Source of the DNA: Acidithiobacillus sp. AMEEHan
GTDB taxonomy: Bacteria > Pseudomonadota > Gammaproteobacteria > Acidithiobacillales > Acidithiobacillaceae
Direction of reading: 5' to 3'
Length of the DNA: 64,000 bases
Assembly: GCF_030996345.1 (NCBI RefSeq)
Contig: NZ_CP118747.1
Span: forward strand, 2,416,001 to 2,480,000
The notes beneath the pieces were generated by a model. The model was not told where the DNA came from, did not search any database, and saw only the letters and a program-made list of their open reading frames with translations. Shown piece by piece: positions 1-64,000 of this stretch (within the stretch, counting starts at the first letter, position 1; the number at the start of each line of letters is the position of its first letter). A program made the position numbers and the translations under genes.

Positions 1-1
1 C

Positions 2-109
2 GTCGCCTGCGGTAGTGCGACGGCGGCACAGCCGGGCACCAGCATTTTCACCCACAACGATCTAGACCCACTTCTGCGGCAGATCGAGGTGGAGAATCTC
101 GTACCCTGA
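2..109 (+). CDS. PfkB-family sugar (phosphofructo)kinase, C-terminal fragment
   Basis: Only the last 35 codons are in the window; the gene starts upstream of position 1. The visible tail reads through a GSATAAQPGTSIF-like stretch and ends LVP-stop. It resembles the C-terminal end of PfkB/FruK-type kinases, where an Ala-rich helix is followed by a PGT motif. The catalytic GAGD region lies outside the window, so the substrate cannot be read. The stop is only 12 bp before the aldolase ATG, so the two genes are probably one operon, and a phosphofructokinase would fit the aldolase-pyruvate kinase-enolase order. The family call is moderate; phosphofructokinase is an inference from neighbours. Confidence 0.55.
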   Translation, partial: VACGSATAAQPGTSIFTHNDLDPLLRQIEVENLVP

Positions 110-121
110 AAGGAGAACGCC

Positions 122-1039
122 ATGCAACAGCAACGCAAAGCTCCCATTGGTATCAGCCGGGAGGCCAGCCGACGCTGGCAGGAAAACTATGAACGGATTA
201 CCCAAGGCTCCGGCCGATTGTTCCTGATGGCTGGTGACCAGAAGGTCGAACATCTGAATGATGATTTCGTGGGCGGTAACGTCGCCGCCGCGGACGCCGA
301 TCCAGAACATCTTTTTCGCATTGCCAGCCAGGCGCCCATTGGCTGCTTCGCCACCCAGCTCGGACTGGTGGCGCAGTATGGAGGGGACTACCCCGAGATT
401 CCGTACCTGCTCAAGCTCAACAGCAAGACCCATCTGCTTTCCGGCGCCGAACACGATCCCCGCAGTCGTCAGTGGCAAAGCATGGCGCAGGTCAAGGAGT
501 TCATGCAGCATGCCGGGGTGACGATCGTGGGTGTGGGCTACACCATCTATCCTGGCTCGGAATTTGAAGCGGAAATGTTGACGGAGGCCGCGCAACTCAT
601 CCACGATGCCCATAGCCTCGGTCTGTTGGCGGTGATCTGGGCCTATCCGCGCGGAAGAGCGGTGGGTAAACGGGAACACGATCCACATCTGATTGCCGGG
701 GCCGCTGGGCTGGTCGCCTGCCTGGGTGCGGATTTCGTCAAGGTCAACCCACCACTGAATGCCCAAGGTGAGGCCGAGGCCAAGCTATTGGGCGAAGCGG
801 TTGCCGCCGCCGGACGCACGCAGCTGGTCTGTGCCGGGGGCTCGGAAGTCAGCAGTGCGGACTTCGTCCGCCGTCTGGACGAGCAACTGCGCGACGGGCA
901 CACGGCGGGCTGTGCCACTGGCCGCAATGTCCACCAACGCAGTCAACCAGAAGCTGTCGCCCTGTGCCGGGCCATTCACAGCTTGGTGGTCGAGGATCGC
1001 GGCCTGGACCATGCCTTGGCATTGTTGCACGAGGGCTGA
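122..1039 (+). CDS. Class I (DhnA-type) fructose-bisphosphate aldolase
   Basis: A 305-residue protein of the DhnA/archaeal-type class I aldolase family, which cleaves or forms fructose 1,6-bisphosphate through a lysine Schiff base without a metal. The family motif AGDQKVEH sits at residues 37-44, and the motif GADFVKVNPP places the probable Schiff-base lysine near residue 207 at the end of a TIM-barrel strand. A phosphate-binding glycine stretch (AGGSE) follows. AAAGGAG precedes the ATG by about six bases. It is sandwiched between a PfkB-type kinase end and pyk-eno with almost no spacing, indicating one transcript for lower glycolysis/gluconeogenesis. No class II aldolase zinc motif is present. 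Confidence 0.85.
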   Translation: MQQQRKAPIGISREASRRWQENYERITQGSGRLFLMAGDQKVEHLNDDFVGGNVAAADADPEHLFRIASQAPIGCFATQLGLVAQYGGDYPEIPYLLKLNSKTHLLSGAEHDPRSRQWQSMAQVKEFMQHAGVTIVGVGYTIYPGSEFEAEMLTEAAQLIHDAHSLGLLAVIWAYPRGRAVGKREHDPHLIAGAAGLVACLGADFVKVNPPLNAQGEAEAKLLGEAVAAAGRTQLVCAGGSEVSSADFVRRLDEQLRDGHTAGCATGRNVHQRSQPEAVALCRAIHSLVVEDRGLDHALALLHEG

Positions 1040-1045
1040 GCGCGC

Positions 1046-3790
1046 ATGGGTCATCTGCCGCGCCAGAAAAGCAAGATCGTCTGTACCATCGGTCCGGCCT
1101 CTGATCGCGTCACCGTCCTCGAGGCCATGCTGCGGGCCGGCATGGACGTCGCACGCATCAATCTCGCCCATGGCAGCATCCCCGAGCATGCCCAACGCAT
1201 CCAGCGCATCCGTAGCGCCAGCGCGCGGATCGGCAAACGGGTAGCCATCCTCGCGGATCTGCCGGGGCCCAAGATTCGCATCGGGGCATTGCCGCAGCCC
1301 CTCCAGCTCAAAAAAGGTCAACGTCTGCGTCTGGGGGCGGGACCCTACCACGAAGAGCAGGGGCAGGCCTATTTGCCTCTGGAATTGCCGGAACTCGCGC
1401 GTCCTTTGCGCAAGGGAGATGATGTCTTCCTGGCCGACGGCTTCCTGCATTTGCGCGTCGAAACAGAGGAACAGGGGATACTGCACTGCCGCGTTGTGGT
1501 GGGCGGCGAGTTGCGCTCCCACAAGGGCGTCAATCTGCCCGGCTTGCTGCTCGCCGGCACTGCGCTCACGCCGCACGACCAGGACTTGTTGCGCGCCATT
1601 CTGCCTCTGGAGGTGGATGGGATCAGCGTTTCCTTCGTCGAGTCGGCCGCCGAGCTGGAGCAGGCCCGTCGTATAGCCGCGCAACAGGGTCAGGAGCCGT
1701 TTCTGGTGGCCAAGATCGAGCGTCAGCGCGCCCTCCGCAATCTGCCAGAAATCCTCGCGGCTTGCGATGGGATTATGGTGGCGCGCGGCGATCTGGGGGT
1801 GGAGATCCCGATCCAGAGCATTGCCCGACAGCAGAAAGAACTCATTCACCGTGCCCGCGCTGCCGGCAAGGCAGTCATCACCGCCACACAGATGCTGGAG
1901 TCGATGGTCAACAACCCCCGTCCCACCCGCGCCGAGGTGAACGACGTCGCCAACGCCATCCTCGATGGCAGCGACGCCGTGATGCTCTCGGAGGAGTCGG
2001 CCATGGGCAACTATCCGCTCGAAAGCGTGCGCATGATGGCGCGCATCGCTGCCGACATCGAAGGCTCGGGCTTCAACGCCCGAGAGCTCAGCTGTCAAAA
2101 GAGTGAAAAGGCAGCCGTGGAAGCGGTGATCGCCTGCGACGTGCACGCGGCAACCGCAATGTTGAAGCCGCAGTTCATCGTCACCCCCACGGAAACCGGG
2201 GCTACCGCAGCGCGCATCGCGCGCCTGCGGCCGCCGACCTGGATCCTTGCCCCCAGCCGTCACCCGGCAACCTGTCAGCGTCTGTGTTTTTACTCGGGGG
2301 TCTACCCGATCTTACTCGACCCAGGCTCTGGCAGCTGGGAAAGCGCCATACGCCGCTGGCTGCTCGACAACGGCTGGCAACAGGGCCACATCATTCTCAC
2401 TCAGGGTCCAAGCCAAGGTCACCCGGGTGGCACCAATAGATTGGAGATCATCGACCTCGCGGTATCCGATTCCCCCCAAAGCAAGGAGACAATGATGGAG
2501 AGCCTGATTGAAGACATCACCGCTCGCGAAATTCTCGACTCGCGCGGCAACCCCACCGTCGAAGCGGAGGTCTTATTGACCGATGGCAGCCGCGGACGGG
2601 CCGCGGTGCCCTCGGGTGCCTCAACCGGCAGCCGCGAGGCCCTGGAGTTGCGCGACCAGGACCCCAAACGCTTTGCTGGCAAAGGGGTGCGGAAAGTCAT
2701 CGAGCACATTGAAGAAGAGATCGCCCCCAATCTGATCGATCTGGACGCGAGCGCCCAAAAAATGATCGACGATACCCTGCTCGGCCTGGATGGGACTGCC
2801 AACAAATCTCGCCTGGGGGCCAATGCCCTGCTCGCCGTATCCCTGGCCTGCGCCCGCGCTGCCGCCGAGAGCAAGGATCTGCCCCTCTATGCCTATCTCG
2901 GTGGCCCTGCTGCCTCCCGCCTGCCGGTGCCCTGCCTCAACGTCCTCAACGGCGGCGTCCATGCCCACTGGCAGGGGGCGGATTTTCAGGAAACCATGCT
3001 GGTGCCTTTTGGCGCCGATTCTTTCCGCGAAGCCATCCGCTGGGGCGCGGAGGTCTATCACGCCCTGCAAAGTCTGCTTCTGGAAAGACACCTGAGCGTT
3101 GGCGTGGGCGACGAGGGCGGCTTTGCCCCGGCGGTGCAGTCTAACCACGAAACCCTGGATCTGCTCGTCGCTGCCATTGAAAAGGCCGGCTTCGTCCCGG
3201 GGAAGGATTGCGGCATCGCCATCGACCCGGCTTCTTCGGAATTTTATCGAGATGGCTTGTATCAGCTGCACACCGAAAAGCGTGCCATCAGCAGCGAAGA
3301 GATGATCGAATACTACAGCAAGCTGGTGGATGACTATCCCATCGTGCTGTTGGAGGATGGCCTGGCCGAGGACGATTGGGATTCCTGGAAACAACTCAAC
3401 GCGCGGCTGGGCAGTCGCATCGAGCTGGTGGGCGACGATATCTTCTGCACCAACCCGGAGATCATCGCCCGCGGGATCAGGGACAACATCGCCAATTCCG
3501 TGCTCATCAAGCTCAATCAGATCGGCACCGTCAGCGAGACCTTCGCTGCCGCGCGACTGGCCCAGTTCCACGGTTGGGGGGCCTTCGTTTCGCATCGCTC
3601 CGGGGAAACCACCGACGATTTCATTGCCGACCTCACCGTGGCCCTGGACAGCGGTCACATCAAATCCGGTGCACCCTGCCGCGGCGAGCGCGTCGCCAAG
3701 TATAACCAGCTCCTGCGCATCGAAGAAGAATTGGGCACTGCCGCCACCTACGCTGGCGCCCAGGCCTTCGTCCGTCCGGCCATCCGCTGA
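1046..3790 (+). CDS. pyk: Pyruvate kinase continuing in frame into enolase (apparent Pyk-Eno fusion)
   Basis: A single 914-codon frame. Residues 1-482 are pyruvate kinase: the N-terminal [10 protein letters not shown], a RINLAHG variant of the usual SHG motif, the metal/PEP motif [12 protein letters not shown], the TATQMLESM loop, and a C-terminal regulatory-type domain. Residues 484-914 are a complete enolase. The two enzymes catalyse consecutive steps (2-phosphoglycerate to PEP to pyruvate). No stop codon separates them as the sequence stands. However, AAGGAG at 2483-2488 followed by ATGATG at 2492-2497 is preserved inside the frame, and a C6 run lies at 2472-2477. One base more or fewer in that run would end Pyk just after or over the enolase start. 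The fusion could therefore be real or a homopolymer miscall. Confidence 0.8.
2495..3790 (+). CDS. eno: Enolase (independent start inside the pyk-eno frame)
   Basis: Starting at the second ATG of an ATGATG, with AAGGAG six bases upstream, this gives a normal-length enolase of 431 residues beginning MESLIEDI, as enolases do. It dehydrates 2-phosphoglycerate to PEP, or the reverse in gluconeogenesis. Visible family features are [14 protein letters not shown], the GASTG loop, EGGFAP with its catalytic glutamate region, LIKLNQIGT carrying the catalytic lysine, and SHRSGET. The stretch [14 protein letters not shown] differs from the more common HADNN form, marking a divergent subgroup. The preserved ribosome site argues that enolase can be made separately even if the fusion is real. 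The gene converges on the flavoprotein gene ending at 3811, with only about 20 bp between. Confidence 0.8.
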
Positions 3791-3810
3791 CAACGCGGCC
3801 GCTTAGCGCC

Positions 3811-5192
3811 TCAGAAGAGGCTACGGGCGGCCTTGCCAATGCCCTCGGCGGACATAGGATGCTGGTCGGCAAAACGGGCGAGATCATAGGCCGTCGCCCC
3901 CAGGCTTAGCGCCGTTCCCATCTGCCCAATAAGGCTACCGGCATCGATGCCGACGATCCAGCCCCCAGCAGGCGCAGGGAGGAAGGCTCGAAGAACAAGC
4001 GAATCTCTCCCTCCAGGCGCTCCAGGATCTGCGCCCGGGAGTCTTCGGCGAAATCATAGCGGCCCACCAATAGCTCGCGTCCTTCGGCCTTGGCTGGGGT
4101 AACGCCGATATAGGCCGCGGCCGGGAGGGTGAAGATCGTCGTTGGCACGTTGTAGAAGTCCGCGTAATCGAGGGGCTGATTGCCGCCCAGGATATTATGG
4201 GCGGCAACCAGAGATTGCCGTACCGCTGCATGAAAGAGCGGCACCCGACCATTGACGTCACCGGCGGCGTAGATATGCGGATAGCGGGTCTGCAGGGAAG
4301 GCCCAACGCGGATGCCGTGTCGGTCAAATTCGATACCGATCCCTTCGCAACCCTCGGGAATCACTGGGGAACGCCCCACCGCAAGCAGCACCGCCTCCGC
4401 CTCGGCACTTTCCTCCTGCCCGGACCGTTGCCAAACCACCCGACGCAGCGGACCTTGGGCCTCGATGCGCTGCACATCGACATCGGTCAGGATCCGCAGC
4501 GCCGCCGGCAACAACGGCTGGAGAAGGGCCACCATGCCCGGGTCCATGCCGTTCAGGATCTGTCCGCCCTTCTGCAAGAGCGTCACCTGGCTACCCAGCT
4601 CGGCAAAGAAAGACGCCGTTTCCAGGCCAATATAGCCGCCACCCACTACGATCAGGCGCTTGGGCAAATTGCGCAGGACGGGATCCGGTTTATAGAGATC
4701 ATGACTGGTCAGACAATGCTCGGCCCCGGGAATGGGAGGTACGAAAACGTCTGAACCGCTGGCAATCAGGATGTGATGGCACTGGATTTTCTCGCTACCG
4801 CGCTCATCATCGATCTGCACGGTATGGGGATCCAGAATGCGTGCCACCCCCTTGCGTAGCTCGATACCGGGTTGTGCAGCAAGCTCCTGTGCGTGCTGGG
4901 CATAGCGACGTTCCTGCACCCGGTCCTTGTGCTGCACGATGGCCGTATAGTCCGGCGCCAGCCGCTCAGCCAGCCCAAGCTGCGTACCAAAGCGCCCCAG
5001 CGCGCCAGCCAAAGACGCCATCTCCCGTACCGCCTTGGATGGCACACAGCCCTCATAGAGACAGTTGCCACTCATCACGCCTTTGGGGTCGACCATGAGT
5101 ACCCGATGTCCAACCCGCGCCAGACGAAACGCCGCCGGATACGCCGCACCGCCGGCCCCAATACAAAGCAGATCCACCACTGTCTCACCCAT
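3811..5192 (-). CDS. Dihydrolipoamide dehydrogenase/mercuric reductase-like flavoprotein, frameshifted near the 3' end
   Basis: A class I pyridine nucleotide-disulfide oxidoreductase. The N-terminus has an FAD-binding GAGGAAYPAA fold and the redox disulfide NCLYEGCVPSK; an NAD(P)-binding VVGGGYIGLE follows, then the second FAD motif IYAAGDV. The uninterrupted frame stops at 3906 with an aberrant tail. In the next frame the expected dimerisation domain continues (VGIDAGSLIG, then LARFADQHPM) to a TGA at 3811-3813. A single missing G near 3958-3966 explains the break, so the intact protein would be about 460 residues. The usual C-terminal His-Pro (DQHP) is present after correction. No E1/E2 subunit genes are adjacent, so the substrate (lipoamide, metal or thiol) is open. 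Confidence 0.8.
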
Positions 5193-5210
5193 ATCTGACC
5201 TCCTGATCCA

Positions 5211-5230
5211 ATTATATACTTGTCAGTATA
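5211..5230. promoter_or_regulatory. Perfect -10 box and inverted repeat between the flavoprotein and glgP genes
   Basis: TATACT-TGTC-AGTATA (5215-5230) is a perfect 6-bp inverted repeat. On the minus strand a consensus TATAAT (5211-5216) abuts it, reading toward the flavoprotein gene with AGGAGG and ATG following. The palindrome therefore sits where a repressor or MerR/Rrf2-type regulator would cover the -35/-10 spacer. No good -35 hexamer is visible, which would suit an activator-dependent promoter. The regulator is not identifiable from the sequence. Confidence 0.5.
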
Positions 5231-5289
5231 GTTCGCCGCTGCGGATGGGCGAATGGTCTACAATGAGGTAGCGGAGCCGGAGGACGCGC

Positions 5290-7815
5290 ATGAATATCAC
5301 CCCATCGTATGTCTTGCCCCAACTGCCGGAGGCACTGGACGGGCTCATCGAACTGGCCTTGGATCTGCGCTGGTCTTGGAGTTATCACAGCGACGTCCTC
5401 TGGGAGCAACTCGATGGAGAACTCTGGAGCCGGACCCGCAACCCCTGGTTGCTGCTGCAGAATCTGGATGCAGGCAAACTCGATGCCTTGGCCAGCAACG
5501 AGGCGTTCCTGGCTCAGCTGCAGACGCAATTGCAATACCACCGCCAGGAGAGCCGTCGGGAAAGCTGGTTTCAAAAAAATGTCCCCGCGGCACAGCTGCA
5601 ACGCGTCGCCTATTTCAGCATGGAGTTCGGTCTCTCCGAGGCCCTACCCATCTATTCCGGGGGTCTCGGGATTCTGGCTGGCGACGTGCTGAAAACTGCG
5701 GGCGACCTGGGCGTACCCATGGTCGGCATCGGCATCCTCTGGCAGCAAGGCTATTTCCGGCAAAGTCTCGACGACTGTGGCCGCCAACTGGAGCTCTACC
5801 CCTACAACGATCCTACCCAACTTCCCGTTCTCCCGGTGCGCGATCGGGAAGGGCAGTGGCTTCGTATTGAATTGCCCTTTCCCGGTCGTACCGTCATCCT
5901 GCGTGCCTGGCAGGCCCAGGTCGGTACCGTCCCGCTCTATCTTCTGGACAGCAACGATCCCCTCAACAGCCCCGCCGACCGGGGTATTACCGCCGAACTC
6001 TATGGCGGTGGCCCAGAAATGCGTTTGCAGCAAGAGATCTGCCTGGGCGCGGGCGGTTGGCTGCTGCTGCGCCATCTCGGCATGGAGATAGAGATCTGTC
6101 ATCTGAACGAAGGGCATGCCGCCTTCGCCATCCTGGCGCGCATCCATAGTCATATGCGCGATCATGGCAGCGACTTCCAGTGTGCCTTGAACGCCACCCG
6201 CGCCGGCAACGTCTTTACCACGCACACGCCAGTAGCGGCTGGCTTCGACCGCTTCGCGCCGGAACTCATCTCCCGCTATATCGAAGGCGCACCCAAGATC
6301 TTTGGCGTTGACCTGCAGCAGATCCTGGCGCTCGGCCGGGCCAATGCGGATGACCCCCGGGAGCCTTTCAACATGGCCTGGCTGGCCATCCACGGCAGCA
6401 TCCACGTGAATGGCGTCAGTGCCTTGCACGGGAAAGTGAGCCAACATCTTTTTCAACCACTTTTTCCTCGTTGGCCGGCCGATGAAATCCCGGTATGCGG
6501 CATTACCAACGGCGTCCATGTTCCCTCCTGGGATAATGCTGAGGCCGATGCCCTATGGACAAAACACTGCGGCACTGAGCGCTGGCTGGGTGATTTACAG
6601 CAAATCGCTGTACACTTTCGCAACGTGAGCGATGCGGAAATCTGGCAACTGCGGGCACAAGGGCGCAAAGGACTCATCGAATTTGCCCGCAACCGCCTGC
6701 AACGACAGCTGGCCATGGCGCATCGTCCACAGACAGAAATCGATGCCGCCGCCCTCGTTCTCGACCCCAACACCCTGACCATCGGCTTTGCCCGCCGTTT
6801 CACCGCCTACAAGCGTCCCAATCTGCTGCTCAGTGATCCGGAACGCCTGTATCGCATCCTTAGTGATCTCCGTCATCCGGTGCAACTCCTGATCGCCGGT
6901 AAGGCGCACCCACGGGACGGTGACGGCAAGGCCATGATCCAGGAATGGACCCAGTTTCTCCGCCGCCATCCCGACCTCTTCCACAAGGTCGTCTTCATTG
7001 CCGACTACGATATGCTCGTGGCGGCACAACTGGTGCAAGGGGTGGATGTGTGGATCAATACGCCCCGACGCCCCTGGGAGGCCAGTGGCACCAGCGGCAT
7101 GAAAGTTCTCGTCAATGGCGGTCTGAATTTTTCCGAACTGGACGGGTGGTGGGCAGAAGCCTATAGCGACGCGGTCGGCTGGGCCCTGGGCGACCGCCAC
7201 GAACACGATGCCGATTTGGCCTGGGATCGGCAAGAGGCCGAACAGCTCTACCAGACCATTGAGCAAGAAATCGCTCCGCTTTTTTATCAAGGCCGTGACG
7301 AGAGCGGCTGTCCCTGCGCCTGGGTGGAAAAGATCCGCACCAGCATGGCAGAGCTCACTCCGCGCTTCAGCAGCCATCGCATGCTCCAGGAGTACGTCGA
7401 AGAACTCTACCTACCCGCCGCCAGGCGGCTGCGCCAACGTTCTTCACTGGAACAATTGCAGAGTATCTGCGCTTGGCAGAACCATCTGAAGGCGCATTGG
7501 CACGGCCTGCGTTTTGGCGAACTGCACGTTGAGGAAATCGGCGAGGAATATCAGTTCCAGATACATACGTACCTGGACGACATCCCCGCGGAAATGATCA
7601 AGGTAGAGTTGTTTGCCAATGGTCTCGAGGGAGCCGGCCCGGAACTGCATCCAATGCAGCGCTCCGAGACCCTCACTGGCGCCGTCAACAGCTACAATTA
7701 TCGCTGCAACATCGCCAAGCGTCGTCCGGTTTCCGACTACACCCCACGGATCGTTGCGCAGCATCCGCTTTGTCAGGTGCCCCTCGAAAACAACGCGATT
7801 CTTTGGTACCGCTAA
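5290..7815 (+). CDS. glgP: Alpha-glucan (glycogen/maltodextrin) phosphorylase
   Basis: An 841-residue member of the bacterial/archaeal alpha-glucan phosphorylase family, which releases glucose 1-phosphate from glycogen or maltodextrins using pyridoxal phosphate. The first ~110 residues form the DUF3417 N-terminal domain typical of this subfamily. The active region includes FSMEFGLSEALPIYSGGLG, HLNEGHAAF, FARRFTAYKRP and EASGTSGMK, whose last lysine is the probable PLP-binding residue. GGAGG precedes the ATG. The gene is divergent from the flavoprotein gene and followed by a strong hairpin. Its position beside aldolase and pyk-eno fits a storage-polysaccharide to glycolysis route. Confidence 0.9.
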   Translation: MNITPSYVLPQLPEALDGLIELALDLRWSWSYHSDVLWEQLDGELWSRTRNPWLLLQNLDAGKLDALASNEAFLAQLQTQLQYHRQESRRESWFQKNVPAAQLQRVAYFSMEFGLSEALPIYSGGLGILAGDVLKTAGDLGVPMVGIGILWQQGYFRQSLDDCGRQLELYPYNDPTQLPVLPVRDREGQWLRIELPFPGRTVILRAWQAQVGTVPLYLLDSNDPLNSPADRGITAELYGGGPEMRLQQEICLGAGGWLLLRHLGMEIEICHLNEGHAAFAILARIHSHMRDHGSDFQCALNATRAGNVFTTHTPVAAGFDRFAPELISRYIEGAPKIFGVDLQQILALGRANADDPREPFNMAWLAIHGSIHVNGVSALHGKVSQHLFQPLFPRWPADEIPVCGITNGVHVPSWDNAEADALWTKHCGTERWLGDLQQIAVHFRNVSDAEIWQLRAQGRKGLIEFARNRLQRQLAMAHRPQTEIDAAALVLDPNTLTIGFARRFTAYKRPNLLLSDPERLYRILSDLRHPVQLLIAGKAHPRDGDGKAMIQEWTQFLRRHPDLFHKVVFIADYDMLVAAQLVQGVDVWINTPRRPWEASGTSGMKVLVNGGLNFSELDGWWAEAYSDAVGWALGDRHEHDADLAWDRQEAEQLYQTIEQEIAPLFYQGRDESGCPCAWVEKIRTSMAELTPRFSSHRMLQEYVEELYLPAARRLRQRSSLEQLQSICAWQNHLKAHWHGLRFGELHVEEIGEEYQFQIHTYLDDIPAEMIKVELFANGLEGAGPELHPMQRSETLTGAVNSYNYRCNIAKRRPVSDYTPRIVAQHPLCQVPLENNAILWYR

Positions 7816-7819
7816 AGAA

Positions 7820-7848
7820 AAAGGATCCGGAACTTTTCCGGATCCTTT
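7820..7848. terminator. Perfect 13-bp hairpin between glgP and tRNA-Ala
   Basis: Two 13-base arms (AAAGGATCCGGAA and its complement) flank a 3-base CTT loop. The minus-strand side is followed by TTTCTTT, so it best terminates tRNA-Ala transcription; it may also stop glgP transcripts from the other side. Confidence 0.75.
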
Positions 7849-7852
7849 GGTT

Positions 7853-7928
<76 letters not shown>

Positions 7929-8017
7929 AATTTCTGGTCGGCGTACTATTCCAGAAGACGCCTCTCCTGTCAACCGCAGCCTATGAAGATCCTCGCAAAG
8001 CACAATAGAATGGACCC

Positions 8018-9454
8018 ATGAAACATCTTTCCACCTCGCTCAATCGTTTGCTCGCTGAACTGGAACAACCCATCGTCTGCCTGGATCTGGAAACCACTGG
8101 CGGGCGCCCCCAGCAGGACCGCATTCTCGAAATCGGCATGGTGACCCTTACGCCTGGGCAAGAGCCGCAGCAATGGGCGCAGTTACTCAATCCCGGTTGC
8201 CCCGTTTCCCCCTACATCACGCAGTTGACGGGGATTCATCCCAATATGCTCCGCGATATGCCACGCTTTGAGGAAATCGCTGCAAGCCTGGCGCTCCGCT
8301 TAGAGGGGCACATCGTGGTCGCCCACAACGCACGCTTCGACCTCGCTTTTTTGCGCCAGTCCTTCCAGCGCGTTGAGATCCCTTTCCAAGCGAAGGCGAT
8401 ATGCAGCGTCAAACTCTCGCGGCGACTTTTCCCCCAAGAAACGCGACATGGTCTGGACGCCATCATCGATCGACTGGAAATCCCCTGCCGCAATCGTCAT
8501 CGTGCCTTGGACGATGCGCGAGTCGTTGCGGAATTTCTCCGCCGCCTCGCCGACGAGCGTTTGCCCGAGGTCGTGCAAGCCTGCAAACTGCAATGGGAGC
8601 AGGAATGTCTACCTCCCAATCTGGATGCAGAATTCCTTCGCAGTATTCCCAATCGGCCGGGAGTCTATCTGTTTTTTGGGAGCGGTGAGATTCCTTTGTA
8701 CATTGGCAAGAGCATCCACCTACGCAAACGAGTCCTGGAGCACTTCCGTAATGATTTCCGCCACGACCGCGAAATGCAGATTGCGCAGCAGGTGGAGCGC
8801 ATTGAATGGCTGGAAACGCAGGGCGAGTTGGGCGCACTGCTGCTGGAATCGCGTCTGGTGAAAGAAAGAAATCCTCTCTACAACCGCCAGTTGCGCAGAA
8901 AAAAGGAGCTATGCACCATCGTTTGGGCCGGCCCAGGGAGCGCTGCACCACAGATCCGCTGCGGCGAAGAGATTCGGCCAGGGGTCTGCCACGGAATTTT
9001 CGCCAATCGCCGCAGCGCGAAGGCCGCACTCAAGCGTCTGGCACAAGAATGGGGACTTTGCGATATCCGCTTGGGCTTGCAAAAAGGCAAAGGCGCCTGT
9101 TTTGGTTTTCAAATCAAACGCTGTCGTGGCGTATGTGCCGGCCAGGAATCTGCGGCGGAGCACGATGAACGTCTATCTGCCGCCATGCAGATTTTGCAAA
9201 TCCAACATTGGCCTTTTTCTGGGCCCATCGGCATTCCCGAGGAGGACAATAGCGCCTCTCTCCATGTTTTTGATCACTGGTGTCATATGGGAATCGTACG
9301 AGAAGATAACGGAGTAATAGAACAATTCGCGGATTCGGCCAGCTTCGATACCGATACCTATCGAATATTGCTTCGCTATCTCCATCACTCTCCCCAACAA
9401 TGGAGGCCATTGGATCAGGGTTGGCGACAACGCACAAGACAAAGATCGATCTAA
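8018..9454 (+). CDS. DnaQ-type 3'-5' exonuclease fused to a GIY-YIG (UvrC/Cho-like) endonuclease
   Basis: A 478-residue two-domain nuclease. Residues ~15-185 are a DEDDh exonuclease: CLDLETTG (motif I Asp/Glu), HNARFDLAFL (motif II) and HRALDDA (motif III with the catalytic His and Asp). From ~205 onward is a GIY-YIG nuclease: PGVYLFF, then LYIGKSIHLRKRVLEHF, then the ESRLVKERNPLYN region seen in UvrC and Cho. A cysteine pair near C-x13-C follows. This arrangement is known in several proteobacteria, annotated as DNA polymerase III epsilon-like or excinuclease Cho-like. A role in repair of damaged DNA is likely; the polymerase itself is elsewhere. The start has a weak ribosome site, and the gene is divergent from tRNA-Ala. 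Confidence 0.85.
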   Translation: MKHLSTSLNRLLAELEQPIVCLDLETTGGRPQQDRILEIGMVTLTPGQEPQQWAQLLNPGCPVSPYITQLTGIHPNMLRDMPRFEEIAASLALRLEGHIVVAHNARFDLAFLRQSFQRVEIPFQAKAICSVKLSRRLFPQETRHGLDAIIDRLEIPCRNRHRALDDARVVAEFLRRLADERLPEVVQACKLQWEQECLPPNLDAEFLRSIPNRPGVYLFFGSGEIPLYIGKSIHLRKRVLEHFRNDFRHDREMQIAQQVERIEWLETQGELGALLLESRLVKERNPLYNRQLRRKKELCTIVWAGPGSAAPQIRCGEEIRPGVCHGIFANRRSAKAALKRLAQEWGLCDIRLGLQKGKGACFGFQIKRCRGVCAGQESAAEHDERLSAAMQILQIQHWPFSGPIGIPEEDNSASLHVFDHWCHMGIVREDNGVIEQFADSASFDTDTYRILLRYLHHSPQQWRPLDQGWRQRTRQRSI

Positions 9455-9517
9455 GGGAACCAATCTGCATCCAAAATGGTCAACAGATCGTCATTCATAA
9501 CCCCAAGGAACGCCGCT

Positions 9518-9766
9518 ATGTTTGGATTCGGAAAGGAAGAAATGCCAGCTGTCAACTGCCCGGCCTGTCAAAGCGCCATGCAGGACATGGGTTCGCACGG
9601 AATCCGCATGGGCGGGTTGACTGGAATTCTTGGGGCAGGCGCCGCGTTGGTCGGCGGGCAAATCGCCGATGACGCAGAAGAGGCCTTTGAGAAGAAAATG
9701 GCGGTGCGAGTATTCGTTTGTCCGCAATGTCATGAAGTATCCCTAAAATATCAGGGTGGACTCTGA
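9518..9766 (+). CDS. Small zinc-ribbon protein of unknown function
   Basis: An 82-residue protein starting MFGFGKEEM, chosen over an earlier in-frame ATG because AAGGA lies nine bases upstream. It has two CxxC knuckles, CPAC near the start and CPQC near the end, consistent with one zinc-binding ribbon. Between them is a Gly/Ala-rich segment (GGLTGILGAGAALVGG) that could be a short membrane helix or a flexible linker. It may be co-transcribed with the L,D-transpeptidase gene that begins four bases after its stop. No specific family is recognised. Confidence 0.6.
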   Translation: MFGFGKEEMPAVNCPACQSAMQDMGSHGIRMGGLTGILGAGAALVGGQIADDAEEAFEKKMAVRVFVCPQCHEVSLKYQGGL

Positions 9767-9769
9767 GCC

Positions 9770-10772
9770 TTGGCTTTGCCTGCAACATCTGGCCTGCTTC
9801 GCAGGCGCCTGCTGACCCTGTGCCTGTTGCCAGTGCTGGGAGGTTTCGCCAGCAACAGTTTTGCCGCAGGAAATCTTGCGAGCAACGCCAATGCCTGGCA
9901 GTGGGTGTGGCAACAACTGGCGCGCTACGGCTACGTTCATGTGGTCTATGGTACTTATATGGGACGCTATGGCGCGCTACGCACGGTCGCCGCCTGGGAT
10001 GTTTCCGTTCCACAAAAATTGCAGGATTTATCGAACCGCTGGGGCTATTCTGCATTGAACCCGGAATTCCGCAGCGGAGTCATTCAATTTGAACGAGTCA
10101 GTAAGATCCTGCCCACCAATGGCATCTCCCGGGGACGGGCGAATGCCACCCTGATTGCTCGGCTGAAGGCGGGGCATATCCCCTACAACCCCTATCCGTT
10201 TCAGTGGGTCGAGGTTCGCAAAGATCATCATCCCGAGCAGCTGCGGATCTGGCAAGTGCCGCCCTCCTCGGCAACTGACCTGCATTGGCGGGTCACTGGG
10301 GATATCATTCCGTGGTCAACACCGGCGTGTTACAGTCTACGCCAGATGGGACTTGGCCAGTCTATCAGCGCCTTGCCGACACGACGATGCACGGCACTTT
10401 TCCCATCCGCGTCACGAAGACAAAATATCTCAGCCTATCGCCAGATCAACGCGGACATTATCACGGTCATCTGGTCTACTGGCAGAAATATGTCGCTCCC
10501 AACGTCCGATTTGTCAATTACTTTTACGATGGCCGAGCGATCCACTTCTACCCGCGCAAGAGTTATGGCTGGCCACAAAGCGCCGGATGCGTAGAAATGC
10601 CCTATAAAAATGCGAAGCACTTGTTTCACCTTTTGCATTATGGGGATTTGGTATCGGTAGTCGGGCATTATCAGCCTGCCTCGCCTCCCCGCAGAAACTG
10701 CTGCTTGCGGAGGAGCAGCTGCGCAAAAGAATCCTGCGAAGCATCGCAGAGCAGGTGTCCAGCTCTGCGTGA
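9770..10772 (+). pseudogene. L,D-transpeptidase (YkuD domain), frameshifted twice
   Basis: The first frame starts at a TTG. It gives a signal peptide (RRR, then LLTLCLLPVLGGFA, cleaved near SFA-AG) and a peptidoglycan-binding-like segment. At 10298-10301 a G4 run breaks the frame; the next frame carries the YkuD catalytic core: NTGVLQSTPDGTWPVY, HFYPRKSYGWP and SAGCVEMP with the catalytic cysteine. At the C4 run 10687-10690 a third frame supplies a plausible helical tail ending at TGA 10770-10772. One added G and one added C restore a ~335-residue periplasmic cell-wall cross-linking enzyme. As written it is broken. The reconstruction is strong because every motif appears in the right order. 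Confidence 0.75.
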
Positions 10773-10899
10773 CCCAGTGAATTGCTGCAGTCCGCTCCCG
10801 TTTGCCAGTTGCCGGCAGAGGTCTTACCATCGCTCCATAAGCCAGCAGCAGCGATGACGACGATCATGACTCAATCTATCGATTCCCATCTCAACGAAG

Positions 10900-10907
10900 A
10901 GCGTCTT
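10900..10907. repeat. Left copy of the 8-bp target-site duplication (AGCGTCTT)
   Basis: AGCGTCTT lies directly before the first base of the insertion sequence and is repeated identically at its other end. These bases are part of acs codons 12-14. Confidence 0.93.
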
Positions 10908-12207
10908 GGCTCCCGACACATTGAGTGGGTAAGGCGGTATGATTGCTTTATGGAAGGGCAGCGAGCTGAGGATAAGGATGGACAAAGGTAATCAACTGTT
11001 CACTCTGGCGTTGGGGTGGTTCCGCCGTGGATGGTGGACGATGTGCGGTTCACGGTGGAGGAAAAGGCGCCTGGACCTGCATGTGAACTTCCAAGGGGTA
11101 GTCAGTTCCCTGTCCGGTCTGCGGCCAGGACTGCCCGGTCTATGACACCCAGGAGAAGGTCTGGCGTCACCATCGACTTCTTCCAGCATGCGGCTTATCT
11201 CCATGCCCGCGTACCACGGGTCCATTGCCCGGAACACGGCGTGCATTTGGTATCCGTCCCTTGGGCGCGGAAGGCTCGGGATTCACGCTGCTCTTTGAGG
11301 CTCTAGTCATGGCCATGGTCCGGGAGATGCCCGTGTTGACGGTCTCCCGCCTAGTGCGGGAGACGGACCAGACTCTGGCGGGTGCTCGATCATTACGTCG
11401 CCAAGGCCCGCGAGGCCGCGGACAGTGTCAGAGGTCCATTCCGTCGGTATCGATGAGACGAGCAGCCGGCGCGGCCATGATTACATCACCCTGTTTGTGG
11501 ACCTCGTGGCGAAGCGCCTGCTGTTTGCCACACCCGGCAAGGATGCCGAGACTTTTGCGCAGTTCGCCGAAGATCTGCAGGCCCATGGCGGCAGCGCCGA
11601 GGCCATTACGGAGGTCAGCATGGACCTCTCGCCAGCCTTCCAAAAGGGGCCGCAGAACACCTGCCCAACGCCCAGGTCACCTTCGATCGCTTTCACCTCA
11701 TGAAGCTCGTCAATGAGGCCGTAGATGCCGTACGCAAGGGGGAAGCCCTCTCCCAACCAGACCTGAAAAAGAGCCGCTGGCTTTGGCTCAAGACCCGGGA
11801 AAGCTCTCCGCCAAGCAAAGCGCCAGGCTCCGGGAGATCCTCAAGAACAGAACCTCAAGACAGCACAGGCTTATCAGCTTCGCCTGACCTTCCAAGAATC
11901 TTCACCGTCCAGAATCGCCACCTAGGGCGCCACCTTGCTCAAGGCCTGGGTGGAAAACGTCAAGGACAGCGGATTACCGCCAATGGTCAAGGTCGCCTAC
12001 ACCGTCATGAAATCACTGGGATGGTGTGCTCCGCTGGTTCGAGAAGCCAGATTCACCAACGGGATTCTGGAAGGCTTCAATAGCCTCCTCCAGTCCGCCA
12101 AGGCAAAAGCCCGTGGCTACCCGTACCCACAAGAACTTTATCAACATGGCTCTACCTGATCCCGTAAACGGATCTCAGGCTACACCCACATGAAACATCG
12201 AAGAACC
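10908..12207 (+). mobile_element. ISL3-family insertion sequence, 1300 bp, inside acs
   Basis: The element begins GGCTCCCGACAC and ends GAAGAACC, whose complement starts GGTTCTTCGATG. The two ends are related imperfect terminal repeats, each reaching TGGGT after about 23 bases. Length, end sequence starting GGYTC and 8-bp duplication are typical of the ISL3 family. ISAfe1 (first described as IST1) from Acidithiobacillus ferrooxidans is a known ISL3 member of about this size. The flanking duplication is perfect, implying recent insertion. Excision with loss of one copy would restore the acs frame at this site. Confidence 0.9.
10978..12192 (+). pseudogene. ISL3-family transposase, many frameshifts
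   Basis: Fragments in all three forward frames assemble into one ~400-residue ISL3 transposase. In order: MDKGNQLFTLALG, then a zinc-finger region (CPVCGQDCPVYD, RVHCPEHG), the DDE domain start VHSVGIDETSSRRGHDYIT, the second aspartate SMDLSPAFQKG, FDRFHLMKLVNEAVD, and the C-terminal ARFTNGILEGFNSLLQSAKAKARGY with the final glutamate. At least six frame changes are needed, some from an extra base and some from a missing one. As written it cannot make transposase. The fragments match the family closely, so decay is either very recent or caused by poor sequence of a multicopy element. Confidence 0.85.
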
Positions 12208-12215
12208 AGCGTCTT
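12208..12215. repeat. Right copy of the 8-bp target-site duplication (AGCGTCTT)
   Basis: Identical to 10900-10907 and immediately after the last base of the element; the acs frame resumes here with CGT CTT TTC CCG. Confidence 0.93.
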
Positions 12216-14109
12216 TTCCCGGTCCCCGAGGCATTCGCCGCCCGGGCGCATCTCGATCATGGCGAATACCAGCGTCTGCAGGCAGAAGCGGAACGAGATC
12301 CTGATGCTTTCTGGGGCGCTCTGGCGCGCGAACACCTGCTCTGGGAGCAGCCATTCTCGCAGGTGCTCGACGGGCGCGAGGCGCCTTTCTACCGCTGGTT
12401 CGCCGACGGCAGCCTCAATGTCGCAAAAAACTGCATCGATCGTCACCTGCACGGAGCGCAGAAGCACAAGGCAGCGTTGATTTGGGAGGGAGAGGATGGC
12501 AGCGTCAAGACCCTGACTTACGCGCAACTGCACCGCGAGGTCAACCTCTTTGCCAATGCCCTGCGCGCCGAGAAGGTCGAGGCCGGGATCGGGTCGTGAT
12601 CTACATGCCCATGGTTATCGAAGCGGTAGTGGCGATGCTTGCCTGCGCGCGTATCGGTGCTGTGCACTCCGTGGTGTTCGGTGGATTTTCCGCCGAGGCA
12701 CTCAAGGATCGTCTGGAGGACACCGGTGCCAAAGTTCTGCTCACCGCCGATGGCGCCTATCGTGGTGGCAAGATCGTCCCGCTCAAACGCCATGCCGATC
12801 AGGCCCTATTGCGCGAGCACGAACACCAGGTGGAACGGGTCATTGTCTTGCAGCGCACCGGCACCGATATCGACATGCTCGACGGCCGCGATCTGTGGTG
12901 GCACGAGGCAGTCGCCGGGCTGTCGGCCCACTGTCCTGCCCCCGCCTTCCCCGCGGAGCATCCCCTCTTCATCCTCTACACCTCGGGCAGTACCGGCAAA
13001 CCCAAAGGGATTCTGCACAGCAGTGCCGGTTACCTGCTCTGGGCGAAGCTCACCAGTCATTGGTCTTTCGATCTAAGAGATGACGACGTGTATTGGTGTA
13101 CCGCCGATGTCGGATGGATCACTGGGCACAGCTACGTGGTTTATGGTCCACTGGCCAATGGCGCCACTGTCTTTTTGTATGAAGGCGCACCCATGTACCC
13201 GCAACCCGATCGCTTCTGGTCGATGGTCGAACGCCACGGCATCACTGTCCTCTACACAGCGCCGACGGCAGTGCGCGCCTTCATGAAGATGGGCGATGCC
13301 TGGGTCAAGAAACACGATCTCAGCAGCCTGCGATTGCTTGGGAGCGTGGGCGAACCGATGAATCCCGAAGCCTGGATCTGGTACCGCGACGTCATTGGCG
13401 GCGGGAAATGCCCCATCGTCGATACTTGGTGGCAGACCGAAACCGGCGGTCATATGATCGCCCCACTGCCGGGTGTCAGCGCCAACAAACCCGGCTCTTG
13501 CGCCCTGCCCCTGCCCGGAATTTCCGCCAAGGTGGTGAATGAGCAGGGTGAGGAAATCCATGCCGCCGACCAGGGGGGCTATCTCGTCATCGATCGCCCT
13601 TGGCCGGGCATGCTGCGGGGCATCTGGAGCAATCCCGAACGCTACGCGCAGACCTACTGGGGGAAGTTCGCCAATCGCTACTACATTGCCGGCGACAGCG
13701 CCCGTCGCGACAAGGATGGCTACTTTTGGGTGATGGGCCGCATCGATGATGTCCTCAATGTATCCGGCCATCGCCTCGGTACGGCGGAGATCGAATCTGC
13801 CCTCGTTTCCCATCCCGCCGTCGCCGAGGCTGCCGTAGTCGGCGTTCCGCATGAGATCAAGGGAGAAGCGATATCTGCCTTCGTGATCCTCAAGGCCTCC
13901 CACCAGGGAGACGATCATGATCAACTGAGCGCGGCGTTACGCGCCCAGGTGACTGACCTGATTGGCGCCATCGCCCGTCCCGACGACATCCACTTCGTCG
14001 ACAGCCTACCCAAAACCCGCTCGGGTAAAATCATGCGCCGGCTGTTGCGCGCCCAAGCTCGCGGTGAGGAAATCACCCAGGATATCAGCACCCTCGAAGA
14101 TTGAGCAGA

Positions 14110-14511
14110 TCATCCCAAGCCGTGCAAGGCCGCTTCGGTCCGCTTGGCAAAAGCTGGATCGGTCTCGGCCTTTTTTAGCAACGCCTCATATTTTGTTGGC
14201 GTCAGCTGATGCTGCGCAAGAATTGCAGTAATTTGCTTGTCATAGCCCTCTAGCTTTTGATGTTTTTCTTTTTCACTCATGCTCTTGCTGGAAATGACGG
14301 TATGCGCCTGCATATCGATAGGTTGAATTTCCTTCACTGCCGCGGCGAAGTGATGCAGCTCCTGCTGGTCCACATGCAGCTTGACAGGAGATTGTACCAT
14401 CGGCTCAGCAGGCGTCGTCTGCGCTGGCATCTCGGTACTGGCCAATGCCCAAGTGCTACCACAAATCAAAGTCGCAGAAGACAAAACACCAACAATAATT
14501 TCCTTCTTCAT
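14110..14511 (-). CDS. Secreted DUF4168-like protein
   Basis: A 133-residue protein with a clear signal peptide (MKKEIIVGVLSSATLICGSTWALA, cleaved after ALA). The mature part is helical and charged, with a KEKHQKLEGYDKQITAILAQHQLTP-like region and a C-terminal FAKRTEA segment. This matches the DUF4168 pattern of small periplasmic proteins: a helical stretch around VKEIQPIDMQA followed by a short second helical block. Function is unknown. It converges on acs, with six bases between stops, and is divergent from the exporter gene. An AT-rich 200-bp upstream region presumably holds both promoters. Confidence 0.6.
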   Translation of the reverse strand: MKKEIIVGVLSSATLICGSTWALASTEMPAQTTPAEPMVQSPVKLHVDQQELHHFAAAVKEIQPIDMQAHTVISSKSMSEKEKHQKLEGYDKQITAILAQHQLTPTKYEALLKKAETDPAFAKRTEAALHGLG

Positions 14512-14724
14512 GATCTCTCCCGTTTAGAACACGGCAAAAATAGTGAAGCCAAACCCTAACAAGGATAATCATCCATTGTCAAAACTGAATTGTTAATTGT
14601 TATATATCATGAGAATGTTGCAAAAATTTTTATCCCCCAAATTACGCAAACACATGGGCTTGATCGCTCTGGCTGCCGCCATAATGCTGCGTTATCATCG
14701 CCCTTTCCTACTGGGAGCAAAGCT

Positions 14725-15921
14725 GTGACGGAAAACTTTCACCCGCGGCGCAGTGTATTTCTTCTCGGCAGCCTCAGCGCCTTCGGCGCGCTTTCCATCG
14801 ACATGTACCTGCCCAGTTTGCCGACACTACAACAGCATTTTCAGGTCAACCAACTTGCCATTCAGCTTACCCTAGCCGCTTTTTTTCTCGGATTTTCTGG
14901 GGGCCAAGCGATCCTCGGTCCCATCAGCGATCGTTTCGGCCGCCGCCCTCCTCTGCTACTCGCGCTGGCGCTCTATATGGCCGCTTCCATTGCCTGCGCT
15001 TTTGCTCCCAGCGCCGCCTGGTTGGCGTTCTTTCGCCTGCTGCAGGGCATCGGGGCGTGCTCAGGGCCGGTCATTGGCCGCGCATTGGTACGCGATCTCT
15101 TCCCGCCGCAGGACGCCAGCCACGTCTTTGCACGGATGATTCTGGTCATGGGGGTGGCTCCCATTTTTGCACCCCTCCTTGGCGGCTATCTGCTCCTCTG
15201 GTCTGGCTGGCAAGCAATCTTCGTCCTGCTGGCGGTCCTCGGGCTCCTGAGCCTGCTGGCCAGCGCCCTGCTCCTGCCTGCCGGCCATCGCGGAGATCCC
15301 GCGCATTCGCTCCACCTGTATGCCATTGTCGCGCGCTTCTGGACCCTGCTTCGTGATCCGCGCTTTCGTCCCTACGCCATCATTCTCGCCGCGAGTTTTT
15401 CCGGCATGTTTGCCTACATCGCCGGTTCCCCTTTCGTATTCATCGAGTTACACAAAGTGCCAGCGCATGATTTTGGTTGGATCTTTGGCTTCAATGCCCT
15501 GGGCCTGATCCTTCTCTCGCAGTTCAATCGCTTTCTGCACCGACGTTATTCTTCGCGTTCTTTGTTACGGACGACCCTATTCATTCAATTCGGCGCCGCA
15601 GTGTTCCTGCTTTTTGCCAGTCTCCTACCACAAACGGGCCTTGCAGGCCTCATCGTGCCGCTGTTCTTCTATGTCGCCTCGATTGGTCTGGTTTCCCCGA
15701 ACAGCAGCGCCTTGGCCATGCAAGAGCAAGGAAAACAGGCGGGCACCGCTTCCGCCCTGCTTGGCAGCCTGCAATTCGCCAGCGCTGCCGTCGCTGCCAT
15801 GGGCGTCGGCTTGATCGACATCCCCAGCGCCCTGCCCATGGCCCTAGTGATACTCCTATGCGCGACGATTGCGGCATCCGCTGGGCTAACCCTGCGCAAA
15901 TCCGCTCATTTTCCCGGGTAG
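14725..15921 (+). CDS. Bcr/CflA-type MFS drug exporter
   Basis: A 398-residue major facilitator of the Bcr/CflA subgroup, with about 12 hydrophobic helices. The signature LSIDMYLPSLPTLQQHF follows the first helix, and GPISDRFGRRPPLL is the conserved loop 2-3 motif of MFS antiporters. A motif-C-like GVAPIFAPLLGG lies in the fifth helix region. The start is taken as GTG 14725, because GGGAG lies seven bases before it and the upstream in-frame codons are not hydrophobic. It is inner membrane and probably proton-driven; the substrate is unknown. A good rho-independent terminator follows. Confidence 0.85.
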   Translation: MTENFHPRRSVFLLGSLSAFGALSIDMYLPSLPTLQQHFQVNQLAIQLTLAAFFLGFSGGQAILGPISDRFGRRPPLLLALALYMAASIACAFAPSAAWLAFFRLLQGIGACSGPVIGRALVRDLFPPQDASHVFARMILVMGVAPIFAPLLGGYLLLWSGWQAIFVLLAVLGLLSLLASALLLPAGHRGDPAHSLHLYAIVARFWTLLRDPRFRPYAIILAASFSGMFAYIAGSPFVFIELHKVPAHDFGWIFGFNALGLILLSQFNRFLHRRYSSRSLLRTTLFIQFGAAVFLLFASLLPQTGLAGLIVPLFFYVASIGLVSPNSSALAMQEQGKQAGTASALLGSLQFASAAVAAMGVGLIDIPSALPMALVILLCATIAASAGLTLRKSAHFPG

Positions 15922-15939
15922 CGTGGGCCCCGGACAACA

Positions 15940-15965
15940 AAAGAGGCGCCGCAGCGCCTCTTTTT
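15940..15965 (+). terminator. Rho-independent terminator after the MFS exporter
   Basis: AAAGAGGCGC, a 4-base CCGC/CGCA loop region, then GCGCCTCTTTTT. The reverse side also has a short T run, so it can serve the convergent ferritin-like gene too. Confidence 0.85.
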
Positions 15966-15977
15966 CACCACGCTACT

Positions 15978-16598
15978 TCAGTCATTCGGCATGGCCGAGA
16001 TAAACGCAGCGGGCACCGGATTCATCCCCAGAGCGTAGCGTAGGGTGGCAAAATGCATCGCCTCGTCACCTTCGATGTTGGCTGCGGCGTGGGCCAGCTC
16101 GGGATTGCTGAACTGTTTCACCGCCCCCAAATACGCTTTGGCGGCGCCGATTTCCAAGCCTGCGGCAAAATGCAGCACATCGGCCTGATCCTTCAACTTG
16201 TCGACAGGGAAACCCCACGCCTTGGCCAAATCACCCATGGGAGCGGTAAGCGGTAGCTTTGCCGCGACTGGCTTACCACCCATCTTCCGGATCGTCTCAG
16301 CGAGTACGTCCGCATGCGCTTCATGATCCTTCTGGAATTCCAGGGCCAGTTTGAGTGGACCTGGCTTCAGCAGCTTACTGTCGGCACCCACCTGGTACGC
16401 CGCAATCGCCTGATGTTCGGCATTCAAGGCAAAATTGAGGATACCCAGATCGTGGCTTTCACTGTTCGCAGACATCCCAGCGGCCCGCGCCGTAGCTGGC
16501 AAAACCAGATTTCCGGCGGCGGCCAAGCCCAAACCAAAAAGGGCACTTTTTTTCAGAAAATCCCGACGATTTGCGCCGTCTTGCTCATTTTTCTGCAT
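15978..16598 (-). CDS. Tat-exported ferritin-like domain protein
   Basis: A 206-residue protein with a twin-arginine signal (RRDFLKKSALFGLGLAAAG, cleaved after ARA). The mature part is a four-helix ferritin-like domain with repeated Glu/His patterns at metal positions: LNAEHQAIAAY, FQKDHEAHADVL, GLEIGAAKAYLGAV and EGDEAMHFATLRYAL. Such proteins fold in the cytoplasm, probably with bound metal, before export. The exact role (iron binding, peroxide handling) is unknown. It lies downstream of an ECF sigma/anti-sigma pair in the same orientation and has its own upstream palindrome. The GGAG before the ATG supports the start. Confidence 0.75.
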   Translation of the reverse strand: MQKNEQDGANRRDFLKKSALFGLGLAAAGNLVLPATARAAGMSANSESHDLGILNFALNAEHQAIAAYQVGADSKLLKPGPLKLALEFQKDHEAHADVLAETIRKMGGKPVAAKLPLTAPMGDLAKAWGFPVDKLKDQADVLHFAAGLEIGAAKAYLGAVKQFSNPELAHAAANIEGDEAMHFATLRYALGMNPVPAAFISAMPND

Positions 16599-16627
16599 GA
16601 TATTCTCCTGCCTGTGACGAAAAAAGA

Positions 16628-16647
16628 GTGATGAATCGTGTCATCAC
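16628..16647 (-). promoter_or_regulatory. Candidate operator: perfect 7-bp inverted repeat upstream of the ferritin-like gene
   Basis: GTGATGA-N6-TCATCAC lies 30-50 bp upstream of the ferritin-like ATG on the minus strand. The length and symmetry fit a dimeric repressor or activator site. No regulator is known from the sequence. Confidence 0.5.
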
Positions 16648-16683
16648 AGTCTAGTACGCACGGCGCGGCCCTGCGGATGCATC

Positions 16684-17373
16684 CTAACCGCGGATCAGCG
16701 TCGCCTGGAGCAGAATGGGTCCGGTGGGTTGCCCGGTAGGAGAACCGCCAGCGGGCTCCATGGTCACTGCCAACAGGCGGGCATGGGAAAGGTTCATATG
16801 GTCCGGCACCGGCAGCACCGGCGTCTGCCCGGCGCGCATCGGCAACAGGCCCATCGAGACGGGTTTCTTACCGGGCACGATGGCCCACAGCTGCATGGAT
16901 TTGTCCGGGGGAATCTGGGTGTTTCGCAGAGTGACCAAGCGCATGTGATGCGCACTCGCGTGGAACACCCAGGTTGCCTGTCCCTGGCCATTGTTGACGA
17001 CTGCCAGCATGGGCATTTGTGGCGCACTGGGCCACAACCAGGTGATCACCAGCACTATCGCCAGCGCCCCACTCAGGCCTTGCCATAGGCCAAGGCGGCG
17101 CCACCAGGGCAAATGCGACGATCCAGACCAGGCGTCGGTCGGTCTAGGCAACTGCGCGCGAATTCCCTGCCACACCCGCTCTGGCGCCGGCTGCGGGCGC
17201 GCAGGAAGCAATGCAGGCAAGAGCAGATCCTCCCAGCGCTCCACCATCTGCGCAAGGACGACATCCTGCTGCACGAGGCGCGCAAAGCGGAGTCGCGCCC
17301 TTCCCCGCAGGCTGCCGATCACATACAGCGCCGCCAGTTGCTCGGCAAGCTGTGCATGGTTACGTAGATTCAT
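16684..17373 (-). CDS. Anti-sigma factor (RskA-like, membrane-bound)
   Basis: A 229-residue protein. The N-terminal ~80 residues form a cytoplasmic anti-sigma domain lacking the zinc HxxxCxxC motif. One transmembrane helix follows (LGLWQGLSGALAIVLVITWLW), then a periplasmic RskA-type domain with LVTLRNTQIPPDKSMQLWAIVPG and ARLLAVTMEPAGGSPTGQPTGPIL. The start overlaps the sigma gene by 14 bp, typical of translational coupling and of tight stoichiometry between sigma and anti-sigma. It should hold the sigma factor inactive until a periplasmic signal triggers its proteolysis. The inducing signal is unknown. Confidence 0.8.
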   Translation of the reverse strand: MNLRNHAQLAEQLAALYVIGSLRGRARLRFARLVQQDVVLAQMVERWEDLLLPALLPARPQPAPERVWQGIRAQLPRPTDAWSGSSHLPWWRRLGLWQGLSGALAIVLVITWLWPSAPQMPMLAVVNNGQGQATWVFHASAHHMRLVTLRNTQIPPDKSMQLWAIVPGKKPVSMGLLPMRAGQTPVLPVPDHMNLSHARLLAVTMEPAGGSPTGQPTGPILLQATLIRG

Positions 17374-17911
17374 GCTGCAAACAGTCCCGCAAAAACAATA
17401 ACCCCCTGCGAATCCAGCTCTTCACCGTCCCCAGAGCCGCTCCGAAGTGCTTGGCCACCTCTTCGTAGCTCGCGGCACGATAAAAGGCTTGCACGACGGC
17501 CTGACGTTGCTCCGCCGTCATCTTCTGCAAACAATCCTCCATGCGCTTGCGCTCGGCAGGATACAATGCGGCCTCATTGTGCACGGCTCCCCATTCTTCC
17601 CGCTCCCAGTCAGGCTCTTCCCAGCCAGGCTCGTCCTTGGGCATGCGTCGCAACAGATCGATCGCCTGGTAGCGCACGATGGCCGCCGCCCAGGCCATGG
17701 GAGAGCGCCCGGCGCGGTATTCGGATGCCTTGAGCCAGATCTTGAGGAAGGCATCCTGCAAACAGTCTGCCGCTCGGCCATCTTCTCTTAAAATACGCAA
17801 AGCGACAGGGTAGAGATGCGCGGACGTCTCCCGGTAAAAACGCTGGAAAGCCTGCTGATCGCCACGCGCAACAGCAAGTAGCAGCTGCTCCAGCTCAGCC
17901 GTATCGATCAT
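17360..17911 (-). CDS. ECF sigma-70 factor (SigK/ECF19-like)
   Basis: A 183-residue ECF sigma factor. Region 2 (YPVALRILREDGRAADCLQDAFLKIWLKA, then AWAAAIVRYQAIDLLRR) binds core polymerase and the -10 element. Region 4 (MTAEQRQAVVQAFYRAASYEEVAKHFGAALGTVKSWIRRGL) carries the helix-turn-helix for the -35. It lacks region 1 and region 3. Co-encoded with an overlapping RskA-like anti-sigma, it probably controls an envelope or oxidative-stress regulon; the adjacent exported ferritin-like gene is a candidate target. The 150-bp divergent region shared with the gene at 18062 may hold an autoregulated promoter, which I could not define. Confidence 0.85.
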   Translation of the reverse strand: MIDTAELEQLLLAVARGDQQAFQRFYRETSAHLYPVALRILREDGRAADCLQDAFLKIWLKASEYRAGRSPMAWAAAIVRYQAIDLLRRMPKDEPGWEEPDWEREEWGAVHNEAALYPAERKRMEDCLQKMTAEQRQAVVQAFYRAASYEEVAKHFGAALGTVKSWIRRGLLFLRDCLQHEST

Positions 17912-18061
17912 CAGGCGTTACGGGACAATTCATGATTTCTCACACTTTTGCATTCGCACCTTTCCGCCGCAAAGTCGTAAGCTGGCCGGTAGAGTCTGGC
18001 TGGAGAATAGCGCAGAGTAGCAGCGCTTGACTACGAGTGGGACGCAACTGGAGAGAGCATC

Positions 18062-18646
18062 ATGAAAAAGCAGAAGAGAATTTCCCTAAGAAATGGCCTA
18101 TTGGGTATTGCAGCTCTGGGCTTGAGTAGCGCGGCGATGGCCAACCCCATCGATCTGCAACTGAACATCGGCACGCCGGCGTACTACCCGCCTGCGGTCG
18201 TCGCCACTCCGCCGCTGATGGTGTGGCTACCCAGTCTGGGCGTCTATGCGGCCTACGGCAGCTCCCAGCCCATTTTCTACAGTGGCTCCAGCTACTACTA
18301 TTTTTACGGCAATCGTTGGTGGGCAGGTCCAGCCTATCGTGGGCCGTGGCGCCCCGTTGCGGCGCCGCCCCCGGGATTGCAGCGCTGGCATCCTGGCGAT
18401 TGGCAGCGGGTACAGAACGAGGCCCACTACCGCGCGCGCGACCCGCATTGGCGGCATTTCCGGCCACAGGCTAGGCCCCAGCCGCCCATCCCCCAGCAGT
18501 ACCGGCCACACGGACCGGAACAGGGTCCCTATCACCCGCAACCAGGTCCACGATATGAACATGGCCCCGACCATGGCAACCCAGGTCGCGGAGATCATGG
18601 ACACGGAGATCATGGGCCGGGCGACCAAGAGCCTGGCCGCCCCTAA
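18062..18646 (+). CDS. Secreted Pro/His/Tyr-rich protein of unknown function
   Basis: A 194-residue protein with a signal peptide (KKQKRISLRNGLLGIAALGLSSAAMA). The mature N-terminus is aromatic-rich (SSYYYFYGNRWWAGPAYRGPW). The C-terminal third is low complexity, with Pro, His, Gly and Asp repeats such as GDHGHGDHGPGD. The His/Asp-rich tail could bind metals; this is only a compositional guess. It faces away from the ECF sigma gene across 150 bp and might belong to its regulon. GGAGAG precedes the ATG. No domain family is recognised. Confidence 0.6.
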   Translation: MKKQKRISLRNGLLGIAALGLSSAAMANPIDLQLNIGTPAYYPPAVVATPPLMVWLPSLGVYAAYGSSQPIFYSGSSYYYFYGNRWWAGPAYRGPWRPVAAPPPGLQRWHPGDWQRVQNEAHYRARDPHWRHFRPQARPQPPIPQQYRPHGPEQGPYHPQPGPRYEHGPDHGNPGRGDHGHGDHGPGDQEPGRP

Positions 18647-18660
18647 CAGAAGTCACTTCC

Positions 18661-21300
<2,640 letters not shown>

Positions 21301-21329
21301 GTGACTCCCTGAACGATACTCGGCGGGGC

Positions 21330-21788
21330 TCACTCCCCATCCGCAAACAAATCCTCTTGGGCCAAAGCCTTACGAATCAGGTCGGGGGGAAAGCCGCGAC
21401 CCTGTAAAAATCGCGCCCGGCGTACCCACTCCCTGGCGTCGCTGGGCGCCTGCTCGCCAAAACGCTTCTGCAACACCTGCCGCGCCCGCGCCAGCCAATC
21501 CACCTCGGCCAGCAAGACGCGGTCCTCGCCTGCGCCACTCGCACGCCAGTCCTGCAGCACCCGCATGGGGCCCTGCCCACGCGCCGCTCGACTGCGCATC
21601 CGCGCCTCGCGGTAGCGGGCGTCGCTCAAATATCCGCGCTCTACTAAACTCGCAAGGACCGCGTCCACCGCCTCGGCAGCGAAGCCAGTCTGCCGCAAGA
21701 GGCGAGATCGCAATTCGGCGCGGGCATATTCCCGCCGCGCTAAGAGGCGCAGGGCCACGGCCTCGATGGCCGCTTCCCCGTCGCTCAC
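21330..21788 (-). CDS. recX: RecX regulatory protein
   Basis: A 152-residue, Arg/Ala-rich protein made of three-helix repeats. RecX binds RecA filaments and limits strand exchange. Typical elements are [45 protein letters not shown] and [16 protein letters not shown]. The start is a GTG that overlaps the recA stop as GTGA, so translation is coupled to recA and keeps RecX at a low level. The order recA-recX-alaS is widespread in proteobacteria. Confidence 0.9.
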
Positions 21789-22825
21789 CCTTCGGCTTCG
21801 GCCAGCCCCGGCACCTCTTCGGCAAAGGCCAGCGGGTGGCCCAGGGCCGCGGCGCGCACCTTGTCCTCAATGGCCTTCGCCACTTCCGGATGCTCTTTCA
21901 GATACTGACGGGCATTGTCCTTACCTTGCCCGATCCGCTCGCTGCCGTAACTGTACCAGGCCCCGCTCTTTTCCAGAATGTCGAACTTGACCCCCAGATC
22001 GACCAGCTCCGACAGACGCGAAATTCCCTCGCCGTAATAGATGGCGAACTCCGCCTCGCGGAACGGTGGGGCCACCTTGTTCTTGACCACCTTCACCCGG
22101 GTATCGTTGCCAAGGACTTCGTCGCCCTTCTTGATCGCGCCGATACGGCGGATATCCAAGCGCACGGAGGCGTAAAACTTGAGGGCGTTGCCGCCGGTGG
22201 TGGTTTCCGGGCTGCCGTACATGACGCCGATTTTCATACGAATCTGATTGATGAAAATGACCAGGGTATTGGTACGCGAGATGTTGGCAGTGAGCTTGCG
22301 CAGGGCCTGACTCATCAGCCGCGCCTGCAGACCCACATGCGAATCGCCCATCTCGCCCTCAATTTCCGCTTTGGGCGTCAGGGCGGCCACGGAATCCACG
22401 ACGATGAGATCGACGGCACCGGAGCGCACCAGCATATCGGCAATTTCCAGTGCCTGTTCGCCGGTATCCGGCTGCGAGATGAGGAGATTTTCGAGATCCA
22501 CCCCGAGCTTCTGCGCGTAAGTGGGATCCAGGGCATGTTCGGCGTCGATGAAGGCCGCCGTACCGCCGGCGGCTTGACAACTGGCGATGGCGTGCAGCGT
22601 CAGGGTCGTTTTGCCGGAGGATTCCGGCCCATAGATCTCGACGATGCGCCCGCGCGGCAGTCCACCGACCCCCAAGGCCAGATCCAGCCCCAGGGAACCC
22701 GTGGAATAGACGGCAATGTCCTTGATGGCGCTCTGCTCACCCAGGCGCATGATGGCACCCTTGCCAAACTGGCGGTCGATTTGCGACAGGGCCGCAGCCA
22801 GCGCCTTGCTCCGTTGATCATCCAT
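21785..22825 (-). CDS. recA: RecA recombinase
   Basis: A 346-residue RecA, the ATP-dependent strand-exchange protein and SOS coprotease. It has Walker [11 protein letters not shown] near residue 67, Walker [11 protein letters not shown], the loop L1/L2 region [38 protein letters not shown], and an acidic C-terminus. Length is normal. GAGGAG lies ten bases before the ATG. Only about 33 bp separate it from the stop of pncC, and I see no CTG-N10-CAG LexA box in that gap, so SOS control, if any, would have to act further upstream. Confidence 0.97.
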
Positions 22826-22858
22826 CTTGCCATCTCCTCATGTGGACACCCGGGCATT

Positions 22859-23725
22859 CTACCCGAGGGATTCGTACAGACCAATCTTGGGATGCTCACT
22901 CTCTGTCAGCAAGCCCAGCAGACCGCCGATGGCGACCGAACCGGCAGCATATTGCACGGCCCAACGATCCCCGGCGAAGCACAGGGTGCGCAGCTCACGC
23001 TGGTTGCGGCTTGCCCAGCCCAGGCAAACGGTGCCGACGGGCTTCCCGGGCACTGCGCCGCCGGGGCCGGCAATGCCGCTGACCGCAATCGCAAGGTCGG
23101 CGTGACGCAGGGCGCCATCGAGCATCTCTCCTACCACCTCCTCAGACACGGCACCGTGCACCTGCAGCGTCTTGCCCGCCACCCCCAGCATCTCCTCCTT
23201 GGCGGCATTGCTGTATACCACAAAACCCTGGCGCAGCACGGCCGACGACCCCGGCAAGGCGGCGATGCGCGCGGCAATTCCACCAGCGGTGCAGGATTCG
23301 GCGGTCGCCAGCTGCCAGCCGCGGCTCTCGGCCCAACGCAACAAGGCCCACTCCGGCGGCGCCAGATCCAGCGCCATCCCGTCCCCGCCGCCAGACCAGA
23401 TTTCTCCGGGCAAGGGCGCGTCCACCGGCGTCACGCCAAAGCGGGTGCGTGGCATTGCTGTGAGGAACCAATGGCGACAAAGGTATTCTGCAAGCCGCGA
23501 CCAGTCGAGGGGGTCGAGAAGAATTCCCCCGGCAGATTGCCAGGCAGCGGCATTGGCAAAGTCTCCCAAGGCTACGCCCTGTACAGAGTGGAGCGGCAGC
23601 TCGCGGCACAGCGACAGCCGCACCGGCTGCCCGGCCCATTCGATCCACGTCGCCACCCGCTGCGCCAGCGGCAAGGCAGCGGGACGCAGAGGAAGATAAA
23701 TCGGGAATTCAGAGTTCATGCTCAT
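22859..23725 (-). CDS. pncC: PncC/CinA-C nicotinamide-nucleotide amidase with an N-terminal extension
   Basis: Residues ~125-280 are the CinA C-terminal (PncC) amidase that deamidates nicotinamide mononucleotide in NAD recycling. Visible motifs are ATAESCTAGGIAARIAALPGSS, VVYSNAAKEEMLGV, HGAVSEEVV and AVSGIAGPGG, with the serine in ESCT and the SGIAGPGG turn. The first ~120 residues match neither the CinA N-terminal (MoCF) domain nor anything I recognise; stand-alone PncC is ~160 residues. The gene overlaps the end of thiL by 17 bp and precedes recA, as cinA-recA often do. Confidence 0.8.
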   Translation of the reverse strand: MSMNSEFPIYLPLRPAALPLAQRVATWIEWAGQPVRLSLCRELPLHSVQGVALGDFANAAAWQSAGGILLDPLDWSRLAEYLCRHWFLTAMPRTRFGVTPVDAPLPGEIWSGGGDGMALDLAPPEWALLRWAESRGWQLATAESCTAGGIAARIAALPGSSAVLRQGFVVYSNAAKEEMLGVAGKTLQVHGAVSEEVVGEMLDGALRHADLAIAVSGIAGPGGAVPGKPVGTVCLGWASRNQRELRTLCFAGDRWAVQYAAGSVAIGGLLGLLTESEHPKIGLYESLG

Positions 23726-24713
23726 GCCCCCATCGTGCCGGCAGCGGCCGCTCTTCGTCCTGCCAGAAGAGTCGTACGCCCGCCTCTACCGGTAGAATCC
23801 TCCCCACCCGGCATAGAGGCGTCGCCGTACGCCGCGCCACGTCCTGCAGCGCGACGGCCAGGGAGGGCGGCGCGCAGAGGATCAACTCATAATCGTCGCC
23901 ACCGGTCAGGGCGCTGCGCGACAGTCGCTCCCAATCCCCCGCCACCCAGCCGGCCAGTGGCGGGCTCAGGGGCAACTGATCGGCATCGATCCGTGCGCCT
24001 ACCCGCGAGGCAGACAATATGTGACGCAGATCGGCCAGAAAGCCATCCGAGACATCCTGCGCGCAACGGGCACCCAACTGCTGCGCCGCCTGCGCAAAGG
24101 CCAGGCGGGGCGTAGGACGCAAGCGTCGCTGCTCCAGCCAGTCGTCCCCCACCAGGAGCGCGTTCTCCTCTCCCCGGCGCGCGGCAAAGGCGCGCTCCAG
24201 GGCCAGTGCCGCATCGCCCAGGGTGCCCGTGACGTAGATGTCGTCGCCCATCTGTGCTGCATTGCGCTGCAAGGCCGGCCCCTCCAGCAGTCCCAGGGCG
24301 CTCACTGTCACGGTCAGCGGCCCAGCGGTGGACACTGTATCGCCCCCCACCAGACGCAGCGCCCAGGAAGATGCCAGAGCCTGCCAACCACGTATGAAAT
24401 CGGCACGCCACTCCGTCCCTGCCACGCCAACAGGCAAGGCCAGATTGAGCAAGGCCCAGCGCGGTTCGGCACCCATGGCTGCGAGGTCACTGAGGTTGAC
24501 TGCCAACGCCTTCCAGGCCAGATCCGCGGCGTTCACATCGGCAAAGAAATGCCGTCCCGCCACCAAGGTATCGGTACAGGCGACCAGCGCCCGTCCGCCG
24601 CAATCGAGCACCGCCGCGTCATCGCCAATGCCGATCAGGGTACCATCCCCAGCCCGCCCCTGGCCCAGGGCATCGCGCAGTTCGGCAATCAGGGCAAACT
24701 CCGCGGAGGGCAT
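23709..24713 (-). CDS. thiL: Thiamine-monophosphate kinase
   Basis: A 334-residue ThiL, which phosphorylates thiamine monophosphate to thiamine diphosphate in the last biosynthetic step. The N-terminus has the ATP/Mg-binding GIGDDAAVLD, then DTLVAGRHFFADVNAADLAWKALAVNLSDLAAMGA, GGDTVSTAGPL, and ALTGGDDYELIL near the C-terminus, all signatures of the AIR-synthase-like fold. It is the first gene of the thiL-pncC-recA-recX-alaS row and is divergent from gluQ. Other thiamine genes (thiS, thiG) occur at 50.7-51.8 kb in this window. Confidence 0.92.
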   Translation of the reverse strand: MPSAEFALIAELRDALGQGRAGDGTLIGIGDDAAVLDCGGRALVACTDTLVAGRHFFADVNAADLAWKALAVNLSDLAAMGAEPRWALLNLALPVGVAGTEWRADFIRGWQALASSWALRLVGGDTVSTAGPLTVTVSALGLLEGPALQRNAAQMGDDIYVTGTLGDAALALERAFAARRGEENALLVGDDWLEQRRLRPTPRLAFAQAAQQLGARCAQDVSDGFLADLRHILSASRVGARIDADQLPLSPPLAGWVAGDWERLSRSALTGGDDYELILCAPPSLAVALQDVARRTATPLCRVGRILPVEAGVRLFWQDEERPLPARWGHEHEL

Positions 24714-24803
24714 TCAGGTACCTCCAAAGCATAGATTCAGCGTTTCGCTGCAGACAGGGTATGCTGGCATGAACGGCTGCTTCCTCTTTCGCATTTTGCA
24801 ACG

Positions 24804-25670
24804 ATGCCTACGGATTCCTGCAACAATCTACCGATTCGTTCGGCGCAAGTCATTACCGGCCGCTTTGCGCCGAGCCCCAGCGGACCCTTGCATGCGGGCT
24901 CGGCACTGGCGGCCATTGGCAGTTACCTGAGCGCCAAGACCCAGGGTGGTCGCTGGCTGCTGCGTATCGACGACATCGACGGCGCCCGTTGCCGGCCCGA
25001 GGCCCCCGAGCAGATCCTGCGGCAACTGGACTCCTTGGGATTGGCGTGGGACGGCCCCATTCGCTATCAGTCGCAGCATCTGGAGCAATACGCCGCGGCA
25101 CTGCGACACCTGCAAGAGCAAGAGCTTGCCTACCCCTGCGACTGTACCCGACAAAGCCTCGTCCAACGGTCCTGTACCTGTCGCGGCCGGCCGCCGCGCA
25201 GACCGCGAGCCTGGCGCCTCGATCTCCGTGGACTGCCCCACACTACATGGTACGATCGCTACTTGGGACGCCAGGAGCCCAGTTTTCCCAAGCATCCCCC
25301 GGTTCTGTTGCGTGCCGATGGACCCTTTGCCTATCTGCTCTGCTGCGTGGTGGACGATGCCGAACAGGGGATTACCGAGATCATTCGCGGCGCCGACCTG
25401 GCGGCCATCACCCCTCTACAGCAGTACCTACAACGGCAACTCGGGCTTCCCTCCGCCCAATACGGACACCTACCCTTAGTCTACGATCAAAACGGCAAAA
25501 AACTCTCCAAAAGTGACGGGGCCGCTGCCTTTGATGCGCGGATCATCTGGGAACAAAGCCTGCAGGCGATGGGTTGGGACACTCCCGCGGAATTGCGCGG
25601 GGCGAGCCCCGAGGAATGGCGTGACTGGTCCCTTGCCGAAGGGGTCCGACAATGGAACCTGGAGAAATGA
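24804..25670 (+). CDS. gluQ: Glutamyl-Q tRNA(Asp) synthetase
   Basis: A 288-residue paralogue of the GluRS catalytic core lacking the anticodon-binding domain. GluQ-RS attaches glutamate to the queuosine base at position 34 of tRNA-Asp. It has the class I HIGH-like motif FAPSPSGPLHAGS, LRIDDID, a zinc-ligand region (CDC with CTC further on) and KLSKS as the KMSKS equivalent. The length fits GluQ-RS rather than full GluRS (~470 residues). Divergent from thiL, with about 90 bp between. Confidence 0.93.
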   Translation: MPTDSCNNLPIRSAQVITGRFAPSPSGPLHAGSALAAIGSYLSAKTQGGRWLLRIDDIDGARCRPEAPEQILRQLDSLGLAWDGPIRYQSQHLEQYAAALRHLQEQELAYPCDCTRQSLVQRSCTCRGRPPRRPRAWRLDLRGLPHTTWYDRYLGRQEPSFPKHPPVLLRADGPFAYLLCCVVDDAEQGITEIIRGADLAAITPLQQYLQRQLGLPSAQYGHLPLVYDQNGKKLSKSDGAAAFDARIIWEQSLQAMGWDTPAELRGASPEEWRDWSLAEGVRQWNLEK

Positions 25671-25719
25671 TTTGGGCTCCCTGCGGGAAAAGGTTTATGG
25701 TAGCCAGTGTCAGGCGCAG

Positions 25720-26283
25720 ATGAGCGTAACGATGGGTAAAACCGGGGGTTTGTCCAGATATCTCGTCCTTGTGGGTGCCTGCTGGCTGGCGATGTCAGCC
25801 CTGGCGCCCCGGGCGCTCGCATTGCCCATTTACCGCTGGGTCTCTCCCGAGGGCGTGGTCAGCTTTGGCAACCAGCCCCCCAAGGACGCCAGGGATGTGC
25901 AAAAAATCGGCGAGCAAAGCCCGACCCCGGCTACCCCACCAGCGCCGGTCGCGAAACCACCGCAGCGGGAACCACAGCAAGCGCAGCAGAAAATTGCCCG
26001 GGATGAAGAGCTTGCCGCCAAACTCAACCTGTTACGTGCTCTGGAAAATTATCTCGGCCAACGGCAGCCGCAAATCATCCATGAGGACCGCGGCCCGTCC
26101 CTCTTTCTCTATCCGCCCTACCCCTACTCACCCTACCCCCCGCGGCAACCGTATCGGCCACGACCGCCACGACCGCCACGACCGCCACGACCGCCACGAC
26201 CACCACAACCGCCAACGGTGAACAACGGGCTGCCGCAAATTCCACCGTGGTACACCGGCCCCTGGCCGCGGCAGACGCCCTGA
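25720..26283 (+). CDS. Secreted DUF4124 protein with a PRP repeat tail
   Basis: A signal peptide (YLVLVGACWLAMSALAPRALA) is followed by a DUF4124 domain (IYRWVSPEGVVSFGNQPPKDA), a small domain common in proteobacterial envelope proteins. A Pro/Gln-rich linker follows, then a Tyr/Pro segment and a run of Arg-Pro-Pro repeats encoded by tandem 9-bp units. Start choices are ATG 25720 or 25732. Function is unknown; the extended Pro/Arg tail suggests a wall- or polyanion-contacting region. It follows gluQ by 50 bp in the same direction and converges on pilC. Confidence 0.65.
   Translation: MSVTMGKTGGLSRYLVLVGACWLAMSALAPRALALPIYRWVSPEGVVSFGNQPPKDARDVQKIGEQSPTPATPPAPVAKPPQREPQQAQQKIARDEELAAKLNLLRALENYLGQRQPQIIHEDRGPSLFLYPPYPYSPYPPRQPYRPRPPRPPRPPRPPRPPQPPTVNNGLPQIPPWYTGPWPRQTP
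26158..26212 (+). repeat. Tandem 9-bp repeat (CCACGACCG units) in coding sequence
   Basis: About five near-identical 9-bp units encode consecutive Arg-Pro-Pro triplets, degenerating into Gln-Pro-Pro at the end. Because units are a multiple of three, copy-number changes would alter protein length but not frame. Confidence 0.85.
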
Positions 26284-26361
26284 GGAAGGGCCACGGCCAA
26301 CAGCGCCGGCAGGCGCGAAGCAGCCAACCCGGTAGCAGCGCAGGTGGGAAATCTATCGCCC

Positions 26362-27618
26362 TTAGCCGCCGTGGGTCACGACCGCGCCCATCTTGAAGAT
26401 CGGCATATACATGGCCACCACCAGAGTACCCACCACGATACCCAGAATGACCATGATGATCGGCTCCATGAGGGTGGACATGCGGTTGACCGCCTCGTTG
26501 ACCTCGTTTTCATAGAAATCGGCGACCTTGCCCGACATCACCTCGACGGCGCCGGTCTCTTCACCAATGGCGAGCATCTGGGTGGCCATCAGCGGAAACA
26601 CGCCGTCTTCCTTGAGCTTGGTAGAGATGCGCCCGCCTGCGGCAACATCGGCACGGGCATTGAGCACGCTCCTTTCGATGATGGCGTTATTGGACACCCG
26701 GGAAAGGGTATCCAGGGCATCGAGGATGGGCACGCCGGCGGACTGCATGGTCGAAAGCGTACGATTGAAGCGGGCCACGGCGCCCTTCAGCAAAATATCG
26801 CCCAAGACCGGAATTTTCAGGGAATAGCGGTCAACAACCACCTTGAATTTGTCGCTGCGCCGGTAGGCATAGCGAAACAGAAACACCGCTGCGATGGGCG
26901 TTACCACCACGATGTACCAGTGTCCGCGCATCCAGTTGGAAATATTGATGACCACCTGGGTCAGCAGCGGCAGGGTAGCGCCAAAGCTGCTGAACAGGTT
27001 GGCGAATACGGGAATCACGAAGATCATCAGAATCACTACCACGACGATCATGACGGTAATGATCGCTGCCGGGTAGAACATGGCCGACTTGACCTTTTTG
27101 GTCAGGGCCAGACTCCTCTCGCGGTAGTCCGCCAGACGCAGCAGGATGGTGTCGAGAATACCGCCCTGCTCGCCCGCCGCTACCAGCGAAACGAATAGGC
27201 GATCAAAGTATTTGGGGTAGTGCGCCAGAGACTGCGACAGGGATTCGCCCTCGTTCAGATGGCGCAGAATGCCTTTCAACAACTTGCGCATACCGGGCTG
27301 GGAAGTGGCCGAGACCAGCAGCTCGAAACTCTGTACCAGGGGCACACCCGCATTGATCATGGTGGAGAGCTGACGCACCATGACTACCAGGCTGGTTTCC
27401 TTGACCCCCTCCCCGCCGAGGAGCGGTTTGGGCGCCTTCTTGACCACGATGGGGGTGAGCCCCGCCCGGCGCAGGCTGGCCTTGACCACATTGGCCGAGG
27501 CCGCCGTCATCTCGCCCTTTTGCCGCGTGCGCCCATCCGCAGTCTTGGCTTCCCAAACGAAATCGGTCAGGTTGACCTTTTCCGTTTGCCGTTGCTGACC
27601 CTTCACGGCGGTTGCCAT
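26362..27618 (-). CDS. pilC: PilC, type IV pilus inner-membrane platform protein
   Basis: A 418-residue member of the GspF/PilC family. Two copies of the T2SSF cytoplasmic domain are visible: one around LVVMVRQLSTMINAGVPLVQSFELL and one around FNRTLSTMQSAGVPILDALDTL. Three hydrophobic segments anchor it (AAIITVMIVVVVILMIFVIPVF; WYIVVVTPIAAVFLF; IIMVILGIVVGTLVVAMYMPIF). PilC links the PilB/PilT motors to pilus assembly. It is the last gene of the pilin-GGDEF-PilZ operon, 41 bp after the PilZ gene. The motor genes pilB and pilT and the peptidase pilD are not in the window. Confidence 0.93.
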   Translation of the reverse strand: MATAVKGQQRQTEKVNLTDFVWEAKTADGRTRQKGEMTAASANVVKASLRRAGLTPIVVKKAPKPLLGGEGVKETSLVVMVRQLSTMINAGVPLVQSFELLVSATSQPGMRKLLKGILRHLNEGESLSQSLAHYPKYFDRLFVSLVAAGEQGGILDTILLRLADYRERSLALTKKVKSAMFYPAAIITVMIVVVVILMIFVIPVFANLFSSFGATLPLLTQVVINISNWMRGHWYIVVVTPIAAVFLFRYAYRRSDKFKVVVDRYSLKIPVLGDILLKGAVARFNRTLSTMQSAGVPILDALDTLSRVSNNAIIERSVLNARADVAAGGRISTKLKEDGVFPLMATQMLAIGEETGAVEVMSGKVADFYENEVNEAVNRMSTLMEPIIMVILGIVVGTLVVAMYMPIFKMGAVVTHGG

Positions 27619-27659
27619 AGCTGTCTCCCCGCTTACCCGGTTTCTCTTGTCCGGGGCAA

Positions 27660-28433
27660 TTAGACGGCGTCAGCCGGATTGTCCAGGTGCCAGTGGCGTA
27701 ACTGCGGGTATTCCAGACACAGGTACAGGTGCTCAACCTGCTTTCTCTGCGCCTTCGTCAGCAGCAGTCGTACCCCCACCAGATCCCCGAGGGTGGCAGA
27801 GCGGGCCTCGCGCCGCACGGTCGTCACCACTGTTTCGCAGTGCCCGCAGTCGACCACATCAAACTCCACCAGCGCCGATTCGCCGGGGTCCACTGGACAA
27901 TTGGCCAGGAAAAAGCTGGCACCATCCAAACTCAGGTCATGCAAAGCCCCGGTGATACTCTCGCCGCTGCGCCGCCGCAACAGGATCTGACCATCCAGAT
28001 GCAGGCGCCGGCGCAGGCGGGTTTTGCGTTGGTAGAGTAAGGCCGGGCGACGGAAGTGGTAGACCCCTGCCGAGTCAACTCCATCCAAGTCGCTGAAAAA
28101 AGAATAAATGCCACCGGCCGTCTCGATGAATACCAACACCTTTCGGTAGTTGCCCCATACCGCGTTCCCTTGCGCCCGAAACTGCAGGCCGTGCGCATCG
28201 CAACCGATAAACGAGAAGCTGTGCCCCGGGTCTTGTGGATCGGCAGCAAAGATGACCGCGCTGCTATCGGCACCGGCCTGACACAGACTGTCGGGCACGA
28301 ATTCGACCATGCTCCGGTCAAACTCTCCTACCAAAAGCAGATGATAATCCGCAATGTTCATCCCCTTGCGCAAAGGCAGCAAGGAAACCAGCGGCGTGCG
28401 GTCCAGGGTGACATCGGTATGGGTGGTGCTCAT
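27660..28433 (-). CDS. PilZ-domain c-di-GMP receptor (YcgR-like)
   Basis: A 257-residue protein with an N-terminal YcgR-like beta domain (~residues 20-120) and a C-terminal PilZ domain. The PilZ binding motifs are present: an Arg-rich RxxxR at KTRLRRRLHLDG and DLSLDGAS as the [D/N]xSxxG motif. It should bind c-di-GMP made by the cyclases encoded just upstream. The start chosen is the ATG that overlaps the cyclase stop (ATGA), preceded by GGAGG, so translation of synthase and receptor is probably coupled. Placement directly before pilC suggests it tunes pilus assembly. The N-terminal identification is weaker than the PilZ call. Confidence 0.85.
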   Translation of the reverse strand: MSTTHTDVTLDRTPLVSLLPLRKGMNIADYHLLLVGEFDRSMVEFVPDSLCQAGADSSAVIFAADPQDPGHSFSFIGCDAHGLQFRAQGNAVWGNYRKVLVFIETAGGIYSFFSDLDGVDSAGVYHFRRPALLYQRKTRLRRRLHLDGQILLRRRSGESITGALHDLSLDGASFFLANCPVDPGESALVEFDVVDCGHCETVVTTVRREARSATLGDLVGVRLLLTKAQRKQVEHLYLCLEYPQLRHWHLDNPADAV

Positions 28434-29988
28434 CCTTCTTCCTCCGGCTTGGCGAACAGGCCCGCACGGCGTTCGGGTCGCAAATCCAAGCGCGAGTCTT
28501 GATGGAACACCCAATAGTGGCTGCGCTCATCGCGGATCGCCTTGGCTCGATAGAGGGCCTGGTCCGCGTAGCGTAACAGATTTCCCGCATCCTGCACGCC
28601 ATCATCCGGCACCCGGCAAATCCCCATGCTCAGGCGCACCGCCACCTCCCTGCCATCGGCCAGCTGGACGGGCGCATTGACTCCTGCCTCGATCTTCACC
28701 AGCACCAGCTCCAGTTCGTCGAGATTGCGGTAGCCCTCGATCAGCACGACAAACTCATCACCCCCAGGCGCGCCACGTAGTCAGTACGTCGCAGGCTGTC
28801 GCGCAGACGACGACTGATCACCTTCAGCACCTGATCACCGGCCGCATGGCCGTAGAGGTCGTTGATCGGTTTGAAATGATCGAGATCGATCATGCACACC
28901 GCCAGGGTGGAGCCATTACGCTGTGCCCGGGCCACGGCCAACTCCAGTTCGTCATCCAGGGCGCGGCGATTGGCCAGCCCGGTCAGACGATCATGGCGCG
29001 ATTCGTAATCCATCTGCTCAAAAAGTTGCTGTTCGCGACTGATATCGCGCAGAATTCCGAGAAAACGCGTCAATACCCCCGAGCCATCGCGCACCGGGAT
29101 GATGCTGATGTGGTTCCAGAATTCCGTGCCATCGCGCCGGTAGTTGAGGAGTTTGCCTTCCCAGGGCGATTCCTCCGCCAGGGCATGATCGAGCGCCGCC
29201 AGTTCCTGCATGCTGGTGTGCGGCCCCTGCAACACGCGCAACCCCTGTTCCTTGACTTCCTCCAGGCGGTATCCGGTCATCAGGGTGAAACTCTGGTTGA
29301 CATAAAGGATGCGCTTTTTGGCATCGGTCAGCACCACCGCGTCGAAGGCCGAGCGCAGACCGGCACCCAGGGTGGCCTGCAGATCATAGATCGCCACGTC
29401 TTCCAGGGTTTCCGACAGCACCCGCACGGTGGACTCCAGCAACATCTGTTCGTCCCCCGGCCAGGCAGCGCCACTGTGCCGCAACAGCAGCAACAGCCCC
29501 CACATCTCTTGCTGGCGCGCGAGCGGCAGCACTGCGGTAGAGGAAACCCCCAGACGTTGCAAGCGATCGGTCCAGGCGCGCAGGCTGGGCCCATTGTGCA
29601 GGCGAGAAGAGTAAAAGGAACGTTCTTCACGCCAGGCCAGACCCAGCGGGCCCTGACCTTCGGGCAGATCGGCATGGATCGAGCAGCGCACCCCCTCCAG
29701 GATCGGGCGGGAACCCGCCAAGGCCACCGGCTGCAGGATACCGTCGGCGTCGGGCAGGAGAATGGCGGCAAAGGAGGCGACCTGATTGTGCAGCACGCTG
29801 TCACAGAAGCGCTGCATCAGCTCCCCTTCGCTGCGCCGCGGCACGAGGATGGCGCCAATGGCCTCACGCCAGGCAAGCAGCTGCTGCTGACGACGGATAT
29901 TACTCTCCGCCTGCCCGCTACGCCCCAACAGACGCCAGAAACGAGCGCCGGGGAAATCGCCGGGGGAATCGTCAGAGGCATCAGACAT
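28430..29988 (-). CDS. GAF-PAS-GGDEF diguanylate cyclase B, frame broken at the GGDEF motif
   Basis: Domains in order: a GAF-like region (~40-190), PAS (~205-320; VVLTDAKKRILYVNQSFTLMTGY), then GGDEF (~335 onward; HDRLTGLANRRALDDELELA). The frame ends at RRTDYVARLG then VMSLSC. Adding one base to the G5 run (C5 at 28761-28765 on the plus strand) continues it as GDEFVVLIEGYRNLDELEL to TGA 28430, giving ~519 residues. The RRTD I-site, five residues before the GGDEF, is kept, so product inhibition would be expected. It is a close paralogue of the cyclase at 30073-31593. As written it is catalytically dead; a sequencing miscall is likely. Confidence 0.85.
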
Positions 29989-30072
29989 ACGGCGGAAATC
30001 CTTGCATCAGAGGATGAGCCATCATTCTAACGAAAAATAGAGAGCAACAGGGAATCGGCAGCTTTGCCGAGC

Positions 30073-31593
30073 TCATCTGCCCGCGCTTTGCCGTGCCAGT
30101 ATCCGCTCGTGGTGAAACACCCAGTACTGGACGCGCTGCTGCCGGTTCGCCTTGGCCTGATAGAGCGCCAGATCGGCATAGCGCAACAGGCGGCCGACAT
30201 CGATCTCCCCGTCCTCGGGATAGCGGCAGACACCCATGCTCAGTTGCACCGAAACCTCTTGCCCGTTGGGGAGCAGAATGGGCGCGTTGACCAGGGGCTC
30301 CAGCTTGGCCAGCAGTAGGGTCAGTTCGTTGAGGGTGCGGTAGCCCTCCAGCAGGATGACGAATTCATCGCCACCCAAACGCGCCACATAATCGGTGCGC
30401 CGCAGGCCCTCGCGCAGCCTGCGAGCCACCACCTGCAGCACATGATCACCCGCGTCGTGGCCGTAGCGGTCATTGATGGGCTTGAAGGAATCCAGATCGA
30501 TCAGGCAGACGGTAAGGCTGGAGCGATTGCGCTGCACCCGCGCCAGGGCCAGCTCCAGTTCGTCGTCTAGGGCGCGGCGGTTGGCCAGCCCGGTCAGGCG
30601 GTCGTGGCGGGCCTCGTACTCCAGTTGCCCCAAGAGCGAATGCTCGCGGCTCACGTCGCGCAAAATGCCCAGAAAATGGGTCAACTCCTCGGCGGTGTTG
30701 CGAACCGGGACGATACTCACGTGATTCCAGAACGTCTGCCCATTCCGCTGGTAATTCAGCAGCTTGCCAGACCACGCAACGCCATCGCGCAAGGCCATGT
30801 CGAGGCTCGCCAGATCCGCCAGACTGGTCTCCGGGCCTTGCAGGATCTTCAGCCCCTTGTGGCAGATCTCTTCTTCCTTGTAGCCCGTCATCAGGGTGAA
30901 GCTCTGATTGACATAGAGCACCCGCCGGTGCGTGTCGGTGAGCACCACACTGTCCAGGGCGGCGCGCAGGCCCGAGCCGAGAATGAGCTGCAACTGCTGT
31001 TTGGCGAGGTCTTCGAGGACATCGCCCAGCAACTGCGCCGTGGATTCGAGGAGCATCTGGCTGTCGCTCGCCCAGTCGCTTTGCCGCTCCCGCGCCAGCA
31101 GCAGCAGGGCCCAGACCCGCCGGCGCCGCAACACCGGCAGGATGGCCGAGGCGCGCAGCCCGCGCCGCGCCGCCTGTGCATTCCACTCCACCAAGGCCGC
31201 GGCCGAGGGGCGCTCCTCCGAGTACCAGGCGCGCCCCTCACGCCAAGCCCTCCCCAGTGGACCCTGGGTATCGCTGATGGCGGCACTCGGTGTACAGCAG
31301 ATATCACTGACGAAAGCGCGCGGACCACTCAGGGCCACCGGCTGGAGCATCGACTGAGGGCCGGGGCGCAGCAATGCCGCCAGGTCCGCCACGCCCTGTT
31401 GCACGGTGATCTCACAAAAGCGCTGCAGCACCTGCCGTTCCTCCGCCGCCGGCACCAATACCGCCGACAAGGCCCCGCGCCAAGCGAGCAACTGCTGCTG
31501 CTCGCGCACCGTCTGGTCGGCTTGCGGCGGGCGCCCCAGGCGCTGCCAGAAGCTGCGGCCAGGGGAACTCCGGGGGGCGTCGTCGCTACTCAC
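30073..31593 (-). CDS. GAF-PAS-GGDEF diguanylate cyclase A
   Basis: A 506-residue soluble cyclase making c-di-GMP from two GTP. A GAF-like sensor occupies ~40-190, PAS ~205-320 (VVLTDTHRRVLYVNQSFTLMTGY, with a NYQRNGQTFWNHVSI PAC region), and GGDEF ~335-490. The active site RLGGDEFVILLEG is intact, and the inhibitory I-site RRTD lies five residues upstream. There is no EAL domain, no transmembrane helix and no receiver domain, so it senses a cytoplasmic signal through GAF/PAS; the ligand is unknown. It lies 18 bp after the small helical protein gene in the pilin operon and is followed by its paralogue, which points to tandem duplication. Confidence 0.92.
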   Translation of the reverse strand: MSSDDAPRSSPGRSFWQRLGRPPQADQTVREQQQLLAWRGALSAVLVPAAEERQVLQRFCEITVQQGVADLAALLRPGPQSMLQPVALSGPRAFVSDICCTPSAAISDTQGPLGRAWREGRAWYSEERPSAAALVEWNAQAARRGLRASAILPVLRRRRVWALLLLARERQSDWASDSQMLLESTAQLLGDVLEDLAKQQLQLILGSGLRAALDSVVLTDTHRRVLYVNQSFTLMTGYKEEEICHKGLKILQGPETSLADLASLDMALRDGVAWSGKLLNYQRNGQTFWNHVSIVPVRNTAEELTHFLGILRDVSREHSLLGQLEYEARHDRLTGLANRRALDDELELALARVQRNRSSLTVCLIDLDSFKPINDRYGHDAGDHVLQVVARRLREGLRRTDYVARLGGDEFVILLEGYRTLNELTLLLAKLEPLVNAPILLPNGQEVSVQLSMGVCRYPEDGEIDVGRLLRYADLALYQAKANRQQRVQYWVFHHERILARQSAGR

Positions 31594-31611
31594 GGCGGCA
31601 CTGCGGCCCGA

Positions 31612-31794
31612 CTAGCTCGCCAGCCGCGGGGCGATGCGCCGCTCGCGCTGCATCTCGTACAGGGCGATGAGCTCGCTGCGCACCACATTCAGCTCCAGGT
31701 CGAGGCTGGCGATGGGGGCGCCGCGCTCGGCGCGACGGTCAAGCAGGCGATGGCGGCGAGATTGCAGTTGCTGGATGCGTTCCTGAACGTTCAT
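31612..31794 (-). CDS. Small helical charged protein of unknown function
   Basis: A 60-residue protein, rich in Arg, Leu, Glu and Gln, predicted to be all-helical with a possible short coiled coil (MNVQERIQQLQSRRHRLLDR, later LDLELNVVRSELIALYEMQRERR). It sits between the second pilin (27 bp upstream) and cyclase A (18 bp downstream) in the same operon. AGGAGAG precedes the ATG. No family is recognised. Its conserved-looking placement suggests an adaptor or regulatory peptide for the pilin/c-di-GMP genes, but nothing in the sequence proves that. Confidence 0.6.
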   Translation of the reverse strand: MNVQERIQQLQSRRHRLLDRRAERGAPIASLDLELNVVRSELIALYEMQRERRIAPRLAS

Positions 31795-31821
31795 CTTTCA
31801 CTCTCCTGGTTGCGTGTACGG

Positions 31822-32358
31822 CTAGGGGGTAATCCCGCCGTTTTGGGTAATGATGACGCCCGAGGCGGTAGCGGCGCTGGGAAAGCCGGCGGCACTGCAG
31901 GCGCGGGCGATGGAGGTGCCCAGATTGCCGGCACAGCCGCTGGTGATGACTTTGACGGTGGTGGGTGACGGCCCACCGGCGCTGATGGTGCTGGCGCTGA
32001 TCTGGACTTGCCCGCACGCCGAGGCCGTACCACCGGTAACGAAGGCCGGCGTACCCTGGCCATAGACGGGGTCTGCCACGTCGTGGGCCGCCTGGCCGTT
32101 GAGGGTGTCGTAGAGATTGGTCGAGACCGCATTGCTGGTCGCGGCATAGGCATTGGCTACGGCATCCACCGCCAGTTTGAAATTGCCTGCCACGGTCTGC
32201 GCCTTGGCGGTTTCGATGTACTGGAAATACTGGGGAAGGGCGATGGCGGCGAGAATGCCGATGATCGCAATCACGATCATGAGCTCAATCAAGGTAAAGC
32301 CTTCCTCCAGGGCCGAGCCACACAGTTGCGACTCAGCGCCCAAACATTTTCCATCCAT
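31822..32358 (-). CDS. Type IV pilin B (PilA-like)
   Basis: A 178-residue prepilin. A 20-residue leader ends in EEG, and the class III signal [25 protein letters not shown] follows, with Glu5 and the hydrophobic N-terminal helix that packs in the fibre. The globular part is Ala/Ser/Thr/Gly-rich with three cysteines (SACGQV, SGCAGN, ARACSAA), so at least one disulfide is likely. It needs the PilD peptidase, encoded elsewhere. The start ATG 32358 follows GGAAAGG, which is part of a small hairpin. It is the second of two tandem pilins and has a longer leader than the first. Confidence 0.9.
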   Translation of the reverse strand: MDGKCLGAESQLCGSALEEGFTLIELMIVIAIIGILAAIALPQYFQYIETAKAQTVAGNFKLAVDAVANAYAATSNAVSTNLYDTLNGQAAHDVADPVYGQGTPAFVTGGTASACGQVQISASTISAGGPSPTTVKVITSGCAGNLGTSIARACSAAGFPSAATASGVIITQNGGITP

Positions 32359-32365
32359 GTCTCGA

Positions 32366-32429
32366 CCTTTCCGAAAGGGCTCTGGAGCATCCAGAGCACT
32401 GTCCGAAAGGGGCACCCCGAAGAGGTGCC
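32366..32429 (-). promoter_or_regulatory. Three consecutive hairpins between the two pilin genes
   Basis: In the 93-bp spacer: a 6-bp hairpin with a 7-base loop (32411-32429, GGCACC/GGTGCC), an 8-bp hairpin with a 3-base loop (32379-32397, GCTCTGGA/TCCAGAGC), and a complementary pair CCTTTC/GAAAGG at 32366-32378 that includes the ribosome site of pilin B. None is followed by a T run, so attenuation of translation, RNA processing or mRNA stabilisation is more likely than termination. Confidence 0.5.
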
Positions 32430-32451
32430 ATAAGGATGAGACCGTTTTCTA

Positions 32452-32952
32452 TTAGCTGTAAGTTACTGCACCGTCAGGAGTAATCGTTGCAGTGATCGTA
32501 TTGCTACTTGCCGAAATGCCCTGAGCTGTGAGCGCTGAAGTAATAGCATTCTTCAACCCACCCGAAGTGCAGGTACTCCAGTCCATTTTGAGAGTTAGGT
32601 TGGATGACAAATTCGGCGCAACGGTGTAATATGCGTAGCCAGTGGGCGGGGTGCCTCCACCCGTTCCATAGCCCGTTGGAGCAAAACTCACACACCCCTG
32701 AACATTGATATTGGGTATTGCAACACTCGTGGTTTGCCCAGCCGACGCCGCAGCTACAGCGGCAGTGCTTTGCGTCACAAATTGGTGGAAATCTTGTGTT
32801 ACGGTCGTTGCCTTGGAAGTCTCAATGTACTGCTCATACTGGGGAATGGCGATGGCGGCCAGAATGCCGATGATGGCAATGACGATCATCAGCTCGATGA
32901 GGGTGAAACCGGCCTCCGCGGCCCGCTTCGCTTGCTGTACTTTCATGCTCAT
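32452..32952 (-). CDS. Type IV pilin A (PilA-like, first gene of the pilus operon)
   Basis: A 166-residue prepilin with a 15-residue positively charged leader ([12 protein letters not shown]) and the signal [25 protein letters not shown]. The globular domain has two cysteines (QGCVSF, WSTCTS) that probably form the C-terminal D-loop disulfide. It is the promoter-proximal gene behind a consensus sigma-54 promoter, which is the usual arrangement for major pilins. AGGAGGAA lies eight bases before the ATG; a second in-frame ATG lies two codons later. The codon and base composition is slightly AT-richer than the rest of the operon, as is common for surface pilins. Confidence 0.9.
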
Positions 32953-33014
32953 GGGGTACTTCCTCCTGCAGAGAAGTGAATCTAGACTCGCCCCTTGCGA
33001 GTTCAGGACAGTTA

Positions 33015-33030
33015 TGCAAGGCTCGTGCCA
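33015..33030 (-). promoter_or_regulatory. Sigma-54 (-24/-12) promoter of the pilin operon
   Basis: On the minus strand TTGGCACG-N4-TTGCA matches the RpoN consensus (YTGGCACG-N4-TTGCW) at every specified base. Transcription would start near 33003, leaving a ~50-nt leader before the pilin A ATG. Sigma-54 promoters need an AAA+ enhancer-binding activator, PilR in the classical pilin system. Confidence 0.9.
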
Positions 33031-33124
33031 ATATATTCTCGTGCACGTAACCTCCTAATTTTATTGGGTAGTTGCACAATTCAGCAGATACTCACCTACC
33101 GATAAACCGCCTGCCCCATCGCCC

Positions 33125-33252
33125 ATGTCCCAGCTTTTCGCCTGACATCCGGGGCCGCGCCGGAAACCCGGCAAAAATGTCACAGGATTTCTTGTGACAT
33201 GCGGGAGCAAGCAGGAAATTCCGCGAAAATGTCACCGTTTTTTCTGTGACAT
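33125..33252. promoter_or_regulatory. Array of three 24-bp palindromes at an exact 52-bp period (candidate enhancer sites)
   Basis: Sites at 33125-33148 (ATGTCcC-N10-cTGACAT), 33177-33200 and 33229-33252 (both ATGTCAC-N10-GTGACAT). Starts are 52 bp apart, about five helical turns, so all face the same side of the DNA. Centres lie about -133, -185 and -237 from the predicted sigma-54 start, where enhancer-binding proteins sit. The 10-base spacers are T-rich but differ. The array is also 85-210 bp upstream of the divergent HTH/Sel1 gene, so it could act on both. Confidence 0.8.
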
Positions 33253-33335
33253 TCGCCTCTCCACCCATAGACAGGCCGCTATGGGTAGCGCATCCTTTTG
33301 CTGTCGCACGCGCGGAGGTTGCGAGGAGTACGGCG

Positions 33336-33797
33336 ATGTCCTTGGAGATTTCGGTAATGCTGGCAAGCCTGCTGACGGGAAAAACCACCAAAACGATCTA
33401 TCGCTGGGTGGACGACGGCATACTGACCCCGCGGCAGTCCGGAGCAGACGGCAAAGGCAGCTTTTTGCTGGCCCTGCCGGATCTGGAAGCGCATCTCAGC
33501 CTGCCGCTCTCCGCCGAACTGGAAGCCGCCCTGCGGAATGCCATGGAAGGCAAGGCCGCCGGTTTCCACACCGTGGCCCTGATCTTTCTGGAAGCCGGGC
33601 AGCCGGACATTGCCATCCGCTGGCTGGAGATGGCCGCCAAGAAGGGACACGCCGACGCCATGGAGTGGTTGGCCACCGGCTATCTGGAAGGGCTCGGCAC
33701 CGAGGTCAATGTCGCCCACGGCATCGAATGGCTGGGGAAGGCAGCCATGGCCGGCCATCCCGTCGCCCTCGCCAAGCTCCGCGCCCTGGACTCCTGA
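33336..33797 (+). CDS. HTH (MerR-like) and Sel1-repeat protein
   Basis: A 153-residue protein starting MSLEISVML; AGGAG lies about eight bases upstream. Residues ~10-50 resemble a winged-helix/MerR-type DNA-binding segment (LLTGKTTKTIYRWVDDGILTPRQSG, then FLLALPDLEAHL). Residues ~75-150 form two Sel1/TPR-like repeats (PDIAIRWLEMAAKKGHADAMEWLATGYLEGLG, then VAHGIEWLGKAAMAGHPVALAKL). This pairing suggests a regulator with a protein-interaction tail. It is divergent from the pilin operon across the palindrome array, so it may act in pilus control. Target and partner are unknown. Confidence 0.65.
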   Translation: MSLEISVMLASLLTGKTTKTIYRWVDDGILTPRQSGADGKGSFLLALPDLEAHLSLPLSAELEAALRNAMEGKAAGFHTVALIFLEAGQPDIAIRWLEMAAKKGHADAMEWLATGYLEGLGTEVNVAHGIEWLGKAAMAGHPVALAKLRALDS

Positions 33798-33799
33798 AA

Positions 33800-33824
33800 C
33801 ACCACGACATCGATTTTACCCGCC
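33800..33824 (+). repeat. Left copy of an imperfect direct repeat flanking parDE
   Basis: A 25-bp segment (CACCACGACATC...ACCCGCC) matches 34569-34593 at about 20 of 25 positions in the same orientation. Together the copies bracket the parDE pair. Confidence 0.5.
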
Positions 33825-33963
33825 TTGTGATCCCGTCCTGTGATCCAGACTTGCCGCCCACAGCGGATTGCGGCGCTTGCACGACACAAGGCCGCCATGC
33901 ACAAAAGGCTGTGCAGAGTTATGCGTCGGCCGGATTGACTGCTTAGGCGTTTTCCGCCACATT

Positions 33964-33978
33964 TACCAGTTATTGGTA
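33964..33978. promoter_or_regulatory. Candidate ParD operator
   Basis: TACCA-GTTAT-TGGTA is a perfect 5-bp inverted repeat 20-34 bp upstream of parD. ParD antitoxins usually repress their own operon through such sites. Confidence 0.5.
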
Positions 33979-33997
33979 TTTTTTGAGGGTTGCGCCG

Positions 33998-34237
33998 ATG
34001 GCCAAGAACACCAGTGTGAGCTTGGGAGACCACTTCGACCAGTTTATCGCCGCCCAACTTTCCAAGGGACGCTACAGCTCCGCTACGGAAGTAGTGCGGG
34101 CAGGCTTGCGCCTGCTCGAGAACGAGGAGCAGAAACTGGAAGTATTGCGCCAGTTGATTGCGGAAGGCCGAGCCAGTGGAACTGCTGAGTACAGCTATGA
34201 GAGTTTTATGGATGAACTCGATAACGAATTGCGTTGA
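33998..34237 (+). CDS. parD: ParD-family antitoxin
   Basis: A 79-residue ribbon-helix-helix antitoxin (KNTSVSLGDHFDQFIAAQLSKGRYSSATEVVRAGLRLLENEE). The N-terminal strand and two helices bind DNA; the acidic C-terminal tail (YESFMDELDNEL) wraps the toxin. ATG 33998 is preferred over an upstream start because GAGGG sits just before it. The stop overlaps the toxin ATG by one base (TGATG), a typical coupled pair. A small inverted repeat upstream is the likely autoregulatory operator. Confidence 0.9.
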   Translation: MAKNTSVSLGDHFDQFIAAQLSKGRYSSATEVVRAGLRLLENEEQKLEVLRQLIAEGRASGTAEYSYESFMDELDNELR

Positions 34238-34539
34238 TGGGCACATTTTCCCTGACCCATGCAGCCAAAAATGATTTGCGTGGCATTGCTCGCTACACGG
34301 AAGAGCGCTGGGGGCGCGCGCAACGCCGGCACTACTTGAAGGGCTTGCATGACGCATTGCAAAGGCTGGCTGATTCTCCAGCACTCGGAATCGCTTGCGA
34401 TTATATCGAACCGGGCTTGCGCAAGCACCCTTTCCAGAGCCATGTGGTTTTTTACGACGTTATCTCCGACGAGGAAATTCAGGTGGTCCGCGTTCTGCAC
34501 AAAAGGATGGATGTTCATCAGGCTGTTTTCTCCGCCTGA
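34237..34539 (+). CDS. parE: ParE-family toxin
   Basis: A 100-residue toxin of the ParE/RelE superfamily (SLTHAAKNDLRGIARYTEERWG, then RKHPFQSHVVFYDVISDEEIQVVRVLHKRMD). ParE proteins generally poison DNA gyrase, whereas RelE relatives cut mRNA; the sequence favours ParE because the helical hairpin and the C-terminal strand carrying VVRVLH are typical of it. It is translationally coupled to parD. The pair precedes the heat-shock promoter of groES by about 80 bp in the same direction. Confidence 0.88.
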   Translation: MGTFSLTHAAKNDLRGIARYTEERWGRAQRRHYLKGLHDALQRLADSPALGIACDYIEPGLRKHPFQSHVVFYDVISDEEIQVVRVLHKRMDVHQAVFSA

Positions 34540-34568
34540 CGCCAAGCCGACCACCCTTGGCCCTTAGA

Positions 34569-34593
34569 CACGACGGCATCAATTTCGCCCGCC
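34569..34593 (+). repeat. Right copy of the imperfect direct repeat flanking parDE
   Basis: Partner of 33800-33824 (about 20 of 25 bases identical). It lies between the parE stop and the groES promoter. Confidence 0.5.
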
Positions 34594-34616
34594 GCGCGCC
34601 CGTCTGCGACACCCCC

Positions 34617-34644
34617 TTGACACTCGCCAACGGATGTCTATGAT
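34617..34644 (+). promoter_or_regulatory. Sigma-70 promoter of groESL
   Basis: TTGACA (34617-34622), a 16-base spacer and TATGAT (34639-34644). The CIRCE operator begins on the last base of the -10, so bound HrcA would block the promoter. Confidence 0.85.
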
Positions 34645-34670
34645 TAGCACTCGTCGAGGGTGAGTGCTAA
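34644..34670. promoter_or_regulatory. CIRCE operator (HrcA site)
   Basis: TTAGCACTC-N9-GAGTGCTAA matches the CIRCE consensus perfectly in both arms. It predicts heat-shock derepression of groESL by HrcA; hrcA is not in this window. Confidence 0.97.
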
Positions 34671-34725
34671 CACCCGCCCTCGTTGGTTCTCAAACTTTGG
34701 TCCAATTTCGATGAGGAAAGCTTCT

Positions 34726-35016
34726 ATGAAACTGCGTCCGTTGCACGATCGCGTTGTCATCCGTCGCCTGGAGGAAGAGCAGAAAACCGCCGGGGGCATC
34801 ATCATTCCCGATACCGCCAAGGAAAAGCCCGTGCGTGGCGAAGTGGTTTCCGTGGGCAAAGGCAAGATTATGGAAGATGGCAAGGTGCGTAGCCTCGATG
34901 TCAAGGCTGGTGACCATGTTCTCTTCGCCAAGTACGCCGGTACGGAAATCAAGGTCGAAGGCGAGGAACTGCTGGTGATGCGGGAAGACGACATCATGGC
35001 GGTCATCGAGAAGTAA
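34726..35016 (+). CDS. groES: Co-chaperonin GroES
   Basis: A 96-residue GroES starting [14 protein letters not shown]. The mobile loop ([20 protein letters not shown]) and EVVSVGKGK are typical. GroES caps the GroEL ring during ATP-driven folding. An earlier in-frame ATG at 34660 lies inside CIRCE and is rejected. GAGGAAAGC lies about ten bases before the chosen ATG. It is co-transcribed with groEL, 52 bp downstream, from the CIRCE-controlled promoter. Confidence 0.97.
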
Positions 35017-35059
35017 GTCTCGAATTTTCGGATACGTTCATTCAACGCAATTTTGATGA

Positions 35060-36718
<1,659 letters not shown>

Positions 36719-36735
36719 GTCCCTTGCCCCGAGAA

Positions 36736-36768
36736 ACGGGTCGGCCTACGGGCCGGCCCGTTTTTTTT
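36736..36768 (+). terminator. Rho-independent terminator after groEL
   Basis: An 11-bp stem with one G-T pair (ACGGGTCGGCC, loop TACG, GGCCGGCCCGT) is followed by eight T. Confidence 0.93.
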
Positions 36769-36804
36769 GGCCTCTCGGGCTGCTGTCCAGTGCGTATCCC
36801 GAGA

Positions 36805-36833
36805 TTGCACAAAAGTCTCACCCACTCTACACT
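36805..36833 (+). promoter_or_regulatory. Candidate sigma-70 promoter of mazEF
   Basis: TTGCAC (36805-36810), a 17-base spacer and TACACT (36828-36833), 37 bp before the antitoxin ATG. Confidence 0.55.
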
Positions 36834-36869
36834 GAATCGAATCGATCCCTTTCCTGGAGGTTTTCCCGG

Positions 36870-37139
36870 ATGCTGATTACCAAAGTTCGCAAGCAAGGAG
36901 GCGCGGCGGTGGTCACCCTTCCGGCCGATGTGCTGCGGCAGTTGGATGCCGGTATCGGCACGGAGTTCAGCATTGCCATATCTCAGGAATGCATCGTTCT
37001 GCGTCCGGCGCGCGTTCAACGACGGCGCTACAGCCTGGACGAACTGCTTGCCGGAGTCACCGAGGAAGACATGCAGGCCCTGGCTCAAGACAGCGTCGTG
37101 GCGAGGGAGGGGGCGCCGGTTGGGAGAGAGTTGATTTGA
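36870..37139 (+). CDS. mazE: MazE/PemI-type antitoxin (AbrB-like)
   Basis: An 89-residue antitoxin with a SpoVT/AbrB-type swapped-hairpin DNA-binding domain (TKVRKQGGAAVVTLPADVLRQLDAGIGTEFSIAI). The acidic tail (SLDELLAGVTEEDMQALAQD) should contact the toxin. The start ATG 36870 has TGGAGG ten bases before it. Its stop overlaps the toxin TTG start. This is the second toxin-antitoxin pair within 3 kb and lies directly after groEL. Confidence 0.85.
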   Translation: MLITKVRKQGGAAVVTLPADVLRQLDAGIGTEFSIAISQECIVLRPARVQRRRYSLDELLAGVTEEDMQALAQDSVVAREGAPVGRELI

Positions 37140-37489
37140 TTCGCCGACGGATCCCATCCCCCGGCGATATCTATTGGATCAATCCCAACCCAACGGCAGG
37201 GAGTGAAATCCGCGACCGGCATCACTTCGTTGTCATCACCCCGCAGGCAATCAATTGCTTAGGCCTGGTCACCTGTGTGCCAATTCGTAGTGGAGCACAT
37301 CACGCACGGCAAAACGGCCTAACCGTGGCCATCACGGGACATGACACTACCGGAGTGGCCATCTGCAATCAGATGCGTAGCTTCGACCTCGTCGCGCGCG
37401 CGAAGGATGTCCAGTATATCGAAACCTTGGATCCACAGACCGTGCGCGAAATTCTCAATCGCGTGACGAGCATCATCGATCCGGCGTGA
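37136..37489 (+). CDS. mazF: MazF/PemK-type mRNA interferase toxin
   Basis: A 117-residue PemK/MazF toxin. RRRIPSPGDIYWINPNPTAGSE is the conserved first strand and loop, HHFVVITPQAINCLGLVTCVPI the second, and ICNQMRSFDLVARAKDVQYIE the catalytic-side segment with the Arg/Ser pair. Such toxins cleave specific mRNA sequences. Translation most likely starts at TTG 37136, overlapping the antitoxin stop by four bases, which couples and limits toxin synthesis. Confidence 0.88.
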   Translation: MIRRRIPSPGDIYWINPNPTAGSEIRDRHHFVVITPQAINCLGLVTCVPIRSGAHHARQNGLTVAITGHDTTGVAICNQMRSFDLVARAKDVQYIETLDPQTVREILNRVTSIIDPA

Positions 37490-37510
37490 ACTACACGCAT
37501 AGGAGCTTTT

Positions 37511-37708
37511 TTGGCGAATCCGCTGGAGTACATCGAGATTCAATGCCCTTACTGCGGGGAGTCGTTCAGCGTGGAAATTGATGTATCCGCTGGAGACCAA
37601 AGCTACATCGAAGACTGCCGGGTCTGTTGCGCCCCGGCAGAACTGCAGGTCCGGATCGATGGGGACGGGGAAATCTCGGAAATTCTGGTCAGTGCCGCCA
37701 ATACCTGA
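37511..37708 (+). CDS. CPXCG-motif cysteine-rich protein
   Basis: A 65-residue protein of the CPXCG family (IQCPYCGESFSVEIDVSAGDQSYIEDCRVCC), with four or five cysteines forming one zinc site. The start is TTG with AGGAG eight bases upstream. The function of this widespread small family is unknown. It follows the mazF stop by 21 bp, probably by chance rather than as part of the toxin-antitoxin operon. Confidence 0.85.
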   Translation: MANPLEYIEIQCPYCGESFSVEIDVSAGDQSYIEDCRVCCAPAELQVRIDGDGEISEILVSAANT

Positions 37709-37835
37709 GCGATGCTGACTCTGATGCGCAGCTGGAGCGAAATTCTTCGCTGGGCAGCCGGTAGACGGGGAACGTCTCGCACGGTTGCGGTCCAATGAAG
37801 ATCGAATACTTTTACGCAATGAGAGTATCCATTCC

Positions 37836-38513
37836 ATGCGCTCCGCAGCCTTGAAGCTTGAAGCAGTAGGCAAACGCCAGCCGGATTCCCCGGAAAGCTG
37901 GCTCTTTGCGCAGATCGAACTGCAACTGGAGGCCGGCGAATTCGTCGCCATCCGTGGCGAGAGCGGCCTGGGCAAGAGCACCCTGCTGCATATCATCGCT
38001 GGTCTCGAACGCAAGGATGCCGGCGAGGTAACCCTGTGCGGACAGAACGTGGACAAACTGAACGATGATGCCCGCACCCTGCTGCGCCGGCGCCAGATTG
38101 GCTTCGTATTCCAGTCGTTTCACCTGCTGCCGCAGCTCTCGGCGCGGGAAAACATCGCCCTGCCCTGGCGTCTGAATGCCCTGCCACGGCGTGAGCTGCG
38201 CGGGCGCGTGGAGGCGCTGGCAGAGCAATTGGGTATCGCTCGACGCCTGGATGCCCTGCCCCGCAATCTCTCCGGCGGCGAACAGCAGCGGGTGGCGGTG
38301 GCGCGGGCACTGATTCATGGCCCGGCCCTGATACTGGCGGACGAGCCCACCGGTAGCCTCGACCCGGAGCGCGCCAGCGAGGTTCTCCGTCTTCTCGGTC
38401 AAATGGGTACCGAAGCCGGGGCGGCGGTCTTGATGGTCACCCATTCCACCAAGGCGGCAGCGATTGCCCAACGTCAACTGGAAATGCGTCGAGACGGCCT
38501 GCACCCTCTATGA
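37836..38513 (+). CDS. ABC transporter ATP-binding protein (LolD/AttE-like)
   Basis: A 225-residue ABC ATPase. Walker A GESGLGKST, Q-loop VFQSFHLLPQL, signature LSGGEQQRVAVARAL, Walker B ALILADEPTGSLD and the H-loop MVTHSTKAA are all present. Sequence type and the fused partner place it in the MacB/LolD/FtsE group. It overlaps the permease gene by four bases. With the permease and the secreted lipocalin-like protein it forms a three-gene AttEFGH-like unit. The start at 37836 is chosen because the upstream in-frame ATG adds residues without similarity. Confidence 0.88.
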   Translation: MRSAALKLEAVGKRQPDSPESWLFAQIELQLEAGEFVAIRGESGLGKSTLLHIIAGLERKDAGEVTLCGQNVDKLNDDARTLLRRRQIGFVFQSFHLLPQLSARENIALPWRLNALPRRELRGRVEALAEQLGIARRLDALPRNLSGGEQQRVAVARALIHGPALILADEPTGSLDPERASEVLRLLGQMGTEAGAAVLMVTHSTKAAAIAQRQLEMRRDGLHPL

Positions 38514-41005
38514 AAGATTGGCGCATTCCCTGGCGCGCCGCTGTCTGGCTACCCCTGCGCGCCCATCCTGGCGCGTCCCTGCTCGCCGTGCTCGGCATCG
38601 CCCTGGGCGTTGCCCTGGGGCTTGCCATCGCGTTGATCAACGTGCAGGCGGTGGACAATGTCACCGGCGGATTGCGCCGCTTGGCGGGACAGGCAGACCT
38701 CCTGCTCACCCGTCCCGGCGGCAGTCTGCCGCAAGGCTGGTATCCACGCCTGGCACGGGCGCCCGGGGTGGAAGTCGCGGCACCCGAGTTGCGGGTCAGC
38801 GCCTACACCGCGACGGGGGAGACCCTACCCGTTTGGGGCATCGATGCCTTCCAGAGCCTCGCCTTGGGCCAGCCCCTGATACCGCTGCCGCTGCGCAATC
38901 CCTTCAGTCTCTTCGATCCCTCCCATTTGGTCCTCGACCAGACGGCACTGCAAGCGCTGCATACCCATAGCGGCGACACGGTCTCCCTGCGCGTGGCCGG
39001 GGTGGAGCGGCAATTTCGCGTCATCGGCAGCATTCCCGATCCCGTTCCCGGACAGGCCCTGGCCATTACCGATATTGCCAGTGCGCAATGGCTTTGGGGC
39101 GAGGAAGGAAAGCTCTCGCAAGTCGCCCTACGCCTCGCTCCCGGGGTCGATCCTGGGCAATTTGCCGCCCATTGGTCGCCCCTGCTTCCCTCTGGTGCCG
39201 TCCTGCGGACGCCAAAAGAGGCGGGCTCCGTGGCCGCCCGTGCCTCCCTCGCCTACCGCGTCAATCTCTTGGTCCTGTCTTTGGTTGCCCTCTTTACCGG
39301 CGCCTTTCTCGTCTACACCACTCTGGCCTTCAGCGCCGTGCGTCAGCGCCGGAGCCTCGCCATCCTGCGGGTGCTGGGGCTGCGAGAGAGAGAAATCCTC
39401 ATCGCCAGCCAACTGCAGGGGCTGGTGCTGGGAATCCCCGGGGCACTGCTGGGGGTGCCGCTGGGAATTTTTGCGGCGCAGACGGCCCTGGCTCAATTGG
39501 GAGGGAACCTGGGCGCGGGTTATTTTTCCGATACCGGATCGCTGCTGACGGCGCGGCCCGGACTTTGGGCCGGCTTTGCCCTGGCAGGACTGGCGGCGGC
39601 ACTCTTCGGTGCGTTCTGGCCGGCGTGGAGCAGTCGTCATCTCGCCATCGTGCGCATCCTGTCCGAGGGCAGCGAGGAGGAAGGCGGAGGCGGTCACTTC
39701 GGTCCCGGGATTATCCTACTACTGATCGCGGCTATTGCGGCCTTGCTGCCCGCCTGGGGCGGTATTCCCTACGCCGCCTACGTCGGCATCGCCCTGCTCC
39801 TGCTGGCGAGCCTGTTTTTGCTGCCCGGTCTCTTGGCCCTGCTCGCACGCATTCTTCCTCTTCCCAGCGGGCCCCTGGCCGGCCTGACCGGCGCCCAGTT
39901 GCGCGGCAACCCCGGTCGGGCCAGTCGCAGTCTTGCTGCCATCGTCGTCGCCTTCAGCCTGGTGGTGGCCATGGCGGTAATGGTGGGGTCTTTTCGTGAT
40001 TCCGTTGCCAGCTGGCTGCGCGACATCCTGCAAGCCGATGTCTATGTGCAGGCGGGCAGCAGCGACCAAGCATTGTTGCCGGTCGGTGCCGGGAAAACCC
40101 TCTGCCAGCTCCCCGGGGTACGCAGCTGCTCGCCCCTGCGGCGGACGGAACTCGCCTTGCTGCCGGGGCGGCCCCCCGTCGTCGTCCTGGCGCGGGGTAT
40201 GAATCCGCAACACCCCGGTCGCACCCTCGAGATCCTCCACTCCGCCCCGCCTGATCCCCACGGACCCCCGCCCATCTGGATCTCCGAGATCCTCGCCGGG
40301 CTGAGTCATTGGCGTGTTGGCCAAGTGATCGATCTGCCTCTCGGCAAAAAGGCGGAGAAAGTGCGGATTGCCGGGATCTACCGCGACTATGCCTATCAGG
40401 AAGGGGCCATTTCCCTGCCCCTCGATAGCTACCGGCGCTGGACCGGCGATGATCGCCTCAATGGGGTCGCCCTCTGGCTGCAGCCGGGAGTCAGCACGTC
40501 TGCCGTCGTCGGCGAATTGCAGCGACGTTACCCCGAAAGTCGGGGCTGGCAGATTGCCACCCCCGGCGAGATCCTCCACCGCAGTCTGGAAATTTTCGAT
40601 CAGAGCTTTGCCGCCACCTATGCCCTTGAGGCCGTCGCCATCATCATCGGACTACTGGGAATCAGCAATGGTTTTGGCGCCCAAACCCTGCTGCGGCGCC
40701 AGGAGTTTGCCCTGCTGCGCTGCCTGGGCCTGCGCCGGCGTGACGTTCTGCGCCTGCTGCTGGGCGAGGGCTTTGTACTCTCCGTTTTCGGGATACTGCT
40801 GGGGAGCGGTCTGGGCTTGCTGATCAGCCTGATTTTGATCAAGCGGGTGAATCCCCTCTCCTTCCATTGGCAGATGGGCTTTCATCTTCCCTTGCTGCAG
40901 CTCGGCCTCCTCGCTGTCGTCCTCCTCTTCGCCAGTCTCTTGACGATGCTGTGGTCGGCGCGCTCGGTCATGGGCAAGCAGACGGTGCTCCTGCATGACG
41001 AGTAA
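38510..41005 (+). CDS. FtsX-like ABC transporter permease (LolCE/AttFG-like)
   Basis: An 831-residue permease, about twice the size of a LolC/E subunit: two FtsX domains in tandem. The N-terminal helix follows a short cytoplasmic start, and a large periplasmic loop (~45-250) lies before the first helix cluster (VLSLVALFTGAFLVYTTLAF). A second loop lies around 520-690, and the last cluster includes VAIIIGLLGISNGFG and LLGEGFVLSVFGILLGSGLGLL. Fusion of two permease halves means one polypeptide per transporter. It probably extracts or moves a lipid or lipoprotein across the periplasm rather than importing a nutrient. Confidence 0.85.
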   Translation: MKDWRIPWRAAVWLPLRAHPGASLLAVLGIALGVALGLAIALINVQAVDNVTGGLRRLAGQADLLLTRPGGSLPQGWYPRLARAPGVEVAAPELRVSAYTATGETLPVWGIDAFQSLALGQPLIPLPLRNPFSLFDPSHLVLDQTALQALHTHSGDTVSLRVAGVERQFRVIGSIPDPVPGQALAITDIASAQWLWGEEGKLSQVALRLAPGVDPGQFAAHWSPLLPSGAVLRTPKEAGSVAARASLAYRVNLLVLSLVALFTGAFLVYTTLAFSAVRQRRSLAILRVLGLREREILIASQLQGLVLGIPGALLGVPLGIFAAQTALAQLGGNLGAGYFSDTGSLLTARPGLWAGFALAGLAAALFGAFWPAWSSRHLAIVRILSEGSEEEGGGGHFGPGIILLLIAAIAALLPAWGGIPYAAYVGIALLLLASLFLLPGLLALLARILPLPSGPLAGLTGAQLRGNPGRASRSLAAIVVAFSLVVAMAVMVGSFRDSVASWLRDILQADVYVQAGSSDQALLPVGAGKTLCQLPGVRSCSPLRRTELALLPGRPPVVVLARGMNPQHPGRTLEILHSAPPDPHGPPPIWISEILAGLSHWRVGQVIDLPLGKKAEKVRIAGIYRDYAYQEGAISLPLDSYRRWTGDDRLNGVALWLQPGVSTSAVVGELQRRYPESRGWQIATPGEILHRSLEIFDQSFAATYALEAVAIIIGLLGISNGFGAQTLLRRQEFALLRCLGLRRRDVLRLLLGEGFVLSVFGILLGSGLGLLISLILIKRVNPLSFHWQMGFHLPLLQLGLLAVVLLFASLLTMLWSARSVMGKQTVLLHDE

Positions 41006-42146
41006 GCTCCTCGCATTTTTCCTCTGCGTCCTGCCGGGGCTCGGCCTTGCGGCCGTCCCTCCTCTTCGTCTGCCTCTGCTCCCCACCCCCAAGGTGGAGG
41101 TCAGCCCCAAGCAGCCCCTACAGTTTCCCAATGCCTATGGGAGTCATCCGCAATTTCCCCTCGAGTGGTGGTACGTCACCGGCCAATTGCATACTGCGGC
41201 GGGGGCAACACTAGGCTTCCAGATCACCTTTTTTCGCCTGCGGCCGCCCCAGGTCTGGGACAACCCCAGCGCTTTCAATCCACGGCAGATCTATTTTGCC
41301 CAGGCGGCCATCAGCGATCCGCACCTCGGCCATCTTCTCACCGCGCAACGCATTGCGCGTGGCGGGATGGGGCTCGCCGGGGCGAAAAAGGACGTGACCG
41401 ATGTCTGGATAGGAGATTGGCGGCTGCGGCAACTCGGCAACAACTACCGGGCGCAGATGCGCTCCCGGGACTTTTCCTATGACCTGGATTTGCAAAGCAC
41501 CCAGGCGCCGTTACTGGAAGGGCCGGACGGCGTCAGTCAGAAGGGACCGAACCCCAAAAATGCCAGCTATTACTACAGCATTCCGCAATTGCGCGTGCGC
41601 GGTACCCTGCAGCTCGAGGGCAAGAAGGAGGCGGTGCAGGGAACTGCCTGGCTCGATCATGAATGGTCCGCCGCTTACCTGCCCAAGCAAGCGGTGGGCT
41701 GGGACTGGATAGGCATCAATCTGGCGAATGGCGGGGCGCTGATGCTCTTTCAGATGCGCAAGGCGGATGGGCATGCGCTATGGCTGGAGGGGACCTGGCG
41801 CCATGCCGATGGCCGGGTGCAGTATCTCCATGGCGAACAAATTACGCTGCAGCCGCTGCAGTTCTGGCAATCGCCCAAGACCGGCAACCGCTACCCCATC
41901 GCCTGGAAGGTGCAGATCCCCGGCCTGCAGTTTACCCTGCAACCGCTGATGCCAAATCAGGAATTCGTCGCCACCCGCAGCACCGGCAGTATCTACTGGG
42001 AAGGCGCCGTCCGCGCCGTTGACGACGGCAAAGACATCGGCAGCGGTTATCTGGAGCTGACCGGTTATGGCGGACGCTTGCAGATGGGGCTGGGGCAAAG
42101 TGCCAATGCCGAACCCGCCGGCCGAGGCACGGATATCCAAAAATGA
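40995..42146 (+). CDS. AttH/CrtC-like lipocalin-fold secreted protein
   Basis: A 383-residue protein with a signal peptide (SKLLAFFLCVLPGLGLA) and a two-domain lipocalin-like (CrtC/AttH) fold: SHPQFPLEWWYVTGQLHTAAGATLGFQITFF is the family hallmark, later GTAWLDHEWSAAYLPKQAVGWDWIGINLANG and IYWEGAVRAV. Members are found beside LolDE-like transporters, where the protein may accept a lipid substrate in the periplasm. It overlaps the permease gene by 11 bp, so the three genes are one transcript. No catalytic residues can be assigned; hydrolase names in databases are inherited. Confidence 0.85.
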   Translation: MTSKLLAFFLCVLPGLGLAAVPPLRLPLLPTPKVEVSPKQPLQFPNAYGSHPQFPLEWWYVTGQLHTAAGATLGFQITFFRLRPPQVWDNPSAFNPRQIYFAQAAISDPHLGHLLTAQRIARGGMGLAGAKKDVTDVWIGDWRLRQLGNNYRAQMRSRDFSYDLDLQSTQAPLLEGPDGVSQKGPNPKNASYYYSIPQLRVRGTLQLEGKKEAVQGTAWLDHEWSAAYLPKQAVGWDWIGINLANGGALMLFQMRKADGHALWLEGTWRHADGRVQYLHGEQITLQPLQFWQSPKTGNRYPIAWKVQIPGLQFTLQPLMPNQEFVATRSTGSIYWEGAVRAVDDGKDIGSGYLELTGYGGRLQMGLGQSANAEPAGRGTDIQK

Positions 42147-42188
42147 CCGGCGGATGCACTTTTTCTGGGCTTGGACTACTATTCTGGC

Positions 42189-42629
42189 ATGCCAGCAAAT
42201 TCTGATTCTTTGCTCGATCGGTTTTTTTCGCGCTTTGCCCGGCGCAGCATTATCGTCCATGCGGGTTTCCCGGCGGGCTACTTCGCGGAACTGCTGAAGC
42301 AACCGGGTGGCGGCGGCCATTTCCGTGTGGATGTCCGTCTCGCCCCCAGCAACCCGCCTTCCCCCATGGATTGGGTGATCCACAAGCAAATTCTACCACT
42401 GGATTTACCCCTCCCCTTACTCATCAAGGTAGGGGAAGAAGACCTCTATGTTCGCCATCTGGTGCAGGGGAAAACGGCTGGGCACCCCAGCGAGATTTTG
42501 TGGATGATGGATTGCATCGGCGAACGCTACCACGCGCGGCTGCGTCGCTCGGCGGGCACGCTGTTGGCGGAGCGCGGCATGGACGTGAGTGATAACCGCA
42601 TCGACTACGATTTTTACAATGAACCCTGA
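42189..42629 (+). CDS. Conserved-looking protein of unknown function
   Basis: A 146-residue soluble protein starting MPANSDSLLDRFF (ATG 42189); a TTG at 42171 is also possible. It contains RRSIIVHAGFPAGYFAELLKQPGGGGHFRVDVRLA, LPLPLLIKVGEEDLYVRHL and ends DVSDNRIDYDFYNEP. No signal peptide, membrane helix or motif is seen. It follows the lipocalin-like gene by about 40 bp, and its end overlaps the MoeB/ThiF start by 11 bp, which suggests joint translation with that enzyme. No function is proposed. Confidence 0.6.
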   Translation: MPANSDSLLDRFFSRFARRSIIVHAGFPAGYFAELLKQPGGGGHFRVDVRLAPSNPPSPMDWVIHKQILPLDLPLPLLIKVGEEDLYVRHLVQGKTAGHPSEILWMMDCIGERYHARLRRSAGTLLAERGMDVSDNRIDYDFYNEP

Positions 42630-43380
42630 GCTCGATGATACCGGACTGCTGCGCTACGCGCGGCAGATCCTGCTGCCCGAGATCGATGTGGCGGGCCAGC
42701 AGCGCCTGAGGCGGGCGCGGGTACTGGTCATCGGTATGGGTGGCCTGGGCTGCCCGGCAGCACTCTATTTGGCCGGGGCCGGCGTTGGCACCCTTGGCAT
42801 CTGCGACCCGGATCTGGTTTCGTTGAGTAACCTGGCGCGACAGATTTTATACACCGAGGCCGATCTCGACCGTCCGAAGGTAAGCGCCGCGGCAGAGCAT
42901 CTTCGCGCCCACAACGCGAGCGTCGAGTGCATTGCCTACCCGCAGGCCGCGACATCGGAATTTCTTGCCAACGTGCTGGCTAACTATGATCTCGTACTCG
43001 ACTGCAGCGACAATTTTTCCACGCGGCACGCGGTAAACCGCGCGTGTCTGGCAGCACGAAAGCCCTTGGTCAGCGCTGCCGCCATCCGCTGGAGCGGACA
43101 GTTGGCGGTCTTCGATTTTCGTCTGCCGGATGCCCCTTGCTACGCCTGCCTCTACCCCCAGGGCGGCGCTGACGAGGAGGATCGCTGCGCCACCCTTGGC
43201 GTCATCGGCCCCCTCACCGGCATACTCGGCAGTATGCAGGCGCTGGAGGCCATCCGTCTGTTGCTGGGCCTCGCCTCTCCCGTTACCGGCAAGCTGCTGC
43301 TGGTGGATGCCATCGATCTGGCTTTTCGCACGATTTCCCTGCAAAAGGATCCGCAATGTCCGGTCTGCACAAGCGCCTGA
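42619..43380 (+). CDS. MoeB/ThiF/HesA-family ATP-dependent adenylyltransferase
   Basis: A 253-residue E1-like enzyme that adenylates the C-terminal glycine of a ubiquitin-like sulfur carrier (MoaD or ThiS). RYARQILLPEIDVAGQQRL starts the family, RVLVIGMGGLGCPAALYLAGAGVG is the ATP-binding glycine motif, and DCSDNFSTRHAVNRAC and AAIRWSGQLAVFDFR follow. Two CxxC pairs (CYACLY, CPVCTS) form the zinc site. ThiS is encoded at 51.6 kb, so ThiF and MoeB roles are both open. Start ATG 42619 is preferred over 42589 by alignment with the family N-terminus. Confidence 0.88.
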   Translation: MNPELDDTGLLRYARQILLPEIDVAGQQRLRRARVLVIGMGGLGCPAALYLAGAGVGTLGICDPDLVSLSNLARQILYTEADLDRPKVSAAAEHLRAHNASVECIAYPQAATSEFLANVLANYDLVLDCSDNFSTRHAVNRACLAARKPLVSAAAIRWSGQLAVFDFRLPDAPCYACLYPQGGADEEDRCATLGVIGPLTGILGSMQALEAIRLLLGLASPVTGKLLLVDAIDLAFRTISLQKDPQCPVCTSA

Positions 43381-43685
43381 GCATTCCCCGTACCCTCGCC
43401 CAGGATCTGCTCTCGGCACTGCAGGTCGGAAAAGGGAACGGCTGGATCACCCGCCGCGGCGAGGACTATTTTCTCTACCAAGGCGCAGATCAGGACTGGC
43501 CGGCGCTGGCTCCGTCCCTGCAACAACGCGGTGAGACCCTTTTTGCACGCTTTGGCAAAGTGCGGGAACCAGCAGGCCAAGCTTTGTGGCGTTTTCGTAT
43601 GGCCGAGGCGGAAAAAGGGGTGCTGACTCTCGCTGCAGAGGGTGCGGATGCTACCCCGTGTGAGTTGGCCATCTATGGCGACTGA
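43356..43685 (+). CDS. Small protein of unknown function
   Basis: A 109-residue protein (SIPRTLAQDLLSALQVGKGNGWITRRGEDYFLYQ, then LQQRGETLFARFGKVREP). AAAAGGA is seven bases before the ATG, and the gene overlaps the MoeB/ThiF end by 25 bp and the EEP-family gene by 11 bp. The overlap on both sides strongly suggests a real, translated gene in this operon. It has no membrane helix, signal peptide or known motif. Confidence 0.6.
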   Translation: MSGLHKRLSIPRTLAQDLLSALQVGKGNGWITRRGEDYFLYQGADQDWPALAPSLQQRGETLFARFGKVREPAGQALWRFRMAEAEKGVLTLAAEGADATPCELAIYGD

Positions 43686-44472
43686 CACATCGAGCTTTCT
43701 CGTAGCCACCCAAAACGTCCAGGTAGGTATCGGTTCGCACCGCCAGCACCATGTTGTCTCGCATAGTTGGCGTTATCTGCTGCCCCACCAGCAAAGCCTG
43801 CACAATCTGCGGGAGATCGCCGCCAACCTTCGCGGCATGGACATCGTCGGTCTCAATGAGGTGGATGCCGGATCTTTCCGCAGCCAGTATCTCAATCAGG
43901 CGGCATTCCTGGCAGAACAGATCGGCACCACCTACTGGGTCCAGCAACGCACACGCGACTGGGGCGACATTGCCCAGCACAGCAACAGTCTGCTGTCGCG
44001 TTGGCCATTGCACGAGATCGAACGTCACGCCTTTCAAGGCACCCTCAAGGGCCGCGGACTACTCCGGGCAATCATGGAAGTGGAAGGGCGTTCCGTGCAG
44101 GTCCTGATTACCCACCTCGCCCTGGCAAAGCATGGCCGCATGCGGCAAGTTCGTCAGCTTCTGCCCTTTCTGCAGGCTTCTCTACCGACCATATTGCTCG
44201 GCGACCTCAATTGCGGGCCGGAAGCCAGCGAGCTTCGTCTGTTGCGCGACGAGGGCGGCCTGCAATCGCCTACGCATCAACCGGCTACCTTTCCCAGCTG
44301 GTCACCGCAGTGGCAATTCGATCACATTCTGATCAGCGAGGAATTGCAGTTTGCGGAGGTCTGGACCTGCGCCGGGCAGCGCTCTGATCATCTCCCGTTG
44401 ATGGCGCGTCTACAGTGGCAGGACACCGCTAAAAACTTGGGCGAAGCGGACACGACAGGCATACTGTCGTAA
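43675..44472 (+). CDS. Endonuclease/exonuclease/phosphatase-family hydrolase
   Basis: A 265-residue EEP-superfamily protein. Motifs in order: ATQNVQVG, IVGLNEVDAGS (metal-binding Glu), LLSRWPLHEIERH, VLITHLALAKHGRMRQ, TILLGDLNCGPE (DxN) and FDHILIS followed by SDHLPLMARL (the catalytic SDH). The family includes nucleases, phospholipases and phosphatases. Placement before mlaE-mlaF might favour a phospholipid or phosphodiester substrate, but that is inference. There is no signal peptide, so it acts in the cytoplasm. Confidence 0.85.
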   Translation: MATDTSSFLVATQNVQVGIGSHRQHHVVSHSWRYLLPHQQSLHNLREIAANLRGMDIVGLNEVDAGSFRSQYLNQAAFLAEQIGTTYWVQQRTRDWGDIAQHSNSLLSRWPLHEIERHAFQGTLKGRGLLRAIMEVEGRSVQVLITHLALAKHGRMRQVRQLLPFLQASLPTILLGDLNCGPEASELRLLRDEGGLQSPTHQPATFPSWSPQWQFDHILISEELQFAEVWTCAGQRSDHLPLMARLQWQDTAKNLGEADTTGILS

Positions 44473-44477
44473 GCCCG

Positions 44478-45617
44478 ATGAGTAACGAGTCCATGCGCGC
44501 CAATCCCGAAAACTTCAGCTCTGCAAGCTGGCATCTCGATACCGATACCCTGCGCCTGGAGGGTTGCTGGACGCTCGCGCAGTTGTCGCGGCGTCTTGCC
44601 ACGATTGAGCGAGAACTGCACCGCCTGGGAGAGGGAAAGGCTTGGGATCTGGACGCGATCGAAAAACTCGACAACCTCGGTGCCTTATTGATCTGGCGCA
44701 GTATGGGACGCCGGTTTCCCGAGCATCTCAAGATTCGGGAACAACACCGTCCATTGTTTGAGCGTCTGGCACAGACCCAACCCTTGCGTCCTCGGCATCG
44801 GGTTCCCGGCGTTCTCGCCCTTCTGGACATGCTGGGTGCCCACATCCTTTCCGTGCTTGCCGACCTGTGGGGGCTTTTTCTGCTTTGGGGCAATCTGCTG
44901 CAGGAGTTTTTCTTCGCCCTGCGCCGTCCAGCGCATTTCCCCTGGAAGGAGATCTCCGCCACCGTCGTCAAGACCGGCCCGGACTCGTTGCCGATCCTCA
45001 CCCTCATCGGTTTCCTGATCGGCATCGTCATCACCTACCAGTCGGCCCCGACTCTCGCCCAGTACGGCGCCAACATCTACGTCATCAGCATTGCCGGCAT
45101 CAGCATCCTGCGCGAATTCGGTCCCATGATCACCGCCGTCATCATCGCCGGGCGCTCGGGCTCGGCCTTTACCGCCCAGATTGGCGCCATGCGCGTGACC
45201 CAAGAGCTCGACGCCCTGCAAACCTTTGGCGTATCGCCAGTGCAGCGACTGGTGCTGCCCAAGGTCATCGCGCTGGCCATCACCATGCCATTGTTGGTGA
45301 TCTGGACCGATCTGGTGGGACTCTTCGGTGCCATGCTGGTCTCCAATTTCAGCCTCAACATCAACCCGAGTTTTTTCCTCCGCGAACTGCCGGTAATGGT
45401 GCCCTCCTTCAATTTTTGGTTGGGGGTGATCAAAGGCGTGCTGTATGGCGTCCTGATCGCTTGGGTGAGCGGCTTCCACGGCCTGCGAGTCAAGGCCAAC
45501 ACCAACAGCCTGAGCCGGGAAACCACCAACTCCGTGGTGCTTTCCATCACCCTGGTGATCGTCATTGACGCCATCCTTGCCATCATTTTCGCCGACGTGG
45601 GGCTGTCGCCCTCATGA
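44478..45617 (+). CDS. mlaE: MlaE-family lipid ABC permease with an N-terminal STAS domain
   Basis: A 379-residue protein. The first ~110 residues form a STAS-like domain (LEGCWTLAQLSRRL, then WDLDAIEKLDNLGALLI), usually a separate MlaB protein; here it is fused. The permease domain follows: SLPILTLIGFLIGIVITYQSAPTLAQYGANIYVISIAGISILREFGPMITAVIIAGRSGSAFTAQIG is the MlaE signature. With MlaF it should drive phospholipid trafficking between membranes. It is coupled to mlaF by a four-base overlap. No mlaD or mlaC gene follows, so the periplasmic partners lie elsewhere or are replaced. Confidence 0.92.
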   Translation: MSNESMRANPENFSSASWHLDTDTLRLEGCWTLAQLSRRLATIERELHRLGEGKAWDLDAIEKLDNLGALLIWRSMGRRFPEHLKIREQHRPLFERLAQTQPLRPRHRVPGVLALLDMLGAHILSVLADLWGLFLLWGNLLQEFFFALRRPAHFPWKEISATVVKTGPDSLPILTLIGFLIGIVITYQSAPTLAQYGANIYVISIAGISILREFGPMITAVIIAGRSGSAFTAQIGAMRVTQELDALQTFGVSPVQRLVLPKVIALAITMPLLVIWTDLVGLFGAMLVSNFSLNINPSFFLRELPVMVPSFNFWLGVIKGVLYGVLIAWVSGFHGLRVKANTNSLSRETTNSVVLSITLVIVIDAILAIIFADVGLSPS

Positions 45618-46381
45618 ACACGGTCATTCGCTGTAGCAATCTGGGCACCCGTTTTGGCAATCGCTGGATTCATCGTCATCTGGACCTGGAAGTGCGGGCC
45701 GGCGAGGTCCTCGCCATCGTTGGCGGCAGCGGCAGCGGCAAGACCACACTGCTGCGCAGCATCATCGGCCTCATTCCCATTGCCGAGGGCAGTATCGAGA
45801 TCTTCGGGCAATCCCTCGATCTTCTCGATAGCAAAGCCGGTCGTGCCTTGCGCCAGCGCTGGGGAGTGCTGTTCCAGTCGGGCGCGCTGTTCAGTGCGCT
45901 GACGGTTTTTGAAAACATCGCCTTTCCCTTGCGGGAATGGGGCGGCTTTCGCAAAGAGGACATCTGTGCCCTGGTGGCGCTCAAGCTGCAGATGGTCGGC
46001 TTGCGGCCAGAGGATGCAGACAAATTGCCTGCCGAGCTTTCCGGTGGCATGGTCAAGCGGGTGGCGCTGGCCCGCGCCCTGGCTCTGGATGCCGAGATCC
46101 TCTTGCTCGACGAGCCCACCTCTGGCCTCGACCCCATTGCCGCCGCCGATTTTGATCGCTTATTGCGGCAGATTCAGGCCGACATTGGGCTGACGGTGGT
46201 CATGATCAGCCACGACCTGGAAAGCATCGCCGCCACCGCCGACCGGGTGGCCGTACTCTCTGGCGGCAAGGTGCTCAGCATCGGCCCGCTACTGGAAGTC
46301 GCCCAGGTTGACGATCCCTACGTGCGCGACTTCTTCCACGGCAGCCGCGGCGAGCACCTCCTGGAGGGGCTCGCGAAGTAG
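45614..46381 (+). CDS. mlaF: MlaF-family ABC ATPase
   Basis: A 255-residue ATPase: Walker A GGSGSGKTTLL, Q-loop LFQSGALFSALTVFENIAFPL, signature LSGGMVKRVALARAL, Walker B EILLLDEPTSGLDP, H-loop MISHDLESI. The Q-loop sequence (QSGALFS) is diagnostic of the MlaF/lipid-trafficking group. The C-terminus ends DPYVRDFFHGSRGEHLLEGLAK. It pairs with the STAS-MlaE permease in the inner membrane. A short palindrome follows before the next gene. Confidence 0.92.
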   Translation: MNTVIRCSNLGTRFGNRWIHRHLDLEVRAGEVLAIVGGSGSGKTTLLRSIIGLIPIAEGSIEIFGQSLDLLDSKAGRALRQRWGVLFQSGALFSALTVFENIAFPLREWGGFRKEDICALVALKLQMVGLRPEDADKLPAELSGGMVKRVALARALALDAEILLLDEPTSGLDPIAAADFDRLLRQIQADIGLTVVMISHDLESIAATADRVAVLSGGKVLSIGPLLEVAQVDDPYVRDFFHGSRGEHLLEGLAK

Positions 46382-46431
46382 TCGCGGGTATCATTTTCGG
46401 CCTGATCACTTCACCACACAAGCTTTTTTCA

Positions 46432-46451
46432 GCTATTCTGCAAAGAATAGC
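46432..46451 (+). promoter_or_regulatory. 8-bp hairpin with a GCAA tetraloop before the DUF29 gene
   Basis: GCTATTCT-GCAA-AGAATAGC, perfect arms, 24 bp upstream of the DUF29 start. It could be a weak terminator for mlaF or an operator for the DUF29 gene; no T run follows. Confidence 0.45.
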
Positions 46452-46474
46452 CCATGCCAACAGGGGGCATGCAC

Positions 46475-46954
46475 ATGAGTACAGCCAGGCAGATGGAACG
46501 ATCGGCACGTGACCTGTACCAACAGGACTTCTTCGCCTGGACGCAGCAACAAGCGCAAAAGCTCCGCGCAGGACAGCTATCCGCCCTGGATACCAAAAAC
46601 CTGGCCGAGGAGGTAGAGGACTTGGGCCGCAGTGAAAAACGGGCTCTCGCGAGCCACATGACGGTCCTCCTGGTTCACCTTTTGAAATGGCAGCACCAAC
46701 CCGAGCTACACGGCAAGAGTTGGTCTCTCACCATCGCCACCCAGCGGAAAGAGCTTCGATACGAGCTGGCCCACTCTCCAAGCCTGAAGAATCTTTTCAA
46801 CGATTCTGAGTGGCTGGACCTCGTCTGGTCCAAGGCAAGGGCCGGGGCATCCGCAGAGACTGGAATGGATCCAGACATCTTCCCCGAGTCATGCCCTTGG
46901 GACCTGGCAAGCGTCATGCAGGAGGGATGGCTACCAGAGGCAGAACATGGGTAA
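46475..46954 (+). CDS. DUF29-family protein
   Basis: A 159-residue protein with the DUF29 pattern: LYQQDFFAWTQQQAQKLRAGQLSALDTKNLAEEVEDLGRSEKRALASHMTVLLVHLLKW, then LRYELAHSPSLKNLF and a C-terminal FPESCPWDLASVMQEGWLPE. DUF29 proteins are small, helical, common in cyanobacteria and acidophiles, and often in multiple copies. Function is unknown. AGGGGG lies seven bases before ATG 46475; earlier ATGs at 46454 and 46469 are less well placed. Confidence 0.85.
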   Translation: MSTARQMERSARDLYQQDFFAWTQQQAQKLRAGQLSALDTKNLAEEVEDLGRSEKRALASHMTVLLVHLLKWQHQPELHGKSWSLTIATQRKELRYELAHSPSLKNLFNDSEWLDLVWSKARAGASAETGMDPDIFPESCPWDLASVMQEGWLPEAEHG

Positions 46955-47050
46955 TGCAGGCTTGTCACTTTATTTGCTGCAGAGGTGCCAAGTTATGCTA
47001 CTGGCTGGCGCAACGCCGCCAGGCCAAGGAATCCGGCAGGGTGCCGGGTA

Positions 47051-47066
47051 TCGCATGAGTTAGAAG
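47051..47066 (+). repeat. Short repeat before the lipoprotein gene
   Basis: TCGCATGAGTTAGAAG matches 47627-47642 at 14 of 16 bases in the same orientation. The copies bracket the AT-rich lipoprotein gene. Confidence 0.4.
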
Positions 47067-47084
47067 AACTGCATAGGAGGTTTT

Positions 47085-47531
47085 GTGAAAAAAAGTGCGC
47101 TCTCGCTTTCATCTTTACTTCTGTTTTTGTTGACTGGCTGCGCTATCAATAACCAACCGGCATTAACTCAACCAGGACAAACCGACAACATTGCAAAAAA
47201 GAATATAGACTCTTATGCAAGCCAGTTGTCAGAAATTGTAGCAGGAAGGGTAAGATTTATTAGAATTAAAGAGGAAAACGAAGAAATAAAAAAGCATGGA
47301 TATCCAATTCCTGTGCCTGGCGGTATTTGTAGAGCAGTAATCACCGTGTTACCGAGCGGAGAATTAGTTCATCTGCAACTCGCTCAATGCGATTCTGAGG
47401 CCCTGGGAAAAATTGAAAGGCAGGCTATTGTCGAATCATCGCCATTTCCGCCAACCCCGTACGGGAAAGAGGTCACCGTCACTATAGGAACTTACGCAAA
47501 CGAACCAACACCAGGCGTTGATGGAGAGTGA
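47085..47531 (+). CDS. AT-rich TonB/TolA C-terminal-like lipoprotein
   Basis: A 148-residue lipoprotein: a signal peptide of ~19 residues ends in the lipobox LLTGC, so Cys19 would be lipidated. The C-terminal half (CRAVITVLPSGELVHLQLAQCDSEALGKIERQAIVESSPFPPTPYG) resembles the TonB/TolA C-terminal fold. No TonB linker or membrane helix is present, so it is probably a small outer-membrane accessory protein. Base composition and codon use (many AAA, ATA, AGA) are clearly more AT-rich than any neighbour, pointing to recent transfer. TAGGAGG precedes the ATG. Confidence 0.7.
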   Translation: MKKSALSLSSLLLFLLTGCAINNQPALTQPGQTDNIAKKNIDSYASQLSEIVAGRVRFIRIKEENEEIKKHGYPIPVPGGICRAVITVLPSGELVHLQLAQCDSEALGKIERQAIVESSPFPPTPYGKEVTVTIGTYANEPTPGVDGE

Positions 47532-47754
47532 CCATTTTTTAACAACAACTGTGCTCTGTGATAAATTCGAACTATGGAGATTTGCTCGATAGCTAACCTA
47601 CAGACAGCGCATCAGGGGTCCAAGTGTCGCACAAGTTAGAAGTTACACGACCACTCACTTTGTATGGCCTGCTGACTTTTTAAACGTATTTAGCCCAGCA
47701 AGAATTTTTATTTACTGACAAAGATAAAGACTGCGGAATAAATAATCCTATCAG
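47532..47754. other. AT-rich gene-free stretch after the lipoprotein
   Basis: About 220 bp without a coding signal on either strand. It contains the second copy of the 16-bp repeat (47627-47642), and a CTAAC/GTTAG pair at 47593-47597 and 47634-47638. No terminator, tRNA or promoter stands out. Confidence 0.5.
47627..47642 (+). repeat. Short repeat after the lipoprotein gene
   Basis: TCGCACAAGTTAGAAG, partner of 47051-47066 (14 of 16 bases). Confidence 0.4.
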
Positions 47755-48198
47755 TCAGCTTTCAAAGTCAACGCGAAAACTGAAGCCGTGGAGATCAAAG
47801 CCAAGAGATTTATAAAAAGCATGTGCGGCATCACGCTTGGCGTTGGACGATAATACCAACTTATAGCAAGCCGCCTCTCGCGCCAAATTCATGGCATGTC
47901 GCATCATCTGTTTGCCGATGCCTTGTCCGTGACGAGTTGGGGAAACGACCACATCCTCGACGATGGCAGAGGGCGCGCCGCGATGGGCGAGATTGTCCAT
48001 GATTAGCAGGGCATAGCTGCCAACGATGTTATCGTTTTCTTGGGCGACAAAAAGCCGGTAATTCGGATACTGTTGCATGCGCTGAAAGATCGACTCAGCA
48101 CGGCTGACGTCGAGAACTTTGCCATCGTCCATCCCAGGTTGGGCGTATAGTTGAAGTATGGCTGGCAGATCGTCGATTTGTGCCGCTCTGATTTGCAT
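47755..48198 (-). CDS. GNAT-family N-acetyltransferase
   Basis: A 147-residue GNAT enzyme. Motif B/A: IVGSYALLIMDNLAHRGAPSAIVEDVVVSPTRHGQGIGKQMMRHAMNLA carries the acetyl-CoA pyrophosphate loop (RHGQGIGK). The C-terminal KLVLSSNAKRDAAHAFYKSLGF is motif D/B. The substrate cannot be predicted. It follows ubiX by two bases in the same direction and may be the last gene of the mpl-ubiX transcript. Confidence 0.85.
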   Translation of the reverse strand: MQIRAAQIDDLPAILQLYAQPGMDDGKVLDVSRAESIFQRMQQYPNYRLFVAQENDNIVGSYALLIMDNLAHRGAPSAIVEDVVVSPTRHGQGIGKQMMRHAMNLAREAACYKLVLSSNAKRDAAHAFYKSLGFDLHGFSFRVDFES

Positions 48199-48200
48199 TG

Positions 48201-48818
48201 CTAAGCCTTCTCAAGCCCCCAGCGCGGGCCGATGTTACGATCCAGACCAAGCTGATCGAGGATGCGTGCGACCACGAAATCCACCAGATCGTCGATGCCC
48301 TGGGGTCGATGATAAAAGCCGGGGCTTGCAGGTAGAATAGACACGCCGAGACGTGCGAGTTTCAGCATGTTTTCGAGATGGATAGCGGAAAGCGGTGTTT
48401 CGCGCGGTACGAGGATGAGCTTTTTGCCTTCCTTGAGCATGACGTCGGCAGCGCGTTCGATGAGATTGTTCGAGACTCCTTGGGCGATGGCCGCGAGGCT
48501 CCCCCCAGAGCAGGGGCAAATGACCAAGGCCTCGGGGGCATGGGAGCCGGAGGCCAGGGGAGAAAACCAATCCTCCTGGGCATAAGCGTGCAACTCGCCG
48601 CCCTCCTGCTGGGTCTGGGCGCGCAAAAAGGTCGCCAGCTGCTCCGGCTGCGGCGGTAGCTGCAGGTCAAGTTCTTCGCGCAGCACCACCCTTGCGGCAC
48701 TCGACACGACCAGGTGCAATTCCAGGTCTTGCGCCAGCAGCAGTTCCAGAAGACGCAAAGCGTAGACCGCCCCCGAGGCGCCGGTGATGGCGAGGCCGAT
48801 GCGGCGACCTTCGCTCAT
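48201..48818 (-). CDS. ubiX: UbiX flavin prenyltransferase
   Basis: A 205-residue UbiX, which makes prenylated FMN for the UbiD decarboxylase of ubiquinone synthesis. The N-terminal GLAITGASGAVYALRLLELL binds the flavin, PCSGGSLAAIAQGVSNNLIERAADVMLKEGKKLILVPRETPLSAIHLENMLKL is the family core, and AILPASPGFYHRPQ-like SILPASPGFYHRP lies near the C-terminus. It overlaps the mpl gene by four bases. The mpl-ubiX order is common in gammaproteobacteria. UbiD is not in the window. Confidence 0.94.
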   Translation of the reverse strand: MSEGRRIGLAITGASGAVYALRLLELLLAQDLELHLVVSSAARVVLREELDLQLPPQPEQLATFLRAQTQQEGGELHAYAQEDWFSPLASGSHAPEALVICPCSGGSLAAIAQGVSNNLIERAADVMLKEGKKLILVPRETPLSAIHLENMLKLARLGVSILPASPGFYHRPQGIDDLVDFVVARILDQLGLDRNIGPRWGLEKA

Positions 48819-50160
48819 TGCGCTTTCTCCAGGGCCTGCAGCAGGCGTTCGTGAATTCCCCCAAAAGCGCCATTGCTCATGACCAGGATTTGATCACCGC
48901 TGCGCGCATCGCGGCACAGATCGGCAAGGAGTGTCTCGAGATCGCGATAGATGCGACCACCCGCAGGTAACTTCGGCTCCCAAGAGAGTTCCGCCGGGGC
49001 ATAGAGATAGACGGCATCCGCTGCCGCCAGACTGGGGCCGAGGGTATCCTTGTGCACCCCCAGTTTCATGGTGTTGGAACGCGGCTCCAGTACGGCGAGG
49101 ATACGGTGCTCCGGCCCGACCCGACTGCGCAGGGCAGCAACGGTCTTGGCGATGGCAGTGGGATGATGGGCGAAGTCGTCGAAGACGAAAATACCACGGA
49201 CGCTACCCCGCAACTCCAAGCGGCGACGCAAGCCGCGAAATTCGCCCAGGGCGGCGCAGCCAGTCGCGATCGGCACACCCGCATGGCGAGCGGCAAGTAT
49301 AGCCGCAAGGGCGTTTTGTGCGTTGAACTCTCCCATCGCCTGCCACTGGACCTCGCCCTGCCTCTGCTGCCCATTCCAGATGCTGAAGTGGCTGGCATCA
49401 GCGGATTCGCTGCGCACGTGCCAGCCGTCGGGATCGGCAAAGGTGAGCCCCGGGGTCCAGTGGCCACGCTGCCAGACTCGTTCGAGGGCGGCATCATCCT
49501 GTGGGCGGAGGACCAGCCCATTATCCGGCACCGTGCGCAAGAGGTGGTGAAACTGGGTTTCGATGGCGGCGAGGTCGGGGTAGATGTCGGCGTGATCGTA
49601 TTCGAGGTTATTGAGAATCAAGGTACGCGGGTGATAATGGACAAATTTCGCCCGCTTGTCGAAAAAAGCGGTGTCATACTCATCGGCCTCGATGACGAAA
49701 AAGGGGCTATCGGTGAGCCGCGCCGAATTGGCGAAGTTGTTGAGCTCCGCTCCCACCAAAAAGCTCGGTTGCAAACCGGCATATTCGAGTATCCAGGCCA
49801 GCATCGCGCTGGTGCTGCTCTTGCCGTGGGTTCCTGCCACTGCCAAGACCCAGCGTTTCTGCAGGATCTCCTGCGCCAGCCACTCGGCCCCGGAGCGGTA
49901 GGGCAATCCTTGGCGTAACACCGCCTCGACCAAAGGATTACCGCGCGACAGGGCATTACCAATGATCACCAGGTCCGGCAACGGCTGCGGCAGACTGCGT
50001 TCGTAGCCCTCTTCGACTTCAATGCTCTCACGGGCAAGGAGCTCCGACATGGGCGGGTAAACCCGGAATCGACACCGGTGACTTCGTGGCCGGCCGCCCG
50101 CGCGAGCAAGGCCAGACTGGCCATGAAGGTGCCGCAAATGCCGAGGATATGGATGCGCAT
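48815..50160 (-). CDS. mpl: Mpl muropeptide ligase, frameshifted near the N-terminus
   Basis: UDP-N-acetylmuramate:L-alanyl-gamma-D-glutamyl-meso-diaminopimelate ligase, for peptidoglycan recycling. The N-terminus MRIHILGICGTFMASLALLARAAGHEVTGVDS is in one frame; YPPMSELL, VAGTHGKSSTSAMLAW (ATP loop), EADEYDTAFFDKR, NNLEYDHADIY and FAHHPTAIA follow in the next. One extra G in the run at 50062-50064 gives DSGVYPPMS, the family sequence, and a ~448-residue protein. As written, translation from the true ATG stops early. All other Mpl motifs are intact, so this is probably a miscall. Confidence 0.88.
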
Positions 50161-50168
50161 GGGAACAC

Positions 50169-50747
50169 TCAGTGCATGGTGCCCGGCTTGGGACCGTCGA
50201 GCCGCTGATCGAAGATCTGCCCGGCGAGTTCATACAGAGCGTTGATCTTCTCCTGCGCCTCGCGGTAACGCTTTTGCAGTTCCGCCTCGGCGCTCAACAC
50301 CGGATGCTCTTCCAAGGATCGATTGAAGAGTTCGCGGATCATGCTCAGGCGCTCTACCACTTCAAAATAAGACCAGGGATCCGGCGGCTGGGAGTTGGCG
50401 GCGCTCAGTTCTTGTTGATAATACCAAACCAAGGCGGCGCGAGTGACGGCACGCGCGGCGGTCTGCTCCTCCTGCTCCACCATCTGCCACTCGAAGCTGA
50501 TGGGATCCTGCCAGTCGAGGTAGGCACGCCAACGCATCCCCTGCTCATCAAAGAGATGCTCGATGCGGGTGCCCACACCGCGGTCCGCCAAGCGCGCGAT
50601 CAGGCGCTCGGTCTCTTCCCAATCCTCGGCGTAGGCAGAGGGGGTCCCGAGGGGAACCTGATCCATCACCAGGCTCTCGATGAGAATCAGATAATCGCGA
50701 TCGAGGGGCGCCTGGCGAGCATATTCCAAACCTTCCTCGGGGTTCAA
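50169..50747 (-). CDS. Soluble helical protein of unknown function
   Basis: A 192-residue acidic, mainly helical protein ([70 protein letters not shown]). The start overlaps the thiG stop by four bases, and the gene ends eight bases before mpl, so it is in the thiS-thiG-mpl-ubiX transcript. There is no signal peptide, membrane helix or metal motif. A function could not be assigned. Confidence 0.65.
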
Positions 50748-51520
50748 AAGAAGGTTCCTTCCAAGGGGCTACTGGCGTTGGCGTAAAGCTTGCGCGGCAT
50801 ACGCCCGGCCAGAAAAGCCTTGCGTCCGGCTTCCACCCCCAGGCGCATGGCCTCGGCCATGAGGATGGGATCCTTGGCGCCGGCAATGGCGGTATTGAGC
50901 AATACGCCGTCACAGCCCAACTCCATCGCCACCGCTACGTCCGAGGCCGTTCCCACCCCGGCATCCACCAAGATCGGTACCGTTGCCTGCTCGAGGATGA
51001 TGCGTAGGTTGTAGGGATTGCGGATTCCGAGCCCTGAGCCAATGGGTGCTGCGAGAGGCATCACCGCCACACAGCCCATCTCGGCGAAGGCCTTGCAGGC
51101 TACCGGGTCGTCGTTGCTGTAGACCATCACCTCGAAGCCTTCGGCAATGAGCGTCTCCGCCGCGATGAAGGTTTGCCGCATGTCGGGGAAGAGGGTTTGC
51201 GGATCGCCAATGACCTCGAGCTTGACCAGGGTCCAATCTCCAAGTTCCCGCGCCAAGCGACAGGTACGCACCGCGTCTTCGGCGGTATAACAACCGGCGG
51301 TGTTGGGCAGGATGGTGAAGCGCTCGGCGGGAAGATAGTCGAGCAGATTTTCTTCTCCGGCGTGCTGGCCCAGATTTACTCGCCGCAAGGCGACCGTGAC
51401 GATCTCGGCCCCCGCGGCATCGAGGGCCGCGCGGGTCTGCTGAAAATCCGTATATTTTCCGGTACCGACCAGCAAGCGCGAGCGAAAGCTGCGATTACCA
51501 ATTTGCAAGAGGTCTGCCAT
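50744..51520 (-). CDS. thiG: Thiazole synthase
   Basis: A 258-residue ThiG, which builds the thiazole phosphate of thiamine from deoxyxylulose phosphate, dehydroglycine and ThiS thiocarboxylate. [15 protein letters not shown] begins it; [41 protein letters not shown] (with the Schiff-base lysine), [12 protein letters not shown] and [34 protein letters not shown] follow, all family features. It is preceded by thiS, 40 bp upstream. No thiamine riboswitch is evident just before thiS. Confidence 0.95.
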
Positions 51521-51560
51521 GACATCGAACCCAAAACGAAAACCAGCGGATACTATACCC

Positions 51561-51773
51561 TCATCCGCCGCCTACGGCACGGATGACCTCGAGCTTGTCG
51601 CCGCCGAGCAGTCGGGTATCCGCGTGCTGGCTGCGGGGCACGACGGTACCGTTACGTTCCACGGCGACACGCTGATCGCTGAGACCCAAGGCATTGAGCA
51701 GGGTAAGGATGTTGCTATCCTCGGGTAGCACATAGGCCGCCCCATTGACCTGAACCACGATTTCCTGTGCCAT
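51561..51773 (-). CDS. thiS: ThiS sulfur carrier protein
   Basis: A 70-residue ubiquitin-like protein ending in Gly-Gly (VIRAVGGG), the tail that is adenylated and then thiocarboxylated. [21 protein letters not shown] and [14 protein letters not shown] are typical ThiS strands. GGGAG lies nine bases before ATG 51773. It donates sulfur to ThiG, encoded next. The MoeB/ThiF enzyme at 42.6 kb could be its activating partner. Confidence 0.93.
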
Positions 51774-51898
51774 CCCCATCTTCTCCCGATCGTTCCCAGC
51801 AAACGAGTGATTGTGCCTCTAACGATACCACGAGAGACCCCGCGAGACGCATGGTCGGTGGATGAGTAGACCGGCAGGAACACAGCTCCAGAGTTGTA

Positions 51899-51972
51899 TG
51901 GAGGCTAGGCCCGGAATCGAACCGAGGTACACGGCTTTGCAGGCCGCTGCATAACCACTCTGCCACCCAGCC
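51899..51972 (-). tRNA. tRNA-Cys (anticodon GCA)
   Basis: A 74-nt tRNA with encoded CCA. Acceptor GGCTGGG pairs with CCTAGCC, with U73 as the discriminator, the cysteine identity base. The anticodon loop is CTGCAAA (GCA). The T-arm contains GGTTCGAATCC. Downstream of tRNA-Gly and separated from it by a hairpin. Confidence 0.95.
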
Positions 51973-51980
51973 ATAAAGAA

Positions 51981-52002
51981 AAAGGGAAAGAGACCTTTCC
52001 CT
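51981..52002 (-). terminator. Hairpin between tRNA-Gly and tRNA-Cys
   Basis: AAGGGAAAG-AGAC-CTTTCCCTT in plus-strand order; on the minus strand it is followed by TTTTTCTTTA. It may partly end the tRNA-Gly transcript. Confidence 0.65.
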
Positions 52003-52008
52003 TGCGAT

Positions 52009-52083
52009 TGGAGCGGGAAACGAGGCTCGAACTCGCGACCCCAACCTTGGCAAGGTTGTGCTCTACCACTGAGCTATTCCCGC
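52009..52083 (-). tRNA. tRNA-Gly (anticodon GCC)
   Basis: A 75-nt tRNA with encoded CCA: acceptor GCGGGAA/TTCCCGC, D-arm GCTCAGTGGTAGAGC, anticodon stem CAACC/GGTTG around TTGCCAA (GCC), and T-arm with GTTCGAGCC. It lies just after the DUF4845 gene. Confidence 0.96.
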
Positions 52084-52145
52084 AATGTGGGGCGCATGAT
52101 ACGTTGCGGCCGGCGCCCTTGTCAACCGGCCCCGCAACTCCCGAC

Positions 52146-52511
52146 CTAGCTGCTGGTATGAAAATGGATCAGCAGACTGATGTTGCCGACCAGGGGTACT
52201 GTCCGGTCATAGTCGGCAACGATCTGTACCGGGGCATCACCATTCTTGATGATGTGGATATCCTGCTGGTTGATCTTGATCATCGCGACATTGAGCCGAT
52301 CCTGCAGGTTATACATGATCTCTCCCGCAGATTCGGAAGGGCTCGTATGCCGCGCTTGGTCCCGGAGAATGTTTTGCAGCGACATATTGTCGTAATAAAT
52401 CGGACCAACTTTCACGATGATCGCCACGACCACTGCCACGACCACGATCCAAAAGATCGCTCCAATCAGACCGATACCAGCCTCACGACTCTGTATGCGC
52501 GACATCGCCAT
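52146..52511 (-). CDS. DUF4845-family protein
   Basis: A 121-residue protein with a pilin-like N-terminal helix (REAGIGLIGAIFWIVVVAVVVAIIVKVGPIYYDN), then a short periplasmic domain (ILRDQARHTSPSESAGEIMYNLQDRLNV, later VQIVADYDRTVPLVGNISLLIHFH). This is the DUF4845 family, usually next to lepB and rnc. The hydrophobic start is probably a non-cleaved anchor. Start ATG 52511, with GGAGAG upstream. It is the last gene of the rpoE-to-lepB row; rnc, often next, is absent here. Confidence 0.85.
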   Translation of the reverse strand: MAMSRIQSREAGIGLIGAIFWIVVVAVVVAIIVKVGPIYYDNMSLQNILRDQARHTSPSESAGEIMYNLQDRLNVAMIKINQQDIHIIKNGDAPVQIVADYDRTVPLVGNISLLIHFHTSS

Positions 52512-52575
52512 CTCTCTCCAGCTCGACTCACGAGGGCTACTTAGGCGAAACCCCACCCTTTGCAAGCCACCGCTA

Positions 52576-53370
52576 TCAATTGTTTGGACCATCCAGGGCG
52601 CGGCCAATCTGATTCCAGCGAATCGACCAAGTTTCCGCATCCCAGGAAAACCAAATAAACATCGCCTTACCGACGATATTTCGACGTGGAGTACAGCCCC
52701 AAAAGCGGCTGTCGTCACTGTTGTCACGGTCGTCACCCATCATGAAATAACAATTGGGCGGCACCTTGTAGGGACCAAAATCCATGTGCGCTTCCGGTGT
52801 ATCAAACTCGATGATGTGGAAGGTATGTCCCCCGATGGTCTGTTCGTATTCCTTGGTGGGAATGACCATGCCGTCCTCGCCCTGTCCTTCAGGGCGATAA
52901 TTGAAGGGGCCAATATATTTCTGGGGGATCAATTTGCCATTGATGTAGAGCTCGTTCCCCTTGACTTCGATGGTGTCGCCCGGCAGCCCAATCACCCGTT
53001 TTATGTAGTCGATGCGGGGATTCTTGGGAAAGCGAAAGACCATGATGTCACCCGCCTGTACCGGATTACCCTGGGTCAACTCGGTATGGATCAGCGGCAG
53101 TCGCAATCCCCAGGTAAATTTATTCACCAGCAGAAAATCGCCGACCCGGATGGTGGGCAGCATGGAACCCGAGGGCACCTGAAAGGGCTCCACTACGAAG
53201 GCTCGCACCAGGAACACCAGCAGCAGAACGGGGAAGAAACTGCGCGCATAGTCCACCAGCAGCGGCACTTTCTCATCGGCGGCACGGCGGCGACGCAAAA
53301 AAAGGCGATCAATAAACCAGATCAGGCCCGTAGCCACAACGGCCAAAAATAATCCCAAGGTAAAATCCAT
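52576..53370 (-). CDS. lepB: Signal peptidase I
   Basis: A 264-residue type I signal peptidase that removes Sec and Tat leader peptides at the outer face of the inner membrane. The catalytic serine is in PSGSMLPTI, the general-base lysine in IDYIKRVIGLPGD, and box E is MMGDDRDNSDDSRFWG. Two N-terminal helices (LGLFLAVVATGLIWFI; FFPVLLLVFLVRAFVVEPF) anchor it. It lies 29 bp after lepA, the normal lepA-lepB order. Confidence 0.96.
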   Translation of the reverse strand: MDFTLGLFLAVVATGLIWFIDRLFLRRRRAADEKVPLLVDYARSFFPVLLLVFLVRAFVVEPFQVPSGSMLPTIRVGDFLLVNKFTWGLRLPLIHTELTQGNPVQAGDIMVFRFPKNPRIDYIKRVIGLPGDTIEVKGNELYINGKLIPQKYIGPFNYRPEGQGEDGMVIPTKEYEQTIGGHTFHIIEFDTPEAHMDFGPYKVPPNCYFMMGDDRDNSDDSRFWGCTPRRNIVGKAMFIWFSWDAETWSIRWNQIGRALDGPNN

Positions 53371-53399
53371 GCCGCTTTCCTCGTGCTAGCGTACTGCGC

Positions 53400-55208
53400 T
53401 CAGTTTCTTTTCTCGGTCTGCAAAATAGCCAAAAATGCCTCTTGCGGGATTTCCACCCGGCCCACCTGTTTCATCCGCTTTTTCCCCTCCTTCTGTTTTT
53501 CCAGGAGTTTGCGCTTGCGGGTGATGTCGCCGCCATAACATTTGGCAAGCACGTCCTTCCGCATTGCCTTGACTGTTTCGCGGGCGATGATCTTTGCACC
53601 GATCGCTGCCTGGATCGCCACTTCAAACATCTGTCGGGGAATAAGATCCTTCAATCGACCGGCCAGTTCCCGGCCGCGGCGTTCGGCAAAATCGCGATGC
53701 ACGATCCAGGAGAGGGCGTCGAGTTTTTCGCCATTGATGAGAATGTCCATCTTGACCAGCGGACCCGCCTGAAAACGCGAAAATTCATAATCCATGGAGG
53801 CATAGCCGCGGCTGACGGATTTGAGACGGTCAAAGAAATCCAGCACCACCTCGTTCAGCGGCAATTCGTAGCTCACCATCACCTGCCCACCCGTGAATTG
53901 CAGATTGATCTGCCGCCCGCGCCGCTCTTCGCAAAGGGTGATCACCGGCCCCAGATATTTTTCCGGTACCAGGATATTCGCCCGTATCAATGGCTCGCGA
54001 ATTTCGCGAATGCGGTTGGTGGGCGGCAGATCCGCAGGATTGGACAGATGCAGGGTTTCGCCATCGGTCGTCTCGATTTCGTAAACCACCGTCGGCGCTG
54101 TACTCAGCAGATCGAGCTGGTACTCTCGCTCCAGGCGCTCCTGGATGATCTCCATGTGCAGGAGACCGAGAAAACCACAGCGGAAACCGAAGCCCAGGGC
54201 CTGCGAGGTCTCCGGCTCAAACTGTAGCGCGGCATCATTCAGACGCAGTTTCTGCAGGGCCTCCCGAAAGCGCTCATAGTCGGCCGAGTCGATGGGATAA
54301 AGTCCGGTAAAGACCTGTGCCTGCACTTCACGAAAGCCCGGCAGCGGCGCCGCAGCCGGCCGGCCAGCGTCGGTCAGGGTATCTCCAACCCTGGCACCCT
54401 CGATGCTGCGAATGCCGGCAATGACAAAGCCCACGGTACCCGTTTCCAGAGCGGGCACGTGCACCGGCTTGGGGGTAAATACCCCGGTCTTTTCGACGAG
54501 ATATTCCTTCCCTCCAGCCATGGTGCGAATCCGCTGCCCGGGCCGCAAGCTCCCGTTCATCACCCGCACCAAGACCACCGTACCGAGATAATTATCGAAC
54601 CAGGAATCGATGATCAGGGCCTGCAAGGGCGCCGCCGGGTCACCCCTCGGCGCAGGGATATCCTTCACTACCTGTTCGAGAATCTCGCGAATGCCGCGTC
54701 CGTCCTTGGCGCTGGCCAGGATGGCATTGGCCGCTGGCAAACCAACGATTTCCTCGATTTCCCGCCTTACCCGGTCTGGTTCTGCGGCCGGTAGATCGAT
54801 CTTGTTGAGCACCGGGATGATTTCCAGGTCGTGTTCGAGGGCTGTGTAGCAGTTGGCCACACTCTGCGCCTCGACGCCTTGGGAGGCATCGACCACCAGC
54901 AGGGCGCCCTCACAGGCCGCGAGAGATCGACTGACCTCATAGGCAAAATCGACATGCCCTGGGGTATCGATCAAATGAAAGGTGTAATCCTGACCATCGT
55001 CGGCCCGGTACTGCAGCCGCACACTCTGTGCCTTGATGGTGATGCCGCGCTCGCGCTCGATATCCATGCTGTCCAGCACCTGGTTGGCCATTTCGCGCTC
55101 GCTGAGAGCGCCGCACAGGCGGATGAACTGGTCTGCAAGGGTGGACTTGCCATGGTCGACATGGGCGATGATGGAAAAATTCCGGATTCTTTCTTGCTCT
55201 GAACTCAT
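53400..55208 (-). CDS. lepA: Elongation factor 4 (LepA)
   Basis: A 602-residue translational GTPase with [10 protein letters not shown] (G1), ERGITI (G2), DTPGHVDF (G3), NKIDLP (G4) and SAKDG (G5). The C-terminal LepA-specific domain begins near [13 protein letters not shown]4 acts on ribosomes during initiation or back-translocation. It lies between the degQ terminator and lepB. The start [20 protein letters not shown] is typical. Confidence 0.97.
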
Positions 55209-55225
55209 GCACCCAAATTCCGATA

Positions 55226-55253
55226 GAAAAGGGGATGGCGGCCGGCCATCCCC
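55226..55253 (-). terminator. Terminator after degQ on the minus strand
   Basis: A 9-bp GC stem (GGGGATGGC/GCCATCCCC) with a 5-base CGGCC loop, followed on the minus strand by TTTT. It should separate degQ from lepA partly. Confidence 0.8.
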
Positions 55254-55271
55254 CCTGGGGCTTCCTGCGCC

Positions 55272-56732
55272 TTACTTGGGCAGGGACAGGACGACGTAGA
55301 AATTCCCCTCGCGACGATGCAGCAATACCGGCACGGGCTGGCCGGCCGGCAGACTGGCCACGAGTTTTTGCAACTGAGCGACGCTACTTACCGGTTGCTG
55401 CGCTACCTGCAGAATGACATCACCGGGACGAATGCCGGCCAACGCCGCCGGCCCGTTGGCAACTCCCAGAACCAGCACACCCGAGGACACGTCAAGCTGC
55501 TGACGGGCGGCAGCACTGAGCGGACCTACCTGAATGCGCATGCGCGCGATGCTGCCCTTCTGCTCTGGCGCCTGAGCGGAATGCGGCGCCCCTGCTTCCT
55601 CCGCCATATCGCCAGGCAGGCTTTCCACGGTTATCGGCAATGTCATCGCCTTGCCGTCCCGAATGATGCCAACCTTGGCGGTGTACCCCGCCGGCAGGGC
55701 GCCGACAAGCGGTGGCAACTGTGCCGAATTGTAAATCGGCTGACCGTTGAAAGAGACGATGACATCACCGGGCTTCAAGCCCGCCTTGGCCGCCGGGCCG
55801 TCCGGCTCCACCTGGGAGACCAGGGCCCCCATCGGTTCCTTCATGTGGAAGGACTTGGCGAGATCCATACTGACGTCCTGCACCATCACGCCCAACCAGC
55901 CAAAGTGAACCTTCTGGTGCAGTTTGAGCTGCTTGACCGCATCCATCGCAACGTTGATGGGTATGGAGAAGGACAACCCCATGTAACCACCGCTGTTGGT
56001 GTAGATCTGATCGTTGATGCCAATGACCTGACCCTTCATGTTGAACAGCGGCCCGCCAGAATTGCCCGGATTGATGGGAACATCGGTCTGAATGAAGGGA
56101 ATGTAGGGGTCGTCCGGCAACGGCCGGGAGGTCGCGCTGATCACCCCTTGGGTGACACTATTCTCAAAACCGAAGGGGGCGCCCACCGCAAGCACCCATT
56201 GCCCCACCTCCAGGCGACCGGAATCGCCGATCTGCACCGTCGGGAGATTTTTGGCGTCGATCTTCAACAGGGCCACGTCGATCCGCGTGGACAGACCGAC
56301 CAACTTGGCCTGATACTGCTGGTGATTAGTGAGGCTGACGATGATTTTCTGCGCCCCACGGACCACATGCGCCGCGGTGACGATGTAGCCATCTGGACTG
56401 ACGATAAAACCTGAACCCAGAGACTGCACTTGGTATTTTTGTGCCGGCCCAGTCGGCCCGACGAACGGGGCAAAAAACTGGTTAAACGGCGAATCGGGCG
56501 GGAAAGGCGACTGCGGCTGCCGTGCCTCCTTGGTTTCGGTAGTGCTTATGTTCACCACGGCGGGGCCATAGCGCTTCACGATTGGCGTAAAATCTGGCAA
56601 GGTCACGAGATTGGCCGTATCGGCGAAAGACAACGCAGGCGTTACCACCATGCCGCTAAACGCCAAAGCCACCAGAACCGCACCGATAGACCGCCGCAAC
56701 CGCCGATGATTCCCTTGCACACAACCTCCCAT
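55272..56732 (-). CDS. degQ: DegQ/MucD-type periplasmic serine protease
   Basis: A 486-residue HtrA protease. A signal peptide (VLVALAFSGMVVTPALSFA) leads to a trypsin-like domain with His (VTAAHVVRG), Asp (RIDVALLKID) and Ser (NPGNSGGPLFN), followed by two PDZ domains (~300-380 and ~410-480). It degrades or refolds damaged periplasmic proteins and, in the MucD role, limits sigma-E activity. The rpoE-rseA-degQ order is the sigma-E stress module. A short N-terminal start is assumed. Confidence 0.94.
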   Translation of the reverse strand: MGGCVQGNHRRLRRSIGAVLVALAFSGMVVTPALSFADTANLVTLPDFTPIVKRYGPAVVNISTTETKEARQPQSPFPPDSPFNQFFAPFVGPTGPAQKYQVQSLGSGFIVSPDGYIVTAAHVVRGAQKIIVSLTNHQQYQAKLVGLSTRIDVALLKIDAKNLPTVQIGDSGRLEVGQWVLAVGAPFGFENSVTQGVISATSRPLPDDPYIPFIQTDVPINPGNSGGPLFNMKGQVIGINDQIYTNSGGYMGLSFSIPINVAMDAVKQLKLHQKVHFGWLGVMVQDVSMDLAKSFHMKEPMGALVSQVEPDGPAAKAGLKPGDVIVSFNGQPIYNSAQLPPLVGALPAGYTAKVGIIRDGKAMTLPITVESLPGDMAEEAGAPHSAQAPEQKGSIARMRIQVGPLSAAARQQLDVSSGVLVLGVANGPAALAGIRPGDVILQVAQQPVSSVAQLQKLVASLPAGQPVPVLLHRREGNFYVVLSLPK

Positions 56733-56895
56733 AACCTGATCCTTAGGTCGATCACTGACCTTGAATTGTTTGAAGAGCGCCCCATGGCAGCATGACCGCA
56801 GCCCCTGCAGCCCCTACACAGTGACGTTTTCTGGCACTGTTCAACGAGCTACAGAGGGTAGCGGGGAGCGCGGAGCTTGTCCAGACGGCGTTTTG
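56733..56895. other. Spacer between degQ and rseA
   Basis: About 160 bp on the minus strand after rseA. No strong terminator or other gene is visible, so degQ is probably transcribed with rpoE-rseA or from a promoter here that I cannot define. Confidence 0.45.
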
Positions 56896-57531
56896 TCAAT
56901 GCTGGTAAGTGGCGATTCTGGGATAGATTCCCTCTTCCGAACGCAGTCCGACGGGCAACAATCCGGCTGCGGGATATTCAGAAAAACTGCGACGACTCGA
57001 TTGCGTCCAGGCAAGATAGCGCTCCGGCGTTGGCCGCCAGATTCGTTGGATATCGCGCTGGATGGTGTCATCCGCATGCAAGAGGGGGTCTGATGTCACC
57101 GAAAAACGCACCGGACGCAGGGCAAACGCTTGCCGCGAAACGCCAACGACGGCGCTGGAAGAAGATGCCGACAGCGAAGAAGAAGTCGGGCTACCGCTCT
57201 GCCAGGGCGCCAGAACGAAGAGCGAAGCCGACAGCAGCGTGACCGCAGCTACCGAGGACCAGCCCCATTTCTGCGCCGCGCTGTGCCGGCTGCGTTGGCC
57301 CTGGGGCAATTCGGCAGCGATGGCCTGCTGCACACGGGCGGCAAAGTCCGGACTGGCCAGAGCGGCGCCCACTCGCCCCTGCTGCAGCAGAAAGGATACG
57401 CGGTACTGCGTTTCCCACGCGTCGCGCAGAGCTGGCTCCTGTTCCAGGCGCGCCGCCATTCTCCGCGCCGACAAGGTGCCCAGTTCACCATCCATGAACG
57501 CCATCAAGGCCGATTTCGTTTCATCGTTCAT
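56896..57531 (-). CDS. rseA: RseA-type anti-sigma-E factor
   Basis: A 211-residue anti-sigma protein. NDETKSALMAFMDGELGTLSARRMAARLEQEPALRDAWETQYRV is the N-terminal RseA domain that clamps RpoE. One transmembrane helix follows (SVAAVTLLSASLFVLAPW), then a Ser/Arg-rich periplasmic part. The start overlaps the rpoE end by 11 bp. It should release sigma-E after regulated proteolysis under envelope stress. RseB is missing from its usual place after rseA; degQ follows instead. Confidence 0.9.
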   Translation of the reverse strand: MNDETKSALMAFMDGELGTLSARRMAARLEQEPALRDAWETQYRVSFLLQQGRVGAALASPDFAARVQQAIAAELPQGQRSRHSAAQKWGWSSVAAVTLLSASLFVLAPWQSGSPTSSSLSASSSSAVVGVSRQAFALRPVRFSVTSDPLLHADDTIQRDIQRIWRPTPERYLAWTQSSRRSFSEYPAAGLLPVGLRSEEGIYPRIATYQH

Positions 57532-58153
57532 GACTACTTTGCTCCAACAAAGGCGCCAACACCTTGGCGATTGCCTCACGCGCCCGAAAAATACGAGAAC
57601 GCACCGTCCCCACCGGGCAATCCATCACCTGAGCGATCTCATCGTAGCTCAGACCCTCCAACTCCCGCAGGCTCACCGCCTCACGCAGATCCGCTGGCAA
57701 TGCCTTGAGCGCTGCATCGATGTGCTGCGCGATTTCCTTGGTCAGCAGCAAACCTTCTGGAGTATCGTACTCCCTTAGTCCATCGGCACTGTCGAATTGT
57801 TCCGCTTCGTCGGTATCCACATCGGCGATGCTGACCTTGCGCCCCTGCGCGACGAGATGATTTTTGGCGGTATTGACGGCAATCCGATAGAGCCAGGTGT
57901 AAAAAGCGCTGTCACCCCGAAAATTGTGCAGGGCACGATAGGCCTTCACGAAGGCCTCCTGCGCCACATCTTCTGCCTCCTCGGGCTGACGCACGAAGCG
58001 CCCAATCAAGGCCACCACCTTGTGCTGATATTTCCGCACCAACAAGTCGAATGCCTGCCGTTCGCCCTGTTGCACGCGTTGTACCAAGAGGAGATCGGTC
58101 TGGGCCCCGCCATCCTTGGCGCTATCGACGGCTTGCCCTGACGTCTTGCTCAT
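57521..58153 (-). CDS. rpoE: ECF sigma factor RpoE (sigma-E)
   Basis: A 210-residue ECF factor of the RpoE/AlgU group. Region 2: FDLLVRKYQHKVVALIGRFVRQPEEAEDVAQEAFVKAYRALHNFRGDSAFYTWLYRIAVNTAKNHL. Region 4: LPADLREAVSLRELEGLSYDEIAQVMDCPVGTVRSRIFRAREAI. It directs the envelope-stress regulon and is held by RseA, encoded next. The start ATG 58153 gives the family's normal length; an upstream frame is rejected. Divergent from nadB across 130 bp. Confidence 0.95.
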   Translation of the reverse strand: MSKTSGQAVDSAKDGGAQTDLLLVQRVQQGERQAFDLLVRKYQHKVVALIGRFVRQPEEAEDVAQEAFVKAYRALHNFRGDSAFYTWLYRIAVNTAKNHLVAQGRKVSIADVDTDEAEQFDSADGLREYDTPEGLLLTKEIAQHIDAALKALPADLREAVSLRELEGLSYDEIAQVMDCPVGTVRSRIFRAREAIAKVLAPLLEQSSHER

Positions 58154-58283
58154 TCGCCGTTTCCTTTTTGCATGATTCTGCTGGCCTGTGTCACCCGCAA
58201 AAGGGGTTTTTCCTTTCACCGGCACAGCTGTCATCGTATCATGAGCGCCTCGTCTTTGCGCTAGAACAGCAATACCCGCGAAC

Positions 58284-59912
58284 ATGCCCCATACAGACTT
58301 TCTCATCATTGGTGCCGGTAGTGCGGGCCTCGCCTGCGCCCTGGAACTTGCAGCGCTGGGGCAGGTGACCGTGCTCAGCAAGGGACCGCTGGAGGTATCG
58401 GCGAGTGATTGGGCGCAAGGAGGGATCGCGGCGGTGCTACCCGGGAGCGACGACAGCATCGCCCAGCATGTAGCGGATACCGTACGTGCCGGCGCCGGCC
58501 TGTGCGAGCCTGCCCGGGTACATGCTATTTTGTCGGCAGCGCCAGCGGCCATCCAGCGCCTGCTGGACTGGGGCACGCGCTTTGATCGCGAGGGAGAAAG
58601 TTGGCAACTGACCCGCGAGGGTGGCCATCAGGCCCGACGCGTCTTGCACCGCGCCGATCATACCGGGCGCGCCATTACCCGCGCCCTCCTCCACTGCGCC
58701 CAGGCCAACGAGCGCATCCAGCTGCGCGCGAACACCCTGGTCGGGGCCCTGCAGCAGGACGATACTCGCCTCAGCGGCGTATGGCTGCGCCACGGCGACG
58801 GAGCCTGGGAGAGCCTGCGAGCCCGCGTGGTCATCCTGGCAACTGGCGGCCTGGGGCAAGTCTATCGCCATACCAGCAACCCCAATGTCGCCACCGGTGA
58901 TGGCATTGCGCTGGCTTGGCGGGCGGGCGCGGAAATCCGTGATCTGGAATTCGTGCAATTCCATCCGACCACACTGTACAGCCCGGGCGAACCAGCCTTC
59001 CTGCTGAGCGAAGCCTTGCGCGGGGAAGGCGCCGTCCTGCGGCTTCCGGGTGGCGAGCGTTTCATGGATCAATACGATGCGCGTGGCGAACTCGCCCCCC
59101 GGGATGTGGTCAGTCGGGCGATCATCCGCGAGATGCAGAAACATCGGCTACCCTATGTCGAGCTGGACATCCGTCATGCCCCGGCGCAACTCATGGTCGA
59201 GCATTTTCCCACCATCACTGCGCACTGCCGGGCCCGCGGTCTGGATCCACGCAGCAGCGCGCTGCCGGTGGTACCGGCGGCGCACTACAGTTGTGGTGGC
59301 ATCAGCGTCGATGCGCGCGGACGAACCGGGGTTCCAGGCCTCTACGCCGTCGGCGAAGTCGCCAGTACGGGCCTGCATGGCGCCAACCGCCTGGCCAGTA
59401 ACTCTTTGCTGGAATGTATCGTCGTTGCCCATGATGTCTTCGCGGATCTCGCCGGGGGCCCAACCCTCCCCGACCTCCCTCGCGCGGAAGCCAGGCCGCC
59501 CAAAGCAATGCCGCCCCTGGCCGACACGGATCTGGCACTACGACGCCAGGCCCTGCAAGACCTGCTTTGGGAGAAGGTGGGCATCCTGCGCGACCAGCGC
59601 GGCATGGCGGCAGCCCTGGCGCAATTGCAGGACTGGGCAGCGGAAACCCCCTGGCCGGCGCAACAACTACCCTCCTCGCGCGCCGACCTGGAGTGGCACA
59701 GCCTGCTGCGCAACGCCTTACTGATTACCCAGGGGGCCGTACAACGGCACGAGTCACGCGGTTGCCATCACGATCAGGATTACCCGCAGCTGCAGGAGCC
59801 GGCGCGGCATCTGCGCCAGCGCTGCGACTGGTCGCGGCTACAGACCAGTGCCGTCGGGCATGCAGGCGCCAGTGTCGCCAGTTGCGCTCTCCCGGACGAA
59901 AAGAGGCCATAA
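58284..59912 (+). CDS. nadB: L-aspartate oxidase
   Basis: A 542-residue flavoprotein for the first step of NAD synthesis, making iminoaspartate. FLIIGAGSAGLACALEL binds FAD; SASDWAQGGIAAVLP, EGGHQARRVLHRADHTGRAI, FHPTTLY, HYSCGGI and GLHGANRLASNSLLEC are signatures of the succinate-dehydrogenase-like flavoprotein fold. The C-terminus keeps the HESRGCH motif. The last 188 bp overlap, on the other strand, a YgfX-like frame. Divergent from rpoE, an arrangement also seen in E. coli. Confidence 0.95.
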   Translation: MPHTDFLIIGAGSAGLACALELAALGQVTVLSKGPLEVSASDWAQGGIAAVLPGSDDSIAQHVADTVRAGAGLCEPARVHAILSAAPAAIQRLLDWGTRFDREGESWQLTREGGHQARRVLHRADHTGRAITRALLHCAQANERIQLRANTLVGALQQDDTRLSGVWLRHGDGAWESLRARVVILATGGLGQVYRHTSNPNVATGDGIALAWRAGAEIRDLEFVQFHPTTLYSPGEPAFLLSEALRGEGAVLRLPGGERFMDQYDARGELAPRDVVSRAIIREMQKHRLPYVELDIRHAPAQLMVEHFPTITAHCRARGLDPRSSALPVVPAAHYSCGGISVDARGRTGVPGLYAVGEVASTGLHGANRLASNSLLECIVVAHDVFADLAGGPTLPDLPRAEARPPKAMPPLADTDLALRRQALQDLLWEKVGILRDQRGMAAALAQLQDWAAETPWPAQQLPSSRADLEWHSLLRNALLITQGAVQRHESRGCHHDQDYPQLQEPARHLRQRCDWSRLQTSAVGHAGASVASCALPDEKRP

Positions 59913-60333
59913 CCACCAAGAGGTGGCCGTCGTCCGCCTGCACCGGCAGGAGCAGAAAGCGATAAGCATAGACTCCGCCCGCGAGCACGCGGCCCGAGCG
60001 GCGCTCGCCATTTTGCAGACGCACAGTGACTTGCCCATCGCTTTGCTGGAGCAGCAACCGTGGCAGGAAGCCCTGGCGCTCGCGGGACCAGGGACAGCGC
60101 CATAAAACCCAGGCGCCGGACAATGCAAGGACCAGCATGGCGGCACGCCAGTCCAGCAGGAAGGTCAGAAGACCGGCAAGCACGGCAAGGAAGCAGGGTA
60201 AGAGGTACAGCTTTCGTTGCGCGTTGCGCGACCCCAGGCGCAGGACCGGCAGAGATTGGTCGGAGTCCGCCGTCGCGCTATCATGAGCGGCGCTCACTGA
60301 TTCCTTTCCGGAGACCATGCCCATGGCTGACAT
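59725..60333 (-). CDS. YgfX/CptA-like membrane protein
   Basis: A ~200-residue frame with two adjacent helices (KLYLLPCFLAVLAGLLTFLLD and AAMLVLALSGAWVLWRC) followed by a beta-rich cytoplasmic part (LLLQQSDGQVTVRLQNGERRSGRVLAGGVYAYRFLLLPV) and GERNWRHWRLHARRH, as in YgfX. YgfX pairs with SdhE (YgfY) in enterics, next to ygfZ, which is the neighbour here. The C-terminal ~45 residues overlap nadB and look unrelated, so the true stop may be earlier. The N-terminus overlaps the ygfZ start, so a start at 60318 or downstream is likely. Confidence 0.6.
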   Translation of the reverse strand: MSAMGMVSGKESVSAAHDSATADSDQSLPVLRLGSRNAQRKLYLLPCFLAVLAGLLTFLLDWRAAMLVLALSGAWVLWRCPWSRERQGFLPRLLLQQSDGQVTVRLQNGERRSGRVLAGGVYAYRFLLLPVQADDGHLLVVMASFRPGERNWRHWRLHARRHWSVAATSRSAGADAAPAPAAAGNPDRDGNRVTRAVVRPPG

Positions 60334-61225
60334 CCATTACGCTCCCTTGGCCGGCACCCTGGGAGCCATTCACATCCATGGCCCCGATGCGGAGAAATTT
60401 CTGCAGGGTCAATTTTCCAACGATCTCCTGCGGTTGCCAACAGGTGCGGGACAGTGGAGCAGCTACAGCACGGCCAAGGGCCGGATGATTGCCAACTTCT
60501 TTTTGCAGCGGGAGCATTCTGGTTTCTATCTCTTTCTGGCCGCAGACCTTGCCGAGGATGTCAGCCAGCGCCTGCGCAAGTTCCGGCTGATGGCCAAGGC
60601 CGAGATCGAAGTCTGCGCCGAGCCGGTTTGGGGTATCTGGGGTGCGGACCTGCGGATGGAAGAAGTGCAGACGGGACCAGTGGGCGAAGACGCCCTCTCG
60701 TCCATCCTTGCAGCTCTTCCCTGGACAGAGCCAGCGGCCCTGCTGCTGGCACAAGACAGCCAGCGCCTTCAGCAGACTGGCGCTCGCGAATGCAGTGCCA
60801 ATGACTGGTGGGCAGAAGCGATCCGCGCCGGGACGGCCTTCATCACCCGCGCCACGAGCGAGCAGATCATTCCGCAAGAGCTGAACCTAGAGGTGCTGGG
60901 TGGCATCAATTTCAAAAAGGGCTGCTATCCTGGGCAAGAGATCGTGGCTCGTTCACACTATCTGGGCGCGCTGAAACGCCAGTGCTACCTACTGTTCGGG
61001 CCGGCAGGAATGCACGCCGGCCAGGAAATTTTTGCCCCCAGCATGGGAGCGCAGGCGGTCGGTGTGCTCATCAATGTGGCAAAGGAAGATGCCGCGAGCA
61101 TCGCCCTCGCGGTGCTGCGCGCTGCCAACGATCAAGAGCCACTGCATCTGGGACAGCCGGATGGTCCATTACTGCAGCTCGGCACCCTACCCTACCCACT
61201 GCCCCTTTCCCAACAGGAAAAATAG
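60323..61225 (+). CDS. ygfZ: YgfZ folate-binding iron-sulfur maintenance protein
   Basis: A 300-residue GcvT-like protein; the signature KGCYPGQEIVAR contains the key cysteine. LAGTLGAIHIHGPDAEKFLQGQFSND and QLNL-like QELNLEVLGGINFKK match YgfZ. It binds folate and helps maintain Fe-S enzymes. CCGGAGA lies about nine bases before ATG 60323; ATG 60317 is the alternative. The YgfX-like neighbour supports the assignment. Confidence 0.93.
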   Translation: MADIHYAPLAGTLGAIHIHGPDAEKFLQGQFSNDLLRLPTGAGQWSSYSTAKGRMIANFFLQREHSGFYLFLAADLAEDVSQRLRKFRLMAKAEIEVCAEPVWGIWGADLRMEEVQTGPVGEDALSSILAALPWTEPAALLLAQDSQRLQQTGARECSANDWWAEAIRAGTAFITRATSEQIIPQELNLEVLGGINFKKGCYPGQEIVARSHYLGALKRQCYLLFGPAGMHAGQEIFAPSMGAQAVGVLINVAKEDAASIALAVLRAANDQEPLHLGQPDGPLLQLGTLPYPLPLSQQEK

Positions 61226-61231
61226 CGCCAG

Positions 61232-61582
61232 ATGTGGGGTCTGATCACCGGCGTTGTCAGCTATTTTCCGTTTGCCTGGTATAGCCATCGTTATCTCGAT
61301 GAACACGGCATGCCACCCGGATTCAGCCGCAAGCTGCTGGTATTCATCGTCGCCAGCGCGCTGTCCACCGGCCTGGGATATGCGGTGTCAAGCCTGACCA
61401 GCAGCCCGCAGCACCTGCAGGCACAGTCACAAATGCAAAAGAAGACGATGCAGCTCCTCGGCAGCACCCTGCATTGTGTGCGCGAACCGAATAATCCCCA
61501 ATGCCAGAAGAACGCTGCAGAGGCACACCAACTTCTGCAACAAATGCTCAGCACGGAAATGGGTCCACAACGGCAGGGCTGA
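61232..61582 (+). CDS. Small membrane protein of unknown function
   Basis: A 116-residue protein with two hydrophobic segments (MWGLITGVVSYFPFAW and LLVFIVASALSTGLGYAVSSL) and a Gln/Met-rich cytoplasmic or periplasmic tail with two cysteines (LHCVREPNNPQC). It starts six bases after ygfZ and ends two bases from the convergent cydC end. It is probably co-transcribed with ygfZ. No family is recognised. Confidence 0.6.
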   Translation: MWGLITGVVSYFPFAWYSHRYLDEHGMPPGFSRKLLVFIVASALSTGLGYAVSSLTSSPQHLQAQSQMQKKTMQLLGSTLHCVREPNNPQCQKNAAEAHQLLQQMLSTEMGPQRQG

Positions 61583-61583
61583 A

Positions 61584-63350
61584 TCAGGAACTGATGAGGG
61601 TGCCGCCAAACTGGGCAAAGCGATGCAGGAGACTGTCAGGCCGGGCGAGCAGTTCCGCGTAGCTCCCGCTCTCCTGTATCCGCCCTTCTGCCATGACATA
61701 GATGCGATCCATGTCCTCCAAGCCCAACAAACGGTGGGTGATGTAGATCACCGTGCGCCCCTTCATCAGGCTGCGAAGATCTTGCAAAAATTTTGCCTCG
61801 GTGAGCGCGTCGAGCCCCTCACTCGGTTCATCGAGAATCAGGATGGGGCTATTCTTGAGCACAGTACGGGCAATGGCAATACGCCGTGCCTGCCCGCCAG
61901 AGAGATTCACACCACCTTCGCCGACGATGTTGTCCAGGCCCTGTGGCAGTCCTTCCACGAATTCCGCCAACTGCGCCTGACGCAATGCTGCCCAGAGTTC
62001 ATCCTCTTCCGCATCGCCCTTGGCCAGCAAAAGATTGTCGCGGATGGTACTGTGAAAGAGATGGCTGCGCTGGGACAGTAGGGCAAAGTATTGGCGCAGC
62101 TGATCGCCGGGGTAGTCACGCAGTTCCCGGCCGCCCAGCCGCGCCGAGCCTGCCTGATAGTCGTAAAAACGCAGCAGCAGATTGGCGATACTGCTCTTAC
62201 CCGCACCCGTAGCCCCGAGAATGGCGATGCGTTCCCCCTGCCGTACCTGCAGATTCAGCCCGCGTAGGGCATCGCCTCGAGCCTCTGGGTAACGCAGGTA
62301 CAGCTCGTTGATCTCGATGTCGAAGGTACTCGGCTCGGGCAATGGTAGTGGCGCGTCGGGGAAGAGCGGCTCCTGGTCGGCAATCTCGAAGATGCGTCTC
62401 GCCGCGGCCTGCGTTTGGCCGAGAAACTGAAAGGCGAGAGGCAGCGCCAACACCGCTTCGAAGGCCGCCATCGTACCCAGGGCAAACATCGGCAACTCCG
62501 CCGGCGGCAGGGAGTGCCTCGCGACCAGGGGAATGGCGAGGAGCAAAATCACCCAGAGGGTGAGATTGGCCATGAAACTCATGCCTGCCGTGCCGATGCC
62601 TGCCACCCCGGCGAGACGCCGCTGCCGCGCCAGGAGCGCCGCATTTTCCTGCAGGAGCTGTTCCTGCACCCGCCCGGCGGCATTGGCAGTCAAAATCTCC
62701 CCCATACCCTGCAGAGCATCCACGATCTGCGTGCGCATCTCCGCCTGTATGCGCGTGATCTCGGCACTGCTGCGCGCGCCCAGGCGCTCGCTGAGCAATG
62801 GCAGCAACAGGCCGGTGAGTGCCAGCAGCACCAAGAGCGCGAGGCCAATCGACCAGGCATAGAGGGCAAAAAAGCCGGCCATGAGGAGGGTTGCCAATCC
62901 CGCCACTAGGAAGGGCGTGAATACCCGCAAATAGAAATTGTTGAGGGTATCGATATCGGCAACCAGGCGCGAGAGCAGGTCGCCGGAGCGATACCCTTGC
63001 AGCCCCGCCGGAGCCAGCGGCTCGATGCGGGTGTAGAACCAGACCCGCAATCGGGACAGCAGGCGAAAAGTGGCCTCATGAGTGACGATGCGTTCCAGCC
63101 AGCGGGACAGGACGCGCGTGGTGGCAAAGGCACGCACACCGGCGGCTGGCAAAAAGAAATTGTACTGATTGAGGGTGGCCCAGCCCCCCAGTCCAGCCAA
63201 GGCGGCACTGGCAAGGAACCAGCCGGACAAGGTCATCAGGCCAAAGTTGGCGAGAATGGTCAGCAGACTGAGCAGAGCACCGCCGAGCATCCACCAGCGA
63301 TAAGGCGCGAAAAGACGCAACAAACGCCAAAGATCGCGATTATTGGCCAT
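61584..63350 (-). CDS. cydC: CydC subunit of the cysteine/glutathione ABC exporter
   Basis: A 588-residue fused membrane/ATPase half-transporter. Six helices (residues ~15-310) precede the ATPase: Walker A GATGAGKSS, Q-loop LLSQRSHLFHSTIRDNLLL, signature LSGGQARRIAIARTVL, Walker B PILILDEPSEGLDA. The ITHRLLGLEDMDRI H-loop is typical of CydC. CydDC exports reductant needed for cytochrome bd assembly and keeps the periplasm reduced. ATG 63350 overlaps the end of cydD by 11 bp. A longer frame to 63494 adds no similarity. Confidence 0.93.
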   Translation of the reverse strand: MANNRDLWRLLRLFAPYRWWMLGGALLSLLTILANFGLMTLSGWFLASAALAGLGGWATLNQYNFFLPAAGVRAFATTRVLSRWLERIVTHEATFRLLSRLRVWFYTRIEPLAPAGLQGYRSGDLLSRLVADIDTLNNFYLRVFTPFLVAGLATLLMAGFFALYAWSIGLALLVLLALTGLLLPLLSERLGARSSAEITRIQAEMRTQIVDALQGMGEILTANAAGRVQEQLLQENAALLARQRRLAGVAGIGTAGMSFMANLTLWVILLLAIPLVARHSLPPAELPMFALGTMAAFEAVLALPLAFQFLGQTQAAARRIFEIADQEPLFPDAPLPLPEPSTFDIEINELYLRYPEARGDALRGLNLQVRQGERIAILGATGAGKSSIANLLLRFYDYQAGSARLGGRELRDYPGDQLRQYFALLSQRSHLFHSTIRDNLLLAKGDAEEDELWAALRQAQLAEFVEGLPQGLDNIVGEGGVNLSGGQARRIAIARTVLKNSPILILDEPSEGLDALTEAKFLQDLRSLMKGRTVIYITHRLLGLEDMDRIYVMAEGRIQESGSYAELLARPDSLLHRFAQFGGTLISS

Positions 63351-64000
63351 AGCGCCCCCGATAGGCATCCACCAGACGCGCATAGGTCCCTTTCTGCGCC
63401 AACAACTCCGGATGACTCCCGGTTTCGATCGCCCGTCCCGCATCGATGACGATGATGCGTTCGGCGCGCTGCGCCGTGGCCAGACGATGTGCAATGACGA
63501 TCACGGTGCGTCCCTGCCGCAGCTTTTCCAAGGAATCGAGAAAAAGGGATTCGCTTTCCATGTCGAGGTTGGCGGTAGCCTCATCCATCAGAAGCAGGCG
63601 GGGATTCTTGAGAAAGGCCCGGGCGAGAGCGATACGCTGGATCTGCCCCCCGAAAGACCCTGCCCGAGATCACCGATGCGCGTGTCCCAGGATTGCGGCA
63701 GACGCTCGATGAATTCCAGGGCATGGGCATGCTGCGCCGCCTGGCGCAATTCCGCATCGCTGGCCTGTGGTTTCACGAGGCGGAGATTGTCGGCGATGCT
63801 GCCGTAAAAGAGGCGCGGGCTTTGCGGGATCCAGGCAAGTTGCGCATGCCAGACATTCCGATCGACAGCGCGCAGGTCCTGCCCATCAACCAGAATCGTC
63901 CCACTATCCGCCTGGATGAAACCAAGAATGGCATTCGCCACGGTGCTCTTGCCGGCGCCGCTGGCTCCGACAATGGCGGTGTAACTACCGGCGGGAAAGC
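63340..64000 (-). CDS. cydD: CydD subunit, C-terminal part, frameshifted in the signature loop
   Basis: The ATPase half of CydD; the membrane part lies beyond position 64000. Walker A GASGAGKST, Q-loop IPQSPRLFYGSIADNL, then GDLGQGLSGG. At the C6 run 63646-63651 the frame breaks; one more base gives GQIQRIALARAFLKNPRLLLMDEATANLD, the signature and Walker B. The rest (VIVIAHRLATAQRAERIIVID) is intact to the stop, 11 bp into cydC. As written CydD is truncated before Walker B. Confidence 0.88.

Follow-up and report, generated by a model that had tools for sequence, protein, structure and literature searches.

Three palindromes stand between a type IV pilin gene and a divergent gene for a small helix-turn-helix (HTH) protein in the window (the whole 64,000-nucleotide stretch of the Acidithiobacillus sp. 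AMEEHan chromosome analysed here), and the question that they raise is what, if anything, reads them. The answer that we favour, and consider probable, is that they are operators of the divergent gene's product, here called HTH-Sel1, and that they control the sigma-54 promoter of the pilin.

The palindromes, the promoter, and their neighbors

The palindromes are 24 bp long and follow one another at two steps of exactly 52 bp: operator 1 (ATGTCCCAGCTTTTCGCCTGACAT, 33125..33148), operator 2 (ATGTCACAGGATTTCTTGTGACAT, 33177..33200), and operator 3 (ATGTCACCGTTTTTTCTGTGACAT, 33229..33252), none of them assigned to a strand. Operators 2 and 3, the latter closest to the HTH-Sel1 gene, are perfect ATGTCAC-N10-GTGACAT; operator 1, proximal to the pilin promoter, reads ATGTCCC-N10-CTGACAT, a single base change in each arm. 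This is the geometry described in the first-pass annotation, which also placed the sites ~130–240 bp upstream of a perfect -24/-12 promoter. That promoter (TGGCACGAGCCTTGCA, TGGCACG-N4-TTGCA; 33015..33030, minus strand) indeed matches the consensus at 12/12 positions, and the palindrome centers fall at about -133, -185, and -237 relative to the inferred pilin start. The pilin gene (32452..32952, minus strand) encodes a prepilin N-terminal methylation motif (PF07963, E 8.7e-9; TIGR02532 above cut-off) and is followed downstream by a second pilin (31822..32364, minus strand; PF07963, E 2.1e-7). HTH-Sel1 (33336..33797, plus strand), the proposed operator binder, has 153 aa, with a winged HTH (wHTH) at residues 4–53 and Sel1 repeats at residues 60–152.

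Past the HTH-Sel1 gene lie a parD/parE-type toxin-antitoxin pair (33983-34539; PF03693, PF05016) and then genes that we take, from reading their translations, to be groES-groEL; past the first pilin are the second pilin, GGDEF genes, and a presumed pilC-like gene. The GGDEF genes downstream of the pilins are two neighbors of GAF-PAS-GGDEF type (28430-31593), the first apparently broken into two frames (28741-29988 and 28430-28747). Between operator 3 and the HTH-Sel1 gene (33263-33286) there is one more perfect 24-bp palindrome, ACCCATA-N10-TATGGGT, which shares the 7-10-7 geometry of the operators but not their sequence. One pair of it is altered on both sides in the metagenome-assembled relative L017; a leader hairpin and another site are both possible readings.

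Across the whole 2.63-Mb genome, no further copies of the operator palindrome were found: operators 2 and 3 are the only perfect matches to ATGTCAC-N10-GTGACAT, the next-best matches have two mismatches, and at three or fewer mismatches there are 50 matches versus 37 for a reversed-pattern control. Plain palindrome counts were uninformative, as shuffled sequences yield similar numbers, and we therefore scored recurring palindromes; the window locus scores 37.4, compared to at most 19.2 in 40 shuffles. A CRISPR reading, already rejected in the first-pass annotation, was dropped because the inner ten bases differ from site to site and the sites are tied to the promoter.

All three palindromes recur at 52-bp steps in Acidithiobacillus sp. 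YTS05 (L016) and in L017, the two closest relatives; the arms of operator 1 are invariant there, and the promoter is kept as well. Over the three genomes, 41/42 arm positions are invariant, versus 43/86 positions for the inner tens and the inter-site DNA taken together (Fisher p = 8e-9); constrained arms with free inner bases are the signature of dimer binding sites. Near-invariant in the same alignment is a 13-mer between the promoter and the operators (TTCAGCAGATACT, 33080..33092, no strand), a possible site for another factor, PilR or an architectural protein. It could be argued that no protein reads the palindromes and that they are hairpins (of RNA or DNA), recombination sites, or remnants of a 52-bp tandem duplication, as the 28-bp stretches between sites 1 and 2 and between sites 2 and 3 are partly alike, and many cassettes have T-rich inner bases on one strand. 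The invariance of the arms amid diverged inner and intervening DNA makes this extremely unlikely, as do two observations described below: the spacing changes by whole turns across cassettes, and the half-site tracks a protein helix.

The cassette across the Acidithiobacillaceae

Full-length matches to HTH-Sel1 are present in 24/29 Acidithiobacillaceae genomes, and the genome of the window has a second cassette (C1:2265206-2265676) whose HTH-Sel1 is 54% identical. The pilin is present in 23 genomes of the family, and 23/23 of these also have HTH-Sel1 (hypergeometric p ~5e-5, by hand). At most loci the two genes are divergent and 0.35–0.5 kb apart, and their shared intergenic region nearly always contains two to seven palindromes spaced by whole helical turns. 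The palindrome sequence varies by cassette (TGTCAC, TGTCTACC, TGGCGC, TTTCATC, TTTCCACG, TTTCCGTG). Conservation at orthologous pilin loci, which the first-pass annotation had set as a check on its reading, gives a split outcome: it holds family-wide for the architecture, and for the exact sequence in the two closest relatives only. The recurring-palindrome score exceeds all 40 shuffles at 23/26 loci; weaker arrays are still visible at L053 (1/40 shuffles) and L036 (4/40 shuffles). By the same score the locus in genome G022 has no operator array, and its HTH is degenerate (ACYRL), apparently a joint loss. In this genome (L047/L074) pilin and HTH-Sel1 are separated by additional genes, seemingly a toxin-antitoxin-like pair.

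A sigma-54 element was found in 27/27 upstream regions scanned, matching 9–12 of 12 positions, and the proximal operator keeps to one of two positions, -131 to -146 or -166 to -192. On the other side, an extended -10 element of HTH-Sel1 (TGCTAgAcT, TGCTATAxT) abuts the operators or sits between them at six loci (L032, L033, L034, L035, L038, and L054). Divergent autoregulated regulators are common, and in several relatives the operators directly adjoin the promoter of the regulator, which would suit a reading in which they serve only HTH-Sel1 autoregulation and play no part at the pilin. We regard this as very unlikely: where HTH-Sel1 is displaced by 1.7–4.4 kb (L075, L087, and L090) the array remains at the pilin promoter, the two genes co-occur in 23 genomes, and even a distant homologue adjoins a pilin. 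This homologue (L212, in G666) is the one full-length HTH-Sel1 found outside the family among 398 phylum genomes; among 274 genomes of the class outside the family, only the Sel1 part was found. It sits a short way downstream of a type IV pilin gene, in the same orientation, and has the helix RRTWWRRIADG; no palindrome array was found at its locus. A DNA search of plasmids returned matches to pilin N-termini only.

The first-pass annotation noted that a 52-bp step would place bound dimers on one face of the DNA, and the family bears this out. Site spacings cluster near 31.5, 42, 52, and 64 bp, mostly falling within 30–34, 41–44, 52, and 64–66 bp (approximately three, four, five, and six turns). 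The array at L049 has seven sites with spacings of 32, 31, 32, 31, 32, and 31 bp; spacings of 20 in L050 and 39 in L087 are poorer fits. For 40 spacings, with weak sites flanking the arrays left out, the vector strength at 10.5 bp is R = 0.78 with a phase of 0.3 bp, a value matched by 0/20000 null draws; on family-mean spacings the test gives p = 0.006, weaker than the other statistics. Whole-turn phasing puts the sites on one helix face and extends the 52-bp observation to the family.

HTH-Sel1 and the sequence of its operators

HTH-Sel1 consists of an HTH and Sel1 repeats (PF08238, E 5e-10; 40 bits versus a cut-off of 30.7), and its AlphaFold model has a mean pLDDT of 92.9. Its structure matches are Sel1-type structures (Z up to 16.9), and as these filled the full-length fold searches, the HTH was modelled alone. 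Foldseek then placed a BldC-DNA structure first, with CvkR, RacA-DNA, and MtaN among the top matches and gpNu1 also listed, although all E-values are weak (best 0.06). Pfam HTH_17 is found in 17/27 HTH-Sel1 homologues, and AlphaFold models give the wHTH fold. The predicted recognition helix (DSSP on the model; residues 18–26, TKTIYRWVD) is encoded at 33387..33413 on the plus strand. HTH-Sel1 differs from classical MerR proteins in having Sel1 repeats in place of the C-terminal coiled-coil dimerisation and effector domain.

The half-sites share a T-x-x-C skeleton when aligned by distance to the dyad, with one cassette, L053, shifted by one base. Residue 23 of HTH-Sel1 goes with the half-site (R with TGTC, H with TGGC, N with TTTC), and residue 22 with the bases that follow (H with TTCA, N or I with TTCC). 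Operator distance correlates with helix distance (Mantel r 0.61 for 25 loci, 0.48 for 16 non-redundant loci). It also correlates with Sel1-domain distance (r 0.44–0.57), as shared ancestry predicts, and once this is removed the operator-helix partial correlation is 0.32–0.37, still significant. On a tree built without the helix, each trait changes one or two times; with so few evolutionary events behind the covariation, the Mantel p-values overstate independence, and the evidence amounts to a handful of events rather than 25.

The first-pass annotation placed the palindromes where an AAA+ activator binds and pointed to PilR-type activators. On this rival proposal, PilR, or some other NtrC-type activator, would occupy them as its upstream activating sites, and its phased dimers would loop to the sigma-54 polymerase. 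Several points favor it. The positions from -133 to -237 suit a sigma-54 enhancer, the promoter is 12/12, the genome has rpoN and a PilS-PilR-PilD locus, the PilR HTH diverges fast within the family, and the hallmark of Pseudomonas PilR sites (TGT...AGA, GTCT elements; PMC6058289) resembles the ATGTC of the window. Several observations make the proposal improbable. G009 and G010 have TGGCGC operators, versus TTTCATC in G001, G011, G016, and G017, despite near-identical PilR helices (both [SC]PQSFALR): the operator changes between cassettes and the PilR recognition helix is nearly constant. The correlation of operator with HTH-Sel1 helix persists given PilR (partial r 0.42–0.57), whereas that of operator with PilR helix given HTH-Sel1 is approximately zero or negative. 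PilR as the cause of operator differences is thus rejected by the Mantel tests. As read from this covariation, what the operator sequence tracks is a pair of residues in the recognition helix of HTH-Sel1 rather than PilR. Of the annotation's interpretation, the layout, the sigma-54 promoter, the same-face spacing, and a link to the divergent HTH/Sel1 gene are supported, and the reading of the palindromes as PilR sites is not.

Studies of two other proteins point to the same residues. In BldC the G of a TpG step is read by Arg30, which precedes Trp31, and RacA reads DNA in the same way (PMC5859096). The R23-W24 of HTH-Sel1 with the TGTC of the window sites is the same arrangement, and the corresponding contact is predicted. 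The HTH profile also found lambda TerS (E 0.1; helix RTIQNW, of the N-W type), a match noticed after the fact. The specificity residues of lambda TerS are 20 and 24 (PMC4669245), residue 20 being the equivalent of HTH-Sel1 residue 22, and its repeated R sites, which read CGTTTCCGTTCT and CGTTTCCTTTCT, contain the TTTCC of the NW-type operators; base pairs 55–63 of the R site are reported to be contacted by TerS (PMC9026076). The known base-reading residues of BldC and lambda TerS thus coincide with the covarying positions of HTH-Sel1, and Y22 and R23 are the candidate specificity residues in the window.

These similarities have limits. As in BldC, RacA, and other MerR-like wHTH proteins, HTH-Sel1 has a predicted wHTH, an Arg-Trp in the recognition helix, a TpG half-site, and probably multimers along the DNA; unlike them, it has Sel1 repeats rather than a coiled coil or nothing, and its target is a sigma-54 promoter. 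BldC binds 9-bp direct repeats head-to-tail, whereas the HTH-Sel1 operators are inverted repeats, separate palindromes whole turns apart. Lambda TerS at cosB shares with it a wHTH class with an RTIxNW helix, repeated sites, helix changes that re-code the site, and TTTCC in the site, but TerS packages DNA, has no Sel1 domain, and its R sites are not evenly phased palindromes.

PilR in the Acidithiobacillaceae

The case against PilR as the reader is strengthened by the state of its own HTH. In 29 PilRs from other gammaproteobacterial families, the sister family of the same order included, the recognition helix is nearly invariant (SFRALRYRLKKLG / ISFRALRYRLKKLG). In the Acidithiobacillaceae it is eroded to ISLQSLELRLSRL, ICPQSFALRLTRA, or IGQRSLALRLQL, the conserved basic residues are lost family-wide, and the mean net charge is +1.4 compared to +4.7 outside the family. 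Pfam HTH_8 is detected in 22/22 PilRs outside the family and 11/22 inside. Mean identity within the family is 0.46 for the HTH, 0.69 for the AAA+ domain, and 0.73 for the receiver, versus 0.62, 0.68, and 0.64 outside. Seven other sigma-54 activators tested in this genome all keep an HTH_8 match. By these comparisons, the family with the HTH-Sel1 arrays is also the one in which the would-be enhancer-binding domain of PilR is decayed. The loss of the PilR helix and the gain of HTH-Sel1 may, however, be a coincidence that happened once, on a single branch.

In this assembly pilR, within a PilS-PilR-PilD gene order (L062), is frameshifted at the end of the AAA+ domain (G000:C1 ~774627, L062:2151), either a sequencing error or a real lesion; the gene is intact in relatives. 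The frameshift, too, counts against PilR as the reader. Another sigma-54 activator, L068, is also apparently frameshifted. The sigma-54 contact motif of PilR is kept in the genus as GAFTGA, the family consensus being GAYSGA. The same pair of sigma-54 activator genes is found at G000:C1 14291-17842 and 2550376-2553927, near both contig ends, which suggests that the overlap of a circular chromosome was left untrimmed.

Discussion

HTH-Sel1 itself is very likely what binds the palindromes, as dimers, judging by the covariation and the conserved arms. One dimer would occupy each palindrome, its recognition helix reading ATGTC, with R23, followed by the near-invariant W24, reading the G of the TpG step, and the dimers would lie whole helical turns apart on one DNA face. 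From this array HTH-Sel1 would control the sigma-54 promoter of the pilin. It would probably control its own promoter too, as the last operator abuts the HTH-Sel1 -10 in several relatives. As HTH-Sel1 has no sigma-54 AAA+ domain, it cannot open a sigma-54 promoter itself, and some enhancer-binding protein must still act.

In the likeliest mode, which we think a fair prospect though short of an even one, HTH-Sel1 would supply the enhancer recognition, PilR having no canonical DNA-reading helix in this family, and the Sel1 domain would recruit the AAA+ machinery of PilR to the pilin promoter. The fuller version of this idea, offered tentatively, is a split enhancer-binding protein: PilR would have given up sequence-specific reading, and a cassette-encoded HTH-Sel1 adaptor with a phased array would bring it to each pilin promoter. 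The next-likeliest mode has the opposite sign. HTH-Sel1 would repress the pilin and itself, and PilR, its DNA-binding helix lost, or another activator would work from solution or elsewhere, perhaps through the 33080-33092 block. The loss of the PilR helix, the conserved 13-mer between promoter and array, and the HTH-Sel1 extended -10 abutting or lying between operators in six relatives are all compatible with repression. The array, however, is 130–240 bp upstream of the pilin start, beyond the reach of polymerase, so that simple occlusion is unlikely, and the proximal operator keeps its position as enhancers do; repression strikes us as possible but rather unlikely.

The ingredients are each of a known kind: a divergent regulator with operators, a sigma-54 pilin promoter, and a MerR-like HTH. 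The locus resembles PilS/PilR–sigma-54 control of pilA in Pseudomonas aeruginosa, Geobacter, and Dichelobacter in its -24/-12 pilin promoter, upstream sites, and PilS-PilR; it departs from those systems in that its 24-bp palindromes follow a divergent HTH-Sel1 gene and its PilR helix lacks the conserved RALRYRLKKLG residues. Some enhancer-binding proteins, such as Helicobacter FlgR and Chlamydia CtcC, can work without a DNA-binding domain. The PilR described here, like them, keeps its receiver and AAA+ domains and has no canonical DNA-reading helix, but here there is in addition a separate, locus-encoded protein, predicted to bind DNA, with phased sites. Our literature search found nothing on an HTH-Sel1 regulator of pilins or on the HTH-Sel1 architecture, and nothing on its phased arrays where a sigma-54 promoter drives a pilin, on the re-coding of its operator together with its helix, or on joint decay of the PilR helix; no NCBIfam model names HTH-Sel1. 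PilR/PilS appear in a 2025 survey of Acidithiobacillia sigma-54, but pilins are absent from its text (PMC12194929).

If the operator assignment is right, one bacterial family holds a natural set of regulators matched to their operators, with a short helix and its palindrome having changed together, and the reading code of MerR/BldC-like helices would be directly testable. It would also illustrate how a partner could aim a sigma-54 activator whose normal DNA reading is gone, and how bacteria with several pilins, biomining species included, could control each one separately. Were the split enhancer-binding protein real, every pilin cassette would have a private, re-codable address.
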